DNA of 64,000 nt from Chloroflexota bacterium (GTDB lineage Bacteria > Chloroflexota > Anaerolineae > UBA4142 > SHND01). Under the pieces are notes generated by a model that had not been told where the DNA came from, searched no databases, and saw only the letters and a program-made list of their open reading frames with translations. The position numbers and the translations under genes are program-made. Positions 1 through 64,000 of the stretch are shown piece after piece. Every line of letters starts with the position of its first letter. The stretch's first letter is position 1. The stretch lies in NCBI GenBank assembly GCA_016209205.1, contig JACQWQ010000131.1:1-64000 (forward strand), given 5' to 3'.

Positions 1-348
1 CGCCTGCGTTTTTGCGGGCGCGCGATTGATTTCATCGGCGAGCACGACGTTGGCAAAGACCGGTCCGCGTTTCAAAAAGAATTTGCTCGAGTTGACGTCA
101 AACACTTGCGTGCCGACGATATCGGACGGCATCAAGTCCGGCGTGAATTGAACGCGTTTGAATTCGGCGCGGACGAGATGCGCGAGCGTTTTCGCCGCCA
201 GCGTTTTGGCTGTGCCTGGCACCCCTTCCAATAAAACATGCCCGCGCACAAACAACGCAATGACCATTTGCGCGAAAATTTCATCTTGCCCGACGAGGGC
301 TTTTTTCGATTCGGCAGAGAGCGCTTGGTAGGATTGCTGGACATTCAT
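1..348 (-). CDS. MoxR-family AAA+ ATPase, N-terminal part (runs off the window)
   Basis: The reading frame opens with ATG at 348 and stays open to the window edge, giving 116 residues of the N-terminal half. A Walker A motif (GVPGTAKT) lies near residue 43, followed by [10 protein letters not shown] and the Walker B region ([16 protein letters not shown]) at the edge; these are the signature blocks of MoxR ATPases. MoxR proteins are thought to act as chaperone-like ATPases that mature or activate partner proteins. The upstream DUF4350 and DUF4129 genes are usual MoxR companions. No clear Shine-Dalgarno sequence is visible, because the sequence just upstream is a heptad repeat array. The C-terminal lid domain is outside the window. 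Confidence 0.93.
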
Positions 349-354
349 GGTGGT

Positions 355-617
355 TTGGAAGTTGGAAGTTGGAAGTTGGAAGTTGGAAGTTGGAAGTTGG
401 AAGTTGGAAGTTGGAAGTTGGAAATTAGAGATTGGAGATTGGTGAGTCGGTTGGTCGGGTGGTCGGAGAGTCAGATGGTCGGATGGTCGGTGAGTCGGAT
501 GGTCGGAGAGTCGGATGGTCGGTTCGTCGGAGAGTCGGATGGTCAAGTGCGATATGCGATATGCGATTTGCGTTTTGAATTTCTAAATTCTAAATTCTAA
601 TTTCTAATTTCGAATTT
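355..617. repeat. Heptad/octad repeat array filling the DUF4350-MoxR gap
   Basis: About ten copies of TTGGAAG (355-423) are followed by octads close to GTCGGATG (about 440-545). After these come heptads that drift from GATATGC to ATTTCTA (549-617) without losing the 7-bp phase. The stop codon of the DUF4350 gene (TAG, 620-618) abuts the last repeat unit. The array fills the whole spacer between two co-directional genes, and I see no promoter in it. Confidence 0.9.
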
Positions 618-1790
618 CTATTTCTTACCCGCGCGTTTCCCAAAAGTGACTGCTTGCTCCACCGTCTTGACCAAATCGGCTTCGGTGGCATCGGTGCGGC
701 GCAAGCCGTTCAAGATGCGCACGAGTGCAGCGCGGTCCATTTCGGGACGCATCCGCGTGATGAGTTCGACATAGTGATCGTCGGACACATCGGGACTGAG
801 GTGGAACGGGCGACCGAGACGCCGCTTGAGCGCATGACGATAGTGCTGCAACACCATGCCGCGTTTGTTGGCGCGGCGAAACAGATTTGCCATTGAAATG
901 ACGTACTCGCTCGGGGTGCGGCGCGCCAGCGTGCGTTGCACGGGAACGGTGCGCCCAAAGCGTTGTCCATTGACGACGAGATAACCAAACAAGATCAATC
1001 CCGTGAACAGCAGACCCCAGCCCCACGGCGTATTGTAAATCGCGTTCAAAAGCGAATTTTCGCTTTCCGGTTTGAAACCGAGATGATATTCGTCAAAGGC
1101 GATGGCGCTGCCGCTGGGCGCGCTTGCCAAAATCGCGCGCGCAAATTTGGCATTGTCGGCATGGCGTAAATTTTCGTTGGACAAGAGCGCGGGCGCGGAC
1201 GCAATCCAAATCGTGCCTCTGCCATGCGGAATGCGCAGCAGCAGGGGTTTGTCCGCGCGAATGTATTCCACTACATCGCTGCGTTTTGTGTCCAAACCCG
1301 AAAAGATGGTCCCCACGCGCAATTCTTGAATCGTCGCGTCGGCAAGCGGCTGCGTCAAGGTCACGCGCTCGACGCTTGTTTTCAAAGCATCGGTCTTGAC
1401 CTCCAACGCGCGAAATAATCCGTTAGTGATGATCGAGCCATTGTCCGCCGCAAACAGCGTGTTGCCGCGCTCGACCCATTGCAGCAGATAACGCGCTTCG
1501 CCGCTTTCAATCGTTTCGCTCGGCGCGAACACGAAAAGCAATTTCACTTGATCGCCGACGCGGAACGCGGTGTTTTCGATGCGCTGCGAACGATAACCGA
1601 GCGTGCTCGCCCACTCGTACAGCGCGAGCGTGCCATCGTCGCGCGCCGAATGCGAAGAATAGCGGACGAACACTTGCTCTGCTTCTTCGATCTGCGCTTG
1701 ACGAATGGCGATGAACGCGCTAAAGCCGGCAAGCAATAAAAGCAGCGCGGCGAGAAAGAATACCTCACGAGACGGGCGAAAGCGTTTCAT
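618..1790 (-). CDS. DUF4350 domain membrane protein
   Basis: The 390-residue protein has an N-terminal membrane anchor at about residues 9-28. An extracytoplasmic domain follows, with a ThuA-like fold typical of DUF4350; it includes the segments YEWASTLGY and LLQWVERGNTLFAADN. A second membrane segment lies near residues 255-275, and a basic cytoplasmic tail follows. Proteins of this family sit between MoxR, DUF58 and DUF4129 genes and their role is unknown. The ATG at 1790 is preceded by a 100-bp gap that holds a palindromic repeat. The last codons and the stop merge into the repeat array at 355-617. Confidence 0.85.
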   Translation of the reverse strand: MKRFRPSREVFFLAALLLLLAGFSAFIAIRQAQIEEAEQVFVRYSSHSARDDGTLALYEWASTLGYRSQRIENTAFRVGDQVKLLFVFAPSETIESGEARYLLQWVERGNTLFAADNGSIITNGLFRALEVKTDALKTSVERVTLTQPLADATIQELRVGTIFSGLDTKRSDVVEYIRADKPLLLRIPHGRGTIWIASAPALLSNENLRHADNAKFARAILASAPSGSAIAFDEYHLGFKPESENSLLNAIYNTPWGWGLLFTGLILFGYLVVNGQRFGRTVPVQRTLARRTPSEYVISMANLFRRANKRGMVLQHYRHALKRRLGRPFHLSPDVSDDHYVELITRMRPEMDRAALVRILNGLRRTDATEADLVKTVEQAVTFGKRAGKK

Positions 1791-1808
1791 AACTCCAAAC
1801 CGTCAGAA

Positions 1809-1875
1809 GGCAAGTTGCTTGTGTTAAAAAGCAACACACTGCCGTTTACGACGCGCAGTCCAACTGCGCTATAAC
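1809..1875 (-). repeat. Palindromic element, copy 1 (AGTTGGACT family)
   Basis: On the minus strand this spacer holds GCGCAGTTGGACTGCGC (1869-1853), a perfect hairpin. It is followed by GGCAGTGTGTTGC, a short T-run and AACACAAGCAACTTGCC. The second half recurs at 29434-29473, and the hairpin recurs at 54182-54198. It separates the DUF4129 and DUF4350 genes, which would otherwise be almost contiguous. Confidence 0.6.
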
Positions 1876-1892
1876 AATCAGGGGTAAACGTT

Positions 1893-2828
1893 TCATAACT
1901 CTTTGACCTGCTCGACGCGTGCGCGATACGCGTCAAATTCCTGAGGCGTGATCGGCTCAAAACCGTACCAGGTGCGATCGAACGTTTCGACAATGGGCGT
2001 GAGCGCGGCGGTGGTGCGCGGGTCGGTATAGGTTTGGTGCAGGTACTCGCGATTTGTTAATGTTGGATCGTATTTCAATTTGCCGCGTTGGTCGAGCAGC
2101 AGCAGCGTGGCGAGATACAGTTGGCGCACCGCGCTGCGATAGTCGCCTTGATTGATAAATTGCTGCGCGTTGTTGAAGGCTTCGCCCGGCGTCCGCGCGT
2201 CGTGTTCTTTTGCCAGCGCGGCGAGCGCTTCTTCTTGCACCAGATTGCGGCGCAGATTGCGAACAAAGTAAGCCAACACCGCCAGGACCAAAAGGATGCC
2301 GACCAAAACGATGAGGTCGCGCCATTCGAAAATGCCCCGCGCGGTATTGTTCAAAAGGCGGTCGAAAAAATCGCTGATACGCCGCAGGATGTCTTGGAGC
2401 CAGGCAGGCAATCCGCTCGCTTCGGAAACAAAAGGCGGGCGGTTCAAAATGCTTTGCAGCGCGGTTAGGTCATTCGGATGGATGGTCGTGGGCGGTTGGG
2501 CGAGAACGTCGCGCAGCGCGGTCAAACGCGCAATGGCGTTTTCGGTTTTACTCGCATCGCGGATCAACGCGACGAGGACGCTGTTGTCCACCGCGCTGTC
2601 CGCGCCTGAATCGAGCCGCACGACGCGAATAGGCTCTAACGTCGCGGCGGCTTGGTTTAACAACGGCGCGCGTTCATTTTGCGCGAGCGCGTGCGCCTGC
2701 TGGACGCGCGCGAGGGATTGTTCGACCGCGCGGCGATAGTCATCCCAAGAAACGGGACCTTGCGCGGCGACGCCGGGCGCGAAAACGAGCGTTGCAAAAA
2801 TGAGCCAAGTGACAAGAACACGTTTCAT
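1893..2828 (-). CDS. DUF4129 domain-containing membrane protein
   Basis: The 311-residue product has a signal peptide or anchor at residues 1-22 (cleavage is plausible after GVAAQ). An extracytoplasmic region follows, then one strong membrane helix near residues 170-190 (LIVLVGILLVLAVLAYF). The C-terminal cytoplasmic domain carries DUF4129 features, including QGDYRSAVRQLYLATLLLLD and a late LTNREYLHQ block. The ATG at 2828 overlaps the stop of the upstream membrane-protein gene (ATGA), which indicates translational coupling. DUF4129 proteins sit in MoxR operons and are of unknown function. Confidence 0.85.
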   Translation of the reverse strand: MKRVLVTWLIFATLVFAPGVAAQGPVSWDDYRRAVEQSLARVQQAHALAQNERAPLLNQAAATLEPIRVVRLDSGADSAVDNSVLVALIRDASKTENAIARLTALRDVLAQPPTTIHPNDLTALQSILNRPPFVSEASGLPAWLQDILRRISDFFDRLLNNTARGIFEWRDLIVLVGILLVLAVLAYFVRNLRRNLVQEEALAALAKEHDARTPGEAFNNAQQFINQGDYRSAVRQLYLATLLLLDQRGKLKYDPTLTNREYLHQTYTDPRTTAALTPIVETFDRTWYGFEPITPQEFDAYRARVEQVKEL

Positions 2829-3901
2829 TTTTGCAAATAATCGTCGCGCGAATAAAGCGACGGTAGATCCAACGGCGCTTCCGGCGGTTGTGCTTGGGCT
2901 GGTGGAGAGGTTGGCGGCTCGATGCGCGGCGGCTCGCTTTGTGGACCTGCCGTCGGGTCCGGTAAACCTTGCATCTGCACCTGCAAATCAAAACCCTCTT
3001 TGCGAATGCGCAAGTCGTAATACAAAATGGTGAGCGCCGCGAATTGCAGTGGGGTCATGACGATGACGACCAGCGATTGAATGATCGGATTGAGAATAAG
3101 AGCGAGTCCGGGAGTTGGCAAGAGGAATGCGAGGATGGTGATTAGATAAACCGGTCCGGCGCTAAAGAGCGACACCATCAGCGCGAGCACAAACACCATC
3201 CCCAGCACGCGCCAGAACGTGCCTTTGACTAATTTCCAACTGCGCCCCAAGCCGCCGGTGCTGTTGTAATTTTCCAACACGATGGCTTGTTCGAAAAATA
3301 CCCAGCGGATGTCAATAAAAATGCTGACGAGGATCGCAGGAATCAGCAAGCAGCAAAGCGCGATATAAAATATACCCAACAGCGCAGAGGCGGTGCTGCT
3401 CGAGCTCGAGCCCAACGCGCCAATCCCAAGCAGAGGAATCAGAATGAATCCGACCAAAACGATGACCAGCACGAGATTCGCCAAAAAGATGAGCACCGCC
3501 GCGATCGAGAGCGAGAGCCACCGACCGAACGCGCGACCGTACGCCTGCCTGACAGAACTGGGACGTCCCAGAAAGCGTTCCGAGACAAAGGCCGCCAACG
3601 CGGCATTTTGAAAAATCGTCGCGATGGCTGTGATAATAACGGCGAGATACGTAACAGCTTGACCTGCCAAGAAGGATGTGCTGTTTAAACTAGACGCGTC
3701 CGAAATGCCAAAAGGCGACGACGGTGTACCGGAGAGCGGAAACATCAAAACGACGCTCAGGACTTGGAGCAGCATCAAGGGCACATGAATGATCGCTACG
3801 ATGCTAACCAGCGGAACAAAATTGCGGCGATAGATGCGAATTGCCTGATCGAGAATATCGCCCGCGCCCATGGGGCGGAGCGGTGGTGTGGTGGTGGACA
3901 T
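2825..3901 (-). CDS. Multi-pass membrane protein, glycerophosphodiesterase-membrane-domain-like
   Basis: The 358-residue product has about six hydrophobic segments (for example FVPLVSIVAIIHVPLMLLQV and ILFYDLRIRKEG-like ends). The N-terminal block PMGAGDILDQAIRIYRRNF is typical of proteins annotated as glycerophosphoryl diester phosphodiesterase membrane domain. I chose ATG 3901 because the in-frame extension upstream to 3970 is encoded by repeat DNA. The C-terminus is Pro-rich and the stop overlaps the start of the DUF4129 gene. A scaffold role in the MoxR membrane complex is only inferred from position. Confidence 0.75.
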   Translation of the reverse strand: MSTTTPPLRPMGAGDILDQAIRIYRRNFVPLVSIVAIIHVPLMLLQVLSVVLMFPLSGTPSSPFGISDASSLNSTSFLAGQAVTYLAVIITAIATIFQNAALAAFVSERFLGRPSSVRQAYGRAFGRWLSLSIAAVLIFLANLVLVIVLVGFILIPLLGIGALGSSSSSTASALLGIFYIALCCLLIPAILVSIFIDIRWVFFEQAIVLENYNSTGGLGRSWKLVKGTFWRVLGMVFVLALMVSLFSAGPVYLITILAFLLPTPGLALILNPIIQSLVVIVMTPLQFAALTILYYDLRIRKEGFDLQVQMQGLPDPTAGPQSEPPRIEPPTSPPAQAQPPEAPLDLPSLYSRDDYLQK

Positions 3902-3902
3902 A

Positions 3903-4125
3903 GTTGGAGATTGGAGATTGTGATAGAGTGATTGAGAGATAGAGAGCGTGAGAGAAAGAAAGACAGTCATCAGTCATCAGTCATCAGTCATCAGTCATCA
4001 GTCATCAGTCATCAGTAAACGGTCATCGGATTTAATCGCCGTGCGATTTAACCTTTTTTCAGATCCGCGATTTGCCACTGACGTTTGACGTTTCACGCTT
4101 GACGTTTCACGTTTTGCGATCCGCG
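3903..4125. repeat. Heptad repeat array between DUF72 and membrane-protein genes
   Basis: The spacer contains GAGATTG-type units, seven or more copies of TCATCAG (3966-4016), and TGACGTT/TCACGTT heptads (4080-4113) that run into TTGCGAT and CCGCGC. The DUF72 stop codon lies at the array edge. The array again fills the complete gap between two minus-strand genes. Confidence 0.88.
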
Positions 4126-4890
4126 CTATGCCGCGCCGGGCAGGAGCAATTTCAATTGACGCGCGGTGTCAATGCCCTGGGCGCGATAATGATTATTGGC
4201 AAAGACGAATGTGTTTTCAGCCAGCGCGTTCATTTGCTCGATTTTAGGCGTCCACTCTTGGAGTTCCTCGACGGTATAGGTGTAATCGTAACGCTCCCAC
4301 GCGTGCTCGTGCTTCCACCATTTTTTGTAATTGCGCCCGTGAAAGCGGACGTACGCGACCGGGCTGGTCGTTTCGGCGACGCGCGGGAAATAGGGTTCGT
4401 CCACGCAGCAAAAGCCGATTGTATTTTCGCGCAACAAGGCGTACGTTTCCGCGCTCAACCATTCCTTGTTGCGGAACTCGACCACCAGAGGCAACATGCC
4501 CAATTCCGCGCGCAGCCATTTCAAATAGTCGCGTGATTCGCCGGTCGCGCGAAATGAATTTGGAAATTGCGCGAGGATTGCGCCCAGTTTTTTCTCGTCG
4601 CGCAGGGGTTGCAGCGCGCTGACGAATTGTTTCACTATCTCTGGGGCGCGTTCGCGCGCGTGTGTCATTTCTTGCGTCGCTTTGACCGTGAAAACAAAAT
4701 CGTCCGGCGCCTTTTTCGCCATCCCCGCCAAGCCGCGCGCGGTGGGCATTCGATAGTACGTAAAGTTGATTTCGAGCGTGCGAAACTCTTGCGCATAATG
4801 CGCGAGCCATTCCTGTTTCGGCAAGTCGTCTGGATAATACGCGCCGACCCAGTCGTCGTACTGAAAACCGCTCGTGCCGATGTAGAGCAT
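4126..4890 (-). CDS. DUF72 family protein (YecE-like)
   Basis: The 254-residue protein starts MLYIGTSGFQYDDW and contains the TIM-barrel landmarks of DUF72: TLEINFTYYRMP, FVFTVKATQEMTH, LPLVVEFRNKEWL, CCVDEP, YVRFHGR and a late FANNHYRAQ. The length matches the family (about 240-260 residues). Start 4890 is chosen because the in-frame codons upstream to 4944 come from a GTCACCCGTCAC-type repeat. The biochemical role of DUF72 is not settled. It follows guanylate kinase on the same strand with a 50-bp gap. Confidence 0.92.
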   Translation of the reverse strand: MLYIGTSGFQYDDWVGAYYPDDLPKQEWLAHYAQEFRTLEINFTYYRMPTARGLAGMAKKAPDDFVFTVKATQEMTHARERAPEIVKQFVSALQPLRDEKKLGAILAQFPNSFRATGESRDYLKWLRAELGMLPLVVEFRNKEWLSAETYALLRENTIGFCCVDEPYFPRVAETTSPVAYVRFHGRNYKKWWKHEHAWERYDYTYTVEELQEWTPKIEQMNALAENTFVFANNHYRAQGIDTARQLKLLLPGAA

Positions 4891-4940
4891 GTGGAAGGTG
4901 ACGGGTGACGGGTGACGAGGATTCAGCACCCCGTCACCCG

Positions 4941-5555
4941 TCACTTGAACCTTATCCTCCGCGGATGTGTTTTCAACTTTTCCGCGCGGATGATTGCCAG
5001 AATGTCGTCTACCGTCTCGTCGAGATGATTGTCGTGATTGCGTAAACAGTAATCAAAGTGCGTCCGTTCTTGCATCTCTTGGGCCGCCGTGCTCAAACGG
5101 CGCAGTAACGCCTCTTCTGTTTCCGTCTTGCGCGCGCGCAAACGCGCTTCCAATTCTGCCGGCGTCGAGATCAGAAAAATGAAAACCGCGCCATCTACGC
5201 GTTGGCGAATCGTCGCCGCGCCTTGCACGTCAATCCGCATGATCACGTCGCGCCCTTGCGCGAGCGCGGCTTTTATGTCACTGCGCGCGTTGCCGTACCA
5301 ATTGCCATACACGTTCGCGTGTTCGAGAAAATCGCCGTGCGCGAGTTTGGTTTGAAATTCTGCGACGCTCATGAAATGATAGTCTACGCCTTCGACTTCG
5401 TTCGGGCGACGCGGGCGTGTCGTATTGGTGACTACAAAGTGAAAAGGCGCGCCGCGCGCTTGCATCCGTTTGAGCGTTGCATCTTTGCCGACACCGCTTG
5501 GTCCCGAGACGATGATGAGCAGCGGTGGCGCCAAGTCCGGTAGTGGCTCTTTCAC
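4941..5555 (-). CDS. gmk: Guanylate kinase
   Basis: The 204-residue enzyme phosphorylates GMP to GDP with ATP. The P-loop is GPSGVGKD (residues 16-23). GMP-binding blocks include TTRPRRPNEVEGVDYHF and FLEHANVYGNWYG, and RIDVQGAATIRQ and the Arg-rich lid complete the family pattern. I place the start at GTG 5555, which overlaps the TGA of the upstream dehydrogenase (GTGA) and gives the usual family length; the longer frame has no homologous N-terminus. Tight coupling to a nucleotide-sugar gene is unusual for gmk, but the family call is firm. Confidence 0.95.
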   Translation of the reverse strand: MKEPLPDLAPPLLIIVSGPSGVGKDATLKRMQARGAPFHFVVTNTTRPRRPNEVEGVDYHFMSVAEFQTKLAHGDFLEHANVYGNWYGNARSDIKAALAQGRDVIMRIDVQGAATIRQRVDGAVFIFLISTPAELEARLRARKTETEEALLRRLSTAAQEMQERTHFDYCLRNHDNHLDETVDDILAIIRAEKLKTHPRRIRFK

Positions 5556-6940
5556 GCGCCATTGGCTCCTGTATTCGCCGCTGGCAGCGGCGTGCCGAGT
5601 CGAATGACGTGTGCCGCGCGTGGGTTGCCCATCGTTACGTTCGTCGTATCCACCACGCACCGTGCGTGCTCCAACACCATGTCGTAATCCACATTGCGAT
5701 GTCCGGTGATGATGATAACGAGATCCGCCGCACGCACGGTTTCGGTGGTCAGCGCGCTGTTTTGTAAAACGTGCGGCGCGCGATGAAACACACTATCGCC
5801 GATGTGGAACTGCGGCACGTACGGGTCGTGGTACGAAACGTTTGCGCCGCGCCCAAGTAAAAGTTCGATCACGCGTTCGGCGGGCGAATTGCGCGCATCG
5901 TCAATGTCGCGTTTGAACGCGACGCCGAGCACCAAAACCTTCGCGCCCGCCAATGCTTTGCCCTGCCGGTTCACCGCGTCGGACACCAAATTGACGACGT
6001 GGAACGGCATGGACTGGTTCACTTCGGCGGCGAGCTCGATGAACTTGGTATAGAAATCGTACTCGCGCGCTTTCCACGAGAGATAGTAGGGATCAACCGG
6101 AATGCAATGTCCACCCACACCTGCGCCGGGATAAAACGGCATATAGCCGAACGGTTTGGTCTTTGCCGCGTCAATGACTTCCCAAATGTCAATGTTCATG
6201 CGTTCGCACAACAGCGCGAGTTCATTCACCAACGCGATGTTGACGCTGCGAAAAATGTTTTCGAGCAGTTTCGTCATTTCCGCCGCGCGGGGTGAGGAAA
6301 CGAGATGCACATTGCTGGTCAGCGTCGCCAATAAATCGCGCGCGAGTTCCGTCGAACGCGGCGTGAGTCCGCCCAACACTTTGGGCATGTTGCGCGCGCT
6401 CCATTGCTTGTTACCGGGATCAATCCGTTCGGGCGAGAACGCGAGATAAAAATCCGTGCCCGCCTTTAATCCGCTCGTTTCCAAAATCGGCAAAACAAAT
6501 TCTTCGGTCGTGCCGGGGTAGGTCGTGCTTTGCAAAATGATCAGTCGCCCGCGCCGTAAATGCCGCGCGATGCTTTCACTCGCGCTCTTGACCGGACCGA
6601 GATCGGGCGCTTTCATGCGGTCGAACGGCGTCGGCACGCAGATAAAAATAACGTCGGCGTTATCCAGAATCGTTTCGTCGGTGGACGCGCGGAGTCGTCC
6701 GTCGGCGACTAGATGGTGTACGAGCGACGATTCCACATCGGGGATGTACGATGCGCCGCGATTGATGGTTTCGACCTTGCGCGCATCGAGATCGAAACCG
6801 TAGGTGGGAAAGCCCGCGTCGGCAAAGGCAACCGCGAGCGGCAAGCCCACATAGCCGATCCCGATAACCGCAATTTCGGCGGTGCGCGTGTGAATTTTTT
6901 CGGCGAGAGCAGTTGTTGTGACAGGTGAAGATATGGTCAA
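5552..6940 (-). CDS. wbpA: UDP-N-acetylglucosamine 6-dehydrogenase (WbpA/WecC-type)
   Basis: The 462-residue protein belongs to the UDP-Glc/GDP-Man dehydrogenase family. It has an N-terminal NAD Rossmann motif (GIGYVGLPLAV, residues 27-37), a central dimer domain, and the catalytic Cys in GAGVGGHCIPVDPYYL. That form is characteristic of UDP-HexNAc dehydrogenases rather than UDP-glucose dehydrogenases. A C-terminal UDP-binding domain follows (GVAFKRDIDDARNSP). It would oxidise UDP-GlcNAc to UDP-GlcNAcA, the first step toward di-N-acetylated uronic acids; WbpB/E/D-like genes lie at 36.5-39.3 kb. The start is a TTG two bases after the WecA-type stop codon. Confidence 0.9.
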   Translation of the reverse strand: MTISSPVTTTALAEKIHTRTAEIAVIGIGYVGLPLAVAFADAGFPTYGFDLDARKVETINRGASYIPDVESSLVHHLVADGRLRASTDETILDNADVIFICVPTPFDRMKAPDLGPVKSASESIARHLRRGRLIILQSTTYPGTTEEFVLPILETSGLKAGTDFYLAFSPERIDPGNKQWSARNMPKVLGGLTPRSTELARDLLATLTSNVHLVSSPRAAEMTKLLENIFRSVNIALVNELALLCERMNIDIWEVIDAAKTKPFGYMPFYPGAGVGGHCIPVDPYYLSWKAREYDFYTKFIELAAEVNQSMPFHVVNLVSDAVNRQGKALAGAKVLVLGVAFKRDIDDARNSPAERVIELLLGRGANVSYHDPYVPQFHIGDSVFHRAPHVLQNSALTTETVRAADLVIIITGHRNVDYDMVLEHARCVVDTTNVTMGNPRAAHVIRLGTPLPAANTGANGA

Positions 6941-6942
6941 CT

Positions 6943-7935
6943 CTAGTTTTTCCTTTCAAACCAGAAAATGATGGCTGCCCCGAGTACAAGCGACGCGCCA
7001 AAAATAGCATAAGCGATTTGCGGCGAAACGTATTGAATTGCAAATCCCAACGCGCCGCACAGCCCGCACAACGCGTAAATTGTGAGCACCGCGCGGCGAT
7101 GACTCATACCCATTTGCACGAGACGATGCGAGAGATGGTCTTTGCCCGCCGTCGTCCATGGATTCACGTGACGCCGCAAACGCGAGACGGTCACGAGCGT
7201 CATGTCGAGCACGGGCACGCCAAGCACGAGAATCGGAATCATCCAGGTGACAGTGTCGGGCTGTCCCGGAAAGCGCAGTTTGACGCCCAGCGCGGCGAGC
7301 GTAAAACCCAAAAACAAACTTCCCGCATCGCCCATGAAAATCTGCGCGGGGTTGAAATTATACACCAAGAAGCCGAGCGACGCGCCCATCAGCGCCGCCG
7401 CAAACGGCGCGACCAACAGCTGCCCGTTTAATAAACTCAGGACGAGAAACCACGCGGACGCAATCGCCGCAACGCCGCCCGACAGCCCATCCATGTTGTC
7501 CAGAAAATTGACCGCGTTCGTAATGCCCACAATCCACGCCGCCGTGATGAAGATATTCAAAAATGGATTGTGCAAAAATTCGACCTGAACGCCGGTGAGA
7601 ATCAAAATCGCAATCGCGAAAAATTGACCGCCCAATTTCACGAGCGGGCGCAGCCCCTGCCAATCGTCCCAAATGCCGAGAAACGAGACCCACGTTGCGC
7701 CCAACAAAATCCCAATGACTTGGTTCACATAGAACGCGTCGCTGAACAAAAGCAGCGCGGCAAGAAACGCTAAATAAATGGCAACGCCGCCCAGCAGCGG
7801 CATCGGCGACGTGTGAACTTTGCGCGCAGTGGGTTGATCGAGAATACCCAGGGCAAACGCGACGCGTCGCGCCAACGGCGTCACGCCGAGGGCGAGGATC
7901 AGCGAAGCGACGAAAATAAAAATAATGCTGGGCAT
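6943..7935 (-). CDS. Undecaprenyl-phosphate GlcNAc/hexose-1-phosphate transferase (WecA/TagO, MraY family)
   Basis: The 330-residue integral membrane protein has about ten membrane segments. It carries the MraY-superfamily loops GIWDDWQGLRPLVKLGGQ, NAVNFLDNMDGLSGG (catalytic Asp-rich loop), NFNPAQIFMGDAGSLFLGF, and the His-containing GKDHLSHRLVQMG that distinguishes polyprenyl-phosphate GlcNAc-1-P transferases from MraY. It would load the first sugar phosphate onto undecaprenyl phosphate in the membrane and so initiate the surface glycan. It sits between the ligase gene and wbpA, all on the same strand. Confidence 0.92.
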   Translation of the reverse strand: MPSIIFIFVASLILALGVTPLARRVAFALGILDQPTARKVHTSPMPLLGGVAIYLAFLAALLLFSDAFYVNQVIGILLGATWVSFLGIWDDWQGLRPLVKLGGQFFAIAILILTGVQVEFLHNPFLNIFITAAWIVGITNAVNFLDNMDGLSGGVAAIASAWFLVLSLLNGQLLVAPFAAALMGASLGFLVYNFNPAQIFMGDAGSLFLGFTLAALGVKLRFPGQPDTVTWMIPILVLGVPVLDMTLVTVSRLRRHVNPWTTAGKDHLSHRLVQMGMSHRRAVLTIYALCGLCGALGFAIQYVSPQIAYAIFGASLVLGAAIIFWFERKN

Positions 7936-7943
7936 GTCGTCTA

Positions 7944-8183
7944 TCGAAATTAGAAATTAGAAATTGGAAGTTGGAAATTAGAAATTGGAGGTTGGAAGTT
8001 GGAAGTTGGAAGTTGGAAGTTGGAAGTTGGAAGTTGGAAGTTGGAAATTAGAAATTGGAAATTCAAAATTCAAAATTCAAAACGCGTGTCGCCAATCGCG
8101 CATCCCACTATCGCACTATCGCACGATTGCACTATCGCACTATCGCACGATTGCACTATCGCACCTAACTGATCACTGACCAC
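7944..8183. repeat. Heptad then octad repeat array between the ligase and WecA-type genes
   Basis: Heptads GAAATTA, GAAATTG and GAAGTTG (7947-8056) drift to AAAATTC (to about 8082), then switch to octads close to CACTATCG (8105-8164). The array runs from just after the WecA-type start codon almost to the ligase stop codon. The final bases are GTGATCA/GTGGTCA heptads that abut TGA at 8186-8184. Confidence 0.9.
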
Positions 8184-11100
8184 TCAGCCCGCCGCTCCGA
8201 GTTTGGTGGCGAGCAAGCGCAGGGCGCTCACGAGCGCGTAATCTTGCTTGTCGGCTTGCTTGGCGAGTTCTTCTAACTGCGTGAGGGCTTGATTCGTGTC
8301 GCCGCTTGAAAGCGCGGTCAAGATCAAATCGAGCCGCTGCCACAACGTTTGATCCGACGCGGGCGCGACCGGTTGCAGCTGTCTGATGCTTTGCGCCGCT
8401 TGCGTCAATTGGTCCTTGGCGATTAGCAAGAGCGCCACATTGCGGCGCGCCGAATAATCGTCGGATTTCAGCTCTAGCACCTTTACAAATTCGGGCAGCG
8501 CGAAATCAATTTGTCCGCGTGCGAGCCATTGATTGGCAACCGCGCGGTGCGCTTCGGGATCGTTGGGCGCGGCTTGGACCGCGTCGAGCGCCTCGCGCAA
8601 TTGCACGAGCGTGAAACGAAAATCTTCATAGCGTTTGCGCGTTGTAGAGTCCGCTTGCGGCATGTTTGCCAGCGCGCCGTCAATCGCCGCAAGCGCTTCG
8701 GGGATGCGTCCCGCCCGCGAATAATAATTCGCGAGCGTCGTATAGAGTTCGAGCGACGGAGTTGCTTTGACTGCTGCTTGAAGCATTTGCTCAAAAGCCG
8801 CGCCTTCCTTGGCGGCAAGCGCTTCATCGCCTGCCTGCGCGAGCGCATTGACGGCAATCGCCATCCCTTCGCCGATAAACACATCGCCGCACTGCGGCGC
8901 GCGTCGAAGCGTCTCTAACGCGTCGCCCGTGCGCGCGCGCCAATTGTCTTGCGCTTGCGCGCGCATGCCGTACGTCAGACAAAACGTCGGATCAATTTGC
9001 AGCGCGCGCGCGATTTGCGCCAGCGCCTGTTGATGCGCTTGGGCTGCCCCGGTCACGTCTTGATTTTCTTGCAGCAGCGCTTCGTATTCCAGCAGCGCCT
9101 GCGCGTGTTGGTCGTACAAGTGCGCGGTATTGGGGCTGAGCCGCGTGGCTTGGTCGAAATACGCGGACGCTTGTTTGTACGCGTCGCGCTTTGCCGCAAA
9201 ACTTTCGTCCAACGCGCCGCGCGCTTGCGCGAGGCGGGCGAGATTTGCCGAATGATCGGTGTTGTACGGATTGATGCTGCGGGCGACATTCAACGCTTCC
9301 ACCGCGCGCTGCAAAACTTGGGCGCGCGCCGCCGCATCCGCTTGAATTTTTGCCGCGTCCAGATACGCGCGTCCGAGAAAGAGGTAATAGAAATCTTGCT
9401 GCGGTTGGAGCGCGAGCGCGCGTTGATAGAATTCAATCGCCTTGTCCGCATTCTCAGGAGGCAGCGCGGCGGCTTGTTTGTAGAGAATGTCGGCGCGCAC
9501 GGGGTCCAGATTCGTCGCGGTGATTAAAACTCCGGCGATGAGCACGAGCACGGGCATGACGACCCAATTCGTGGTACGGCGCACCCAGAGGTGCGGCATA
9601 GGTTCGTCAAAGAGCATCGTCACCGCGCAGACGGCGACCATGAGCAACACGAACGCGGTAAAGATGACGACCGACACGAGCAGCGCGTCCAGAATCCCCG
9701 AACGCGAAGTGGCAATCAAGAGCACGTGATAAAACGCCAGCCCGGAAAAAATGGCAAAGGCAAGCACGGCAAACAGGAGCGCGGCAACGCCCCAATCGCG
9801 CGCCGATAGATGGAAGGTGCGACCCCATTCTGCAATGCCGACACCCATACCAACCAGCAGCGTCGTAATAAACAACCACAACAGCGCATACGACGTCATG
9901 CCGCCTATGGTCGTCGCCTTGACCGTCAACGCGCTAATCACAATGTCCAAACCGCTGATACTGTCGGTTCCGGCAGCCGCGAGATTGTTGGTACTGATAT
10001 AGTCAAACCCCATGACGGCAAGAACCAAGCCCACTAAAAATGCGAACGTGATGAGCGGTGAAGTTGAAACCCGCCGCGCCCGCGCCGGATTGGAACGTGC
10101 AGCCGGTTTCTGGACGGGGGTTTGGGTGTTGCGTTTGCGCGCGGGGGGGGTGAGGGGGGGGGGCGCAGATACGCTCTCTTTGCTCTCGGCAGGTTCCGCG
10201 TGCTCTGGCATCGGAATGCCGCGTGCGCCCAACGCGACAAAGACAGCGGCAAAGAACCAGAAATAGGTCCGCGTCGAAACAATCGCAATGCCAAAATGAA
10301 TTTCGATAAAGTGCGCGACAAATAATGCGGCCAGCGCGATGAGCCAGAGACTGGAGGTTGGAAGTTGGAAGTTGGAAGGTAGAGACGTTTCGGTGAAACG
10401 TCTGGAGGTTGTAGATTGGACGTCGGACGGTAGAGACCTTCCGTTGGAACGTCTGCTGCGCAGCGCAAAGGCGACGAGATACGCAAAGAGACCCAGAATC
10501 ATGCCGCCCGGCAAGGCGACGCCGATAAATTCCCAACCGAGCACGAAACCAAAAAGCAATGCCAGCAGCGCGCCGCCGCCGAACCACAGCGCGATAAAAA
10601 TGTTGCGCGCACGCGGCGACGGAATCAAGCCCAGCCATTTCAGCGCCAGATACAAAATGACGAGGAACAACACATTTTCCGCGACGAATCCGAACAGCCC
10701 GGTTGTAACGAGCGCGTCGAACGTTTCGTTGTGCGAGCGATCCGGCGTGGCGTTCCGCGATTCGAGCGTGCCGAGTTCGGGCGGATAAAATTTGTTGTAC
10801 GCGACGTACATGGATTCGGGACCGTAACCGACGAGCGGACGCAGGGGATTGAAAAGATCCTCGCCCGTTGTCGGCGCCCACAACGGTTCGTGCGGCAGGA
10901 CCAATTTCAACGCGCCCTGCCAAATCAGCACGCGCACGCGGCCCGTGCCGCCTTCCAATTCAAACACGCGGCCCAAACGCCCGACGTACGGCAGCACGCG
11001 CAAGGGCGCAAGCGGTGACCCGGGAATGTTAATGAGCGCGAGCAAAATCATCACCAGCGCGGCGGCGCTGGCCGCGCCCAGCGCCAATTTGCGCGCCCCG

Positions 11101-12164
11101 CGCACGAGCGCAAACAGCACGCCAAACGTGAACATGCCGCCGAGGATCCCGAATAGCGGACCACGGCTTTGGGAAAACAACAACGCGACACATTGCACCG
11201 CGAGCAGCGCGGCGTACAACGCAATCAAGAGAAAATTCGCGGCGCGTTGTTTCAAAACCAAAGCCGCGCCCCACCACAGCGTGACGACGACCAGCGTGCC
11301 CAGGAGCGCAAGATTGAACGCGCTCGAAGCGAGTTGCAATTGTTCCGGGGTGAGCGTGCCGCTGTAATTGGCTTCGATGATTTCTTTGGCGCCCAGGTCA
11401 AAGCTCAACGCCCATACGGCGGCAATGAGGATCAAGGTCGCAATGGCGGCAGGATACAACCAGACGCGGGCGCGCCCCGCAATAGCCGTTTTCGCGCGTT
11501 CTGCAGTTTGGATCAAACGCGCCAGTGCGAGGGGAATCGCCAGAACCAAGAACGCGCCGATGAAAATCGAGTTGCCCACCGTCGAAGCGACGCGCGTGGT
11601 TACGTCGCCGACCCAGGGCAGCGCGTCGAGAAAATAATGTTGGACGATGCCGTAGAGGGCAGCCGGAAAACTGGCGACGAGCGCGATGCTGACGGCGCGC
11701 TCCACATCGGCGCGCGTCTCGATCAAACTGGCGGCGAGGAAAAAGATAATGATGTAGGAAGAAAAAGTGTACAACCCTTGCAGGCGTTGATACGAACCGA
11801 AAAAAGAAACGGTCGGCGATACGGAAAGCAAGGTGCTGATGAGATACGCCAGCCAGATGAGCAAGGCGGGAATTGTAAGCGGATTACGCTGCGAGGCGGC
11901 GCGCGCCCATTCCTTGACACGTTCTATTACCGAGTGCGACGCAGCAGCATCGCGCGTACCCGAGCGCCCGCGCCACCGTTCCGCGCGCAGGATGAGCCAC
12001 GCCGCGCCCATTGCCAGCGCGAGCGTGCGGAGCAGTGAGATTTTGTCGGGTTCAAAGACGCGGCTCGAATAGATGTTGAAATAAAGCGGGGTGACAATCA
12101 AGGCGACGAGCCAACCGGCTTGAATGAATTTCTCACAAAAGAGGGCGAGGCGAGATGGTGTCAT
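8184..12164 (-). CDS. O-antigen ligase/polymerase-like protein with large TPR domain
   Basis: The 1326-residue product has a long multi-spanning N-terminal part (about 15 or more hydrophobic segments). Its Wzy_C/O-antigen-ligase motif spans VGYGPESMYVAYNKF to DRSHNETFDALVTTGLFGF (near residues 455-515). A linker rich in Ser, Pro and Arg follows, then more membrane segments. A C-terminal stretch of about 450 residues consists of TPR-like helical pairs (for example AIEFYQRALALQPQQDFYYLFLGRAYL). It would polymerise or transfer polyprenyl-linked glycan outside the membrane. ATG 12164 is used; the frame is open to 12230. Two oddities lie inside the gene: G8/G10 tracts at 10143-10163 and heptad repeat DNA at 10354-10378. 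Confidence 0.88.
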   Translation of the reverse strand: MTPSRLALFCEKFIQAGWLVALIVTPLYFNIYSSRVFEPDKISLLRTLALAMGAAWLILRAERWRGRSGTRDAAASHSVIERVKEWARAASQRNPLTIPALLIWLAYLISTLLSVSPTVSFFGSYQRLQGLYTFSSYIIIFFLAASLIETRADVERAVSIALVASFPAALYGIVQHYFLDALPWVGDVTTRVASTVGNSIFIGAFLVLAIPLALARLIQTAERAKTAIAGRARVWLYPAAIATLILIAAVWALSFDLGAKEIIEANYSGTLTPEQLQLASSAFNLALLGTLVVVTLWWGAALVLKQRAANFLLIALYAALLAVQCVALLFSQSRGPLFGILGGMFTFGVLFALVRGARKLALGAASAAALVMILLALINIPGSPLAPLRVLPYVGRLGRVFELEGGTGRVRVLIWQGALKLVLPHEPLWAPTTGEDLFNPLRPLVGYGPESMYVAYNKFYPPELGTLESRNATPDRSHNETFDALVTTGLFGFVAENVLFLVILYLALKWLGLIPSPRARNIFIALWFGGGALLALLFGFVLGWEFIGVALPGGMILGLFAYLVAFALRSRRSNGRSLPSDVQSTTSRRFTETSLPSNFQLPTSSLWLIALAALFVAHFIEIHFGIAIVSTRTYFWFFAAVFVALGARGIPMPEHAEPAESKESVSAPPPLTPPARKRNTQTPVQKPAARSNPARARRVSTSPLITFAFLVGLVLAVMGFDYISTNNLAAAGTDSISGLDIVISALTVKATTIGGMTSYALLWLFITTLLVGMGVGIAEWGRTFHLSARDWGVAALLFAVLAFAIFSGLAFYHVLLIATSRSGILDALLVSVVIFTAFVLLMVAVCAVTMLFDEPMPHLWVRRTTNWVVMPVLVLIAGVLITATNLDPVRADILYKQAAALPPENADKAIEFYQRALALQPQQDFYYLFLGRAYLDAAKIQADAAARAQVLQRAVEALNVARSINPYNTDHSANLARLAQARGALDESFAAKRDAYKQASAYFDQATRLSPNTAHLYDQHAQALLEYEALLQENQDVTGAAQAHQQALAQIARALQIDPTFCLTYGMRAQAQDNWRARTGDALETLRRAPQCGDVFIGEGMAIAVNALAQAGDEALAAKEGAAFEQMLQAAVKATPSLELYTTLANYYSRAGRIPEALAAIDGALANMPQADSTTRKRYEDFRFTLVQLREALDAVQAAPNDPEAHRAVANQWLARGQIDFALPEFVKVLELKSDDYSARRNVALLLIAKDQLTQAAQSIRQLQPVAPASDQTLWQRLDLILTALSSGDTNQALTQLEELAKQADKQDYALVSALRLLATKLGAAG
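10143..10163. repeat. G8 and G10 homopolymer tracts inside the ligase gene
   Basis: The plus strand carries eight G (10143-10150), TGA, then ten G (10154-10163). In the gene they encode Pro runs of the linker between the ligase domain and later membrane segments. A one-base slip here would end the protein before its TPR domain. Confidence 0.85.
10354..10378. repeat. Heptad repeat embedded in coding sequence
   Basis: About three TTGGAAG units lie inside the ligase gene and are translated in frame as SNFQLPTSS on the minus strand. The adjoining 80 bp (to about 10460) carry related GACGTTTC and ACGTCTGG units. They encode a low-complexity Ser/Thr linker that looks like former spacer DNA. Confidence 0.7.
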
Positions 12165-12269
12165 AGGGATTTTTTCATCGGGGCGAACGCAAAGGATTTT
12201 ACAAGGGGTCTCTGAAAATCTCAAATTCAACCGGCGTTTACTTACAGCTCGAATCGCGCGGCATTAAGA

Positions 12270-12302
12270 ATTCTTTACGCATTCTTTGCCAATTCTTGAA
12301 AC
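12270..12302 (+). promoter_or_regulatory. Three 11-bp direct repeats, candidate Pho-box-like operator
   Basis: ATTCTTTACGC, ATTCTTTGCCA and ATTCTTGAAAC follow one another with exact 11-bp spacing, the helical spacing used by PhoB/PhoP-type winged-helix regulators. A possible -10 (TAGAAT) lies at 12333-12338, ahead of the gene at 12418. A Pho function is inferred only from spacing and from the neighbouring pst operon. Confidence 0.4.
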
Positions 12303-12417
12303 GCGCGTAAAGCGACGTTAATACGGTTTGGCTAGAATGTGAGCGTTGATGGGGAAAGGGAATGAAACGGCGTTCGTTCCGCACTCGTCACCCGTCACGT
12401 CTTGAGGAGATGCACAC

Positions 12418-12888
12418 ATGAAACGGATTTTGTTCATTGATCTTCGCAACACGGTACGAAGCCAGATGGCAGAAGCGTGGTTCAATCAATTTGCCGACGT
12501 TTGGGCAAAAGCTTATTCGTGCGGCACGATGCCCGCGGCACTGATAGATCCGGTGGCGGCGCGGGTGATGAGCGAAGCGGGTTTGGATATGCGCGCCGCG
12601 ACGCCAAAACCGATCAACAACGCCTTGTTGGCGCAAGCGGACATTGTAGTGATGATGGGCAAGGATGTGCATCCGGGCGCGTTCACGCCCGATTACATTT
12701 GGGATTTTCAAGACCCGACCGGTAAAGACGTGATTCATTATCGCATTCAACGCGACGCGATTCGCCAGCAAGTACAAGAGTTGATCGTCGAACTCCAGCG
12801 CCTGCGTTTCGACTCGACACGTTCCGATTGGATTCACCGGGCATTGCTGCAGCGCGAATTGATGATGCAGCAAATGCTTTGCTCGTGA
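12418..12888 (+). CDS. LMW protein-tyrosine-phosphatase/ArsC-fold protein lacking the catalytic Cys
   Basis: The 156-residue protein aligns by eye with low-molecular-weight phosphatases and thioredoxin-coupled arsenate reductases. It opens MKRILFIDLRNTVRSQMAEAWFNQF and later has KPINNALLAQADIVVMMG, equivalent to the usual TLCD region. In active family members the P-loop reads C-x5-R-S (as in LFLCVHNSARS at 18158). Here the Cys position is Asp while the Arg-Ser is retained, so classical phosphatase or arsenate-reductase chemistry should be absent. A good SD (GAGGAG, eight bases upstream) supports ATG 12418. It lies directly upstream of pstS on the same strand, so a phosphate-linked binding or sensing role is possible but inferred. 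Confidence 0.8.
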   Translation: MKRILFIDLRNTVRSQMAEAWFNQFADVWAKAYSCGTMPAALIDPVAARVMSEAGLDMRAATPKPINNALLAQADIVVMMGKDVHPGAFTPDYIWDFQDPTGKDVIHYRIQRDAIRQQVQELIVELQRLRFDSTRSDWIHRALLQRELMMQQMLCS

Positions 12889-13187
12889 CTCGACGTTTTA
12901 CTAGACCCGTCTAATTTTCCACAGACTGAACCGATTTCATCTTTTTTTTCTCCTTTTTGCAGAGTGGGGTACGCGAGCTGTGGCGTGTGCCCCGCTCGCT
13001 TGTGTGGAGGATGCTTTTATTAAGAACGTTTAGCTTGAACTTAACAAGGGCTTTGTTGACTCTTGAAGAAATGTTAAGACGACTGCGCGATAAAGGAGGT
13101 CAATAGACGCCGGTTTCACGACGAATTGAGGCAGCAATTTTATACTAGAGTCTTCGGACGCCAGATTCTATCAGAGGAGAAGAAACA
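12889..13187 (+). promoter_or_regulatory. pstS upstream region
   Basis: This 299-bp gap has no gene. It contains an imperfect palindrome TTAACAA/TTGTTGA near 13041-13059, paired CTTAAC (13040) and GTTAAG (13073) half-sites, two CTTGAA motifs (13034, 13062), and a -10-like TATACT at 13141-13146. A strong SD (AGAGGAGA) precedes the pstS ATG. No good -35 is seen, as expected for an activator-dependent Pho promoter, but operator identity is unproven. Confidence 0.4.
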
Positions 13188-14396
13188 ATGTTTTCCAACA
13201 AGACCGCAAGCGCACTCGTAACCATTGTTGCGCTCGCCCTAATGATTGTCGCATGTGGTACACCGGCGGCGCAAACTGCCGCACCCGTTGTTCAAACGGT
13301 TGTAGTCAAGGAAACGGCGGCACCGGTTGTGCAAACCGCAGTCGTCGTTCAAACCGCCGTACCGCAGATTGTGACCACAACGCCCGGTCCGCAAGGTCCT
13401 GCCGCCGGTTCGCTGGCGATCAACGGCGCGGGTGCAACGTTCCCCTTTCCGCTTTATTCGCGCTGGTTCTATGATTATGCGTTTGTTGACCCATCGGTCA
13501 AGTTCAATTACCAGTCGATCGGCTCCGGCGGCGGCATCGCGCAAATCACTGCCGAAACGGTTGACTTTGGTGCGAGCGATGCGATTTTGAACAATGATCA
13601 ATATTCAAAAGCTCCGGGCATCCAGATGTTCCCGACCGTTGCGGGTGCTGTGGTGCCGGCGTATAATCTCTTGGGCGATGATGGTAAACCCATTACGGCG
13701 ATATTGAACCTCCCGAGCGCGGCCATCGCCGACATTTTTCTCGCCAAAATTACAAAGTGGAATGCCCCGGTCTTGCAGCAGGCAAACCCCGAGGTAAAAC
13801 TTCCGAACAAGGATATTGTCGTCGTCCATCGCTCGGATGGTTCGGGCACCACGTACATCTTTACAGATTATCTTTCCAAAATCAGCCCGGAATGGAAAGA
13901 CAAAGTCGGCAATGCAACTTCGGTCAAATGGCCCACCGGGCTTGGCGGCAAGGGCAATGAGGGCGTCTCAGGGCTGGTCGCGCAAAATGACGGCGCCATT
14001 GGTTACGTCGAACTCGCGTATGCCGTCACCAACAAACTACCGTACGCCGTTCCACAAAATAAGGCAGGGAAATACATTGATCCGGGCAAAGGACCGGAAG
14101 GTGTGCAAAGCGCGATGAACGACTTTAGCACGGACCTCGGCGATAAACTGGCGGTCTCGATTGTGAACGCGCCCGGCGAGGGTTCCTATCCAATTGCAGG
14201 TTACACCTATCTGCTGCTCTACATGGATCAACAGGATTGTCTCAAGGCAAGGAAACTCGTCACATTCATGAACTGGGCGCTGACGGATGGGACTAAAGAT
14301 GCCACCGATCTCCAGTATGTGCCGCTTCCAGACAATGTGAAAAAACTGGTCTTGGACAAAGCAGCGAAAATAAGCTGCCAGGGCAAGCCGCTGTAG
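13188..14396 (+). CDS. pstS: Phosphate ABC transporter substrate-binding lipoprotein PstS
   Basis: The 402-residue protein has a lipoprotein signal peptide with lipobox IVACG (Cys 23), a Val/Gln/Thr-rich linker to about residue 75, then the PstS fold. Landmarks are INGAGATFPFPLYSRW, YQSIGSGGGIAQI, DFGASDA, the phosphate-binding HRSDGSGTTYIFTDYL, and late GYTYLLLY. It would capture phosphate outside the membrane and hand it to PstCA. It is the first gene of a complete pst operon; a hairpin follows the stop, consistent with higher expression of pstS than of the downstream genes. Confidence 0.97.
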   Translation: MFSNKTASALVTIVALALMIVACGTPAAQTAAPVVQTVVVKETAAPVVQTAVVVQTAVPQIVTTTPGPQGPAAGSLAINGAGATFPFPLYSRWFYDYAFVDPSVKFNYQSIGSGGGIAQITAETVDFGASDAILNNDQYSKAPGIQMFPTVAGAVVPAYNLLGDDGKPITAILNLPSAAIADIFLAKITKWNAPVLQQANPEVKLPNKDIVVVHRSDGSGTTYIFTDYLSKISPEWKDKVGNATSVKWPTGLGGKGNEGVSGLVAQNDGAIGYVELAYAVTNKLPYAVPQNKAGKYIDPGKGPEGVQSAMNDFSTDLGDKLAVSIVNAPGEGSYPIAGYTYLLLYMDQQDCLKARKLVTFMNWALTDGTKDATDLQYVPLPDNVKKLVLDKAAKISCQGKPL

Positions 14397-14425
14397 TAGT
14401 ATAATGTTTTTGAATTGTGGATAAA

Positions 14426-14460
14426 CAATGCAGAGGCAACGAATCGTTGCCTCTGCATTG
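14426..14460 (+). terminator. Strong hairpin between pstS and pstC
   Basis: A perfect 16-bp stem (arms 14426-14441 and 14445-14460, loop AAT) lies 30 bp after pstS. It is followed only by AATCTTGTTT, so it could be a leaky terminator or a 3'-end stabiliser that sets the PstS:PstCAB ratio. Confidence 0.75.
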
Positions 14461-14503
14461 AATCTTGTTTCAAGAGAGTGCAAGCGACAATCAGAGAAAC
14501 CAC

Positions 14504-15490
14504 ATGTCTGTTATTACTGCGATCAAATTAAAAAAGCGCACCTCGCGCTGGAGTGAACTGGTTCGCCGCCTTGAACATGGGGATGTTATTTTTCGGCTTT
14601 TGACCCTTGCTGCCGGAATGTTGGTGATTCTCGCCGCGATTGGGATTGGATTTGAATTGTGGCAAAACTCGGCGCGGCCGCGCGCCGAGTTTGGTTTTGA
14701 TTTCTTGGTTGGCACGAATTGGGACCCGGTTATCGAGGATTTTGGCGCATTGCCTTTTCTATACGGCACGCTGCAAACGTCGTTGTTCTCACTCTTGATC
14801 GCGGTACCAATCGGATTGGGGATTGCTATTTTTTTAACGGAGCTTGCGCCAGACTGGCTTCTCCAACCTGTTGGCTTTGTGGTCGAATTATTAGCCGCCG
14901 TCCCCAGTGTGATCTTTGGCTTGTGGGGTTTGTTTGTTTTCGTTCCGGTTGTAGTCAAACCGTTCGCACAATTTTTGAATGGCACGCTGGGCTGGCTTCC
15001 CATTTTTGAGGGTCCGGTCTTTGGCCCCAGTCGCCTCGCCGCAACGCTCATTCTCTCGATTATGGTTTTGCCGACACTCGTTGCCATCAGCCGCGATGTA
15101 TTTCTAGCAATTCCCCCATCGCAACGCGAAGGTGCGTTGGGACTCGGCGCAACGCGGTGGGAAATGATTACGCAGAATTTAATCCCGTATGGCTTGTCCG
15201 GGATTTTGGGCGCGGTGATTCTGGCGCTCGGACGCGCCATGGGTGAAACCATTGCGGTCACGATGGTTATTGGCAATAATCTTGATCTATCGGCTTCGCT
15301 GCTTCATCCGGGCTATACGATGGCGAGTTTGATAGCAAATGAGTTTACCGAGGCGACGACCGACATGTATCGCGAAGCGTTGATCTTGATCGGCTTTGTG
15401 TTGTTCGGATTGACGCTGCTCGTCAATATCATTGCGCGCCTCTTGGTCTGGCGCGTCGCGCGTCGAATTCCGACCGAATCGCGCGCGTGA
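14504..15490 (+). CDS. pstC: Phosphate ABC transporter permease PstC
   Basis: The 328-residue permease has six membrane segments. It carries the PstC hallmarks LLAAVPSVIFGLWGLFVF and the EAA loop ALGLGATRWEMITQNLIPYGLSG, followed by GRAMGETIAVTMVIGN. ATG 14504 is preferred; the frame extends to a TTG at 14465 inside the post-hairpin spacer. It forms the membrane channel with PstA. Confidence 0.96.
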   Translation: MSVITAIKLKKRTSRWSELVRRLEHGDVIFRLLTLAAGMLVILAAIGIGFELWQNSARPRAEFGFDFLVGTNWDPVIEDFGALPFLYGTLQTSLFSLLIAVPIGLGIAIFLTELAPDWLLQPVGFVVELLAAVPSVIFGLWGLFVFVPVVVKPFAQFLNGTLGWLPIFEGPVFGPSRLAATLILSIMVLPTLVAISRDVFLAIPPSQREGALGLGATRWEMITQNLIPYGLSGILGAVILALGRAMGETIAVTMVIGNNLDLSASLLHPGYTMASLIANEFTEATTDMYREALILIGFVLFGLTLLVNIIARLLVWRVARRIPTESRA

Positions 15491-15509
15491 TGGAACGGAA
15501 ATCATTGGG

Positions 15510-16400
15510 ATGCAATCATCTCTCTTGTCTGTTACTCAAAATGACCAGCGCTTGAATTATCGTCGGCGTCAAGCCGTCAATCAAGTCATGCTGGGTTTGT
15601 GCGGCGTCGCCGCACTGATTGCGATTTTGCCGCTCGCCTGGATTCTGCTTTATGTGGTTCAGCGCGGCTACGGGTCGTTGAACCTCGACTTTTTTACGCA
15701 GCTGCCTACGCCGGTTGGAGTCGCGGGCGGCGGTGTTTTTAACGCAATCGTCGGCTCTGCGATGGTCGTCGGGCTGGCGTGTTTGATGGCAATTCCGGTG
15801 AGTCTCATCGCGGCGTTCTATGTGTATGAGCGTCCAAACACTCTATTAGGTACGCTGATTCGGTTCAGCACTGATGTCTTGTCCGGTGTCCCGTCTATCA
15901 TCATGGGTATCTTTGCCTACACTGTGATTGTCTTGACACAGGGGCATTTCTCGGCGCTTTCGGGCGGTTTTGCGCTTGCGATCATCATGACGCCAATTGC
16001 ATTGCGCACCACAGAAGAGATGCTGAAACTTGTGCCCAAAACACTGCGCGAAGGTTCCTTGGCGCTCGGCGCGGCGGATTGGCGCACTTTGTTGCAGGTG
16101 ATGCTCCCGGCGGCGATCAGCGGCGTCATCACGGGAATTATGTTGGGCGTGGCGCGCGTGGCGGGCGAAGCCGCGCCGATGCTTTTCACTGCCTTTGGGA
16201 ATCCCTTTTTTAGCGCGGCGCTTGATCAACCCATTGCGACGTTGCCGCATCAAGTCTATGTTTATGCCATCTCGCCATACAAAGATTGGCAAGACAAAGC
16301 ATGGGCAACGGCATTGGTGCTTATTGCGTTGGTGCTCTCGCTTGAAGTTGTGGCGCGTGGAGTAACATCTTGGCAACAACGGAAATTGCGCGGCCGGTGA
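15510..16400 (+). CDS. pstA: Phosphate ABC transporter permease PstA
   Basis: The 296-residue permease has six membrane segments, DVLSGVPSIIMGIFAY, the EAA loop EGSLALGAADWRTLLQVMLP, and the PstA-typical GVARVAGEAAPMLFTAFGN. ATG 15510 lies 19 bp after pstC; the frame opens earlier, but the upstream residues overlap pstC in another frame and are not PstA-like. It pairs with PstC as the inner-membrane channel. Confidence 0.96.
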   Translation: MQSSLLSVTQNDQRLNYRRRQAVNQVMLGLCGVAALIAILPLAWILLYVVQRGYGSLNLDFFTQLPTPVGVAGGGVFNAIVGSAMVVGLACLMAIPVSLIAAFYVYERPNTLLGTLIRFSTDVLSGVPSIIMGIFAYTVIVLTQGHFSALSGGFALAIIMTPIALRTTEEMLKLVPKTLREGSLALGAADWRTLLQVMLPAAISGVITGIMLGVARVAGEAAPMLFTAFGNPFFSAALDQPIATLPHQVYVYAISPYKDWQDKAWATALVLIALVLSLEVVARGVTSWQQRKLRGR

Positions 16401-16428
16401 GCTTGGCAATTGGTGAGGAAAGGATGTG

Positions 16429-17295
16429 ATGACGCAGAATCAAATCAAAGTTCCAGAAGCGCCCAGCATTGGCGCCATGCTCAAGACGTCCATAGTGGGG
16501 CTCCAAGCGAACAATGATCAAGTCAACTCGTTCAAGGTGCAGGTCAAGAATTTGAATTTTTACTATGGCTCCTTTCGCGCGCTGGCAGACATCAGTTTAG
16601 GTTTTCCGGAAAACCAAATCACAGCGATTATTGGACCATCCGGCTGTGGCAAATCCACGCTGATACGCACTCTGAATCGCATGAGCGATCTCGTGCCCCG
16701 CGCGCGCGTGGAGGGTCAAGTCTTGCTGGATAACGAAAACATCAATACTTCTGATGTGGATGTCGTGAATATCCGTCGCCGTGTCGGCATGGTGTTTCAG
16801 CGCCCGAATCCTTTTCCCAAGTCCATTTATGATAATGTGACGTATGGACCGCGCTTGCTGGGAGTGAGGAATAAAAAAGTCTTGGACGAGATTGTCGAGA
16901 AATCTTTGCGCGGCGCGGCGCTGTGGGATGAAGTCAAAGATAAATTGCACGAGTCCGGGCTTGCGCTTTCCGGCGGGCAACAGCAGCGTTTGTGTATTGC
17001 ACGCATGGTGGCGGTGGAACCCGAAGTGGTCTTGATGGACGAACCGTGTTCCGCACTTGATCCGGTGGCGACGATCAAAATCGAAGATTTGATGCGCACA
17101 CTGCGCAACAATTACACGATTGTCATTGTGACACACAACATGCAGCAAGCGGCGCGCGTTTCCGATTACACGGCAATGATGATGATGCGTCCCGACCGCG
17201 CCGGAGAAATGATCGAGTTCAATCAAACGCGCACAATCTTTACCAATCCGCATGACAAGTGCACCGAAGATTATGTGACCGGGCGTTTTGGGTAA
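16429..17295 (+). CDS. pstB: Phosphate ABC transporter ATPase PstB
   Basis: The 288-residue ATPase has Walker [19 protein letters not shown]-loop [18 protein letters not shown], the ABC signature [13 protein letters not shown] and Walker [14 protein letters not shown], all in the PstB-specific form. The N-terminal 35 residues are an extra low-similarity leader. SD GAGGAAAGG is well placed for ATG 16429 (a GTG at 16426 is in frame). It energises phosphate import and, with PhoU, signals to the PhoR-like kinase. Confidence 0.97.
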
Positions 17296-17326
17296 GGACA
17301 GGTCACGCAAAAAATTCGAGGAAACT

Positions 17327-17995
17327 ATGCCACGCAATTCGTTCGACATTTCAATTTCAGAGCTCAAGGTCCAATTGCTCGATTACGGCGCGCGGGTCAA
17401 GCAAGTGATCGGCGAAGGGATGGACGCGCTCAAGACGCGTGACCGCGCGCTGGCTGAGGCGATTATCCAGAATGACGCGCATTTGAATGAAACGCGTTAC
17501 CAGCTCGAAGACCAGTGCTATACGCTGTTGGCGACGCAATCGCCGATGGCAGGCGACTTGCGCGAAATTCTTTCGATGCTGTTGATTGCGATTGAATTGG
17601 AGCGCATCGCCGATCATGCCAAAAATCTTGCCGAGATCACGATTCACATGGGCGACGAACCGCTGCTGAAACCGTTGATTGACTTGCCGCGCATGGTAGA
17701 GGTTTCACAGCACATGCTGGGCCGCGCGCTCGAAGCGTTCGCGCAAAACGACGCGCTGGAAGCCAAAGCCGTCGCGGCAATGGACGACGAAATGGATAAT
17801 TTGTACAAACAGATTTTCCGCGAATTGATGACGTACATTGTCGAAGACCCACGCACGGTCACGCGGGCAATGAACCTGCTCTTTGCCGCGCACAATGTCG
17901 AACGGATCGGCGATTGCATCACCAACATTGCCGAGCGCGTGGTCTATGCGCGCACCGGACGATTGGAAGAGTTAAATGTTCAGCGTGAGGTGTAA
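17327..17995 (+). CDS. phoU: Phosphate signalling protein PhoU
   Basis: The 222-residue protein shows the two repeated three-helix PhoU units with the E/DxxxD-type metal-binding motifs (IAIELERIADHAKNLAE and AAHNVERIGDCITNIAE). SD GAGGAAAC supports ATG 17327. PhoU connects PstB activity to the PhoR histidine kinase and represses the Pho response when phosphate is plentiful. It ends the pst operon; an octad array begins six bases after the stop. Confidence 0.96.
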   Translation: MPRNSFDISISELKVQLLDYGARVKQVIGEGMDALKTRDRALAEAIIQNDAHLNETRYQLEDQCYTLLATQSPMAGDLREILSMLLIAIELERIADHAKNLAEITIHMGDEPLLKPLIDLPRMVEVSQHMLGRALEAFAQNDALEAKAVAAMDDEMDNLYKQIFRELMTYIVEDPRTVTRAMNLLFAAHNVERIGDCITNIAERVVYARTGRLEELNVQREV

Positions 17996-18000
17996 GCGAA

Positions 18001-18157
18001 GATGGAGAGCGGGAGAGCGGGAGAGCGGGAGAGCGCGAGAGCGCGAGAGATGGAGAGCGCGAGAGATGGAGAGCGCGAGAGAAGCACTCTATCGCTCTAT
18101 CACTCCATCACTCTATCACTCTGTCGCTCCATCACTCTATCGCTGCATCACCCCATT
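18001..18157. repeat. Octad repeat array between phoU and arsC-like gene
   Basis: Units close to GAGAGCGG/GAGAGCGC (18003-18085) switch to CTCTATCR/CTCCATCA (18088-18150). The two halves are roughly reverse complements (GAGAG versus CTCTATC), so a transcript could fold back on itself. The array fills the gap from the phoU stop to the next ATG. Confidence 0.88.
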
Positions 18158-18598
18158 ATGAAGTATCGTGTCCTCTTTCTCTGCGTACACAACTCGGCGC
18201 GTTCGCAAATTGCCGAAGGATTGCTGCGCCATCTCGCGGGCGAGCGTTTTGAAGTGTACAGCGCGGGCAGTGAACCTTCGCAAGTGAATCCTTTCGCCGT
18301 GCGCGTGCTGCAAGACGAAGGCATTGATCCGAGCGGGCAATATCCGAAAAGCGTTCAAGAATTTGTAAACCAACCGTTCGATTATGTGATTACTTTGTGC
18401 GACGATGAGGTATGTCCGGTGTTTCCGGGCGCGGTGACGCGCTTGCATTGGGGCTTGCCAGATCCGTCGGCGGCACAGGGGGATAGTTACGAACGACTGC
18501 AAGCGTTTCGCGGGACGGTAGAGGCGCTCAAACCAAAACTGGCAGAATTCGTGCGCACGGTACCGCAAGCGTCAGCGTGGGGAGGCATGTCATTCTGA
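18158..18598 (+). CDS. Low-molecular-weight phosphatase/arsenate reductase family protein (intact P-loop)
   Basis: The 146-residue protein opens MKYRVLFLCVHNSARSQIAEG. The catalytic C-x5-R loop is complete (Cys 9 to Arg 15). The second redox region FDYVITLCDDEVCPVF supplies two further Cys, as in thioredoxin-coupled ArsC, and the general-acid DPS/A block (GLPDPSAAQG) follows. It may reduce arsenate or dephosphorylate a protein. Arsenate enters through Pst systems, so its place after phoU makes sense. ATG 18158 directly follows the octad array, whose in-frame codons upstream are not protein-like. Confidence 0.9.
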   Translation: MKYRVLFLCVHNSARSQIAEGLLRHLAGERFEVYSAGSEPSQVNPFAVRVLQDEGIDPSGQYPKSVQEFVNQPFDYVITLCDDEVCPVFPGAVTRLHWGLPDPSAAQGDSYERLQAFRGTVEALKPKLAEFVRTVPQASAWGGMSF

Positions 18599-18801
18599 GA
18601 TACTCATCACGCGCGGGCATGATGTTTGATGCCAGAAACTTTTCCTTCCGCGAATAATTGCGCGAACTCTGCGCGACGAATCACACTAATTTTTATTCGT
18701 GTGATTCGTGTAATTCGTGGACAGCCGGAAGTTTCTGTGCAGCGGAGCGAAGACTGACAACCCGGGACTTGGACCAACCCTACCGGCAATGTGAGTGTGA
18801 T
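18599..18801. repeat. Intergenic region with inverted repeat and ATTCGTGTR units
   Basis: The gap contains a stem CGAATCACAC/GTGTGATTCG (18676-18710), three 9-bp units close to ATTCGTGTG (18693-18720), and flanking inverted arms CAGAAACTT / AAGTTTCTG. It resembles a small palindromic element. No gene is seen, and a promoter for the regulator gene may be here. Confidence 0.5.
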
Positions 18802-19545
18802 ATGTTGAATGGGATCAAAACGATGGCGGCTATGAATAAATCAAGTGCAGCCGAAAAGGCGTTGCGTGACGGAACGACCAAATTATTGTTGGTGGAAGAC
18901 GACCAGACGTTGTTAGAGACGTTGACCTTTAATCTGGCGCGCGAAGGGTACGATGTGATTCGGGCGGGCGACGGCATGACGGCGCTCGATCTCGCGCGCC
19001 AACACGCTCCCGATCTGATCGTTCTGGATGTCATGCTGCCTGGGCTCGATGGTTTGACCGTGTGCCGCACACTGCGCCGCGAAACCGAAGCGCCGATCGT
19101 GCTTTTGACCGCGCGCAGTAGTGAAGTGGATCGCATCGTCGGACTCGACACGGGCGCGGATGATTACATTGTCAAACCGTTTTCGTTGGGCGAATTGTTG
19201 GCGCGCTTGCGCGCGGTGATGCGGCGCGGGCAACACCGCGCGGAAACAAAATTGCAGTCCGGTGATTTGCTTTTGGATTTGGTCGGACACCGCGCGCTGC
19301 GCGGCAGCGAAAATCTCAACTTGCCCCCGAAAGAATTTGATTTGCTTGCCGAATTGATTCGGCACAAAGGCGCGGTGCTCACGCGCGATTTATTGTTGCA
19401 GCGCGTGTGGGGATTCGATTTCGCCGGTGATTCGCGGACGGTGGACGTGCACATTCGCTGGTTGCGCGAAAAAATCGAAGACGATCCGGCGAATCCGAGG
19501 CGCATTGAAACGGTGCGCGGGTTGGGATACCGGTTTTCAGGATAG
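18802..19545 (+). CDS. PhoB/OmpR-family response regulator
   Basis: The 247-residue regulator has a receiver domain (acidic pair in LLVEDDQ, phospho-acceptor in LIVLDVMLPGLDG, Thr in VLLTARSS, Lys in DDYIVKPF). A winged-helix DNA-binding domain follows (NLPPKEFDLLAELIRHKG, DVHIRWLREKIEDDP, ETVRGLGYRFSG). Its position after pst-phoU and before a PAS-containing kinase makes it the likely PhoB. The start is uncertain: ATG 18802, 18823 and 18832 are all in frame and SD sequences are weak. The stop lies just before a heptad array. Confidence 0.93.
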   Translation: MLNGIKTMAAMNKSSAAEKALRDGTTKLLLVEDDQTLLETLTFNLAREGYDVIRAGDGMTALDLARQHAPDLIVLDVMLPGLDGLTVCRTLRRETEAPIVLLTARSSEVDRIVGLDTGADDYIVKPFSLGELLARLRAVMRRGQHRAETKLQSGDLLLDLVGHRALRGSENLNLPPKEFDLLAELIRHKGAVLTRDLLLQRVWGFDFAGDSRTVDVHIRWLREKIEDDPANPRRIETVRGLGYRFSG

Positions 19546-19549
19546 CGCA

Positions 19550-19625
19550 ACGAGATTAGAGACTAGAGACTGGGGCTTGCAGGCAATCCAATTTCTAATT
19601 TCTAATTTCCAATTTCCAATTTTGG
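19550..19625. repeat. Heptad array running into the histidine-kinase N-terminus
   Basis: GAGATTA, GAGACTA and GAGACTG units are followed by AATTTCT/AATTTCC heptads (19591-19620). This DNA lies between the regulator stop and the first membrane helix of the kinase, and part of it appears to be translated. Confidence 0.75.
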
Positions 19626-20794
19626 ATTTTCTTTTCGGGGCGGCGGTTGTTGTCATCGTCGCCTTGCTTTATTTGACGTGGCGGTTGACACGCCGCACGA
19701 ACGCGCAAGAGCTTGAACACGCGGAACTTGAAGCGCAGCTGGCGGCGTTGGAGCAGGAACGCGCGAGTTCGCAAGAGCTATGGTCCGGCTTGACGCGCGC
19801 TACGTCCGATGGAATTGTGCGCGTGGATGAAAACGGCAGCATCGTCTACGTGAACGACGCCGCGCGCGCGCTGCTGGGCATTCGCGATCACACAAAAGGG
19901 TCGCTCCGCCATCTGGCTTGGGGTTATGATTTTGATTCGCTGGTGCGTCAAGTGTTGAGTGAGGGCAGCGGGCGCCCGAGTCAGACCATCGTCAAGGATG
20001 AGCGTACCTTCCAGGTCCGCGCGGTGGCGGTGGGAGACGCCGACAAACGCGGCGTGTTGCTGGCGCTGACCGAAGTAACCGAATTGCAGCGTCTCGGACG
20101 CGCGCGCCGTGAGTTCGTCGCCAACATTTCACACGAGCTCCGTACGCCGGTCACGTCGCTGCAACTCCTCGCCGAAACGATGAATCAAGAGGTGCTGAAC
20201 GACAGGGCGCTGCTGAACGATTTGCTCGACAAGATGCGCGCGCAGGTTGATTTATTGAAACAATTGACGGACGAATTGATGGACCTCGCGCTCATCGAAT
20301 CGGGCCAAGCGCCCATCAAATTGGTCGAGGTTTTCGCGGGCGACCTCGTGATGGATGCACTCTTGCCGCTGCGCCCCCAAGCCGAACGCAAACAGATCAA
20401 ACTCGACGCGCAAATTCCGCCCGACATCCAAGTACTTGCCGACCCGCAGGCGATTCGCAAGGTCATCAGCAACCTCACGCACAACGCGCTCAAGTTCACG
20501 CCCGAAGGCGGAAGCGTTACGTTGCACGCGACATGGTGCAACGACGGCAGCGATGTTGAATTTGCGATTCAAGATACCGGCGTCGGAATTCCCGAAAAAG
20601 ATTTGTCGCGCATCTTTGAGCGCTTTTACAAAGTGGATCGCGCGCGCACGCGCACGCAAGGCGAACTGCGCGGGACCGGTCTCGGACTTGCGATTGCAAA
20701 ACACATTGTCGAAGCGCACGGCGGCAAAATTTGGGCGGAGAGTGTTCAAGGCAAAGGTTCGACGTTCTACTTTACGCTACCGTCGGGCGAGTAA
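19577..20794 (+). CDS. PhoR-like sensor histidine kinase
   Basis: The kinase (about 405 residues) has one N-terminal membrane helix (FGAAVVVIVALLYLTWRL), a short coiled linker, a PAS domain (TSDGIVRVDENGSIVYVNDAAR), the HisKA H-box FVANISHELRTPVTS, and HATPase boxes NLTHNALKF, DTGVGIPEKD and GTGLGLAIAKHIV. It would phosphorylate the adjacent regulator under phosphate starvation. There is no ATG near the start: TTG 19577 or TTG 19622 is possible, and the sequence between is heptad repeat DNA. The stop codon overlaps a 9-bp target duplication of the element at 20802. Confidence 0.9.
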   Translation: MQAIQFLISNFQFPILDFLFGAAVVVIVALLYLTWRLTRRTNAQELEHAELEAQLAALEQERASSQELWSGLTRATSDGIVRVDENGSIVYVNDAARALLGIRDHTKGSLRHLAWGYDFDSLVRQVLSEGSGRPSQTIVKDERTFQVRAVAVGDADKRGVLLALTEVTELQRLGRARREFVANISHELRTPVTSLQLLAETMNQEVLNDRALLNDLLDKMRAQVDLLKQLTDELMDLALIESGQAPIKLVEVFAGDLVMDALLPLRPQAERKQIKLDAQIPPDIQVLADPQAIRKVISNLTHNALKFTPEGGSVTLHATWCNDGSDVEFAIQDTGVGIPEKDLSRIFERFYKVDRARTRTQGELRGTGLGLAIAKHIVEAHGGKIWAESVQGKGSTFYFTLPSGE

Positions 20795-20801
20795 CTGATA
20801 G

Positions 20802-21068
20802 GGGTGTGCGTCACAATTTTGGGCGAATCAATTCGCTCGCTACAAAATCACGCAACCTGCCTTCGCAGGTTGGGATTTCAGTGTGCGGTCGCGAATCTAT
20901 TCGATTCGTTGCGAACTGTGTTCGCGAGCACACTTGGTGATTCGTTGCGAACTGTGTTCGCGAGCACACTTGGTGTAGTTGTTGGCGCGATTTTTCCGAT
21001 GAAGGCGATGGAATACATCGCACATCGGCAGCGCCCGCCGCGCCGACCCAAAACTTTGACGCACACCC
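20802..21068. mobile_element. 267-bp MITE-like element with 9-bp target-site duplication
   Basis: Terminal inverted repeats of 22 bp (20802-20823 and 21047-21068, both beginning GGGTGTGCGTCA, two mismatches) bound the element. A perfect direct repeat AACTGATAG flanks it at 20793-20801 and 21069-21077. The interior has no plausible gene. It holds a hairpin AACCTGCCTTCGCAGGTT and two tandem copies of a 36-bp unit (about 20904-20976). The insertion point is the stop codon of the histidine kinase. A transposase supplied from elsewhere is inferred. Confidence 0.85.
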
Positions 21069-21084
21069 AACTGATAGAATCCAT

Positions 21085-21112
21085 TTGACACGCGGTTCTG
21101 GTGGATTACAAT
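21085..21112 (+). promoter_or_regulatory. Promoter of the PD-(D/E)XK-like gene
   Basis: TTGACA (21085-21090), a 16-bp spacer and TACAAT (21107-21112) precede the ATG at 21122 by nine bases. Transcription would therefore start at or next to the start codon, giving a leaderless or nearly leaderless mRNA. Confidence 0.75.
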
Positions 21113-21121
21113 ACAGCGGTC

Positions 21122-21871
21122 ATGGCGAACGATTTACTCTTGATTGATCGGCAAGCGATTGCGGCAGAACTGCGCCGCGCGTTCGACGAGCCCACCACAC
21201 AGGTGATGTTGGGGGTGCTCGAACGCGTCGCCGCGCAAGTTCATGCGGCGGGAGTTACGCGCGAGGATTTCGCCGAACTCAAAGCCATCGTCGCGCGCAT
21301 CGAAGCAGTCCAAGAGCGCACCACTTTGGGACTGGAAGAGTTGCGGCAGACGGTGGCAGAACTGACTCGCGGACAAGCCGAGTTGCGCGAATCCGTTGTC
21401 GAGTTGCGGCAGACGGTGGCAGAGTTGGCGCAAGGGCAAGCCGAGTTGCGACAGAGTGTTGACCGCTTGGCGAAACAGGTCGGCGGTTTGAGTGACAATT
21501 TTGGCGCCGAGTTGGAGGACACCGCGTACATCGTGCTTTACGATCTACTCCGCCGCGAATTTGGTTGGAACGTGCAGCCACTCGAGCGCAGTTGGCAAAT
21601 CTGGAATGGGGCAGAGGAAGAAATAGATATCTTTGGAACGGCGATTGACCCCGCCAAGCCGGAGGAGACGATCTGGATTGTGGGTGAAGCCAAACACAAT
21701 TTGACGCTCAAACAAGTGGAACGCTTTGTAGACACGGTAAAGCGGGCGCGGGAACATCTAAGCGGCAGGATATTCGCCGTGTGCTTTTGTTACCGCGCGC
21801 GTCCCGAAGTAGTTCAAGCCGTCAAACTAGCGGGACTACGGCTCGTCTATTCGTACGGTAGGATGATATGA
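21122..21871 (+). CDS. Coiled-coil protein with PD-(D/E)XK nuclease-like domain (DUF3782-like)
   Basis: The 249-residue protein has an N-terminal helical region. A coiled coil at about residues 55-125 is built from near-duplicate 21-residue units (LRQTVAELTRGQAELRESVV and LRQTVAELAQGQAELRQSVD), and the DNA repeats are visible at 21339 and 21402. The C-terminal domain has EEEIDIFG and IWIVGEAKH, the D-xn-ExK arrangement of PD-(D/E)XK folds. Such proteins are common as orphans in cyanobacteria and Chloroflexota and their function is unknown; nuclease activity is inferred only. It has its own promoter and shares a terminator with the convergent ABC permease gene. Confidence 0.8.
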   Translation: MANDLLLIDRQAIAAELRRAFDEPTTQVMLGVLERVAAQVHAAGVTREDFAELKAIVARIEAVQERTTLGLEELRQTVAELTRGQAELRESVVELRQTVAELAQGQAELRQSVDRLAKQVGGLSDNFGAELEDTAYIVLYDLLRREFGWNVQPLERSWQIWNGAEEEIDIFGTAIDPAKPEETIWIVGEAKHNLTLKQVERFVDTVKRAREHLSGRIFAVCFCYRARPEVVQAVKLAGLRLVYSYGRMI

Positions 21872-21918
21872 GAAAACAAAAACCTTCACCAAGATTCAGC
21901 GAAGGTTTTTGTTTTCTC
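21870..21918. terminator. Bidirectional terminator overlapping both stop codons
   Basis: A perfect 18-bp stem (arms 21870-21887 and 21901-21918) has A/T-rich arms that provide a T-run on either strand. The left arm contains the TGA of the plus gene and the right arm contains part of the stop of the minus gene. Confidence 0.9.
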
Positions 21919-23164
21919 ACATTGCTTGATCAAACCGAAACCTCCACAAAGCAATCGCATAAAACGCTGCCGCGAATCCGAGCAGCACCGCCACTTGCGG
22001 CAGCACATCCATCCAACCGTAACCGCGCACGATCAAATTTTGATACGCCATGAGCGCCCACGCGTGCGGCGTAAATTTCGCGACGGTTTGCATAAAGTCC
22101 GGCATTACCGCGAGCGGCGCCATCGAGCCGCCCAACGCGGCGAGCGTCAAAATCACGAGCGTGCCCAAGCCGCCAATTTGGCGTTCGCTCTTGGCTAACG
22201 CGGCGACGAGAATGCCCAGCCCCGTTGCGGCGAGTGCGACCGCCAGCGTCACCAGGGCAAGACCAAACAAATCGTTTCCCAATTTCATACCAAAAACAAA
22301 ATGCCCGATGGCGAACAAGATCGTCACTTGCGCCACGCCGACGATAAAGTTTGGCAGTAACTTGCCCGCGAGCAGCGCGGGTTTTGAAATCGGCGCGACG
22401 AGCAAGCGGCGAAAGGTGCCGTCCTGTTTTTCGGTGAGGATGGAACCTGCGACATAGCTCACGAGAAAAAAGACAAACATGATCGAAAAGCCCGGCACGT
22501 TTTGTTCAAACACGCCGACGTTTTGGGGTTCCTTCGCGGCAACGCTTTCGGTTTGAATTGTGATGAGGGATTCGCGGCTTGTCTTCAAGATGGCTTGCTG
22601 CGCCTCATTTTTGAACTGCGCCGCGTCAAAATTTGCGCCGGGCGGCAGATTGCTTTGCACCAAATTTGCGAGTTCGTCCGTGCCGCGCGCGGCTTGGGCT
22701 TGGCCCTCGATTTTTCTCAGTACGCCGCTGACCGCCCCGCCGACGACGTTCGCCAAATTTTGCTGCGCAGGGTCCTGAAGCACCAGCACGTTTGCCGTGT
22801 CGCCGCGCGTAAGCGTCGCACCAAAACCTTCAGGGATGATCAACGCCGCGACGCGTCGCCCTTCGCGCAAAAATTTTTCAACGTCCGCACGCGTCATGGC
22901 GCGTGTTGCACCATTTTCCGTCTTGGTGGTTTCGATAGTCAGTCCGCCAAGGTCTCGCAAACCTGTAAGGATCGCGTCCGCCTGCGCGCTCGTGTCCAAT
23001 ACGACGACCGGCAATTTGATGGCGGAATCGTCCGGTCCGCGAAACATCGGACCGAGAATGAGACTCATGACGACGATGAACATCAGCGGCAGCGCGAACA
23101 ACGTAACCAGCGCGCCGCGATCCGTGAGCAGAATTTTCAAATCTTTGATGGTGACGGCTAGCAA
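21917..23164 (-). CDS. ABC-2 type transporter permease
   Basis: The protein of about 415 residues has one N-terminal membrane helix (LLTDRGALVTLFALPLMFIVVMSLIL), a large extracytoplasmic domain (residues about 45-225) and five to six C-terminal helices. LVSYVAGSILTEKQDGTFRRLLVAPI is the conserved ABC-2 motif. It forms an exporter with the ATPase encoded upstream at 23278. There is no ATG: the frame continues into repeat DNA, and the best start is TTG 23164, which follows a GGAGG at 23181-23177. The substrate is unknown. Confidence 0.88.
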   Translation of the reverse strand: MLAVTIKDLKILLTDRGALVTLFALPLMFIVVMSLILGPMFRGPDDSAIKLPVVVLDTSAQADAILTGLRDLGGLTIETTKTENGATRAMTRADVEKFLREGRRVAALIIPEGFGATLTRGDTANVLVLQDPAQQNLANVVGGAVSGVLRKIEGQAQAARGTDELANLVQSNLPPGANFDAAQFKNEAQQAILKTSRESLITIQTESVAAKEPQNVGVFEQNVPGFSIMFVFFLVSYVAGSILTEKQDGTFRRLLVAPISKPALLAGKLLPNFIVGVAQVTILFAIGHFVFGMKLGNDLFGLALVTLAVALAATGLGILVAALAKSERQIGGLGTLVILTLAALGGSMAPLAVMPDFMQTVAKFTPHAWALMAYQNLIVRGYGWMDVLPQVAVLLGFAAAFYAIALWRFRFDQAM

Positions 23165-23186
23165 TTTTACCGTATCCTCCCGCGAT

Positions 23187-23277
23187 AAAGAGACTGGAGA
23201 CTGGAGACTAGAAATGGAGAGAAAGAGAGAGCGAGAGAACTTCCAACTTCCAACTTCCAACTTCCAACCTCCAATTT
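23187..23277. repeat. Heptad array between ABC ATPase and permease genes
   Basis: The spacer carries GAGACTG units (23190-23210), GAGAG-rich octads (23217-23240) and CTTCCAA heptads (23241-23268) ending in CTCCAATTTCTAATC. The ATPase stop codon TAG (23280-23278) is part of the last unit. The only SD for the permease lies immediately beyond the array. Confidence 0.88.
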
Positions 23278-24231
23278 CTAATCCCGCAAACTCTTTCCCG
23301 TCAGATGCAAAAACACCGATTCCAAATTCGGTTCGAGAATTTCCAATGACCGCATCGGCTCGTGCGCGCTTTGAAACGCATTTGCGATTCCGGCGAGCGC
23401 CGCTGCCGCGTTGTGCGTTTGAATGATCATGCGGTCGGTGTGCCATTGCGCGGAGGTAATTTCGGGCAGCACGCGCAGGTCGTTCAACAAACCGTCCGGT
23501 TCGTGCCAAGCCGTCGTTTGGCGAATCATGCCGACATGAATGATACTGCCGCCCAAAAGCCGAATCAGATTTTGCGACGTATCAAGCGCAATAATTTTGC
23601 CGCGATCCATAATGCCGACGCGATGACACAGCCGCTCTGCTTCTTCCATGTAATGCGTCGTATAAAGAATCGTCATGCCTTGCCGGTTGAGGTGTTCGAC
23701 ATTTTCAAAAATTGCATTGCGCGATTGTGGATCAACGCCGGCGGTTGGCTCGTCGAGAAACAAAATTTTCGGACGATGTAATAAACCCGCGGCAAGATTC
23801 ACGCGCCGTTTCATCCCGTCCGAATACGTTTCGACGCGTTCCGTGGCGCGTTCCGTCAGACCAAGCAGCTCCAGCGTCTCGTCAATGCGCGTTTCCAATG
23901 CGCGCCCGCGCAATCCATACAGCTCGCCAAAGAACACCAAATTGTCGCGCGCCGAAAGCGTCGGATACAACGCGAGCTCTTGAGGCACTATGCCGATGAC
24001 GTGACGCAGGTGCGCCGCGTTTTGCGTTAAATCCATCCCCTCGAACGCGATGATTCCGCTTGTCGGCGCGAGCAGTGTCGCAAGCATCGCGATGGTCGTG
24101 CTCTTGCCCGCGCCGGTCGGTCCGAGCAACCCGAAAATTTCGCCGCGTCGAACCGCGAACGAAATTCCGTCCACGGCAATTTGCCCGCCGTATTTTTTTG
24201 TTACGTCTTTGGCGCGGACCAAAATAGCCAT
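23278..24231 (-). CDS. ABC-2 type transporter ATP-binding protein
   Basis: The 317-residue ATPase has Walker A GPTGAGKST, Q-loop IGIVPQELALYPTLSA, a variant signature YSDGMKRRVNLAAGLLH (Asp in place of the second signature residue), Walker B ILFLDEPTAGVDPQSRN and the H-loop Thr-Thr-His. A C-terminal domain of about 80 residues is typical of DrrA-like drug or lipid exporters. It pairs with the downstream permease on the same strand. Confidence 0.94.
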   Translation of the reverse strand: MAILVRAKDVTKKYGGQIAVDGISFAVRRGEIFGLLGPTGAGKSTTIAMLATLLAPTSGIIAFEGMDLTQNAAHLRHVIGIVPQELALYPTLSARDNLVFFGELYGLRGRALETRIDETLELLGLTERATERVETYSDGMKRRVNLAAGLLHRPKILFLDEPTAGVDPQSRNAIFENVEHLNRQGMTILYTTHYMEEAERLCHRVGIMDRGKIIALDTSQNLIRLLGGSIIHVGMIRQTTAWHEPDGLLNDLRVLPEITSAQWHTDRMIIQTHNAAAALAGIANAFQSAHEPMRSLEILEPNLESVFLHLTGKSLRD

Positions 24232-24242
24232 TGCCGGTCTAG

Positions 24243-24308
24243 AGACCTTTGAGGTTTTTATCGCGCCGCGCCGAGTTCACGCCAACGGTTCGAAAACCTC
24301 AAAGGTCT
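24243..24308. repeat. AGACC-family inverted repeat (copy a)
   Basis: Arms AGACCTTTGAGGTTTT (24243-24258) and its exact complement (24293-24308) enclose 34 bp. It sits just downstream of the secreted-protein gene, where it may terminate transcription. The same arm layout (AGACC, four variable bases, then GGTTTT) recurs at 42835, 53378 and 55499. Confidence 0.75.
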
Positions 24309-24333
24309 TGCGCCAATCAACATGGAATCCGCG

Positions 24334-27162
24334 CTAGCGCAAAGCGGTGACAAAAACGTCCTGATAGCCATTCGTATCGCCCGCCACCAGGTTGGTTGCG
24401 CTAGAAATAAACGCCGCGTAGCGTCCATCGCTTGAAATGGATGGATCAGCAGAATCGCCGTTGCTTTGCCCTCCATTACGGGCAATAGAGACGCGTCTGG
24501 TTATGCCGGTTTCGAGATCGCGAACGAATACGTCATCCCAAGAACCTTCCGCCCCTTGTATGAACGCCACATGGCGCCCATCGCCCGAAAGGGACGGCGA
24601 AAACGAATCACCCCACGCCGTTGCGCCGGCGGGCTTGACCGAGACCATAATTGTTTGTCCCGTCTGACGGTCATGGCGGAATATGTCGCTCACGCCACCG
24701 TTGTCGCCGCTCGCAAGGTTGGATGCCTCTGACGCAAAGACCACGTAGCGTCCGTCGGAAGAGATTGCTGGAGTAAAGGATGGCTGGTCTGCCACCGCGC
24801 CCCCGGTGGAAACGGACACCAGCGTGGTCTGAGCGCTGGTGCGGTCCCAGACAAAGACTTGTACGCTGCCATTCGTTCGCGGGTCAGCGCCCAAAAAGGC
24901 AATGTAGCGTCCATCGGCGGAGAGCGAGATGCCGGGGTCAATAGCCAGCGCCTGGTCGGCGGGGCGCGTGACCATTGTCAGTTGCTGTGCCACTTGGTCG
25001 TAGAGATAAAGGTCCGTATCCTCGTCCGTATCGTCTGGGGTCAAACTTGCATTTGCCGCAAACGCCACATACCGTCCGTCCGCGGAAATAAATGCATAGA
25101 GCGCCCTCCCCGGTCGGTTGTCAGAAGTGCGCGAAATCGCCCTGCTTTGCCCGGTCACGCGGTCATGCACAAAGATGTCAAAAATCGCGTCGGCAGTATT
25201 CTCGGCAGCATCGGCGTGGAACACCACGTAACGCCCATCGGCGGAAAGCGAAGGATTATCCGCGTTAGTGGTATAGCCGCCTATCTGCGGGGCTGGGACA
25301 AGCGTCGTCTCGTCCATGGTCCGGTCATGGACAAAGACATTACTGCCGAGGGGAACTCCGCTGGCGAGAGTCTTGGCGAGCGATGTAAAGACGACATACC
25401 GTCCATCGGCGGAAAGCGACGGGTCCCAGCTATCTTGATTCGCCTGCGTCCCATCGGATGCGACCGAGACGCGCGTCGTCTCCCACGGCACCACCAACGT
25501 GACGTTCTTTTTGCCATACTTGACCTGATAATAACCCGCGCCGTTGTTGTCTTCAACGGTCGCAAAAGTTCCGGCGCGTGCGCCGCTTATCTTTATGATC
25601 TTGAAGGTGTCACCGATGTAGGGTCTATAGTCGCCAATATTGGTCAAACTCAATGTGCCGCCGAGGGTTGCCTTGCCGTCGGTCACGATTCGGTCGTAAT
25701 CGGCGCCCGGTCTGCCGCCCCCAATCTCGATATTCAGTTTGCCGTACGCGCCTTGCGTGTAATCTCCGAGAATATGCATTTTGCCCGCCGAACTGCCAGG
25801 GCTGACCGTTCCGCCGCTGTTGTGGACGCTGCCCCAAATTTCGCCCACGCCGGAGAGTTTGCCGCTGAGAAGGCGCATTGGGTGGAGGAACCGGAGGTCG
25901 CCCTTGTTCATTATCATCTCGCCCCCAGTCTGGCTATAGTCCGAGCTGAAAGCCAATGTTCCTGACTTGGACTCTACGGTGCCATAGTTTGAGAAAGAAG
26001 CGCCAATCGTCGCCGTCCCACTGCCCGCGGATTTGCGGACGATGCCACCGTTGTTGAACTGCGCCCCTTTTTCGGCGGTAAGATACCGGTCTGCGCGAAT
26101 GTCAAAGGCACCGCTCAAATAATTGAGGAAAACCGCGCCCTTTGCCAGCTCGATGTCGCCGGATGACCACTTGGCTGTGCCCTGGTTGTGGAATTGGCGC
26201 TTGAGCGTCTTGGTCTCTGCGCCGCGAAACGTCGTCGTGCCCTCGGCGTACGTGGTCCCAAGACCCGCCATAGTGCCAGAGCGCCAGTCAAGGCGCTTGA
26301 GAATGTATACATCGTCGCCAGCCACAGTGCCACCCGACAGCACCAGATTGTCAATTTTCGGGGAAAAGGTCCTGTCGCCCAGTCCGCGCATGACAAGTTT
26401 GGCATCTTCAAACACCGCGACTTCGCCCTCACCGGTAAAGGTTGTCTGGCGAACCTCGTATTCGCCCTTTTCGAACCAGACCCCTGAGCCAGCGGCGATA
26501 GTGAAGGAATCGTTTTCCAACGACCCTCCATGGTCGAATATGATTTGACCGACCAGTACCTCAACCTTGTTATAGTTGTGGAATGGCGCATCAATAAAAA
26601 AGGTACTGTCCGCAGATTTCCGCAAGATGCCATAGTTCTTGAATCCCCATTTCGACTCGGACCAAAGGGTTACGCGACCCTGCACATCAAACAGTCCATC
26701 ACGGAGGTTGATGAATTCGCCGACTTTGTTCAAGTGAACGTCGCCCTGTGTCCAATTCACCGTGCCATTGTTATAGAACTCGCGGGCGAGGAACTTGTCG
26801 CGACCCTTGAGAAGGGCGATTGCGGTTTTATCAATGGTGGTGAATCCCGTTCCTGCCATTGTCCCACCAGTCCAGATCAGCCCCGCCTTGATCGAGAGCA
26901 TTCCTTCTCCATTCACCTCGCCGCCGCGCAAATTCAACGTGTCAACTATCTCTGTTTCGGACAACGTTACCGTGCCGCGGTTAATGACGGCAGTGTCGAG
27001 GATACCCGGCGCGCGCCCACACGACCATTTCTTGGCGTTGCTCCATTTGCCGTTCGAACCGTCCCAGGTACAAGTGTCCGCGAACGCGGGAAGTGGCGAC
27101 GCGAGCAGCAGCCCGCACAGGAGCGCCAGGATACCCGCGCCGATGAGAAATTGCGACTTCAT
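24334..27162 (-). CDS. Secreted protein: beta-helix-like region plus TolB/PD40-type beta-propeller
   Basis: The 942-residue protein has a clear signal peptide (cleavage after SPLPAFA). An N-terminal half of about 490 residues is rich in repeated 'GGTMAG.GTT' and 'NNGTVNWTQGDV' units, as in autotransporter/PEP-type beta-helix proteins. The C-terminal half contains at least six SADGRYVAF-type blades (LSADGRYVVFTS, ISADGRYVAFAA, ISSDGRYVVFAS) characteristic of TolB/PD40 propellers. AGGAGG lies eight bases before ATG 27162, which fixes the start. A cell-surface or exported binding role is inferred; no enzyme motif is seen. Confidence 0.85.
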   Translation of the reverse strand: MKSQFLIGAGILALLCGLLLASPLPAFADTCTWDGSNGKWSNAKKWSCGRAPGILDTAVINRGTVTLSETEIVDTLNLRGGEVNGEGMLSIKAGLIWTGGTMAGTGFTTIDKTAIALLKGRDKFLAREFYNNGTVNWTQGDVHLNKVGEFINLRDGLFDVQGRVTLWSESKWGFKNYGILRKSADSTFFIDAPFHNYNKVEVLVGQIIFDHGGSLENDSFTIAAGSGVWFEKGEYEVRQTTFTGEGEVAVFEDAKLVMRGLGDRTFSPKIDNLVLSGGTVAGDDVYILKRLDWRSGTMAGLGTTYAEGTTTFRGAETKTLKRQFHNQGTAKWSSGDIELAKGAVFLNYLSGAFDIRADRYLTAEKGAQFNNGGIVRKSAGSGTATIGASFSNYGTVESKSGTLAFSSDYSQTGGEMIMNKGDLRFLHPMRLLSGKLSGVGEIWGSVHNSGGTVSPGSSAGKMHILGDYTQGAYGKLNIEIGGGRPGADYDRIVTDGKATLGGTLSLTNIGDYRPYIGDTFKIIKISGARAGTFATVEDNNGAGYYQVKYGKKNVTLVVPWETTRVSVASDGTQANQDSWDPSLSADGRYVVFTSLAKTLASGVPLGSNVFVHDRTMDETTLVPAPQIGGYTTNADNPSLSADGRYVVFHADAAENTADAIFDIFVHDRVTGQSRAISRTSDNRPGRALYAFISADGRYVAFAANASLTPDDTDEDTDLYLYDQVAQQLTMVTRPADQALAIDPGISLSADGRYIAFLGADPRTNGSVQVFVWDRTSAQTTLVSVSTGGAVADQPSFTPAISSDGRYVVFASEASNLASGDNGGVSDIFRHDRQTGQTIMVSVKPAGATAWGDSFSPSLSGDGRHVAFIQGAEGSWDDVFVRDLETGITRRVSIARNGGQSNGDSADPSISSDGRYAAFISSATNLVAGDTNGYQDVFVTALR

Positions 27163-27330
27163 AGAAGTGCCTCCTTGCAAATGCGCGATGCTCGAATGGA
27201 TTCCGCCAACCGAGTGGTCCACGAAGGACACGAAGGACACCAAGAAAACTCTGTGAACTTGTTGTCCTTTGTCAATCATATCAGAATGGGAATAGCAGGG
27301 CATGTGCGCGAGGTCATGTTGCGCGAAATG

Positions 27331-27355
27331 AAAAAGCCGCCTGAAAAGGCGGCTT
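27331..27355 (-). terminator. Rho-independent terminator of the NarL-type regulator gene
   Basis: On the minus strand AAGCCGCCT, loop TTTC and AGGCGGCTT are followed by TTTCATTT. It lies 38 bp after the regulator stop codon. Confidence 0.85.
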
Positions 27356-27393
27356 GAGGAACGTGAGACATGACGATAGTCATACGCGACGCG

Positions 27394-28047
27394 TCAAACC
27401 AACCCCAACTCTTGCGCGCGAATCACCGCCTGGGTGCGGTCACGCACGCCCAATTTCGACAAAATGTTCGAGATGTGATTTTTCGTCGTCCCTTCGGTAA
27501 TGAATAACTTGTCCGCGATTTCGCGGTTCGACAAGCCGTGCGCGACGAGGCGCAAAATTTCCATTTCGCGTTCGCTCAACGCCTCGAGCAATCGGTGTTG
27601 CGGCGCGGGCTTGGACTGTCCCAAACGCGCGAATTCGGAAACGACTTTGCGCGCGATGCTCGGTTGTATCAACGCTTCGCCGCGCGCGACGCGTCGAATC
27701 GCATCGGCGAGATTTTCGGCGGAAACATCCTTGAGCAAATAACCCATCGCGCCCGCGCGCAATCCTTCGAACACATATTCGTCGTCGTCGAACGTGGTCA
27801 AGATGATAACTTGGATTTGTGGGAAACGCGCGCGAATTTGCCGCGTGGCTTCGACGCCGTTCAGACGCGGCATCCGCACGTCCATCAACACGACGTGCGG
27901 TTTCAGCTTTTGCGCCAATTCCAGCGCGGCTTGCCCGTCGCCCGCTTGCCCGACCACTTGCATGTCCGGCTCCATTTCGAGCAGCGTTTGCAGCCCCTGG
28001 CGCATCAGCTGTTGATCGTCAACGATAGCAACGCGAATTTTTTCCAT
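27394..28047 (-). CDS. NarL/FixJ-family response regulator
   Basis: The 217-residue regulator has a receiver domain (VAIVDDQQLMRQGL, VVLMDVRMPRLNG, LTTFDDDEYVFEGLRAGAMGYLLKD) and a C-terminal LuxR helix-turn-helix (LSEREMEILRLVAHGLSNREIADKLFITEGTTKNHISNI). It is encoded after its histidine kinase on the same strand. The target genes are unknown; the downstream secreted protein and the ABC-2 exporter are candidates because such pairs often control exporters. Confidence 0.95.
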   Translation of the reverse strand: MEKIRVAIVDDQQLMRQGLQTLLEMEPDMQVVGQAGDGQAALELAQKLKPHVVLMDVRMPRLNGVEATRQIRARFPQIQVIILTTFDDDEYVFEGLRAGAMGYLLKDVSAENLADAIRRVARGEALIQPSIARKVVSEFARLGQSKPAPQHRLLEALSEREMEILRLVAHGLSNREIADKLFITEGTTKNHISNILSKLGVRDRTQAVIRAQELGLV

Positions 28048-28065
28048 CCAATCTCCCGTCCCCCG

Positions 28066-28124
28066 TCATCAGTGAACAGTGAACGGTGATCAGTGATCAG
28101 TGATCAGTAACCAGTCTCCAATCT
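28066..28124. repeat. Heptad array between kinase and regulator genes
   Basis: Heptads change gradually while the phase is kept: GTGAACA, GTGAACG, three GTGATCA, GTAACCA, GTCTCCA, ATCTCTA, ATCTCTG. The kinase stop codon (28127-28125) lies inside the last units. Confidence 0.85.
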
Positions 28125-29339
28125 CTAATCTCTGCGTTGTTCCACCGGAATCTCCGCGCGCAGTTCGAAACCGCCTTCCGCGCGCGGCGCGGCAGAGAGT
28201 GTGCCACCCAACAACTCGACGCGTTCGCGCAAACCCATCAAGCCAAAGCCCGCAGCGGTCGCCGCGCCGAGATTGCGGCGATGAAGTGCATCGCACCCAT
28301 TATCTACAACCCGCGCGCAAAGCTTTCCGTCCGCTTGTATTACGCTTACGTCAATGCGGCTCGCGTGCGCGTGTTTTTGCGCGTTCGTCAAACCTTCCTG
28401 CACCACGCGATAGAGAGTGTGTGCTTGCGCGGGGGAAAGCCCGGCGGCGTCAAAATTGTCCGCGCGAAATTCCGTCACGATGCCGGTGGCGTCGCCAAAA
28501 TCGCGGACGAGCCGCGCCAGCGCGTCGGGGTCGCGCAAATCGGGCGGCGTCACCTCGCGCAGCGCGCTGACCGAGTGACGCACGTCCTGTAACGCCTGCG
28601 CGACGATACTGCGCGCATTTTCGATTTCGCGCGCGGCGCGCGCCGGGTCGCGCTCGAACAATCTGGACGCGGCTTGCAGTTGCACGCTCAACACGGTGAG
28701 ATGATGTCCCAACGAATCGTGAATCTCGCGCGCGAGGCGCGTCCGTTCTTGCGCGACGGCAAGCTCCTGCGTGCGCCATGCTGATTCGCGCAGCTGCGCG
28801 TTGGCGCGTTCCAATTCGGCGGCGAGACGTTGACTTTCCGCACGCGCCTGCTGTTCGCTTTGCAGCGAGCGCGCGACCGCCCAGACGAACGCGATGATGC
28901 CTACATACAGCGCGCCATTCAACAATGCCTCATCCAGCGGTATAACCAAAGCAAGCAGCCCAAAAATTTCGACCAGAAAAATCACGCCCCACACAATTTG
29001 CTCGCGTGAACCAAAACTGAAAAACGCCAACGCCGCGAGCATGACGAGGAGAATGGGGGCAAAGCCGCTGCTTTCCGGCGCGGCAAAAAAGAGCATGGCG
29101 ACAAGGATGCACTCGACGACGAACAGCGAACGAACCAGCCAGACCGGCATCGTCACAGCCATGAGGAGCGTCAGCACGAGGGTAAAGAGACCGAACACAA
29201 CCCCCAACGCAGCAATCTGCCCCGGATTGTCGTTGTCAAGGGCAAACAGGAGAGAAATCCCAAAAACCACGCCGGTGGTCAGATATGCGGCGGCGTAGAG
29301 AATTGGATTGGAACGGTGTGTTGCAGCCAAGTTTAGCAT
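28125..29339 (-). CDS. Sensor histidine kinase, DesK/NarX type (HisKA_3)
   Basis: The 404-residue kinase has six N-terminal membrane segments (to about residue 165) with no large periplasmic domain, then a coiled linker. The HisKA_3 box is ERTRLAREIHDSLGHHLTVLS, and the HATPase has VVQEGLTNAQKHAHAS and GFGLMGLRERVELLGG. The middle N-box/G1 region (VVDNGCDALHRRN) is degenerate compared with the usual DNGxG. ATG 29339 sits exactly seven bases after a TATAAT box, which predicts a leaderless transcript. It phosphorylates the adjacent NarL-type regulator. Confidence 0.93.
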   Translation of the reverse strand: MLNLAATHRSNPILYAAAYLTTGVVFGISLLFALDNDNPGQIAALGVVFGLFTLVLTLLMAVTMPVWLVRSLFVVECILVAMLFFAAPESSGFAPILLVMLAALAFFSFGSREQIVWGVIFLVEIFGLLALVIPLDEALLNGALYVGIIAFVWAVARSLQSEQQARAESQRLAAELERANAQLRESAWRTQELAVAQERTRLAREIHDSLGHHLTVLSVQLQAASRLFERDPARAAREIENARSIVAQALQDVRHSVSALREVTPPDLRDPDALARLVRDFGDATGIVTEFRADNFDAAGLSPAQAHTLYRVVQEGLTNAQKHAHASRIDVSVIQADGKLCARVVDNGCDALHRRNLGAATAAGFGLMGLRERVELLGGTLSAAPRAEGGFELRAEIPVEQRRD

Positions 29340-29346
29340 CAGAGTA

Positions 29347-29352
29347 ATTATA
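29347..29352 (-). promoter_or_regulatory. -10 box giving a leaderless kinase mRNA
   Basis: TATAAT (minus strand, 29352-29347) is followed by seven bases and then the ATG at 29339. A TTGCGC hexamer 19 bp upstream is a weak -35 candidate. Confidence 0.6.
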
Positions 29353-29403
29353 CCGCGCACATCCTGTTAGAGCGCAAGTTGTCTCTGCGATGTCGTTCAT
29401 CGC

Positions 29404-29475
29404 CACAGTTTGCACTGCATCGGCGGCGCGTCGCCCGGCAGCAGTGTGTTGCTCTGTAACACGAGCAACTTGCCT
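29404..29475 (+). repeat. Palindromic element, copy 2 (GCAGTGTGTTGC/GCAACTTGCC half)
   Basis: The sequence GGCAGCAGTGTGTTGCTCTG, then TAACACGAGCAACTTGCC, matches the element at 1809-1875 closely in its second half. The first half (CAGTTTGCACTG) is a diverged hairpin. It lies in the gap between the histidine kinase and the last glycosyltransferase gene. Confidence 0.6.
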
Positions 29476-29479
29476 CCTA

Positions 29480-30577
29480 TCACTTGCGATGAATCACCAG
29501 ATTCTCATACACGCGCATCACGCGTCCCACCATCACGTCAAGCGTGAATTCTCTTTGAAAACGTTCGCGCCCCGCGCGTCCCATTTGTTCGCGCAAACTC
29601 GCATCGTCGCGCAAACGCGCAAGCGCCTCCGCCAACGCGCGTGGATTTTTCGGCGGCGCGACCAGCCCCGTCACCTCGTTTTGATTTACCCACGCGACGC
29701 CTGTATTTACATCGCACGACACAATCGCCTTCCCCGCCCCCATCGCTTCCAACTGCACCGCGCCGAATGCTTCGCTGCGTTCCGAACAGGGCAATACAAA
29801 AATATCGCACGCCGCATAGAACGCGGGCAATTCGGCATCTGACACTTGACCAGCCCATCTCACCCGCGACGCGACGCCGAGCGAATTCGCCAACGCCTTC
29901 CATTCGCGCTCCATCGGTCCCGTGCCGACAATCGTCAACTGCGCGCTCGGCAGCATCGTCAGCGCTTCCAGCAAATAATTCACCCCCTTGTAATACCGCA
30001 GTCTGCCGACGAACAAAAGATTCTCCCCTCTCCCTTTGGGAGAGGGGTTGGGGGTGAGGTGCAGGGTGGGGGGAATACCGAGCGGCACGACGACGCACTT
30101 ATTCTTCCAACGCGCCAGCACGCGCGAAGTTTCAATATAGTTGGGGCTCGTCGCTATGATGGCGTCGACGCGTGCGAGCACACGATGCAGCAGCGGCGTG
30201 TACAACTTGCCCATCACTTTTTGCCGCACGATGTCGCTGTGATAGGTCAACACAGTCGCGCGCGTTCTGCCAAACAAAAGCTGCGCGACTTCGCCGACAG
30301 GGTAGGGTGCGTGCAAATGCGTCACATCCGTCTCTATTTCCGCGACGCGCCGGAACAATTCAAAACTGAACGGCGCGGAGGAAAGATTCAAGAGGCGCGA
30401 GGCAAAGAACACGCGTACGCCGTTCACGTTCTCGACATGCGAATGACGATTGAGACTCGTGACGAGGACGGTGACAGCGTGCCCGCGCGCGGCTTGCGCC
30501 TCTGCCAACATCCGCACATGATTCTCAATGCCGCCGAGAACGGGAAAATAATCTTTATAGATGTGAAGGATGCGCAT
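29480..30577 (-). CDS. Family-4 glycosyltransferase
   Basis: The 365-residue GT-B enzyme begins MRILHIYKDYFPVLGGIENH, a typical GT4 opening. Its C-terminal domain has LLFVGRLRYYKGVNYLLEAL, ADELP-like FYAACDIFVLPCSERSEAFGAVQLEAM and the E-x7-E donor-binding motif (EAFGAVQLE). Between the two domains it carries LTPNPSPKGRGE, which is encoded by a widespread intragenic DNA repeat rather than by ancestral protein sequence. It is the last gene of the polysaccharide cluster. Donor and acceptor are unknown. Confidence 0.9.
   Translation of the reverse strand: MRILHIYKDYFPVLGGIENHVRMLAEAQAARGHAVTVLVTSLNRHSHVENVNGVRVFFASRLLNLSSAPFSFELFRRVAEIETDVTHLHAPYPVGEVAQLLFGRTRATVLTYHSDIVRQKVMGKLYTPLLHRVLARVDAIIATSPNYIETSRVLARWKNKCVVVPLGIPPTLHLTPNPSPKGRGENLLFVGRLRYYKGVNYLLEALTMLPSAQLTIVGTGPMEREWKALANSLGVASRVRWAGQVSDAELPAFYAACDIFVLPCSERSEAFGAVQLEAMGAGKAIVSCDVNTGVAWVNQNEVTGLVAPPKNPRALAEALARLRDDASLREQMGRAGRERFQREFTLDVMVGRVMRVYENLVIHRK
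30024..30060. repeat. Intragenic palindromic repeat encoding TPNPSPKGRGE
   Basis: The palindrome (CTCTCCCTTTGGGAGAG at its centre) is inserted in frame between the two Rossmann domains of the glycosyltransferase. The same peptide is known in many bacterial phyla as the product of an interspersed palindromic repeat. Confidence 0.75.
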
Positions 30578-30654
30578 GGTAGGTAGAGTAGTAACGATTT
30601 CAATCGTTTCCTGTGCGCACGCTACGAATGAATTCGTCACTACGTCGCGCGCTC

Positions 30655-30800
30655 ACAAGACGTGTCCGTAGTCAGGTAAATAGGGAAACAGGTAGACAGG
30701 TAGGCAAGGCGATGTCGGTCTCTTCTCTGTCTACTTGTTTACGCGCTACCTGTTTACGTGTCTACCTGCTTACTTGTCTACTTGTTTACGCGCTACCTGT
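30655..30800. repeat. Seven/eight-bp repeat array between two glycosyltransferase genes
   Basis: GTAGACAG/GTAGGCAAG units on the left (30675-30712) face TACCTGTT, TACTTGTC and TACCTGCT units on the right (30746-30835). The halves are complementary. The array continues into the last seven codons and the stop of the upstream gene. Confidence 0.85.
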
Positions 30801-31934
30801 TTACCTGTCTACTTGTTTACTTGCTACCTGCTCGTATACCCGCATTGTTTCGCGCGCCACGCGTCGCCACGAAAATTGCTGCGCGCGTTGTGCGCCACGG
30901 TCGCGCAATGCCACACGCAAATTCTCATCGCCCAAGACATTGGACATTGCCCGCGCCATTTCAGGTACATCAAATGGGTCGAACACATACGCGGCATCGC
31001 CGACCACTTCAGGCAGACTCGACGCGTGCGCGCACGCGACTGCTGTTCCGCACGCCATCGCTTCGAGCGGCGGCAAACCAAAACCCTCGTGGACGGAAGG
31101 GAAAACAAAAAGTTGCGCGCCGCTGATGAGCGCGGGCAAATCCCGTTCCGCCACCGCGTGTCGAAACAAAACGCGTTCGTTCAGCCCCAAACGCGCGGCG
31201 ATTGTTTTTGCTTCGGGATACCGTTCATCCCACGCGCCCGCGATGACCAACCTCGCGTCACTTGCCACCCGTGCCCACGCTTGAACCAGGTGCGGCAAAT
31301 TCTTGTGCGGCTTGTTGCTGCCCACATACAAAACATAGTCTGGAGGCAAACTCAACGTCGCGCGCACGCGTTCGATCTCCATAATCGGCGCAGGTGCAAA
31401 CGTTTCGTCGGCGGCAAGCGGAACGATAGAAATTTTTGCGCGGGGAATTCCCAGTATGCGCTCCAAATCCAAACGTGACGCGTGAGAAAAAGTAATGACC
31501 GCGCGGGCGCGCCGCGCTGCTGCCGCATTGAGCACGCGATATGCCGGCCGCTTGAATGCATTGGGCATTTCGCCGCGCAAAACGAGCGGCGTCAAATCCG
31601 CCAGCGTGACCACCGCAGGAATAGAGAGCGCCAAAGGCAGGGCATAGTACGGCGAATGCCATACATTTGCTTGCGCGCCAAGCCGTTGATGGAACGCGAG
31701 GCATTGTTCGGCAAGCGAAAAAAAGTTTGCCTGCACATCCACGCGTTCCACGTTCGGACGCACGAACAAGGCGGCAAGTTCAAAACGCGTGTTGCGCGCC
31801 CGCGCGTCGTGCAGCACGCGAAACCGATGTTCGGGGAAAAAATCTGCCAGCGCACAGCAAAGGCGAAACGCATAACGCCCAATGCCGGGAAAATGGTCTT
31901 GGATGGAACGGGCGTCGAGAATGCAAGTGAACAT
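30801..31934 (-). CDS. Family-4 glycosyltransferase
   Basis: The 377-residue GT-B enzyme starts MFTCILDARSIQDHFPGIGRYA. Its donor domain carries YVLYVGSNKPHKNLPHLVQAW, and its C-terminal [20 protein letters not shown] is the E-x7-E motif of GT4 mannosyl- or rhamnosyltransferase-like enzymes. Residues ASKQVDR and the stop codon come from the adjacent repeat array. The start may instead be ATG 31949. It lies eight or more bases after the next gene's stop in a tight glycosyltransferase series. Confidence 0.9.
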   Translation of the reverse strand: MFTCILDARSIQDHFPGIGRYAFRLCCALADFFPEHRFRVLHDARARNTRFELAALFVRPNVERVDVQANFFSLAEQCLAFHQRLGAQANVWHSPYYALPLALSIPAVVTLADLTPLVLRGEMPNAFKRPAYRVLNAAAARRARAVITFSHASRLDLERILGIPRAKISIVPLAADETFAPAPIMEIERVRATLSLPPDYVLYVGSNKPHKNLPHLVQAWARVASDARLVIAGAWDERYPEAKTIAARLGLNERVLFRHAVAERDLPALISGAQLFVFPSVHEGFGLPPLEAMACGTAVACAHASSLPEVVGDAAYVFDPFDVPEMARAMSNVLGDENLRVALRDRGAQRAQQFSWRRVARETMRVYEQVASKQVDR

Positions 31935-31957
31935 AGGAGACAGAAACATAGGGAACG

Positions 31958-33097
31958 TCAGTTCCCTCTCTCGCCTACTCGCTCGTACACCGCCAATGTT
32001 TCCCGCGCCGCGCGTTCCCACGTAAAGCGACGCGCTTGGGCCAAACCTTTCGCGCGCAATTCTTGACGCAGCGCGTTATCGTTCAACACGCGTGTAATGG
32101 CTTGCGTCAATCCGCCCACATCGCGCGGTTCGATCAAAATACCCGCGTCGCCGATGACTTCCGGGAGCGACGACGCGTTAGACGAAATCACGGGCGCGCC
32201 GCATGCCATCGCTTCCAGCGGCGGCAGTCCAAACCCTTCATAGAGCGACGGATACACAAACACCTCTGCCAAATTCAACAGCGCAGGCACGTCCGCGCTC
32301 GCAATCCAATCGGTCAGTTGCACGCGTTCCGTCAACCCCAATTCGCGGATCCGCCGCAACGTTTCCTCATACAACCAACCTTTGCGCCCGGCGACCACGA
32401 GGGGGGGGGGCGGGGTGGGGCACGCAAGCAAGGCGGCATACGCGTCCAACAGCGTGACCAGATTCTTGCGCGGCTCGATCGTGCTGAAAAATAAAATGAA
32501 ACGCGCGGGCAAATTGTACAACGCGCGCACGCGTTCCAGTTCGGCGCGGTCTTCAAGCGGGCGAAACGACGGATGAACGCCCTCGTAAATCACCGCAATT
32601 TTTTCGGCGGGAATGCCCATCCGTTTTATCACATCGCGGCGCGTGTGCTCGGAAACGGCGATGATGGCATCGGCGCGCCGCATAAATTTCGGCAGCATCA
32701 AACCGAGAAACCAGCGATTGAGCGGCAGGTGATATTCGGGGAAAAAGCGAAAGATCAAATCGTGAATAGTGAACACGGTACGCGCGTTTTTGAGCGGCGG
32801 GAGTAAATGATCGGTTGCATGAAAAATATCGGTCGCGGGCAGAAAGCGATCCATGTTCAGGCGCAAATAGTATGCTAGCAAGACGCTCATGCGCCACGGT
32901 TTCGCGCCGAGCGGCACGCGCGCGGTTTTCATGCTGCGTAATTCGCCTTCGATGGGGATGACGCGCGGCGCGTGATACAGACCGAGATATTCATATTGCG
33001 GCGCGACACGCATCAACGCGGCGGACAATTCTCCCGCGTAGCGTCCCAGTCCCGCGTGATGGTGGACCCACGGCGAAAGGTCGAGTGTAATTCGCAT
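31958..33097 (-). CDS. Family-4 glycosyltransferase with internal poly-C (G10) tract
   Basis: The 379-residue enzyme opens [21 protein letters not shown]. It has [37 protein letters not shown] and [20 protein letters not shown], a standard GT4 layout. At residues 226-234 the sequence PTPPPPLVV is encoded by a run of ten C (minus strand) that forms a surface loop between strand segments of the donor domain. A slip there would truncate the protein before the E-x7-E motif. It is paralogous to its neighbours at 30801 and 33168. Confidence 0.92.
32401..32410. repeat. G10 homopolymer tract inside a glycosyltransferase gene
   Basis: Ten G on the plus strand, followed by CGGGGTGGGG, lie in mid-gene. 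It is one of three long G tracts in the window, and all three are in surface-glycan genes. Confidence 0.85.
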
Positions 33098-33112
33098 TCT
33101 CAAAGTTCGATG

Positions 33113-33167
33113 TCGGCGAATAAGAAACGAATAAACGAATTGATGCCCGATTCATTCGTTTATTCGT
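33113..33167. repeat. Inverted octad repeat between glycosyltransferase genes
   Basis: CGAATAAACGAAT and ATTCGTTTATTCG flank a 12-bp loop (33130-33166). The upstream gene's last codons (GVNES) and its stop are encoded by the same ATTCGTTT-type units. Confidence 0.75.
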
Positions 33168-34268
33168 TTAGGATTCGTTGACACCAAACTGCGCGCGCGC
33201 CCTCGAATGCACGGCGGCATAAATTTGCGCCATTGCCTGCGCGGCGGCGTCCCACGAAAACGCTTGCGCGCGTTCTATGCCCAAGGCGCGCAAGCGAAAA
33301 CGTTCCGCGTCGCTCGACGCGACGGCGAGCATCGCGCGCGCGAAACCCATGACATCCTGCGGCGCCAGCAGGATGCCTGCGTCACCCACGACTTCGGGCA
33401 AACTCGACGCGTTCGACGCAATCACCGGCGCGCCGCACGCCATCGCTTCGAGGGGCGTCAAGCCAAAACCCTCATAGCGCGATGGAAACACGAACGCCGT
33501 CGCCAAGTAATAGAGCGCGGGTAAATCCGCATCGGCAATGTAATCGGCGAAATGCACGCGTGCGCCCAAACCTGCCGCGCGCACTTGGGCAAAGAGCGGA
33601 CGATAATACCAGCCGCGTTTGCCGACAATGACGAGATGTTCCGGCAACTGGCTCGCAACCAACGCGAACGCCGCGATCAGCGTATCAATGCCTTTGCGCG
33701 GTTCGAGGGTGCTCACAAACAGAAAATAGCGCGACGGTAAATTCAAACGCGCGCGCACGGCGTTGGCTTGTTGCTCATCGGCAATGAGCTGAAAACGCGC
33801 GTCCAGCCCCGGCGGCACGACGCTGATGCGCTGTGGGTGAATGCGCGTCAGCCGTACAAGATCGCGTTTGGTGTGATGCGAAAGCGTGACGATGTGACTC
33901 GCCGAACCGAGCGTAAAAGGCAAATAGCGGCTCCAATAAAAACGCGAGGCAAGCGGAAAATTTTTGGCAAACAAAACGCCAATCAAATCCATCACCGTCA
34001 ACACGACCGGCACGCGCGAACGCAGCGGCGCGGCAAAGCCGGTCAGATGCAAAATGTCCGCCTTCGCCGCCAACGCGAGATTCGGCAGCGTGAATTGTTC
34101 GCGCAAGATGCGTTGGTCGGTGCGTTGATCCACACTCGCGCCGTCGTCGAGCAGCACAATTTCGGGCGGCGTCGCGAGATTTCGCAGCGCGTCCACCAGC
34201 GCGTCGGTATACACGCCAATCCCCGTTTTGCGTCCACGCGTGGCGCTTACGTCAAAGGCGATGCGCAT
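33168..34268 (-). CDS. Family-4 glycosyltransferase
   Basis: The 366-residue enzyme opens MRIAFDVSATRGRKTGIGVY and has IVTLSHHTKRDLVRL, YFLFVSTLEPRKGIDTLIAAF and [20 protein letters not shown]. The ATG at 34268 overlaps the end of the upstream glycosyltransferase gene by 17 bp, so the two are translationally coupled. The C-terminal FGVNES and stop codon come from the neighbouring repeat. Substrates are unknown. Confidence 0.92.
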   Translation of the reverse strand: MRIAFDVSATRGRKTGIGVYTDALVDALRNLATPPEIVLLDDGASVDQRTDQRILREQFTLPNLALAAKADILHLTGFAAPLRSRVPVVLTVMDLIGVLFAKNFPLASRFYWSRYLPFTLGSASHIVTLSHHTKRDLVRLTRIHPQRISVVPPGLDARFQLIADEQQANAVRARLNLPSRYFLFVSTLEPRKGIDTLIAAFALVASQLPEHLVIVGKRGWYYRPLFAQVRAAGLGARVHFADYIADADLPALYYLATAFVFPSRYEGFGLTPLEAMACGAPVIASNASSLPEVVGDAGILLAPQDVMGFARAMLAVASSDAERFRLRALGIERAQAFSWDAAAQAMAQIYAAVHSRARAQFGVNES

Positions 34269-35379
34269 TTCGCTTTACACAATGCTCCAGGACCAACGTT
34301 TCCCCGCGCTGCACGTTTGCGTGCGCGTCATAGTGCAGGCACGCGTACGCACGTCCGCGTTGCCCCATTTCGCTCGCGCGCTGCGGATTCGTCAACAGAT
34401 TCAGCAGCGCGTCTGCCAGCGCCGGCGCGTTTTGTTCCTCGACCAAAATGCCTGCCGCGCCATCCGGAATGTATTCGGGAATCGCCCCGCTGCGCGTCGA
34501 AACAATCGGAATGCCGCACGCCATGGCTTGCAGCGCCGCCGCGCCGACCTGCTCTGCCCATTGGCGTGTGGTGATGGACGGCGCGCAAAATACGTCCGCT
34601 TGATGAAATAAATTGACCATTTCGCGATGCTTGATGACGCCCGTCAGGGTGATTGCCAGAGCCAAATTTTGTTGACGAATTTTTTGCTCGAGCAGGTTCC
34701 GCGCGGGACCCTCGCCGACCAACACAAGGCGCGCGTGCGGCAAGCGCGCGTGAACGGCGGCAAACGCGTCGAGCAAAACAAAAACGCCTTTTTCAGGATG
34801 CAAACGCCCGGCAAATAAAATCGTCGGCGGCATGTTCGGGTCACGCGCGACGCGCGGAAAAAATTCTTGGATGTCCACACCCCAAACGCCCCACATCGCG
34901 GATTGAACTTGTACCGTTTCTCCACCACAAGCCAAGACGTTTTCGCGCGCGCCTTGATTCAGCACCAGAATCAAACACGCGCGCTGAAAATACCAAGACA
35001 AGAATTTTCGCAGTACGAACGCGCGCGCATTGCCGAATTTGACCTCCAGAGGGCGATTTTCCAAAGTAGCTACCAGCAAAGCGGCATCGGTTTTGCGCGC
35101 CGCGCAATAACACGCCCACAAGTATGGCTGCGTGTAATACGAAAACGGTTCAACGCCTTGAATCACAGCGGGCTTGGCGCGCACGAGTTGTTGATACAAA
35201 TCAAGCGGCGACGAATACGCGCGCAGCGTCGCATCCAAATCCTCCACCGTCAAATCGCCATACACGCTCCGGCGATAGAAATGTAGTAATTCAAATTTTG
35301 AAATGTACCGCAAAGGCGCGAGCAAATCGCGGCGAATGCCGATGCTGACCAACGCAAGGCGTGGCATATCCACGTTCAT
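34252..35379 (-). CDS. Family-4 glycosyltransferase
   Basis: The 375-residue enzyme opens MNVDMPRLALVSIGIRRDLL. The C-terminal GT4 donor domain has TILFAGRLHPEKGVFVLLDAF, RLVLVGEGPARN, ADVFCAPSITTRQWAEQVGAAALQAM and STRSGAIPEYI. The first Glu of the E-x7-E motif is present (EQVGAAALQAM), but the second is replaced by Gln, which is an odd change for a GT4 retaining enzyme. The ATG overlaps the stop of the upstream GT2 gene (ATGA). The N-terminal domain is unlike that of its GT4 neighbours. Confidence 0.88.
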   Translation of the reverse strand: MNVDMPRLALVSIGIRRDLLAPLRYISKFELLHFYRRSVYGDLTVEDLDATLRAYSSPLDLYQQLVRAKPAVIQGVEPFSYYTQPYLWACYCAARKTDAALLVATLENRPLEVKFGNARAFVLRKFLSWYFQRACLILVLNQGARENVLACGGETVQVQSAMWGVWGVDIQEFFPRVARDPNMPPTILFAGRLHPEKGVFVLLDAFAAVHARLPHARLVLVGEGPARNLLEQKIRQQNLALAITLTGVIKHREMVNLFHQADVFCAPSITTRQWAEQVGAAALQAMACGIPIVSTRSGAIPEYIPDGAAGILVEEQNAPALADALLNLLTNPQRASEMGQRGRAYACLHYDAHANVQRGETLVLEHCVKRNAHRL

Positions 35380-36344
35380 ACGACTGCCGTTTTGCGTCGC
35401 CGTGCGACCAACGCGTTGACCAGGCGCACGCCCCAACGCGTCTTGCTCAAATACAAATCGAAGAGAGCGACGCCGGTAACGCGAAATGTTGCCGCAATTG
35501 GATTGCCGTGCGCGCGGATGGCGCGCTCAAGATAAGGTATTGCGTCGCCCACCGCGCCGATTGCCAAAAAGCGAATGCCGACGTCCATATACACATTCCG
35601 TCGCGCGAGCGATTTGATGGCGAGCGCATCGGGCGGAACATTCGCGCGCGAATAATAATTTTCAATGAGCCGCATGCGGTCGAGGATGACGCGTCTGTAC
35701 TGTTTTGAACGCCCGCCCGTCAAACTGGTCGGGTGCATCCGATAGCGCGCGAGAATTTCATCGTGAAATGCCAAGCGCGAAATTTCCGCCATCCGAATCC
35801 ACAGGTCCCAATCTTCATTGGCAATCAATGTTTCGTCAAACCCGCCGACGCGTTCCAGTATGGCGCGGCGAACCAAACACGCAATTCCGCAAATGCAATC
35901 TCCGTACAGCAGACTCGCCAACTCGCGTCCCGCGAATTTCGGCGGCGAGCCGAGAATCTGCGGTAGTGGGTTGCTTTGCGCGTCCATTGCCTGCGCGCGC
36001 GCATACACCAAGCCGATTGCGGCGTCGCGTTCAATGTGCTGCAAAAGCGTTTCGATTTGTGTCGGCAGCATCACATCGTCCGAACCGAGCATCGCCACAT
36101 ATTCGCCGCGCGCCGCGCGCCATGCGGTATTCAACGCCGCGCTGACGCCGCGATTTTCTTGATAGATATAGCGCACGCGCGGGTCGGGGGTTGCGCGTAC
36201 GACTTGGGCGGTGTCGTCGGTCGAACCGTCGTCAACGACAATCACTTCAATGTCGCGAAACGTTTGTTGTAACGCGCTGGCAAGCGTTTCGGGCAAATAA
36301 TGAGCCCGATTGTACGTGGGAATGAGAATGCTGACGCGAGACAT
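35376..36344 (-). CDS. Family-2 glycosyltransferase
   Basis: The 322-residue GT-A enzyme opens VSILIPTYNRAHYLPETLASALQQT. It has the nucleotide-binding VIVVDDGSTDDT, ENRGVSAALNTAWRAARGEYVAMLGSDDV (the DxD equivalent is SDD), and the acceptor segment GGFDETLIANEDWDLWIRMA. A helical C-terminal tail follows with no obvious membrane anchor. It would transfer one sugar in cytoplasmic assembly of the lipid-linked repeat unit. Confidence 0.93.
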   Translation of the reverse strand: MSRVSILIPTYNRAHYLPETLASALQQTFRDIEVIVVDDGSTDDTAQVVRATPDPRVRYIYQENRGVSAALNTAWRAARGEYVAMLGSDDVMLPTQIETLLQHIERDAAIGLVYARAQAMDAQSNPLPQILGSPPKFAGRELASLLYGDCICGIACLVRRAILERVGGFDETLIANEDWDLWIRMAEISRLAFHDEILARYRMHPTSLTGGRSKQYRRVILDRMRLIENYYSRANVPPDALAIKSLARRNVYMDVGIRFLAIGAVGDAIPYLERAIRAHGNPIAATFRVTGVALFDLYLSKTRWGVRLVNALVARRRKTAVV

Positions 36345-36353
36345 GTGAAGATA

Positions 36354-36494
36354 GTGCGATAGTGCGGTAGTGGGATTGTGTGTTAGTGCGATAGTTGGTG
36401 AAACGTGAAACGTAAAACGTGATGCGAGAGTCGAGATACGAGAAACGAGATGCGAGAAACGAGAGACGATATGCGATCTGCGATGCGCGATACG
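36354..36494. repeat. Octad then heptad array between aminotransferase and GT2 genes
   Basis: GATAGTGC octads (36354-36400) give way to GAAACGT heptads, then a long in-phase heptad series GAGAAAC, GAGATGC, GAGAGAC, GATATGC, GATCTGC, GATGCGC, GATACGC, TATCCGC. The series merges with the last codon and stop of the aminotransferase gene. Confidence 0.9.
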
Positions 36495-37592
36495 CTATCC
36501 GCGATTCGCCAGTTCGCGAATTGTTTCGACAATGTACGCGCGGTCGGCGTCAGTGACTAGTGGGTGAACCGGCAGCGAGATGACTTGCTTGGCGAATTCT
36601 TGCGCGCGCGGCAGGTGTACTTGCGCCCATTCGTTGTGCGACGCTGATTCCTGTTGATGCGCGGGAATCGGATAATAGACGCCCACGCCGATGCCGCGTT
36701 CACTCAAGCGCGCGATCAATTCCTCGCGCGTCAAGGGAAAATCGGGCAGCACGCGCACGGTGTATTGATGATAGACATGCGTCCGCTGTGGGAAAACGCG
36801 CGGCACGACCATCCCTCGCACATTCCTCAGGTGCTCGTCATAATACGCTGCGTTTTCGGCGCGGCGCGCGTTGAATCCGTCCAATTGTTTCAATTGCTCG
36901 ATGCCAATGGCGGCAGCCACATCGGTCAGGCGAAAATTATAGCCGAGCGTTTCGTGATGATAACGCACGCGCATGCCGTGATTGATTAATAAACGCGCGT
37001 GCGCGGCAACGGCATCGTCGCTCGTCGTCAGCATTCCGCCTTCACCCGTTGTCATGTTTTTGGTCGCGTAAAACGAAAAACAGCCCATACCAAAACTTCC
37101 GGCGCGTTTGCCTTGAAACGTTGCGCCGTGCGCCTGACACGCATCTTCGACGACGACGAGATTGTGCCGCGTGGCAAGGCCCATGACCGCGCGCAGGTCG
37201 CAGGGCTGCCCGAAAAGATGAATTGGCAAGATTGCTTTGGTGCGCGGCGTGATGGCATTTTCAATTTGCGACGCGTCGAGGTTGAAACTATCGTCCACAT
37301 CCACGAGACGCGGCGTTGCCCCGGCGTACAAAATCGCGTTGATGGACGCGATAAACGTAAAAGGCGTCGTGATGACCTCAGCGCCCGCGCCGATGCCGTG
37401 CGCGAGCAGCGCGACGTGCAGCGCGGTCGTGCCGTTACTCGTCGCAATCGCGTGTTTGACGCCAATATATTCGGCAAAGGCGCGTTCAAACTCGGCCACG
37501 CGCGGGCCCTGCGCCAAGCCGCCAGATGCCAACACGCGTTGGACGGCGCGCTGTTCGTTTTCGCCGATGCAGGGTTTTGAGATAGGAATCAT
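36495..37592 (-). CDS. DegT/DnrJ/EryC1-family sugar aminotransferase (WbpE-like)
   Basis: The 365-residue PLP enzyme opens MIPISKPCIGENEQRAVQRV. It has the cofactor residues in ATSNGTTALHVAL, PFTFIASINAIL, VVEDACQAHGA, and the catalytic Lys in FYATKNMTTGEGG. With the adjacent WbpB-like dehydrogenase and WbpD-like acetyltransferase it would aminate the 3-keto intermediate of a UDP-GlcNAcA pathway. The start ATG 37592 follows a heptad array whose translation upstream is not protein-like. The last residue and stop abut the array at 36354. Confidence 0.92.
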   Translation of the reverse strand: MIPISKPCIGENEQRAVQRVLASGGLAQGPRVAEFERAFAEYIGVKHAIATSNGTTALHVALLAHGIGAGAEVITTPFTFIASINAILYAGATPRLVDVDDSFNLDASQIENAITPRTKAILPIHLFGQPCDLRAVMGLATRHNLVVVEDACQAHGATFQGKRAGSFGMGCFSFYATKNMTTGEGGMLTTSDDAVAAHARLLINHGMRVRYHHETLGYNFRLTDVAAAIGIEQLKQLDGFNARRAENAAYYDEHLRNVRGMVVPRVFPQRTHVYHQYTVRVLPDFPLTREELIARLSERGIGVGVYYPIPAHQQESASHNEWAQVHLPRAQEFAKQVISLPVHPLVTDADRAYIVETIRELANRG

Positions 37593-37596
37593 GGGA

Positions 37597-37737
37597 ATTG
37601 CAGATGGCAAATCGCAGATAGCAGATGGCAAATGGCAGATGGCAGATTGTTGTTCACTGGTGACTGATGACTGATGACTGATAACTGATAACTGATGACT
37701 GATGACTGATAACTGACCACTGATGACTGATGACTGC
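37597..37737. repeat. Heptad array between acetyltransferase and aminotransferase genes
   Basis: AGATGGC/AAATGGC heptads (37601-37648) are followed by about twelve ACTGATG/ACTGATA/ACTGCTC heptads (37661-37752). The right end encodes ISEQ and the stop of the acetyltransferase. Confidence 0.9.
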
Positions 37738-38376
37738 TCACTGCTCACTGATTTCCACGAGCGAATCTTTTTCTGCCATACGGTACTGCAAACCATCGCG
37801 TGTGCAAATCCAGAGGCGGTCGCCGTTCTGTCCGCGTACGCCAAGACGATGACCGCACTTGCACACATAGCCGACGAGGCGCGCGGGCACGCCGACGACG
37901 AGCGCGTGCGCGGGGACATCTTGCGTGACCACAGCGCCCGCCGCAATCATCGCCCACGCGCCAACGGATAAATCCGTCAGAACCACTGCGCCCGCGCCGA
38001 CCGACGCACCGCGCCCAATGCGAATGTGTCCGGCGTGCCAATCTTCCGCGCCCTTGAGCGAGCCATCGGGATTGACCGCGCGCGGTACTTGGTCATTCGT
38101 CAAGATTACGCCGGGCCCGATAAAGACGCCGTCTTCCAGCGTCGCGGCGCGATACAATAACGCGTTGTTTTGCACTTTACAGTTGTTGCCAAGCGTCACG
38201 CCATTTTCGATGTACGTGTTGCGCCCGATGATGCAGTTTTGTCCAATGCATACCTCTGCGCGGATTTGGACATTCATCCAGACTTGAGTGCCTGCGCCAA
38301 TTTCCGCCTGTTCCGAAACCACCGCAGTGGGATGAATATAAACCTCAGTCCTGAACGAATGTGAAGGATCACCCAT
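37738..38376 (-). CDS. Hexapeptide-repeat N-acetyltransferase (WbpD-like) with C-terminal zinc-ribbon-like tail
   Basis: The 212-residue protein has left-handed beta-helix hexapeptide repeats from IHPTAVVSEQAEIGAGTQVW to IAAGAVVTQDVPAHALVVGVPARLVG, as in UDP-2-acetamido-3-amino-glucuronate N-acetyltransferases. After the usual end it carries VCKCGHRL and LWICTRDG, a CxC...C arrangement resembling a zinc ribbon and seen in some family members. The ATG overlaps the upstream dehydrogenase stop by eight bases. The final residues and stop are repeat-encoded. Confidence 0.92.
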   Translation of the reverse strand: MGDPSHSFRTEVYIHPTAVVSEQAEIGAGTQVWMNVQIRAEVCIGQNCIIGRNTYIENGVTLGNNCKVQNNALLYRAATLEDGVFIGPGVILTNDQVPRAVNPDGSLKGAEDWHAGHIRIGRGASVGAGAVVLTDLSVGAWAMIAAGAVVTQDVPAHALVVGVPARLVGYVCKCGHRLGVRGQNGDRLWICTRDGLQYRMAEKDSLVEISEQ

Positions 38377-39343
38377 TTTTCAAATGCTCCAAAACCTGTT
38401 CCGCCACGCGCAGCGCCTTGACGCCATCCTCTCCGGTGACGGTCGGCGCGGCGCGCGTGCGGATCGCAGAAATGAAATTTTCCAATTCCGCGCGCAGTGG
38501 TTCGCGCGTGTCTATGGGCAGAGTTGTTCTGTGCGCTTCGCCAAAGCGAATGACGAAATCGCCAAAGGTATCATACTCGCGCGCCAGTGTAGTTTCATAG
38601 AGTTCCAGTTTCTGTGTCACATAATTCAACTCGGCGTGGCCCGCCTCACCGGTGACCGAAAGCGTGCGGATTTTCAGCGGTGTAATCCAATTCACTTGGA
38701 CGAAACAGCCCGCGTTTTTGTAGCGCAGAAAAATTTCGGCGTGATCGTAACGTTCTGCCAAGAGGGCGTGACCCGCCGTTGCGAAAACAGCGGCGGGCAT
38801 TTCGGCAAAAAAATAATTCAAAATGTCAATATCGTGTACGGCGAGATCAATAATGACATTCGCATCTTTGACTTGAGGCGGCATTACGCCCACGCGTTTT
38901 GCAATCACCGACGAGATTTCGCCCAACGCGCCCTGATCCACCAAACGTTTTAATTCTTGCACGGCGGGGTTAAAACGCTCGATGTGTCCGACGGCGAGCA
39001 GCACGTTCGCGCGTTCTGCCGCGTCTACAATTTGCCGGGCTTGCGCAACGTCTGCCGCGAGCGGTTTTTCGACCAGCACGGGTACGCCGCGTTCGATGAC
39101 GTCCAGTGCTACGCGCAGATGTTCGCGCGTCGGCGTCGCCACGGTGACAGCATCCAGTTTTTCGCGCTCCAGCAGCGCATGATAATCGCTATACGCGTTC
39201 GCCTTGAAACGCGCGGCGACGCTCGCCGCGCGCCCCGCGTCGAAATCCGCGACGCCGCACAATTTCACATCATCCAATTGCGAATAGACGCGCGCGTGGT
39301 TCAAACCCATGTTGCCCACGCCAATGACTCCTACGCGCAACAT
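38369..39343 (-). CDS. Gfo/Idh/MocA-family NAD-dependent sugar dehydrogenase (WbpB-like)
   Basis: The 324-residue enzyme opens MLRVGVIGVGNMGLNHARVY (NAD Rossmann), followed by ATPTREHLRVALDVIERGVPVLVEKPLA (EKP catalytic Lys) and a C-terminal alpha/beta domain with DLAVHDIDILNYFF. In the WbpB/E pathway the enzyme oxidises C3 of UDP-GlcNAcA before transamination. Start ATG 39343 overlaps the Wzx stop by one base (TAATG). WbpB assignment rests on the neighbouring WbpE- and WbpD-like genes. Confidence 0.9.
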   Translation of the reverse strand: MLRVGVIGVGNMGLNHARVYSQLDDVKLCGVADFDAGRAASVAARFKANAYSDYHALLEREKLDAVTVATPTREHLRVALDVIERGVPVLVEKPLAADVAQARQIVDAAERANVLLAVGHIERFNPAVQELKRLVDQGALGEISSVIAKRVGVMPPQVKDANVIIDLAVHDIDILNYFFAEMPAAVFATAGHALLAERYDHAEIFLRYKNAGCFVQVNWITPLKIRTLSVTGEAGHAELNYVTQKLELYETTLAREYDTFGDFVIRFGEAHRTTLPIDTREPLRAELENFISAIRTRAAPTVTGEDGVKALRVAEQVLEHLKNG

Positions 39344-40941
39344 TATGGAATCGGGTTGTCCTCCAGTGCTGAAATGGAACGATTGCGCATCAAACGCCAC
39401 ACGTACTGCGCGCGCGCGTGTGTGTAACGCGGACGCAAGAGCAATGTCAAACCGAAATACAGCGCCATGACACTCGCAATTTCTATGCCGAGTAAAACCA
39501 CCAGCGGCAGATTCGAGGCGCGCAGCGATTGTGCGATGGGTATGCTCAGCGCGACGGTGATGATGGTGACAATGCCGGGCACTAGAAATGCCTGACGCAA
39601 CTTCAGATCTGGCAGTGTGCGTCGCACAAAATAATATGTGACAGCCAGTCCGGCGACAAACGTGATGCCGACGCCGATTGCCGTGCCGACCGCGCTCCAT
39701 TGAAATGTCAGCGGCGTTGCGGCGAACACGATCACAATCGCTTGCACGATATTGACGATCGTCGTGCGCCGTGGATGACCGACCGCGATGAAAAGCGAAT
39801 TCGCGTCGTCGAGCAAAGGGCGCAAGACCGAATACACGACCAAGAAACGCAGGAACAAAACACTGGGCAGCCATTTCGCGCCGAACAAGAACAAGACCAA
39901 TTCATCGGCGCTGACGAAAATGGCGAGCGCAATCGGGACCGCGAGCATCGTCACAATCCAAAGCGACATGGTCGCCGTTTTGGTCAGACGCGCCAAATCA
40001 TTTTGCAGACGACTGTAGGCGTAAAACGCGGTGCGCGTCAAAACACTGCCGACCAGAATCGAGGACCACTGCGCGATGCGATACGCGCGGTCATAATAAC
40101 CGAGGGTTTCTGCGCCGACAAATGTACCGACCAGAAAATTATCGAACTGGTACACCAGGGTCGCAAAAATGGTTGCCAGTCCGGCGAGGACGCCAAAGCG
40201 CAGAAACTGGCGCGCGAGCGTTTTGGAAAACGTCCAACGGACACGCCAAATTTCCGGCAAGACGCGCCGCGCGGTGAACCACAAACCCAAAAGCAACAGC
40301 GCCGCGTACGCCGCGTTTTGCGCCAACAATGCCCAATACCCACCGCCGTTGAACGCCAAATAAAACGCGGGCAGATACGAAATGGGAAACGCGATGGCGG
40401 CGACCAAACTTACGCGCGTGAAAAGCAGGGCTTTGTCCAATTGCACCCACGCGATGCCCATGACGGAGTCGCTCACTCCGACGGCTGCCAGCGCGAGGAG
40501 CACGACAATGACGGGCTGGGCGTACTGAAACGCGACGAGAAGCGGCGCGGCGATTAACGCGAGCGCGAACGAGGCGATGCCGGTCGTGATGCTCAACACC
40601 GCGAGCGTTCCCGATGCTTCGGCGTCGCTGCGCGGATGATGCGCGAACGCTTGATCTATTCCGGCTTTGGGGCGCAGGTTGAGCAGGGCAAAGAAAAACG
40701 CGCCGAGTGCAAACACACCGAAATCGGCGGGGGCGAGCACGCGCGTCAAAACCAGATTTGCCAAAAACCCAAAGCCAAACAGGAAATAGGAAGTAAACGC
40801 GACGGTCGCGCCGCCGCGCACGATTTGGACGGCAAGCGGTTTGTCGTTTGCGGCCGCGGCGCGTGAGGCGGACGCGGCATCGGGGGGGGGGAAGGGGGGG
40901 GGTAGAGCGGACAACGCGTTATTCTTCGGTTTCGGTTTCAA
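39343..40941 (-). CDS. wzx: Polysaccharide flippase (Wzx/MOP superfamily)
   Basis: The 532-residue protein has about 12-14 membrane segments and the MOP-flippase pattern (GFLANLVLTRVLAPADFGVFAL, then LYQFDNFLVGTFVGAETLGYYDRAYRIAQWS). It would flip the lipid-linked glycan unit across the membrane. The N-terminus has PPPFPPP encoded by G10 and G9 tracts at about residues 14-20. TTG 40941 lies inside the upstream HepT-like gene, and TTG 40914 after that gene's stop is an alternative; no ATG is available. Confidence 0.9.
   Translation of the reverse strand: MKPKPKNNALSALPPPFPPPDAASASRAAAANDKPLAVQIVRGGATVAFTSYFLFGFGFLANLVLTRVLAPADFGVFALGAFFFALLNLRPKAGIDQAFAHHPRSDAEASGTLAVLSITTGIASFALALIAAPLLVAFQYAQPVIVVLLALAAVGVSDSVMGIAWVQLDKALLFTRVSLVAAIAFPISYLPAFYLAFNGGGYWALLAQNAAYAALLLLGLWFTARRVLPEIWRVRWTFSKTLARQFLRFGVLAGLATIFATLVYQFDNFLVGTFVGAETLGYYDRAYRIAQWSSILVGSVLTRTAFYAYSRLQNDLARLTKTATMSLWIVTMLAVPIALAIFVSADELVLFLFGAKWLPSVLFLRFLVVYSVLRPLLDDANSLFIAVGHPRRTTIVNIVQAIVIVFAATPLTFQWSAVGTAIGVGITFVAGLAVTYYFVRRTLPDLKLRQAFLVPGIVTIITVALSIPIAQSLRASNLPLVVLLGIEIASVMALYFGLTLLLRPRYTHARAQYVWRLMRNRSISALEDNPIP
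40882..40902. repeat. G10 and G9 homopolymer tracts at the wzx N-terminus
   Basis: Ten G (40882-40891), AA and nine G (40894-40902) lie within the first 20 codons of the flippase gene. A slip of one or two bases would abolish the protein. The location matches phase-variable contingency loci. Confidence 0.85.
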
Positions 40942-41380
40942 AAAGCGGTGAAGGAATATACGGTACTTGATTCGCGTATGCGCGCACGGCGCGCCCGAAT
41001 TCGGCGAGATCGTCGAGGCGGCGTTTCAAGACGCTGTACACCATCATGTGATCCACCACGTCGTATTCGTACACCAGCAGGTTGCGCAATTCGACCATCA
41101 TGGTCATGGACTTGACGAGGAAGGGCGTCAAGACGCCGCGTTCGCCGAGCACGGTAAAGACATCGTGATAATTTTCGGGCGCGCGCGCTCCGGCTTCGGT
41201 CAAGATGGCAATGCCGATGTGCGTCGCCTGCTCGATGGTCATTTGCAACATGCGTTCGGCGTAGCGGCGCAGCATTTTATCGCGCTCGTACGCCTCGAAA
41301 TTCGCCGGTTGAATTTCGCGCAAGTCCGCGAGATACGTTTCGAACGCGTCGAGCTTGGCGCACAAAGATTCGGTCATCAT
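40919..41380 (-). CDS. HepT-like (DUF86/HEPN) protein with altered active-site motif
   Basis: The 153-residue all-helical protein has the HepT layout: YAERMLQMTIEQATHIGIAIL, then NYHDVFTVLGERGVL, then VELRNLLVYEYDVVD. In HepT RNases the last motif is R-N-x-x-V-H-x-Y; here the His is Tyr, so RNase activity is doubtful. It follows a nucleotidyltransferase gene with nine bases between, which recalls HEPN-MNT toxin-antitoxin pairs. It overlaps the possible wzx start and lies in the same transcript direction as the glycan cluster. Confidence 0.8.
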   Translation of the reverse strand: MMTESLCAKLDAFETYLADLREIQPANFEAYERDKMLRRYAERMLQMTIEQATHIGIAILTEAGARAPENYHDVFTVLGERGVLTPFLVKSMTMMVELRNLLVYEYDVVDHMMVYSVLKRRLDDLAEFGRAVRAYANQVPYIPSPLFETETEE

Positions 41381-41389
41381 AAGATTGAA

Positions 41390-41947
41390 TCAGATGCCGC
41401 GTAAACGGCGATATGTGGAGACGAGCGTAGCGTCATCTACCCATATTTCATATTGTTTTAGCCAATAGAGAATATGGTCATCATCCAGTTTGTCGCCCTG
41501 ATGGCGGATTGTCCATTTGACATCTTCAACATCATAGGCGCGTGTTGTGGTCAATTTGTAAACAATCAAGTCCTCGGGCGTACACATCCACAAACGTGTC
41601 TTTTTATCAATCTGAACTTGTTTCGCTCGTTCAACCACGACGACATCAAAATCAGTGTCGGCGACCAATACATCAATTCGCACATGGTCCGGGTCCTGTA
41701 TGAACACATAGCCGCGCCGTCGTATGGTCAAATCGGGATCGGCCGAAAGGAAGCTATAGTTCTTGGGCAGATTATCAAATAGGCGCGCGCGTTCATCGCG
41801 CTGCAACAGAATTCTGAAATCAACATCTTTAGTCAAACGTGGTCTGCCCCACAAAATGGCGGCAAGCCCTCCGATAACGGCTGAACGAATACCAATTTTG
41901 TCAAGATGCTTCTGGAAGCGCGCGGCGTTGTGATATAGATTGAGCAT
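41390..41947 (-). CDS. Nucleotidyltransferase-fold protein (AbiEii/MNT-like)
   Basis: The 185-residue protein has SAVIGGLAAILWGRPRLTKDVDFRI, the G-G...D-x-D core of polymerase-beta-type nucleotidyltransferases of the AbiEii/DUF6036 group. HVRIDVLVADTDFD and a PEDLIVYKL segment follow. It would act with the downstream HepT-like protein as an antitoxin or AMP-transferase, by analogy with MntA. ATG 41947 is taken; an AAGGAG lies 15 bases upstream and an A8 run intervenes. The gene overlaps the small gene before it by 47 bp. Confidence 0.78.
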   Translation of the reverse strand: MLNLYHNAARFQKHLDKIGIRSAVIGGLAAILWGRPRLTKDVDFRILLQRDERARLFDNLPKNYSFLSADPDLTIRRRGYVFIQDPDHVRIDVLVADTDFDVVVVERAKQVQIDKKTRLWMCTPEDLIVYKLTTTRAYDVEDVKWTIRHQGDKLDDDHILYWLKQYEIWVDDATLVSTYRRLRGI

Positions 41948-42182
41948 GTTGTGTTTTTTTTCTCCTTGAGCGATCCAGCCGCATTGCCATCTCTGAAAAA
42001 TAAATTTCGTCTTGCTCACGAGCCGAGTCTTCCGTTTCATCCAGCATCAAAGCAAAGGTGTTATACAACACGAGAAATTCCGCAACGCTTTCTTCAATCG
42101 TTAGCGGAACGAACATGTCTAGCTCTTCTCGATTCATCGCCTCGCCTTGTTCACGCAACCGGCGTAAATTTCGAGTGTTCAT
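41901..42182 (-). CDS. Small acidic helical protein of unknown function
   Basis: The 93-residue product is rich in Glu, Asp and Arg and has no recognisable domain (…ESVAEFLVLYNTFALMLDETEDSAREQDE…). Its ATG overlaps the uridine kinase stop (ATGA), and its end overlaps the nucleotidyltransferase gene, so it belongs to the udk transcript. It could be an accessory protein of the following nucleotidyltransferase-HepT pair. The last 15-20 codons may be out of the original frame, because the next gene's SD and start lie inside them. Confidence 0.65.
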   Translation of the reverse strand: MNTRNLRRLREQGEAMNREELDMFVPLTIEESVAEFLVLYNTFALMLDETEDSAREQDEIYFSEMAMRLDRSRRKKTQHAQSISQRRALPEAS

Positions 42183-42802
42183 GTTTTCGTTTCAATCATC
42201 GCACGCACGCGCGCGACGATCACATCAACGGCGACGACGTTAAAGCCGCCTTCGGGCACAATCAAATCGGCAAAGCGTTTGGTCGGCTCGACAAATTCAA
42301 TGTGCATCGGCCGCACCGTTTCAAGATATTGGCGAATGACGCTTTCAGGTGTGCGCTGGCGCTCGGTCATGTCGCGCTGGAGGCGGCGAATAAAGCGCAA
42401 GTCGGAAGGCGCGTCCACATAAATTTTAATGTCAAACAGCGACCGCAGCGCGGGGTCTACGTAAATCAAAATGCCTTCGACCAAAATTACGGGACGCGGT
42501 TCGATGCGCGTAGTCTGCGGCGTGCGCGTGAATTGCGCAAAATCGTATACAGGCAGCTGAATCGTGCGCCCGGCGCGTAAATCGTGCAGGTGGCGGATCA
42601 ACAATGCGGTTTCCAGTGCATCGGGATGGTCGTAATTGACCAGCGTGCGTTGTTCCAGCGGCATTTCGCTTTGATCGCGATAATATGCGTCGTGCTGCAC
42701 AAAGGCGATGCGGTCGCCGCCAACGCGTTCCATAATCGTGTGGGCGACGGTCGTTTTGCCCGAGCCGGAACCCCCCGCGAGACCGATGATGAGCGGCGGC
42801 AT
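42179..42802 (-). CDS. udk: Uridine kinase
   Basis: The 207-residue kinase has the P-loop GLAGGSGSGKTTV, FVQHDAYYRD, NYDHPDALETALL, and the lid/base-recognition block RDMTERQRTPESVIRQY. It phosphorylates uridine and cytidine in pyrimidine salvage. ATG 42802 is preferred to 42811 because a TATAAT at 42815-42810 leaves exactly seven bases before it, which predicts a leaderless mRNA. It heads a minus-strand series that continues into the polysaccharide cluster. Confidence 0.94.
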   Translation of the reverse strand: MPPLIIGLAGGSGSGKTTVAHTIMERVGGDRIAFVQHDAYYRDQSEMPLEQRTLVNYDHPDALETALLIRHLHDLRAGRTIQLPVYDFAQFTRTPQTTRIEPRPVILVEGILIYVDPALRSLFDIKIYVDAPSDLRFIRRLQRDMTERQRTPESVIRQYLETVRPMHIEFVEPTKRFADLIVPEGGFNVVAVDVIVARVRAMIETKT

Positions 42803-42809
42803 TGCCGAC

Positions 42810-42815
42810 ATTATA
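42810..42815 (-). promoter_or_regulatory. -10 box of udk giving a leaderless start
   Basis: TATAAT (42815-42810), then GTCGGCA, then the ATG. The upstream ATG at 42811 lies inside the -10 element itself and so cannot be transcribed from this promoter. A weak GTCTTG lies 17 bp upstream. Confidence 0.6.
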
Positions 42816-42834
42816 CACCGAATAGCGCTGTCCA

Positions 42835-42902
42835 AGACCCCAAGGGTTTTTGACGCGCTGCGCGACTCGATGGGCGACCTCTTTGCAAAACCCTTGGGGT
42901 CT
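42835..42902. repeat. AGACC-family inverted repeat (copy b)
   Basis: Arms AGACCCCAAGGGTTTT (42835-42850) and its complement (42887-42902) enclose 36 bp. It lies between two divergent promoters (udk and the acyl-CoA synthetase gene), a place where a terminator is not needed. Its arms are identical to those at 55499. Confidence 0.75.
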
Positions 42903-42911
42903 TTTGGCGGC

Positions 42912-42941
42912 TTGACAGTCCAAAAAGCGTTACGGTAAAAT
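42912..42941 (+). promoter_or_regulatory. Promoter of the acyl-CoA synthetase gene
   Basis: TTGACA (42912-42917), an 18-bp spacer and TAAAAT (42936-42941) lie 75 bp before the ATG. SD AAAGGAG stands nine bases before the start. Confidence 0.7.
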
Positions 42942-43016
42942 GTACCTCAGTTTGACCTTGTTCCGTTACACCGTTTGTGTCACATTCTAGTAGGACATAG
43001 CGAAAGGAGACGCATA

Positions 43017-44741
43017 ATGGAGCGCGTATGGTACAAGCACTATGAACCGGGTGTCCCACCGACCTTGAATTACCCACAGACGCCCTTGTTCAGTTTGTTG
43101 GACAATTCGGCAGCGGAGCATCCCGACCGGGCGGCAATCGTGTTTGGCGCGGTGGCGCACAAATTGCCCGGGCAACCGCTGCTGGATACCGCGATGTCGT
43201 TTCAGGATTTGCGCGATGCTGTCAATCGGTTTGCGAATGCGTTGGTGCAAATGGGCGTCAAAAAAGGCGACCGCGTGGCGATTTATCTGCCCAACTCGCC
43301 GCAGTTTGCGATTGCCTATTACGGCGTCTTGAAAGTTGGGGGCGTGATTGCGCCGGTGAATCCGATCTATACGCCGCGCGAGCTGGAATTTATTTTGCAG
43401 GATTCGGGCGCGGAAACGATTGTCGCGCTGTCGCAGTTTTACCCGAAACTGCAAGAAGTACGCGGCAAGACCAAACTGCGGAACGTGATCGTCGCCAACA
43501 TCAAAGAGTATTTTCCGCCCATACTGAAAATGCTCTTTACGCTGGCGATGGAGAAAAAAGAGGGCCATCGCGTCGAACTGGCGGCAGGCGATCACTGGTT
43601 CCAAGACGTTTTGAAAAATCAATCCACCGTGCCGCCGCAGGTGGATGTGAAACCGGATGACGACGCCGTGCTGCTCTATACGGGGGGCACCACCGGATTG
43701 CCCAAAGCCGCGCAGCTCTCGCACGGCAATTTGATGGCGAACGCCGTTCAACTGCGCGCCTGGATTCCGTGGGCGCAAAAGGCGCGCGAAGGATTTTTGA
43801 CCGCGCTGCCGATGTTCCACTCGTACGCCATGACGACGTGTCTGAATGAAGCGATGTATTTGGCGGGCACGTTGATTCTGATTCCCAACCCCCGGGACCT
43901 CGAACACATTTTGAAATCCATCGAGAAACACAAGCCGTCGTTTTTCCCCGGTGTGCCGACCCTGTACACGGCAATCAACAACAATCCCGCCACCAAACAG
44001 TACGATTTGAAATCGGTGCGCGCGTGCATCAGCGGCGCGGCGGGTTTGCCGGTCGAAGTCGCGAAAAGTTTTGGCGAAATTACCGGCGCGAAACTGGTGG
44101 AAGGGTACGGCTTGAGCGAAGCGTCGCCGGTGGTCACGGCGAATCCCGTGTTTGGCGAAAACCGCATCGGCACGATTGGGCTGCCGATGCCGGATACGGA
44201 TGTAAAATTGTTCGACGTCGAATCCGGAACACAAGAAGTGTCAACGGGGCAACCCGGCGAGTTGTGCGTCAAAGGGCCGCAGGTGATGAAAGGGTATTGG
44301 AACAAGCCGGAAGAAACAGCCAAGACTTTGCGCGAGGGATGGCTGCACACCGGCGATGTGGCGGTGATGGACGCGGACGGTTATTTCCGCATCGTGGACC
44401 GGCTCAAGGAAATGATCATCTCGGGCGGTTACAACATTTACCCGCGCGAAATCGAAGAGGTGTTGTATCAACATCCGGCGGTATTGGAAGCGGCGGCAAT
44501 CGGGGTGCCGGATTCTTATCGCGGTGAATCGGCAAAGGCGTTTGTCGTACTGAAACCGGGGCAGCAAGCGACGGCCGACGAATTGATCGCATTCTGCAAA
44601 GAAAATCTCGCGCCGTACAAGGTGCCGCGCAGTCTCGAATTCCGCGAGACCTTGCCCAAGACAGTGATTGGGAAAATTTTACGCCGCGAGTTGGTGGCAC
44701 AAGAAAAAGCCAAAGCGGCGGAAGCGGCTGGCAAGAAATAA
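43017..44741 (+). CDS. fadD: Long-chain acyl-CoA synthetase (AMP-binding)
   Basis: The 574-residue adenylate-forming enzyme has the P-loop VLLYTGGTTGLPKAAQLSH, LVEGYGLSEASPV, HTGDVAVMDADGYFRIVDR, the A8 hinge MIISGGYNIYPREIEEV and the C-terminal catalytic Lys in TVIGKILRREL. It activates fatty acids as CoA thioesters through an acyl-AMP intermediate. It is a single-gene unit with its own promoter, SD and terminator. Chain-length preference cannot be judged from sequence alone. Confidence 0.94.
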   Translation: MERVWYKHYEPGVPPTLNYPQTPLFSLLDNSAAEHPDRAAIVFGAVAHKLPGQPLLDTAMSFQDLRDAVNRFANALVQMGVKKGDRVAIYLPNSPQFAIAYYGVLKVGGVIAPVNPIYTPRELEFILQDSGAETIVALSQFYPKLQEVRGKTKLRNVIVANIKEYFPPILKMLFTLAMEKKEGHRVELAAGDHWFQDVLKNQSTVPPQVDVKPDDDAVLLYTGGTTGLPKAAQLSHGNLMANAVQLRAWIPWAQKAREGFLTALPMFHSYAMTTCLNEAMYLAGTLILIPNPRDLEHILKSIEKHKPSFFPGVPTLYTAINNNPATKQYDLKSVRACISGAAGLPVEVAKSFGEITGAKLVEGYGLSEASPVVTANPVFGENRIGTIGLPMPDTDVKLFDVESGTQEVSTGQPGELCVKGPQVMKGYWNKPEETAKTLREGWLHTGDVAVMDADGYFRIVDRLKEMIISGGYNIYPREIEEVLYQHPAVLEAAAIGVPDSYRGESAKAFVVLKPGQQATADELIAFCKENLAPYKVPRSLEFRETLPKTVIGKILRRELVAQEKAKAAEAAGKK

Positions 44742-44744
44742 CGT

Positions 44745-44770
44745 GAGCGGCGGGTTCATCCCCGCCGCTC
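44745..44770. terminator. Terminator between convergent acyl-CoA synthetase and pckG genes
   Basis: GAGCGGCGGG (44745-44754) and CCCGCCGCTC (44761-44770) form a 10-bp GC-rich stem followed by GTCTTTTTA. It serves the plus-strand gene and may also stop minus-strand transcription. Confidence 0.88.
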
Positions 44771-44776
44771 GTCTTT

Positions 44777-46630
44777 TTACGCCTGCGCCATGCGTTCGCG
44801 TTCAAAGTTCCAGTGTTCGGAGGCGCGCCACAGCGTCGCCAAGATAAGGTCGCGAATAAACAGCAGCTCTTTGGGCAGACGGTCGTACAGTTTCACAAAC
44901 AGCGCTTCGTGGGACAGCAGTTCCTGTTCCCACGCCTCGCGATCTACGGACATGAGCTCTTGAAATTGCGCGCGTGAAAAATCAAGTCCGCGCCAGTCCA
45001 CATCTTCGTAACGCGGCATCCAGCCAATCGGACTTTCAATGCTGACGGCCTGCCCATGCGCGCGTTCGACGATCCATTTCAGAATGCGCATGTTGTCGCC
45101 AAAACCGGGCCACAAGAAATTACCTTTCTCGTCGCGGCGAAACCAATTGACGTTAAAGATGCGCGGGGGATTGGGAATCCGCCGTCCAAAGTTCAACCAG
45201 TACGAAAAATAATCCGCCATGTGATACCCCGCAAAGGGCAGCATCGCGAACGGATCGCGCCGCACCTCACCCACCGTACCTGCTGCCGCCGCGGTCATTT
45301 CCGAACCCATCGTCGCGGCGGCATACACCCCGTACGTCCAATTGAACGATTGATAAACGAGCGGCACCGCCGTCGAACGCCGTCCGCCGAAAATGAAGGC
45401 ACTGATGGGCACACCATTTGGATTGTCGTATTCGCGGTCCACCACCGGGCACTGACTGATGGGAGCGGTAAAACGCGCGTTCGGGTGCGCGGCGAGACGC
45501 CCGCTTTCGGGTGTCCAATCTCTACCTGTCCAATCCATTAAATGGTCGGGCGCAGTTTTCGTCATGCCTTCCCACCAGATGTCGCCATCATCGGTCAAGG
45601 CAACATTGGTAAAGATGGTATTTTCGCGGATGGACGCCATCGCGTTCGGATTGGAATTGTCGGAAGTGCCCGGCGCAACTCCAAAGAAACCGGCTTCTGG
45701 ATTAATAGCGTACAGTTTTCCATCCGCGCCCGGCTTGATCCATGCAATGTCATCGCCGACCGTTGTGACCTTCCAGCCCTCGTCAGAAAATTCCTTGGGC
45801 GGTATCAGCATTGCAAAATTCGTCTTGCCGCACGCGCTCGGGAATGCCGCGGCGACATAGCTTTTAGCGCCTTGCGGATCCTGCACGCCGAGAATGAGCA
45901 TGTGCTCTGCCAGCCAACCTTCGTCGCGCGCCAGAACCGAAGCGATGCGCAGCGCAAAGCATTTTTTACCCAACAACGCGTTGCCGCCGTACCCGCTGCC
46001 GTACGACCAAATCGAACGTTCTTCGGGAAAATGGACAATGTATTTGGTTTCGTTGTTGCAGGGCCACGCCACGTCGGCTTGACCTCGTTCGAGCGGCATC
46101 CCGACCGAGTGCATGCAGGGAATGAACGGACCGTCTTCGCCCAAGACGTGATAGACGTCGCGCCCCATGCGCGTCATGATGCGCATATTCACGGCGACGT
46201 ACGGTGAATCCGAGAGTTCGACGCCGATGTGTGCAATCGGCGAGCCGAGCGGGCCCATGCTAAAGGGAATCACGTACATGGTTCGCCCGCGCATGCAGCC
46301 GTTAAACAAATCGGTTAGTGTTTGTTTCATTTCCTGCGGGTCAACCCAATTGTTTGTCGGTCCTGCGTCGTGCTTGCTCCGACTGCAGATAAAAGTGCGA
46401 TCCTCCACGCGCGCGACATCGCCGGGGTCGGAACGCGCGAGAAAACTGTTGGGGCGCTTTTGTGGATTGAGACGGATAAAGGCGCCGCTCTTGACCATTT
46501 GTTCACACAACTGAGCAAATTCGGCTTGCGAACCGTCGCACCAATGAACCTGATCGGGATTGCACAACGTGACCATATCCTTGATCCACTCGCGTAGTTT
46601 CTTGTTGCGCACATAGTCGGGAATATTCAC
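44777..46630 (-). CDS. pckG: Phosphoenolpyruvate carboxykinase (GTP)
   Basis: The 617-residue enzyme has the GTP-PEPCK core: [16 protein letters not shown] (P-loop and catalytic Cys), [44 protein letters not shown] and [13 protein letters not shown]. It converts oxaloacetate and GTP to PEP, CO2 and GDP in gluconeogenesis. The start is GTG 46630 with SD GAGGAAACC; a TATAAT-like -10 lies at 46674-46669. Length and motifs match the family fully. Confidence 0.96.
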
Positions 46631-46776
46631 GGTTTCCTCCGCATTGGTACAAAAGAGATCGAGTCGGGATTATACAATACTTTGGGGCAACCACGAGGGA
46701 TGGCCCCTACTTTTTTACACCTGTTCCCAGGTGCGCAAGCCCTGGCGGCTGAGCTGAATCGGAATGTTTTGAAAGA

Positions 46777-46980
46777 GATGACGCGTTCATGCACCTGTGA
46801 GGATTGATGCGCCTTGCCGACGAAAATCAAAAGCAAGCGGCGTTCCAATTCCCACACAATCGCAGCAGGCAGGTGAATTTGAGAAACGGACGCGTGCGGA
46901 TACTTGACATTTCGATAAAACCGATTATCTAGCTCTTTATCCTTTTCTGCCAGTCTCGCCGCAAACTTGCAATTACGCAC
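46777..46980 (-). pseudogene. Fragment of a GHMP-family sugar kinase
   Basis: A short open stretch encodes YPHASVSQIHLPAAIVWELE, then RRLLLIFVGKAHQSSQVHERVI. This resembles the middle of GHMP kinases of the heptose-7-phosphate or mevalonate type. Both ends of the gene are missing and the sequence on either side does not continue the similarity. It looks like a decayed remnant; the family call is by eye. Confidence 0.4.
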
Positions 46981-47005
46981 AGAAATCTAAAGCGTTTTCG
47001 CGCCC

Positions 47006-47034
47006 TTGACTTGCGCGGTCGTTCTTGTTACAAT
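47006..47034 (+). promoter_or_regulatory. Promoter of the thioredoxin-like gene
   Basis: TTGACT (47006-47011), a 17-bp spacer and TACAAT (47029-47034) form a near-consensus promoter 70 bp before the GTG start. Confidence 0.65.
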
Positions 47035-47060
47035 TCTTGATGTCGCTTGTCGAGGCGAAT

Positions 47061-47079
47061 GGTTACAATGGGTGTAACC
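47061..47079 (+). promoter_or_regulatory. Operator-like palindrome downstream of promoter
   Basis: GGTTACA-ATGGG-TGTAACC is a 7-bp perfect inverted repeat with a 5-bp centre, placed about 20 bp after the predicted transcription start. It is suited to a dimeric repressor; the regulator is unknown. Confidence 0.45.
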
Positions 47080-47103
47080 AGGTAGAGAGCTGGGGGCAAC
47101 CTA

Positions 47104-47499
47104 GTGGACCTGTCCACTCGCACCGTCCAATCCAAGCCCATCCTCGTCGAAATCCTCGCGTACGCGCCAACTCAATTTTTCCACTGCCAGCACTGTGAAT
47201 TTGTCTGGCAACAAGTGGGCGCGGGTGCTGCTTTGCACCAAGAGCAGCTGGATTCCTCTATTCCTGACGATTTGAAAAGAGAATATGCTAATCTGTCCGC
47301 GTGGGTGCGCGGAACAGTTGACTTGTACGGCGGACGCGTCGTCTTCAAGATCATTGACGTCGCGTCTTTGGAGGGTCTGTTGAAATCGGTGCGGTACCGG
47401 GCGCGCCGTTATCCTGCTTTCATCATCGAAGGCAAGGAGAGGTACACCGGCACCGATTACGAACAAGTGAAATCCCTCATTGATAATGAGCTGACTTGA
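47104..47499 (+). CDS. Thioredoxin-fold-like protein with CxxC motif
   Basis: The 131-residue protein (GTG start) begins with a beta strand and a CQHC pair (residues 28-31). Later it has RRYPAFIIEGKERYTGTDYEQVKSLI, which resembles the cis-Pro strand and final helix of thioredoxin-like folds. The Cys pair lies where a redox CxxC is expected, but the surroundings differ from classical thioredoxin. It stands upstream of cstA on the same strand, separated by about 150 bp that contain an unused AAGGAGG. A redox or metal-binding role is inferred. Confidence 0.65.
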   Translation: MDLSTRTVQSKPILVEILAYAPTQFFHCQHCEFVWQQVGAGAALHQEQLDSSIPDDLKREYANLSAWVRGTVDLYGGRVVFKIIDVASLEGLLKSVRYRARRYPAFIIEGKERYTGTDYEQVKSLIDNELT

Positions 47500-47649
47500 T
47501 TTCATTGACTAGATCGTCGCACAAGGAGGTCCAAGTTAGGCGTCTCGGTCTCACCAACCACGGGCAATAATACTTGATTTTTTTTATCGTTCTAGAGCCG
47601 GGTCTATCGGAGACTCGCGCGTTTCGGAATTTCATAAAGAGGAGGACTT

Positions 47650-49704
47650 ATGAATGCCACACGGACTGGCATGAATATCACTACAACGATCATCGTCCTG
47701 GTGTTGATTCCGGTACTGGTCGCGGGCGGATTCGCCGTGCTCGGTCTGCCGATGAATGCGGCAGTTGTGGCCATCCTCGGCGCCGTGATGATCTATCTCG
47801 CGTACAACTGGTACGCGCGTCGCATCGATCGCGACGTAATCAACGCGGACGAGAAAAAGCAGACGCCCGCGAAAATGTACATGGACGGCGTGGACTTTAT
47901 GCCGACGAGCCGCAACGTGCTCTATGGCTATCACTTTAAATCCATCGCCGCCGCAGGACCCATCGTCGGCGTCATCACCGCGACGAACATTTGGGGTTGG
48001 CTTCCGGCCATCCTCTGGTTAATTATCGGCGTGACCTTTATCGGTTGGGCGAGTGACTATTCCGCGATCATGGTCGCCGTCCGCAATGAAGGCAACTCGC
48101 TTTCGGCGATTGCGCATCGGCTGATTGCGCCGCGCACGCGCCTCATTCTCTTTGTGTTCATCTTCTTTTACCTGCTGCTCATTGCCGGCGCGTTCGTCGG
48201 CATTCTCGCAGGCATTCTTGATCCGCGCGCCGACGTGCCCTTTGGCATCTTGATGCTGGCGGTCATGGGCTTGCTGATGGGGCAGATGCTCTACAAGTGG
48301 AAGATGGATTTGATCGTCGTGACGCTCATTTGCGTGCTCGTCACGCTCGCGGCAATGATGCTCGGCGCATGGAATGCAACCCCCAAGCAAGGGACGGGCG
48401 CGGATGGCAAACCGGCGACCGCGTTGGTGTTTGAAGGTCCAATCAACGGCGCCGTCGTCGCCCTGGGGAATGGGATAAACACGCTCACCGGCGGTAAACC
48501 GCTCTATACGGTGGTTGACCCGACGCGCGCGGACCCGCGACTCGCCGCGACCGTGCTGACTGCCGACGGCAAAGTCGTCCCCAAGTACGTCGTCAGCGGA
48601 CAGATCATGATGTTGCCCTCATTCATCTTCTGGGCGCTGTTCCTCTTTGTGTTCAGTTATCTCGGCGCGAATTTGCCGATCTGGAGGTTCGCGCAGCCCG
48701 TCAACTATATCGGGTTCTGGATCACACTGCTGACGATTGGACTGTCTGCAGTTGGCGCGCTGCTCGGCGGTGTGCTCGGCATCTTTAATCCCGATACACT
48801 CAAAGCCGTTACCTTTCAGACGTCTGCCTTTAAGGATTTCTTCGTTATGCAGACGGTGCAAGGGCAAGGCGCGCCCGCGTTGCAGTGGTTGTGGCCCATG
48901 TTGTTCGTCACGATTGCGTGCGGTGCGATTTCGGGGTGGCACGCGCTGTTCGGTTCGGTCGGCACGGCGCGGCAGCTCGAGTACGAAACCGACGCGCTCC
49001 CGGTCGGCGGCGGCGCGATGTTCAGCGAGAACACCCTCGCGCTGTTGTCACTCGTCGCGGTTTCGATTGCAGGCGGCGCGGGCGCGGGCGCCTTTGCCGC
49101 AGGTGTCGGCAGATTGCTCAACCTCGCGACATTCGGACTCGTACCCGTCGCGTACGGCACGGCGCTCGGGTTTGGCGCGTTCGTCGTCATCGTGTTGACG
49201 GTGGTGCAGCTCGTGTTCCGCCTGATGCGCGTAACGTTGGGCGAATGGCTCGGCGAGCGTTGGGTCGTGTTCAAGAACGCGAATGTCGCGACCATCCTCT
49301 CGATGGTGCTCACGCTCTTGCTCGTTTTGACGGGCACCTGGATTTACCTGTGGCAGCTCTTTGGCGCGGCAAATCAATTGATGGCGGCGCTGTCGCTTCT
49401 GATCGTTACGCTCTGGCTGCGGCAGACGAAACGCAACCCGTCGTACGCGCTGTTCCCGATGCTGTTCATGTACATTACGACCATGGTGGCGACGCTCTTT
49501 ACGGCGTGGAATCTCTATGCCAGCATTCTTTCGAATCCCGCCGTGTCGTCACAGCCGATCAACGTGATTGGCGCCGTCGCGATGATTGCCGTCGCGCTGC
49601 TGCTCTTTGTGGCAGCCGCGTTGATTGGGCTGGATGGTTGGAGAGCGTGGAACAAGTACGGCGCGGCGCCCGTTGGAGCGCCTGCGCCCAAACCTGCGGA
49701 ATAA
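47650..49704 (+). CDS. cstA: CstA-family carbon-starvation transporter
   Basis: The 684-residue protein has about 16-18 membrane segments. It has the CstA signatures DGVDFMPTSRNVLYGYHFKSIAAAGPIVG, WASDYSAIMVAVRNEGNSLSAIAH, ISGWHALFGSVGTARQLEYETDALPVGGGAMFSE and WQLFGAANQLMAALSLL. Family members import peptides or pyruvate under carbon limitation. SD GAGGAGG lies right before ATG 47650. A good terminator follows. Confidence 0.95.
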   Translation: MNATRTGMNITTTIIVLVLIPVLVAGGFAVLGLPMNAAVVAILGAVMIYLAYNWYARRIDRDVINADEKKQTPAKMYMDGVDFMPTSRNVLYGYHFKSIAAAGPIVGVITATNIWGWLPAILWLIIGVTFIGWASDYSAIMVAVRNEGNSLSAIAHRLIAPRTRLILFVFIFFYLLLIAGAFVGILAGILDPRADVPFGILMLAVMGLLMGQMLYKWKMDLIVVTLICVLVTLAAMMLGAWNATPKQGTGADGKPATALVFEGPINGAVVALGNGINTLTGGKPLYTVVDPTRADPRLAATVLTADGKVVPKYVVSGQIMMLPSFIFWALFLFVFSYLGANLPIWRFAQPVNYIGFWITLLTIGLSAVGALLGGVLGIFNPDTLKAVTFQTSAFKDFFVMQTVQGQGAPALQWLWPMLFVTIACGAISGWHALFGSVGTARQLEYETDALPVGGGAMFSENTLALLSLVAVSIAGGAGAGAFAAGVGRLLNLATFGLVPVAYGTALGFGAFVVIVLTVVQLVFRLMRVTLGEWLGERWVVFKNANVATILSMVLTLLLVLTGTWIYLWQLFGAANQLMAALSLLIVTLWLRQTKRNPSYALFPMLFMYITTMVATLFTAWNLYASILSNPAVSSQPINVIGAVAMIAVALLLFVAAALIGLDGWRAWNKYGAAPVGAPAPKPAE

Positions 49705-49723
49705 AACAACGCAGTGGAAATAG

Positions 49724-49762
49724 AAAATGCCTGCGCAGGTTCACAACTGCTCAGGCATTTTT
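49724..49762 (+). terminator. cstA terminator
   Basis: AAAATGCCTG-C-GCAG pairs with CTG-C-TCAGGCATTTT, leaving TTTATTGTT after the stem. The right arm overlaps the end of the small pentapeptide gene on the other strand. Confidence 0.8.
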
Positions 49763-49879
49763 ATTGTTGAAAACCGCCCCGGCTAGGTTGAGGTCATCGA
49801 ATACCGCCCTGGACAGGTCGGACTTTGCAAACCGGGATCCAGTCAGGTTCCTGCCACTCACTTCGATCGGTTCCTCCAT
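49751..49879 (-). CDS. Short pentapeptide-repeat protein (42 residues)
   Basis: ATG 49879 has a good SD (GGAGGA, four bases upstream) and opens MEEPIEVSGRNLTGSRFAKS, followed by DLSRAVFDDLNLAGAVFNN. The A(D/N)LxG pentapeptide periodicity is clear (NLTGS, DLSRA, NLAGA). Normal family members are longer, and here the frame ends at a TGA inside the cstA terminator stem. It may be a truncated gene; a real small protein is also possible. Confidence 0.55.
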   Translation of the reverse strand: MEEPIEVSGRNLTGSRFAKSDLSRAVFDDLNLAGAVFNNKNA

Positions 49880-50042
49880 ATGTCCTCCATCTGACCTGGT
49901 CAAACGTCCGCCCTGTGGCGCCCAACGGCGTGCGCTTGCAGCCGACCGTGCTCCGTACGCGGCAACCCACGATGACTTGGCGCGAAGGTGGTTGTGGTTG
50001 AGACACGGCTTGCCAGACCCGCACGGCGGCTAAAGCGCAGAT

Positions 50043-50159
50043 TAGAGCGAATTCCGAATTGATTGGTGGGTTGTAGTATAGCGCCTTGTGCGCGTTTTCG
50101 GCAGAATTCGACGCCCACAAGGGGCTATACTACCGCAAACGAAACTGGAATTCGCTCTA
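50043..50159. mobile_element. 117-bp palindromic MITE-like element (TAGAGCGRATTCC ends, copy 1)
   Basis: Perfect 13-bp terminal inverted repeats TAGAGCGAATTCC (50043-50055 and 50147-50159) enclose a second hairpin, TAGTATAGC...CCTTGTG against CACAAGG...GCTATACTA. The ends begin and finish with TA, as for elements that duplicate TA targets. A related element lies at 53349. No open frame is seen. The right end supplies the stop codon of the DUF2442 gene. Confidence 0.7.
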
Positions 50160-50486
50160 GGCGGCGACTTGGGACTGCTCTTGTTTTCGCCGCTGTAGCC
50201 ATCGCTCGAACGAGGTGGGACTTTCTCTGGACCGCTTGCCAAGCATCAGTCCCTCAACACCGATATCCTCATCGAGATCAGGCCAATGGATCCCGTAACC
50301 AGCGCCGCTGATCTGAAAATGAGCGCGCTCGGCTGGTGTGCCATAGGCCAGACGGGGATACCAACCGATGGGAACAGCGACAGTGCGCCCGTCTTCGAGA
50401 TCAACAGACAAGGTATCGTCTGTAACCATCACCTTCACGACTCTAGCCAGTGCGAGTGTAACCACTGCAGAATGCGTCCCATTCAT
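50157..50486 (-). CDS. DUF2442 domain-containing protein
   Basis: The 109-residue protein matches DUF2442: VVKVMVTDDTLSVDLEDGRTVAVPIGWYPRLAYGTPAERAHFQI and GYGIHWPDLDEDIGVEGLM. DUF2442 proteins often pair with DUF4160 proteins as presumed toxin-antitoxin-like modules; no DUF4160 gene is visible here. The last residues (QVAA) lead to a TAG contributed by the palindromic element. GGAGG stands eight bases before ATG 50486. The 138 bp upstream hold nothing I can assign. Confidence 0.88.
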   Translation of the reverse strand: MNGTHSAVVTLALARVVKVMVTDDTLSVDLEDGRTVAVPIGWYPRLAYGTPAERAHFQISGAGYGIHWPDLDEDIGVEGLMLGKRSRESPTSFERWLQRRKQEQSQVAA

Positions 50487-50624
50487 TTCTCAATACCTCC
50501 AGATTGTCACGTAAAATGCGCTCAATTTTGCCGCATAATCCGCCTCTATGGGATAAAACACTGCACGCTAAAATGTTTGGTGCGTCAAATATGTTATTGC
50601 CTTTATTTTGCGCGCAATGAGTGG

Positions 50625-51275
50625 TCACAGTTTCAGGGCCGCCTCACTAAAATCGCGTAGACTTGAGAACAAATGCGTGGCGGATGCGTTGGTGAAATTT
50701 GGAAAGAGAAAATGCACTTCCAAGTTAGGCACGTTGCGGCTGAGCGTCAAACGCGTCACGTGAATGCCCTCCCATTGCGCGGCGCGCAGTATTTGCGCGA
50801 CAACGTCTGGCGTTGCCTCTCCGCGATACTCGGCGCGCAACCCATTCACGTCTTGCGCGAGCGTGTTCCACTTGCCGGTCGGGTCGCGTTTCGCGTTCGC
50901 GGCTTTCCATGTCGCCGCGCCGCGCGCTTCGAAATCAAAGCGCGGCGCGGCGACGAGCTGCGAGCGCAAGATCATCAAATCGCGCCGCCCATCCAATCGC
51001 CCCAACGCCCAAAAGATGGGAATGTCGCGCGGTTCAAGGACGATCGTTACGTCAAAGGTGCGGAATGGGGCTTGCGCCTTCGCCAGTTTGAGTTCGACGA
51101 CGGACGAACCCAGCCAGCGCAGCGTCGTTTTTTCGCCGATGACGGACAAGCCCTGCTGCAACCACTTGAGCGCGTTGTTCCCGCGCCGCACGTTGTACTG
51201 GGTGCCCCACGCAAACGACCCGAGCACGACGAGAACGGCGAGGACAAAGAGAATAAAACCAGGATTGTCGAACAT
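50625..51275 (-). CDS. Single-pass membrane protein encoded with the ArsA-like pair
   Basis: The 216-residue protein has one N-terminal membrane helix (FILFVLAVLVVLGSFAWGT, residues 7-25) and a cytoplasmic alpha/beta domain of unknown family (VIGEKTTLRWLGSSVVELKLAKAQAPFRTFDVTIVLEPRD). ATG 51275 lies one base after the stop of the ArsA-like gene, so it is the last member of that operon. I do not recognise the family. Its membrane placement suggests it could be a receptor or effector for the two ATPases, which is an inference from position. Confidence 0.75.
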   Translation of the reverse strand: MFDNPGFILFVLAVLVVLGSFAWGTQYNVRRGNNALKWLQQGLSVIGEKTTLRWLGSSVVELKLAKAQAPFRTFDVTIVLEPRDIPIFWALGRLDGRRDLMILRSQLVAAPRFDFEARGAATWKAANAKRDPTGKWNTLAQDVNGLRAEYRGEATPDVVAQILRAAQWEGIHVTRLTLSRNVPNLEVHFLFPNFTNASATHLFSSLRDFSEAALKL

Positions 51276-51276
51276 G

Positions 51277-52275
51277 TCACACGAACGCGTACTGCGCCAC
51301 GCGTTTGAGCGCGTCGGTGCCGCGCACTTCGTCGTCAAGCAGTGGAATGACCGCGCGCACATCGCCATCGAAATCGCGCCAGATTTCGTCCATGTAGCCG
51401 TCTTGCATCGCCACGCGATTCTTGACAAACTCGGGGCTGTTGGCTTGGACTTCGTTTTTTTGAATCACGCCGTTGACGATGACTCCTCCGACGGGGATAC
51501 CGAAATCGTGGAACCAATTGATGAAACGCTTGATGACCGCGATGGGCAGCGCTTCGGGGAGCGTGATAAAAAAGAATGCCGTCTGCTCTTTGTCGGTCAA
51601 GAGCAGCCGCGCCTGTTCCATCCGCTCGCGGAAATTGAGCAAGTATTCCATCAGCGGGTCCTCTTCTTTTTTCTTGGTAAAGGAAAGCAGCTCGCGCAAG
51701 CTTTGCGCTTCTTGACGCGATTTCACCATCTTGTTCACCCAGAGCGAATAGACCTTGCTCATGCCCAACAAACGCCGCGCATTCGCCGTGGGCGCGGTGT
51801 CAAAAACGTACGCGTCGTACTCGTTCTTGAACATCAACTCGACCATGTTCTCGAACATCGCCGATTCTTCAAAGGCAGGATTCATCGTCGCCGATTCGAC
51901 GAACGCGTCGGCTTGCGTCGAGATTTCGGCGAATTTCAAAAAGTACTGAATCTTTTGCTTGATGTCCGTCTTGGAGCGCTCGATGGTTTCTTTGGTGTCA
52001 ATCTCGTACGCCCAAAGGTTTGGCACTCCATTGACGGCGGTGGGCTTGCCGTACACATTTTGGTCGAGCAGACCGCTCAAGGAATGCACCGGATTGGTCG
52101 AGGCAAGGATCGTTCGTTTGCCCTGGTCGGCGAACCAGCGCGCAGTGACACCCGCCAGCACCGTTTTGCCAACCCCGCCTTTGCCGCCGAAGAAAACGTA
52201 TTTCAGCCGCGGATGGTCCAGCACGTACCGCGACATCGAAGTGGAAATTTCAGTCATAAGTGTGTTGATCCTCAC
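51277..52275 (-). CDS. ArsA/Get3-like ATPase, subunit 1 (Switch I Asp replaced by Asn)
   Basis: The 332-residue P-loop ATPase has YVFFGGKGGVGKTVLAG (signature Lys retained), Switch I ILASTNPVHSLSG and Switch II VFDTAPTANARRLLGM. In ArsA and Get3 Switch I reads (S/T)-D-P-A-H; the catalytic Asp is Asn here and the Switch II G-H is A-N. There is no Cys in the protein, so neither the ArsA arsenite site nor the Get3 zinc site can exist. GTG 52275 overlaps the stop of the partner gene (GTGA); ATG 52257 is an alternative. A regulatory subunit of a heterodimer is inferred. Confidence 0.88.
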   Translation of the reverse strand: MRINTLMTEISTSMSRYVLDHPRLKYVFFGGKGGVGKTVLAGVTARWFADQGKRTILASTNPVHSLSGLLDQNVYGKPTAVNGVPNLWAYEIDTKETIERSKTDIKQKIQYFLKFAEISTQADAFVESATMNPAFEESAMFENMVELMFKNEYDAYVFDTAPTANARRLLGMSKVYSLWVNKMVKSRQEAQSLRELLSFTKKKEEDPLMEYLLNFRERMEQARLLLTDKEQTAFFFITLPEALPIAVIKRFINWFHDFGIPVGGVIVNGVIQKNEVQANSPEFVKNRVAMQDGYMDEIWRDFDGDVRAVIPLLDDEVRGTDALKRVAQYAFV

Positions 52276-53243
52276 TCGCCGTACATGATCTTTGCCAATT
52301 TCTCGATCATCGCCAAGCCCGTCACATCGCGCTCCATTTCGGGAACCCGCGCCAGCACTTGCGCGCCAAACGTCTTGTCAATCTCGGCAAGGTACTTGTT
52401 CTGCATCTTGATGCGGTTGCGCAAGTACGGTGGAATGTCCTGCTGCTTGAGCTCTGCGGGCAGCACGCGGTTGACGACATAGCCCGCGATGGGCACGTCG
52501 AACTTGGCAAAGAGCTCTGCCGCCTTTTGCGTGTCGAGGATAATCATCTCTTCGGGCACGATCACGAAAAAGAACGCCGTCTTGTCTTTGTCCGTTAGGA
52601 CGCGACTGGACGCGTTGATACGCTCGCGAATGTACTGGAGCTCGTTGAGAATTTGATCTTGCTCAATATCCTTTTCGCGCTTGATGCGCGCGACCATCAC
52701 TTCGTGCTCGCGCATTTCCTCGCGCAGCTTGGTGATCTTGTTGATCCATTCGTCGTACACCTTTGCCATGGAGAGGTAATACAGCGCGTGGCCCAACGGC
52801 ACGAGGTCGTAAATGTAATAATCGTAATCGCCCTTGACGACGATATCCACGACGGCATCAAAAATCGCGGACTCTTCCATCGCGGGTTCCGCCGATGCCG
52901 CCTGGATGTAATTTTCGATTTCTTCGGGGATTTCGTTAAAGCTGTACATGTCGAGAATCTTTTTGCGAATCTCGTCCTGATACGCTTTGATGTGCGAATC
53001 GGCGTCAATCTCTTGGGCGTAGAGATTGTCCATGATTTTGACCGCGCCCTTGCCGAAAATATCGCGCTGGAAAATATCCGTCAAGCTCGCCTGTGGGTCT
53101 ACCGAAAAAACGAGAACCTTGTGCCCTTGCTGTGCGAGCCAGAATGCGGTCGCGGCGGAAAAGGTTGTTTTGCCCAGACCGCCTTTGCCGCCGAACATCA
53201 CGTAGGGATGTTGAGGAATGATGGTCGCTAATGTATTTGCCAT
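52272..53243 (-). CDS. ArsA/Get3-like ATPase, subunit 2
   Basis: The 323-residue ATPase has YVMFGGKGGLGKTTFSAATAF, Switch I VLVFSVDPQASLTDIF (catalytic Asp kept, the usual A-H replaced by Q-A) and Switch II YIYDLVPLGHALYYLSM. Like its partner it contains no Cys. Helical insert residues (ENYIQAASAEPAMEESAIFD) match the ArsA/Get3 fold. An AAGGA precedes ATG 53243. Its deviations complement those of the other subunit, which is consistent with an obligate asymmetric pair. The substrate is unknown; tail-anchored or membrane-associated small proteins are the obvious candidates. Confidence 0.88.
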   Translation of the reverse strand: MANTLATIIPQHPYVMFGGKGGLGKTTFSAATAFWLAQQGHKVLVFSVDPQASLTDIFQRDIFGKGAVKIMDNLYAQEIDADSHIKAYQDEIRKKILDMYSFNEIPEEIENYIQAASAEPAMEESAIFDAVVDIVVKGDYDYYIYDLVPLGHALYYLSMAKVYDEWINKITKLREEMREHEVMVARIKREKDIEQDQILNELQYIRERINASSRVLTDKDKTAFFFVIVPEEMIILDTQKAAELFAKFDVPIAGYVVNRVLPAELKQQDIPPYLRNRIKMQNKYLAEIDKTFGAQVLARVPEMERDVTGLAMIEKLAKIMYGE

Positions 53244-53252
53244 AAGAATCCT

Positions 53253-53348
53253 TCAGGTGCGATTTGGGCGGGCTTTGACGTTCTCCCACGCCTTGATCAT
53301 ATCCGCACGCCGTATCGGATGTTTCAAGTACGGTGAGATTAAATCGCT
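53253..53348 (-). pseudogene. Remnant or fused small ORF just upstream of the ATPase pair
   Basis: The frame ending 12 bp before ATPase 2 encodes SDLISPYLKHPIRRADMIKAWENVKARPNRT, which looks protein-like. Upstream, the frame runs through the palindromic element at 53349-53443. The 5' part of a small gene may have been replaced by the element, or the element may now supply it. I recognise no family. Confidence 0.3.
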
Positions 53349-53443
53349 TAGAGCGGATTCCAGTCTGATTGGTGGGCAGACCTTTCGGGTTTTCGGAAAC
53401 CCGAAAGGTCTTTTGCCCACATACGAATTAGGAATCCGCTCTA
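53349..53443. mobile_element. 95-bp palindromic MITE-like element (TAGAGCGRATTCC ends, copy 2)
   Basis: Terminal repeats TAGAGCGGATTCC (53349-53361 and 53431-53443) are perfect and match copy 1 at 12 of 13 positions. Inside lies GTGGGC...GCCCAC and an AGACC-family hairpin (53378-53393 with 53397-53411). A short heptad run (GATAGGC, GATTTGC, GAGATGC, GATACGC) lies beside it at 53474-53501. It separates the small-protein genes from the ATPase genes of one operon. Confidence 0.7.
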
Positions 53444-53504
53444 GCGCGTATCGCAAGCGGCAAGAATCTACCGCGATAGGCGATTTGCGAGATGCGATAC
53501 GCGC

Positions 53505-53774
53505 TTAAAACATTGCGTCGGAAATATCCTTTTCGCGCAGCATCCGGCGTTTCCACGTCGCGATATTGGGAACGACGTACGGGAGAATGCGGAGCGAATA
53601 GTAGGGGGGCAGAATCGGTACGCCGATCAGATCGCCCATCGTGATGAGAATAAAGAGATGCTCCATACTCGCGCGGGTGCGGAGCGCCGCGCGCGACATG
53701 TCATGCGCCGCCATGCCGTACATGATTTCTTTGAAATTGTCGAGCAACCCGCGCTTTTGCTTTTCTTCGGGCAT
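53505..53774 (-). CDS. Small paralogous protein B of the ArsA-like locus
   Basis: The 89-residue protein shares most of its length with the next one upstream. Conserved blocks include MYGM, RASMEHLFILITMGDLIG, VPILPPYYSLRILPYVVPNI and TWKRRMLREKDISD. A moderately hydrophobic segment (LFILITMGDLIGVPILP) may be a membrane or client helix, followed by a basic tail. AGGAGG stands six bases before ATG 53774. The family is unknown to me; a partner or substrate of the ArsA-like ATPases is inferred from the operon. Confidence 0.75.
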   Translation of the reverse strand: MPEEKQKRGLLDNFKEIMYGMAAHDMSRAALRTRASMEHLFILITMGDLIGVPILPPYYSLRILPYVVPNIATWKRRMLREKDISDAMF

Positions 53775-53797
53775 GTCAACCTCCTGGTGGTGTGATG

Positions 53798-54100
53798 TCA
53801 GACCCCGTGCAAATCGTATTCGTGCGAATCGCTAAATTCGCGTTCGCGTACCACGCGCCGCTTCCACGTTTCAATATTGGGCAGCATGTGCGGCAAGAGC
53901 CGCAAAGAATAATATGGCGGGATAATCGGCATCCCCAGCATGTCGCCAACGGTAATGGTCATGAACAGGTTTTCGAGTGACGCACGCATTTCGACGGCGT
54001 GCCGTTCGAACTCGTACCCATATAACCCGTAGAGGAATTCGCGCAGCGTGTCCCAAAGACCTCCCCGGACAAACGGATGTTTTGACGGAGCGTCTGACAT
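53798..54100 (-). CDS. Small paralogous protein A of the ArsA-like locus
   Basis: The 100-residue protein opens MSDAPSKHPFVRGGLWDTL and carries the shared core RASLENLFMTITVGDMLG, MPIIPPYYSLRLLPHMLPNI, ETWKRRVVREREFSDS. It and protein B are tandem duplicates. ATG 54100 is exactly seven bases after a TACAAT with a TTGACA 17 bp upstream, so the operon mRNA is predicted to be leaderless. It has no Cys and no recognised domain. It is the first gene of the five-gene unit. Confidence 0.78.
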   Translation of the reverse strand: MSDAPSKHPFVRGGLWDTLREFLYGLYGYEFERHAVEMRASLENLFMTITVGDMLGMPIIPPYYSLRLLPHMLPNIETWKRRVVREREFSDSHEYDLHGV

Positions 54101-54107
54101 GGATACG

Positions 54108-54136
54108 ATTGTATCGCCGCGTCGTCTGGTTGTCAA
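54108..54136 (-). promoter_or_regulatory. Promoter of the ArsA-like operon
   Basis: On the minus strand TTGACA (54136-54131), a 17-bp spacer and TACAAT (54113-54108) form a near-perfect promoter. Seven bases separate it from the ATG, predicting transcription start at or one base before the codon. Confidence 0.8.
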
Positions 54137-54180
54137 TGCAAATCCATCTGGCCATCTGGTGATTACTCACATCTTGTTCA

Positions 54181-54258
54181 AGCGCAGTTGGACTGCGCGC
54201 CACCCTACGGCAGTATGCAATGCGCTTGCATTGCCACTGCCTTTTAACATTTGTGGGT
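54181..54258 (+). repeat. Palindromic element, copy 3 (AGTTGGACT family)
   Basis: AGCGCAGTTGGACTGCGCG (54181-54199) is the same hairpin as in copy 1. It is followed by ACGGCAGT, a second hairpin GCAATGCGCTTGCATTGC and CCTTTTAACAT, paralleling the copy at 1809. It occupies the divergent gap between the small-protein gene and hemW. Confidence 0.6.
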
Positions 54259-54303
54259 AACCACCAGAAATCCATTGAATTATCCAATCCTACGAACACG
54301 ATT

Positions 54304-54309
54304 TATACT
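54304..54309 (+). promoter_or_regulatory. -10 box of hemW giving a leaderless start
   Basis: TATACT (54304-54309), seven bases, then ATG 54317. A TTGAAT lies 23 bp upstream, too far for an ordinary -35. Confidence 0.5.
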
Positions 54310-54316
54310 TGCGGCG

Positions 54317-55495
54317 ATGATTGCGAAATGGACTGGAACACAGAGCGAACGCAGCCCTGCGCTCTTTGTTTATTTGCCCTACTGCGCGTCTGTCTGTACC
54401 TACTGCGATTTCAACGTGTATGCGCGACGGGAGCGTGAATTTGACGCGTACGTGAACGCGCTGCGGTGTGAAATCGAAATGTGTGCGCAAAGCGTTGCGC
54501 CCTCGCGTCGCGCTACGAGTCTCGCGTTCGGCGGCGGCACGCCGTCGCTGCTTGCCGTATCACACCTGCAAGCCATCGTCGAAACCGTTCGCAAACATTT
54601 TGCTTATGACCAGCGCGCAGAATGGACGCTCGAAGCCAATCCCGGCACGGTGGATCAGGAAAAACTAGGCGCGCTCCGCGCGATCGGATTCAATCGTTTG
54701 TCGCTCGGCGTGCAAACATTTGACGATGCGCGGTTGCGCGCGTTCAACCGTGTGCACACGGTCGCCGATGCGTACAACGCCTTCGCCTGGGCGCGCCGCG
54801 CGGGTTTTGAAAATATCAATCTGGACTTGATCTACGGCTTGCCCGACCAAACACTTGACGCTTGGCGCACCACGCTTGACCGCGCGTTGGCGTTTGAATC
54901 CGAACATCTTTCGCTGTACGGTTTGCAGGTGGAAGAACGCACGGTGTTGAAAAAGCAAATTGACCTTGGGCGTGTGTCCATGCCCGATTCCGACCTCGCC
55001 GCGCAAATGTACGAACGCGCCATCGAGAAACTGAACGACGCGGGTTTTGTGCATTATGAGATTTCGAACTGGGCAAAACCGGGTTTTGAATCGCGGCACA
55101 ACAAAACGTATTGGTTGAACGAGCCGTATCTTGGTTTCGGCGCGGGCGCGCATTCGTCGTGGCAAGGAGAACGGTACGAGAATTGCAAGTCACCGCGCGA
55201 GTATATGCGGAGATTGGAGACTGGAGACTCGCCCATCGCGTCGCGTGAGAAAATTTCGCGCGCGGGAGAAATGTCTGAGGTGATGTTTTTGGGTTTGCGT
55301 CTTGCGGAAGGAGTGACATGGGCGCGTTTTCGGGAACGCTTTGGGGTGGATGCGCGCGAGATTTATCGTGAACCCATCGCGTTGTTGGCGGATGGAAAAT
55401 TGCTGGTGGTGGATGACGAGCGCATCCGTCTGACCGATCAAGGGATGTTGGTGTCGAATCAAATTCTGTGGCGTTTTTTGTTGGATGAGGCGTAA
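54317..55495 (+). CDS. hemW: HemW-type radical SAM protein
   Basis: The 392-residue protein has LFVYLPYCASVCTYCDFNVY with the C-x3-C-x2-C iron-sulfur motif and the HemW-specific C-D-F. FGGGTPSLL, EANPGTVDQEKL, GFNRLSLGVQTFDD and HYEISNWAKPGFESRHNKTYW follow. HemW is a haem chaperone related to HemN. ATG 54317 fits the -10 position; the frame extends to 54251 without support. Residues RRLETGDSP near the end of the SAM domain are encoded by GAGATTG/GAGACTG heptads (55213-55231), an in-frame trace of the spacer repeats. Confidence 0.94.
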   Translation: MIAKWTGTQSERSPALFVYLPYCASVCTYCDFNVYARREREFDAYVNALRCEIEMCAQSVAPSRRATSLAFGGGTPSLLAVSHLQAIVETVRKHFAYDQRAEWTLEANPGTVDQEKLGALRAIGFNRLSLGVQTFDDARLRAFNRVHTVADAYNAFAWARRAGFENINLDLIYGLPDQTLDAWRTTLDRALAFESEHLSLYGLQVEERTVLKKQIDLGRVSMPDSDLAAQMYERAIEKLNDAGFVHYEISNWAKPGFESRHNKTYWLNEPYLGFGAGAHSSWQGERYENCKSPREYMRRLETGDSPIASREKISRAGEMSEVMFLGLRLAEGVTWARFRERFGVDAREIYREPIALLADGKLLVVDDERIRLTDQGMLVSNQILWRFLLDEA

Positions 55496-55498
55496 CCA

Positions 55499-55533
55499 AG
55501 ACCCCAAGGGTTTTCCGAAAACCCTTGGGGTCT
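55499..55533. terminator. AGACC-family hairpin (copy d), terminator of convergent genes
   Basis: AGACCCCAAGGGTTTT, loop CCG and its exact complement form a 16-bp stem followed by TTCATTTTT. It lies between the convergent hemW and prenyl synthase genes and can terminate both. The arms equal those at 42835. Confidence 0.88.
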
Positions 55534-55534
55534 T

Positions 55535-56545
55535 TCATTTTTCGCGATGCACGACTTGGATCGCTAATTCGCGTAAACGCGCGACTGCGTCATTCCCCAA
55601 TCCCGTCGCGTTGAGCGCATCTAACGCGCGCGCGGCGAACGATTCCGCTTGTTGTGTCGAAAGCGCGCGCGCGCCCGTCTCGCGCAAGATCCTTTCAACG
55701 CGTCGGAAATCTGCTTCCCCCCAATTTGGTTCGGCGTACAACGCGCGCAGTTCATCCCCCGCCTCGCTTTGCATCGCCGCAAGCACTGGGTACGATTTCT
55801 TGCGGCTCTCTAAATCCGTGCGCGTGGATTTTCCGGTCAATGCGGGGTCGCCCCACAAACCCAGCACATCATCGGCGATTTGAAAAGCAATGCCGAGATT
55901 TTCACCGTACGCGGCAAACGCGCGAATGATTTTCTCGTCCGTCGTTGCAACCCGCGCCCCGATTTCGCACGCCGCCGCCAAAAGCGCTGCCGTTTTGCCG
56001 CGCACCATTTCAAAATAATGTTCCAACGTCACTTGATCGGCGCGTTCAAAAGCAATGTCGAGATACTGCCCCTGGGTGAGCTTGAGCGTCGCTTGGTCGA
56101 ATACGCTATGGATTTCCACGTAGCGCTCCAGCGAAAGGGTGGGCGTCGCCAGCCGGTCCAGCGCAAGATGGGCGAGCACAAACATCGCGTCGCCGGCATT
56201 GATGCCTTGCGCCAGTCCCCAAATTTTCCACACCGTCGCGCGCCCACGGCGTTCCGCGCTGTCGTCCTCGATGTCGTCGTGAATGAGCGAAAAATTGTGA
56301 ATCAATTCTATCGCCGCCGCCGCCGGGATCGCCGCGCGCCAATTCCCTCCCGCGGCTTCACACGCCCACAAACAGAGCAGGGGACGAATGCGCTTGCCCG
56401 TGTCGGACGGCGCAGGATTGCCTTGCGCGTCTGTGCGTCCGAGATGATATGCAAAGATATTGAAAAATTCGGAATCGCTGGCGGCGTGTGAACAAGTAAT
56501 TTCGTCGAGTTCGCGTTCGAGCGCGGCGAGGTATGCGTTGGACAT
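55535..56545 (-). CDS. Polyprenyl (geranylgeranyl-type) diphosphate synthase
   Basis: The 336-residue enzyme has the first Asp-rich motif in SLIHDDIEDDSAERRGRAT, GKTAALLAAACEIGA, and the second motif region QIADDVLGLWGDPALTGKSTRTDL. It condenses IPP with allylic diphosphates; product length cannot be fixed, but the layout resembles short-chain (C15-C20) synthases. It lies 11 bp after the IPP isomerase gene and is surely co-transcribed. Carotenoid, quinone or lipid use is open. Confidence 0.93.
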   Translation of the reverse strand: MSNAYLAALERELDEITCSHAASDSEFFNIFAYHLGRTDAQGNPAPSDTGKRIRPLLCLWACEAAGGNWRAAIPAAAAIELIHNFSLIHDDIEDDSAERRGRATVWKIWGLAQGINAGDAMFVLAHLALDRLATPTLSLERYVEIHSVFDQATLKLTQGQYLDIAFERADQVTLEHYFEMVRGKTAALLAAACEIGARVATTDEKIIRAFAAYGENLGIAFQIADDVLGLWGDPALTGKSTRTDLESRKKSYPVLAAMQSEAGDELRALYAEPNWGEADFRRVERILRETGARALSTQQAESFAARALDALNATGLGNDAVARLRELAIQVVHREK

Positions 56546-56556
56546 GGCTTGAAATT

Positions 56557-57591
56557 TTATGCTTTACGCAAATGGGGCGTGTCGTGCAGCGCGGCAAGAT
56601 TTATTGCGCCGATGCCGAACATGGCAACGCGCAATTGGGTAATTAACGCGCCCATTCCTTCCCGCGCCATCCCGGTCGAAATGTTGGCGAGTTTCAAGAG
56701 CGGCGACGCCAGGCCCACCAGCGACGCGCCGAGCGCGAGGCATTTTGCAATTTCGATGCCATCGCGAATGCCGCCGCTGGCGAAAAGTGTTGTGCCGGGC
56801 GCGGCGCGGTGTACCTGAACCAAGCTCTCCACTGTCGGAATGCCCCAATCCCAAAACGTTTCTGCCAATTGACGCAGTGCAGCGCTGGACGCGCGACGCG
56901 ACTCGACCGCTGCCCAGGAGGTTCCTCCCGCGCCGGCCACGTCAATCGCGCTCACGCCCGCGTTCACCAATTGGCGCGCGGTATTTTCTGAAATGCCAAA
57001 GCCGACTTCTTTGACAATCACCGGCTTGTCGAGTGTGCGACACACCGTTTCAATTTTCGCGAGCAGCCCGCGCCAGTTCGTATTGCCGTGATCCTGAACG
57101 GCTTCTTGGATGGGATTCAAGTGCAAAATCAGCGCGTCCGCGTCTACCATTTCTACCGCGCGGCGGCATTCGTCCACGCTGTAGCCGTAATTCAATTGAA
57201 TCGCGCCGAGATTGGCAAAGAGCAGAATCGAGGGCGCAACGTCGCGCACCTGATAGGTCACAGCCAATGTGGGTTCGGCAATTGCCGCGCGCTGCGAGCC
57301 GAGACCCATTGCGATGCCGCATTCCTGGGCAGCGGCGGCTAAATTGTGATTGATGCGCTCGGCTTCGGCTGCGCCGCCGGTCATCGAAGAAACGAGCAAG
57401 GGAGCTTGCAAAGTTTTGCCGAAAAGTTGCAGCGACGTATCCACGTCGGCGAGGTCGAGTTCGGGCAGCGCTTGGTGGACAAAGCGATATTGTTCCAACC
57501 CCGTGCGCACGTCAAAAAACTGTACGTTTTCGTCGAGGTTGATGCGCAAGTGTTCGAGTTTGCGATTCGTGATTACTGATTCGTCAGGCAT
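56557..57591 (-). CDS. fni: Type-2 isopentenyl-diphosphate delta-isomerase (FMN-dependent)
   Basis: The 344-residue TIM-barrel enzyme has [94 protein letters not shown] and the FMN phosphate-binding [14 protein letters not shown]. It interconverts IPP and DMAPP and feeds the adjacent prenyl synthase. A TATAAT lies at 57614-57609, 17 bp before ATG 57591. Confidence 0.95.
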
Positions 57592-57636
57592 GGTTTGATC
57601 CTCGGCGGATTATATCACAGCCATGGGTGCGTTATG

Positions 57637-57790
57637 GCACGAGTTGGACTCGTGCGGTCGCGGGCTTGGCGAGTCGAACCATGTGGTGAGCGTTCGCGTC
57701 GGATACGACGCGACGAACCAGCGCACACCGATAGCGCACGAGTCCAACCATGTGGTGAGCAAAGCCGAACCATCGTGCGCCAACAACAAA
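57637..57790. repeat. Hairpin/direct-repeat cluster (AGTTGGACT copy 4)
   Basis: GCACGAGTTGGACTCGTGC (57637-57655) keeps the AGTTGGACT core of copies 1 and 3 but with different, still complementary, arms. Downstream AACCATGTGGTGAGC occurs twice (57676 and 57746), each near CGAGTC, and a partial AACCATCG follows. The 260-bp region before the acp promoter has no gene. Confidence 0.6.
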
Positions 57791-57851
57791 ACGCCGCGCG
57801 CAACTTGCCTCCGCGCACGGTGTTTATCATAAAGGCGCGAGGTGCAAAACA

Positions 57852-57880
57852 TTGACGCCCTCTGGCATCCCGCATATACT
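57852..57880 (+). promoter_or_regulatory. Promoter of the acyl carrier protein gene
   Basis: TTGACG (57852-57857), a 17-bp spacer and TATACT (57875-57880) lie 41 bp upstream of the ATG, leaving room for the SD GAGGAGG. Confidence 0.8.
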
Positions 57881-57921
57881 TGCGCCCACACCGAAATCAA
57901 TTCATCACTTGAGGAGGCATT

Positions 57922-58170
57922 ATGGAAGGCGATACCTTTGAACAAGTAAAAGCAATTATTGCCGATAAATTGGGCGTGGACGAATCCAAAGTCGTCCCGT
58001 CGGCGCGTTTTCGCGAAGACCTCGACGCCGACTCGCTCGATCTGGTCGAGCTCATCATGGAATTTGAAGAAAAGTTCGGCGGCGAAATTTCTGACGAAGA
58101 CGCCCAAAAAATTACGACGGTGGGCGAGGCAGTCTCTTTTCTCGAATCACACAAACCGGAAAAGAAATAA
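57922..58170 (+). CDS. acpP: Acyl carrier protein
   Basis: The 82-residue acidic protein has the phosphopantetheine attachment motif [20 protein letters not shown] (Ser 39 modified) and the usual four-helix ACP length. GAGGAGG precedes ATG 57922. It carries acyl chains in fatty-acid synthesis. It is a single-gene unit with its own promoter and a following hairpin; no fab genes are nearby. Confidence 0.96.
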
Positions 58171-58204
58171 TTTTTCGCGTTCGACAGTTTCATAGAAATG
58201 TATG

Positions 58205-58233
58205 CATTAGCCTCGACGGGGTCGGGGCTAATG
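58205..58233 (+). terminator. Hairpin after acpP
   Basis: CATTAGCC (58205-58212) and GGCTAATG (58226-58233) form a stem with a GC-rich inner part, followed by TTGTTTG. It is a moderate terminator candidate. Confidence 0.6.
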
Positions 58234-58261
58234 TTGTTTGTCGGCATGACGTTTCTTTCCA

Positions 58262-58735
58262 ATGATTCAGCATGGTGTCTTTGACGCGTGGCTTGCCGAT
58301 GTGCGCGGGCGTAAACCGCGTGCATTGGAATTGGCGTACGCGCTGGATTTGACCTTGCCGCAAAACGCGGACGTCATGGCACTGCGCGACGCAACCATGG
58401 CGCTTGGCGATGCGGATGTTGCCGAAATTTCTGCCGACGTGCGCGACCTTTTGCAATTCGCGTACGATCGTTATGACGCGCTGCGGGATGGTATCTTTCA
58501 ACGCGTGGATTTTGGAAACCCAAGCATTTTCGCGTTCGAGCGTGTGCGCGAAGGTGAACGTCTGTTGATTGTCAATAATCTGGCGCGGGTTTCACAGCCG
58601 GTGATGTTTCGGGACTATGTTGGACGGGCAGGGTGGGACATTTTGAACCGCGTAGAGTTTATTTTCCCCACCCGCGCACAGTTGGACGCGTACGAATTTT
58701 TGTGGTTGATGGTGGACGGCCAAGAGTACCACCTC
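58262..58735 (+). pseudogene. C-terminal fragment of an alpha-amylase-superfamily (GH13-like) enzyme
   Basis: The plus frame encodes ALRDGIFQRVDFGNPSIFAF, then ERVREGERLLIVNNLARVSQ, which resembles the end of GH13 amylases (a beta-sandwich C-domain). The catalytic barrel is absent. From about 58730 the frame is nonsense, because the DNA becomes the reverse of a secreted-protein gene end; the open frame to 58930 is therefore chimeric. I read it as a truncated remnant. The similarity is by eye and the N-terminal 75 residues are unclear. Confidence 0.45.
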
Positions 58736-59038
58736 CAGATGGAACGTGGCTTTTTCCCCGCTCGCGGTGGAGGGGATTTTGTCTTCGCCCTTGACCTTTC
58801 CTTTTGCAGGCGCCGCGGTGGGAGTGTTCGTTACGGACGGCGTGCTGGATGGAATTGGAGTCGGGGTTGGAGTATACGCTGTAGTGGTTGGCGCGTCTGT
58901 TGGTGTGAGGGTCTGAGTTGCAGTACTTGAGGGTGTGCTAGTCGACGTGTTGGTCGGATCCGATGTACAGACTGGAGTGTGTGTTGACAGTAACGACACC
59001 GTCGGTATATGAGTTGGGGGGATAGGATTACGCGGCAC
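58730..59038 (-). pseudogene. Thr/Pro-rich fragment related to the large secreted protein
   Basis: The minus frame encodes a Thr/Pro/Ser linker (TPTPTPIPSSTPSVTNTP), then AKGKVKGEDKIPSTASGEKA and TFHLEV. The 59822 protein has [20 protein letters not shown] after a similar linker. The rest of the C-terminal domain is missing, cut at about 58730 where the amylase fragment begins. No good start is evident. Confidence 0.6.
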
Positions 59039-59070
59039 CGCCTAGAATTCGTCAATGGCTCCCGAGTTTC

Positions 59071-59625
59071 CTATTGAATCACCATCAACTTTACTGGAAC
59101 AGATTGAAATCCTCCTTGGTAGGAGTCTCTTATGCCTTTCCACTCGCGGTGAAACACCGCACCCACCCCAATCATAATTTCCGCCGTACCAGGTTTGCGC
59201 CCTTTTAAGGTAAGGGTGATTTGGTCACGCTCGGATTCGACCGAAACAAATTCCATGACTTGGCTTGCTTCAGAGAATCTGGACAATTCTGCCCCAGCGG
59301 ATAGAGCTAACCATTCTTTGCGCGTTGGTGAGTTGTTGTCCCATACATAGATGACGTAAAAGGGCTGTTCCATCATCTCCACGGTTTTCTGGTTGATTAT
59401 TCCTGTAAACGTTACCTCTTCATTTGGTTTCAAAATGGTTTTGGATACGTCGAGTTCCCAAGCCCGCGTGGGAATCGGGCTAACTGATGGACGCGTCGGG
59501 GGTGCCAGGGTCTGTTGTGGCGTAGCCAACACCTTCGCGGTGGGAGATGAGACAACGCATCCAACGCCCACTAACCACAAAAGCAACAAAGTGAATAGAT
59601 GTCTCATAAAAGCACTCACTTTCAT
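59071..59625 (-). CDS. Predicted lipoprotein of unknown function
   Basis: The 184-residue protein has a hydrophobic leader and lipobox LVGVGC (Cys 23), a Pro/Thr-rich linker to residue 55, and a compact beta-rich domain (ILKPNEEVTFTGIIN, PFYVIYVWDNNSPTRKEWLAL, LKGRKPGTAEIMIGVGAVFH). ATG 59607 is an alternative start. The domain resembles Ig-like or immunity-type extracellular modules, but I recognise no family. The 31 bp between its stop and the fragment to its left hold nothing. Confidence 0.7.
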   Translation of the reverse strand: MKVSAFMRHLFTLLLLWLVGVGCVVSSPTAKVLATPQQTLAPPTRPSVSPIPTRAWELDVSKTILKPNEEVTFTGIINQKTVEMMEQPFYVIYVWDNNSPTRKEWLALSAGAELSRFSEASQVMEFVSVESERDQITLTLKGRKPGTAEIMIGVGAVFHREWKGIRDSYQGGFQSVPVKLMVIQ

Positions 59626-59628
59626 GGC

Positions 59629-59739
59629 TCAATACCTTCGCCAAAGTATGGCAGATTTATTACCAAAGTTCGTCGCCCTTTGCTTGCGCGAGTCGCGCGC
59701 GACCAATCTGGCTCGTTTTTTCGATTGACGAAGGTATTG
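59629..59739. repeat. Inverted repeat upstream of the lipoprotein gene
   Basis: TCAATACCTTCG (59629-59640) and CGAAGGTATTGA (59728-59739) are exact inverse copies 87 bp apart. CCAAAGT occurs at 59641 and, downstream of the right arm, at 59748. It could be a small transposable remnant or a regulatory palindrome. No target duplication is seen. Confidence 0.45.
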
Positions 59740-59821
59740 ATGCCTAAACCAAAGTTGGCTGTGGCACTATGCCATGCAACGCGAATGTTGTCCAACCGCG
59801 TTGCTATGCCCGCCGCAGACA

Positions 59822-62800
59822 CTATTCATCTCGCTCGTCCTCACGAACTTGGATATTTCCCTCCGTCAGCGTCCCGTCGTTGCCGTAACCGTTGCTGAAA
59901 GAAATGGCAAAGGTGTCTGTGTCCCTGCCTGGCTCGCCGTTGTCTTGAATGGTTACGGTGAACCGAATCGTTGTGGTCTTGTTCAGAATCCCCGTGCCCT
60001 GAATCACGGCGTGGTTTTCTGTGACCACCAAGTCATCGAGCGTGGTACTCTTGAACTTGATGCCCGCCGCTTTGTCTTCGTACTCTATTTCCCCTTTAAG
60101 TGGGCCGCCCGCTTTCTTGCGTTTCGTCTCTACCTTGAACGATGCTTTCTTGCCGCTTACGGTGGAGGGGATTTTGCCTTCGCCCTTCACCTTGGTTTTG
60201 GACGGCACCACGGTGGGAGTCATTGTCGCTGTGTTTGGCGCGGTTGGCGTGGGCGTGGGAGGATAGGTCACGGTAGCCGTTGGCGTATCGGTTGGCGTGA
60301 ATGTCGGCGTGATAGTATGCATTGGTGTGGGAGTAGCCGTGTCCGTTGGTGTTATGGTTGGTGTATCCGTCGGCGTGTCAGTTGACGTCAGCGTAGGGGT
60401 TGGAGTTTCGGATGGAACTGCAGTATCTGTTTGTGTTGGGCTCGGTGTTGGAGTATTGAATGGGTTACGTTCGCCAGCGAGATATTCGGCAATCGCTGTT
60501 TGTAACGTTTGGACGCTGTCCAGTCCAGCGCTGTTTAAAATGCCATCGTCATCGGCGTCTGCCGCGAGTTGTGAGAGCCAACTCACAGGCGCGGTCCCTC
60601 GATCTAACGCTTGTTGGGACAACCCCGCCAATCTCAAGGCATAATCAGCCCCTTCCGAGTTTGAAGTATACTGCCCCTGTTGATATAGATCAATCGGAAC
60701 GTTGCCGATGATGTCGGTTCGATGACCATCCTCTTCCATAAAGTCAAACAGGACTGCGATTCTAACGTTGCTGGATGCAGCTGCTTCGGAAGGCGCAAGA
60801 TTCGGATCATGTTCCAAGCGGTATCGTGCGATGCGAAACGCAAGGTCGGTGAACGGTGTAACCACGCCGCGCCACAGACGAATTCGCTCAAAAGCAGGAA
60901 TCACGGAATAGAGTGCATGAGTGTCCAGCGAAATTACTTGCCCTGTGGCTTCGTCGACAAAAGTTCCACCGGTGGACTCGACGACCAACGTTTTGCCTTC
61001 AAGCTCTTCGGGTAACGAAGGCAGCACATAGACTCCACTCGCATCGGTTTGGACTGGTTGCACGTTGCTTATTGGAAAGATAACTCCGCCAACTTGCATC
61101 TCGTATAACTTGATTGTCGCTCCGGATACACGACCCGCGGAAACAAACCCGATGTATTGCGGACTGATTGAGATTGGATTACACCACCAGCCATTTTTGA
61201 CCTCGTACATATTGACTACATCACCGCGCAAATAGTTCCACCAGTTGCCAATCGGCATGCCACTATCTAATCCACCATACGAACAGTGGTTAATCTGATT
61301 TCCCTCGCCCGGAATGTTTTGCATCCACCAGCGATGGAAATTGACTTTTGAACCACGTTGATCATTAGGATCGCATCCCCATGCGCGCCCGTCGTTGCAA
61401 TTGATTGCAACGTCGCTGTTATTTTGGCTTCCCGTCAAGTACGGGCGCCAATCATCGCAGCCCATCTTGAAATTCAAGTCGCGGCGATAAACACCATCGT
61501 ATTCGATACCTTTCCACTCGCGCTCTTCGTCCCACCATGAAACATTCGGCGGGAAATGCGACCAACCGCATTGGCTCGTATCAGTGTCACCAGTTCCCTG
61601 ATTGCTCCGCACCATGAACCCTCGATACCCACTACACCAACTCTTGTAGTAGGATGAATCCCATGTGTCAATTACGGTATCAAATAGGATTTTCTGGTGA
61701 ATGGGCCAAAACGGCGCGCTGCCGTTTGAAATCGTCGCTGGTTCAGGGAAGGAACATGGAAACAACTTGTTGAATGCATGTTCAAGGTGATGATGGTAGG
61801 ATTCGGCAGCATTCGCTAAATCACTATTTTGGAAATTTAATCCCATGACAGTAGATTGACGTTGCGCGCCACAAGTCGGCATATCGTAGTAGTCAGGCCC
61901 TAATAAACCTTCGGGACCAGTGTACCCATCTGGAGGTCCTATACTTATCCATTCGGCGACTCCACTCAATGTATCCGCCCATATCCAAATTTCTTGAATC
62001 TCACCCGCGTTGATCAATTGGCAAAGATCATTAGGACTATTGTTCCTGGCACCATTTGCGACATCCGCAAAGATAGCGTTGTAAACTGCCTTGATGTCCG
62101 CATTCCCAGGAGCATTCGGATTGCTGTCCACACATTCTGCGCGTACACGATCGAGTGGAAGAGCAAGATTTGTAAGGCAATGTACTGGTGTGTCGCCATT
62201 TATTACATGAAGCACATCGCCTGTGTTGGTACGATAGGGTATCCATCCCAGATAGGGTTGGCTTGCCGGGTTTTGATAGCCGTGGTATCGGGTTCCATCC
62301 GTCAGCGTTTCCATTAATCTGTTTGTAAGATTCAATGCCGCAAGTCTATTGTCTTCTCGCAAATTCGGATTTGCGCCCGTGTAGGCGACGACATACACAT
62401 TCATTTGTTCGACGCCAGGCGGTACGGGAGTAGGCGTATTTGTAGGTGTGGCAGTTGCTGTGGGCGTCAAAGTCGCGGTCGCCGTCGGCGTTGGATTCGC
62501 CGTTCCGAACCCCGCATAATACACTTGCCCGTTTCCACCACTCCACACAAATTGTCCCACACCCGAAGCATCCACGATCACAGAACCCCAACGCTCCGTC
62601 ATACCGGAGGCATCGCTGCTCTGCAGCGCCGTCGTCCAGCCGCTGCCGTCGAAATGACTCAACTGAAGCTGCGGCGGCGCTTGTGTCCAATCGTCGAAGC
62701 CAATATATACATCCGCAGCAGAACCCGCGCCGATGGCCGGTGTGCCCGGCACATCGCCGCCAAGTCCAAAGAACACATTCACCGCCCCTGTCCAGCCGCC

Positions 62801-64000
62801 GCCCTGTAACTTGGCGGCATACGCAATCGCATACCCCGCGTCAGCGATGGCTCGCCACGCCAAATGCGCATTCCCGTCCGCGTCAAACGCCAGCGCCGGG
62901 GCATTGGTATCTTGCGCAACTTGTTCGGGCGCGCTCCATTGTGCGTCGTTCGCGCAGTCGCCGTTCGTCGCGGCGACACTACATTCGCGATACCGGAGCG
63001 GCGCACAATTGTTGCCAGTGTCATCACACGCGAGCGGAATGTAGGCGACGCCGACCAAGGGCGCATTGCCCGCCGCCGCCGCGCTCGTGATTTGCAGCGT
63101 TGCGCCATCCTGATACAACTCGATCGGACCGGTCCATGTTCCTGCGGCGGCTTGTCCCCCGGCATACGTGAGATGATAGACGCTGAAACCGTCGGGGGTC
63201 ATGTCTTCTTGAAGCCACGCCGCATGTAGTTGGCTTGCGCCGCCATAGTGTGTCACGCCAAGGTGGGCGTTGTAACTTTTCCATTTCTGGAGTAACTTTT
63301 CAGAGACACGAACCGCCATAGTGTGTCACGCCAAGGTGGGCGTTGTAACTGGTCGCGCCGGTCGAAAGGACTTGTGCACCGCTCCATGAAAAGGTCGTTC
63401 CACCGGCGTTCCGTGTGGCTTTGGCGTAATAGATTCCAAGCACCGCGCCATCACTGGCTTCCCAGACGAGATGCAGGTTTCCCGCGCTATCGGCGGTGAC
63501 CGAGGGCAGCCACGCAGAATCATTCGTAAAATCGAGAGATTGCGGCGGCGTCCAGGTGCTACTGTTGGCAAGCCGCGTGCTGAGCCACAGTCCGGCGGGT
63601 GGTCCATCGGAATACCAAACCGCCGTCAGATTGCCTGCCATATCCGCAGTAATCGCAGGTGTGGCTGACCAACCCAGCCCCACGGCGAGATCCGTGACGG
63701 TGTTACTCGCATTGGGCGCGTGGTTGGAGTTTGGCAAAGGCGCGTTGTTGCGTCCTGGTTGTGAGTTCGGATTGACACTCAAGCGCAGGATTTGAACCAG
63801 TTGTTTGGCATTGACGCGCACGAGTGCGTCCACGTGCGCGCCCGCTGCGAGGGCATCCAGCGCAATTTTTTTCCGCCCTGCGGCAAGCCGTGATTTGGCA
63901 GTGACGCGCCAAGCCATCACGCCGCGCGCGGTGCGTATCGTGATCCGTTTGTTCTTGAGGCGTTGGATGCTGCCGGTGAGGTGATAGATGCCGGGCGCAA
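59822..64000 (-). pseudogene. Very large secreted Thr/Pro-rich protein gene, broken by a 73-bp duplication (5' end off window)
   Basis: Two frames, 63300-64000 (open to the edge) and 59822-63319, together encode one protein of about 1370 residues in the window. The first part has propeller-like repeats ([51 protein letters not shown]). A Thr/Pro linker follows, then a Cys- and Trp-rich central domain of about 450 residues, a Gly/Val carboxypeptidase-like module ([11 protein letters not shown]), a dockerin-like DADDDGIL segment, another Thr/Pro linker and a C-terminal beta domain. Removing 73 bp (63240-63312 or equivalent) restores one frame. It is likely exported and surface-bound; the activity is unknown. 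Confidence 0.7.
63240..63350. repeat. 38-bp direct duplication causing the frameshift
   Basis: The segment 63240-63277 (CCGCCATAGTGTGTCACG...) is repeated exactly at 63313-63350, with 35 bp of unrelated sequence between. The 73-bp offset is not a multiple of three. Both copies encode [13 protein letters not shown]. Confidence 0.9.

Follow-up and report, generated by a model that had tools for sequence, protein, structure and literature searches.

An Asp-for-Cys clade of the ArsC fold beside pstS in one order of Chloroflexota: probable pseudoenzymes behind a Pho-box-like element

The window analysed here, a stretch of 64,000 nucleotides from a Chloroflexota bacterium, carries directly upstream of pstS a gene for an LMW-PTP/ArsC-fold protein in which the nucleophilic Cys of the P-loop is replaced with Asp (Table 1). 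The replacement is conserved in a single clade of orthologues under purifying selection. Since the gene (hereafter the Asp gene) is kept beside pst genes and has an apparently common phosphate-starvation element, its product is probably a working non-enzyme and not the remnant of a broken gene. With moderate confidence, we regard this Asp protein as a pseudoenzyme that derives from thiol-dependent ArsC, is controlled by the Pho system, fills its P-loop by itself and serves in the binding of a partner.

Table 1. Positions of the Asp gene and of associated features in the window, and of zinc-ribbon genes in other genomes (L numbers)
Feature	Position	Strand	Remarks
Asp-type ArsC/LMW-PTP-fold gene (probable pseudoenzyme)	12418..12888	+	156 aa; protein begins MKRILFIDLRNTVRSQMAEAWFNQ
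P-loop codons, degenerate (D-L-R-N-T-V-R-S, residues 8-15)	12439..12462	+	Asp8 for nucleophilic Cys; ArsC alignment
Pho-box-like element 1	12263..12295	+	three 11-bp direct repeats: ATTAAGAATTC TTTACGCATTC TTTGCCAATTC
Pho-box-like element 2	13019..13051	+	upstream of pstS; 18.1 bits
pstS	13188..14396	+	operon position, orthologues beside pstCAB; inspection and conserved synteny
pstC, pstA, pstB	14465..17295	+	inspection and conserved synteny
phoU	17288..17995	+	PF01895, E 3.3e-44
Cys-type ArsC-like protein	18158..18598	+	CVHNSARS, LCDDEVCP; different ArsC subfamily
PhoB-like response regulator	18658..19545	+	PF00072 and PF00486; likely reader of the Pho-box-like elements
PhoR-like histidine kinase	19427..20794	+	PAS, HisKA, HATPase
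Zinc-ribbon genes	L061:9555-9794, L062:3172-3429, L063:11700-11951, L064:9309-9566, L059:9944-10201, L060:701-958		

The Asp protein belongs to the LMW-PTP/ArsC superfamily by both profile and fold. It matches PF01451 (LMWPc) with an E-value of 1.4e-15 and 58.1 bits (cut-off 23.2), and its predicted structure (pLDDT 83, pTM 0.76) superimposes on pI258 ArsC (1rxe) with a Z score of 18.6 and an rmsd of 1.7 over 124 residues at 31% identity. A C-terminal helical tail, modelled at lower confidence, extends beyond the end of ArsC. In the P-loop (ILFIDLRNTVRSQMAE), Asp8, encoded by GAT, stands at the expected start of Cys-x5-Arg and is followed by Arg14-Ser15. Thus, the original prediction of an Asp in place of the catalytic Cys next to pstS was borne out by the reading frame, the profile match and the alignment; its further statement, that the P-loop is otherwise recognisable with Arg-Ser retained, holds for most members of the clade but fails for two, which have lost the Arg (genome G015) or the Ser (G009).

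In ArsC, the P-loop Cys attacks arsenate and two further Cys finish the reaction, three free Cys being essential (PMC6193951). None of these three is present in the Asp proteins: the catalytic Cys, which also defines an active LMW-PTP, is Asp in 12 of 12 copies, and both resolving Cys are missing from 11 of 11 full-length members. The curated NCBIfam cut-offs for ArsC are likewise not reached (60.2 vs 215, 56.9 vs 157.6 and 48.3 vs 174.3 bits). Because all three Cys are lacking, we infer from sequence that the protein is neither an ArsC nor a Cys-based phosphatase, and the corresponding chemistry would be absent. The HAD-like motif DxDx(T/V) is not found either, the sequence being D-x-R-N-(A/T) in all 11 full-length members. 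Relocation of the catalytic Cys to an invariant SCGT (C35) was considered and rejected; Synechocystis ArsC aligns with SCG there and also has R at the +2 position, yet it keeps the P-loop Cys, so that neither feature proves a new active site in the Asp protein. Loss of an essential catalytic residue throughout the clade, with the fold retained under purifying selection, is what characterizes a pseudoenzyme.

The Asp gene was searched for in 99 relatives first and then in 20 genomes of one Chloroflexota order, nine of which, from two families, contain it in 12 copies. Public contigs that carry it among the relatives are CALMZO010000349.1, JAKOPZ010000010.1 and JACRMI010000075.1, and full-length orthologues are 41-80% identical to the window protein. 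The original prediction was to be checked by the conservation of Asp in orthologues, with Cys in them pointing to a local mutation or a sequencing error. All 12 copies in the nine genomes have Asp and none has Cys, and an error or local mutation is ruled out by the independent assemblies of these genomes. The codon is GAT or GAC among orthologues, so the invariance is one of the protein and not mere identity of DNA. Asp8 and Asn11 are unchanged across the 12 copies. Within the 11 full-length members D8, R10, N11, E19, S34, C35, G36, T37, P39, A40, W95, D99, R109 and others are invariant, while Arg14 is Cys in G015 (NAICS) and Ser15 is Gly in G009 (RG); the twelfth, partial copy, in G006, has Gln for Arg10. 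All 11 full-length reading frames are open. Among the three nearest orthologues, dN/dS (NG86) is 0.13, 0.14 and 0.16, which, with synonymous changes near saturation, is to be read as well under 1; the gene is under purifying selection. The G006 genome has two near-identical Asp genes and a third, partial one in tandem (L060:1-927, L059:9975-10634), and its near-copies agree at 93% in the domain and at only 30% over the last 23 residues.

In a maximum-likelihood tree of 83 domains, the Asp proteins form one clade (97/89) among ArsC proteins, with a single change of state from Cys to Asp. Thus, the Asp arose once. When genomes from the class (396) and the phylum (400) were scanned with a profile of the 11 full-length proteins, scores fell from 217 bits for the lowest-ranking full-length Asp member to 142 bits for the best Cys protein, which is from another family of the class. 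No close Cys-bearing relative was found within the order by this profile. The remaining inspected matches all have Cys, so no Asp member outside the order is among the inspected matches from these class and phylum genomes. A query-based scan across 84,980 species, with patterns suited only to close relatives, found none either, and a plasmid search returned only relatives below 60% identity, which carry the name ArsC wherever annotation exists.

The gene order after the Asp gene in the window is pstS-pstC-pstA-pstB-phoU, followed by the genes for the Cys-type ArsC-like, PhoB-like and PhoR-like proteins. In eight loci the Asp gene precedes pstS, either immediately or separated from it by one or two genes (G000, G002 (copy C373), G005, G008, G009, G013, G015 and G019). 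The intervening genes are an ArsR-family gene and an ArsP_1 permease gene in G005 (L057:9180-10478; PF01022, E 1.5e-9, and PF03773, E 3.2e-66) and one other ORF in G008. The copies of G006 lie at contig ends. In the second copy of G002 (C349), the upstream neighbours of the window are kept and an unrelated ORF takes the place of pstS downstream, which is against our preferred explanation. A close type of pstS is present in 13 of the 20 genomes of the order, and the Asp gene occurs in nine of these 13 and in none of the seven without it (Fisher p 0.005, relatedness ignored). On its other side in the window, the Asp gene adjoins a divergent gene of 1348 aa (8184-12230), O-antigen-ligase-like by inspection, with a multi-TM first part and TPR-like repeats at the end; it is conserved in this place in G002 and G005.

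A family member with an intact Cys had been noted across the pst operon, and a second LMWPc protein (FLCVHNSARSQ) is indeed encoded after phoU. Its translation probably begins at 18158, whereas the listed ORF opens at 18002; the frame between (18002-18157) reads as a low-complexity repeat (GERESARDGERERS...LYHSITLSL) and is probably non-coding rather than an N-terminal extension. The same prediction took the two proteins for a pair of enzyme and sensor, which is only partly supported. In the tree, the Cys copies linked to pst group away from the Asp proteins in a clade of their own (100/100) and represent another ArsC subfamily, and each gene occurs without the other: the pst locus of G008 contains the Asp gene although this genome lacks such a Cys copy, and in G010 only the Cys copy is present. 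An obligate pair is thereby ruled out. Local duplication of the Cys-type neighbour as the origin of the Asp gene was also rejected, the two being of different subfamilies on the tree.

A conserved stretch of 33 bp with three 11-bp direct repeats precedes the Asp gene, or the zinc-ribbon gene upstream of it in some genomes; in the window its distance from the Asp gene is about 120-155 bp. Three 11-bp direct repeats are the architecture of the PhoB box. Sites were initially chosen by eye, and a model was then built from five sites of family f2, that is, from other genomes only. When both strands of the 64-kb window were scored with this model, the site before the Asp gene came first (29.1 bits) and the one before pstS second; in 100 simulated 64-kb sequences, the best score had a mean of 13.4 and a maximum of 18.7, and reached 18 in 3. 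Genomes without the Asp gene likewise have the element before pstS (G011, 37.6 bits; G012, 32.9; G010, 29.4), and in G005 it stands before both the Asp gene (28.6 bits) and pstS (26.3 bits). Since the elements are found before both genes, and before pstS even where the Asp gene is absent, the Asp gene lies behind a pst-type element. In having the 11-bp repeats upstream in common with pstS, it looks like a member of the Pho regulon. This suggests co-expression with pst, as the original prediction had supposed, and the Asp gene may be under Pho control, with the PhoB-like protein as the putative binder of the elements. The order-wide element of pst operons is about TTTAAGAAnnC TTAACnCAAnn TTTRC, with further sites at L163:7513 and L165:7783, and it could help in mapping the group's Pho regulon; no papers on Pho boxes in Chloroflexi were found in the open-access literature.

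Five genomes from family f2 have a small gene that runs 4 to ~20 bases into the start of the Asp gene; its product, of about 80-86 aa, has one predicted N-terminal membrane stretch and then the four Cys of a zinc ribbon (CPxC...CxxC). Within the order, this gene was found only in these five genomes with the Asp gene, and its product matches no Pfam family above cut-off. It is missing from the window's own family, which is against our preferred explanation.

How such a protein may work can be outlined as follows. The Asp gene has become attached to the pst operon, downstream of a Pho-box-like element, and its product should therefore be made together with PstS when phosphate is scarce. The carboxylate of Asp8 would occupy the oxyanion position, on Arg14 and the P-loop amides, and its pairing with Arg14 would hold the P-loop folded and 'loaded' without ligand. 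The protein would then bind a partner in phosphate or arsenate homeostasis, candidate contact points being the long C-terminal helix and the membrane-anchored zinc-ribbon protein of some genomes. Reduced ArsC is stable only with a bound oxyanion (PMC6193951), and in the PRL-CNNM complex an Asp carboxylate of the partner contacts the P-loop Arg of the phosphatase (PMC5427921); together these suggest that a carboxylate can fill such a site. The plug would not be uniform, since one member has Cys for Arg14 and the partial copy has Gln for Arg10. More tentatively, a permanently 'loaded' pseudoenzyme derived from ArsC could be a dedicated component of the response to phosphate starvation in this order, partly with a membrane zinc-ribbon partner. 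If true, phosphate/arsenate uptake would have a regulator of a new kind.

The P-loop might instead bind phosphate or arsenate without turnover and signal its cytosolic concentration to PhoU, PhoR or the Pst transporter. Such a sensor would agree with the Pho and Pst context, with the arsR and ArsP-type permease genes that separate the Asp gene from pstS in G005, and with the invariance of Asn11, Glu19, Ser34 and Asp99 and the presence of Arg14 and of Ser15 each in 10 of 11 full-length members. On the other hand, Asp8 puts a negative charge at the anion site, and the gene is missing from four genomes with the same type of pstS. Oxyanion binding is also doubtful because one member lacks the P-loop Arg; another lacks Ser15, though Asp8 and Asn11 never vary. 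We therefore hold a sensor to be rather unlikely, and judge a self-filled P-loop with partner binding, to which we give roughly even chances, the likelier reading.

The invariance of Asp8 at the end of the Rossmann-like strand 1, and of the general-acid Asp99 in all members, could also be explained if Asp8 were a nucleophile forming an acyl-phosphate, as in HAD phosphatases and response regulators. This is very unlikely, for two positions further on there is Arg10 and not the second acidic residue for Mg2+ (cf. the HAD DxD), and the P-loop Arg varies; we know of no Asp nucleophile in the LMW-PTP/ArsC fold. Equally improbable is that a dead arsenate reductase is being lost. Patchy presence (9 of 20 genomes), some P-loop drift and the tandem copies of G006, one truncated at a contig end, would fit decay, but the dN/dS values, the open frames of all full-length copies and the conservation in both families of the Pho-box-like element and of the place before pstS would not. 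Only slightly better placed, and still unlikely, is a regulator that competes with the pst-linked Cys-type ArsC for a redox partner or client, Asp8 imitating the phospho- or arseno-cysteine intermediate of an active ArsC: in most of these genomes phoU/phoB are linked with the Cys-type copy as well, but the Asp protein of G008 has no such counterpart, and the two proteins belong to different subfamilies.

Pseudophosphatases are known mainly from eukaryotes, and no earlier report of a clade with a replaced Cys in the bacterial ArsC/LMW-PTP fold was found in open-access papers. A conserved pseudophosphatase of this fold, encoded with pstS downstream of a Pho-box-like element, would add a bacterial example whose physiological context is clear, namely phosphate starvation and the avoidance of arsenate, and it raises the question of whether Asp8 replaces the oxyanion or senses it. 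For annotation, it is a warning that these proteins match arsenate-reductase models despite having none of the three redox Cys.

Among known systems, thiol-dependent ArsC (the type of pI258, B. subtilis, Synechocystis and C. glutamicum ArsC2) resembles the Asp protein in fold over the first 125 residues and in the Asn, Glu, Ser and Arg-Ser of the P-loop region and the general-acid Asp. The Asp protein differs in having Asp for the nucleophilic Cys and no resolving Cys pair, in scoring far below the NCBIfam cut-offs, and in ~25 additional C-terminal residues, predicted to be helical. The top-scoring Cys-bearing relatives, ArsC homologues with MGCG...CPA from other Chloroflexota (G037, G219 and G531, at 142, 138 and 131 bits), have, unlike the Asp protein, both the catalytic Cys and the resolving pair. 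A protein of a mitoribosomal small-subunit assembly intermediate (9hny_FW, 7pua_FW) also matched the LMW-PTP fold (Z 16.8) and is perhaps another non-enzymatic use of it. PRL phosphatases on CNNM transporters offer an analogy only: a phosphatase site filled by a carboxylate serves partner binding and not catalysis, but PRLs keep their Cys and the carboxylate is supplied by the partner. The D2 domains of human RPTPs may be a further Cys-to-Asp case but were set aside as a precedent. Exchange of the nucleophile is known in eukaryotic pseudophosphatases, from Cys to Asp in tensin 1 and from Cys to Gly in STYX (PMC9464862). As in these, a phosphatase fold is retained in the Asp protein with its nucleophile exchanged, whereas tensin 1 and STYX are eukaryotic, have the unrelated PTP fold and stand outside any phosphate-uptake operon.
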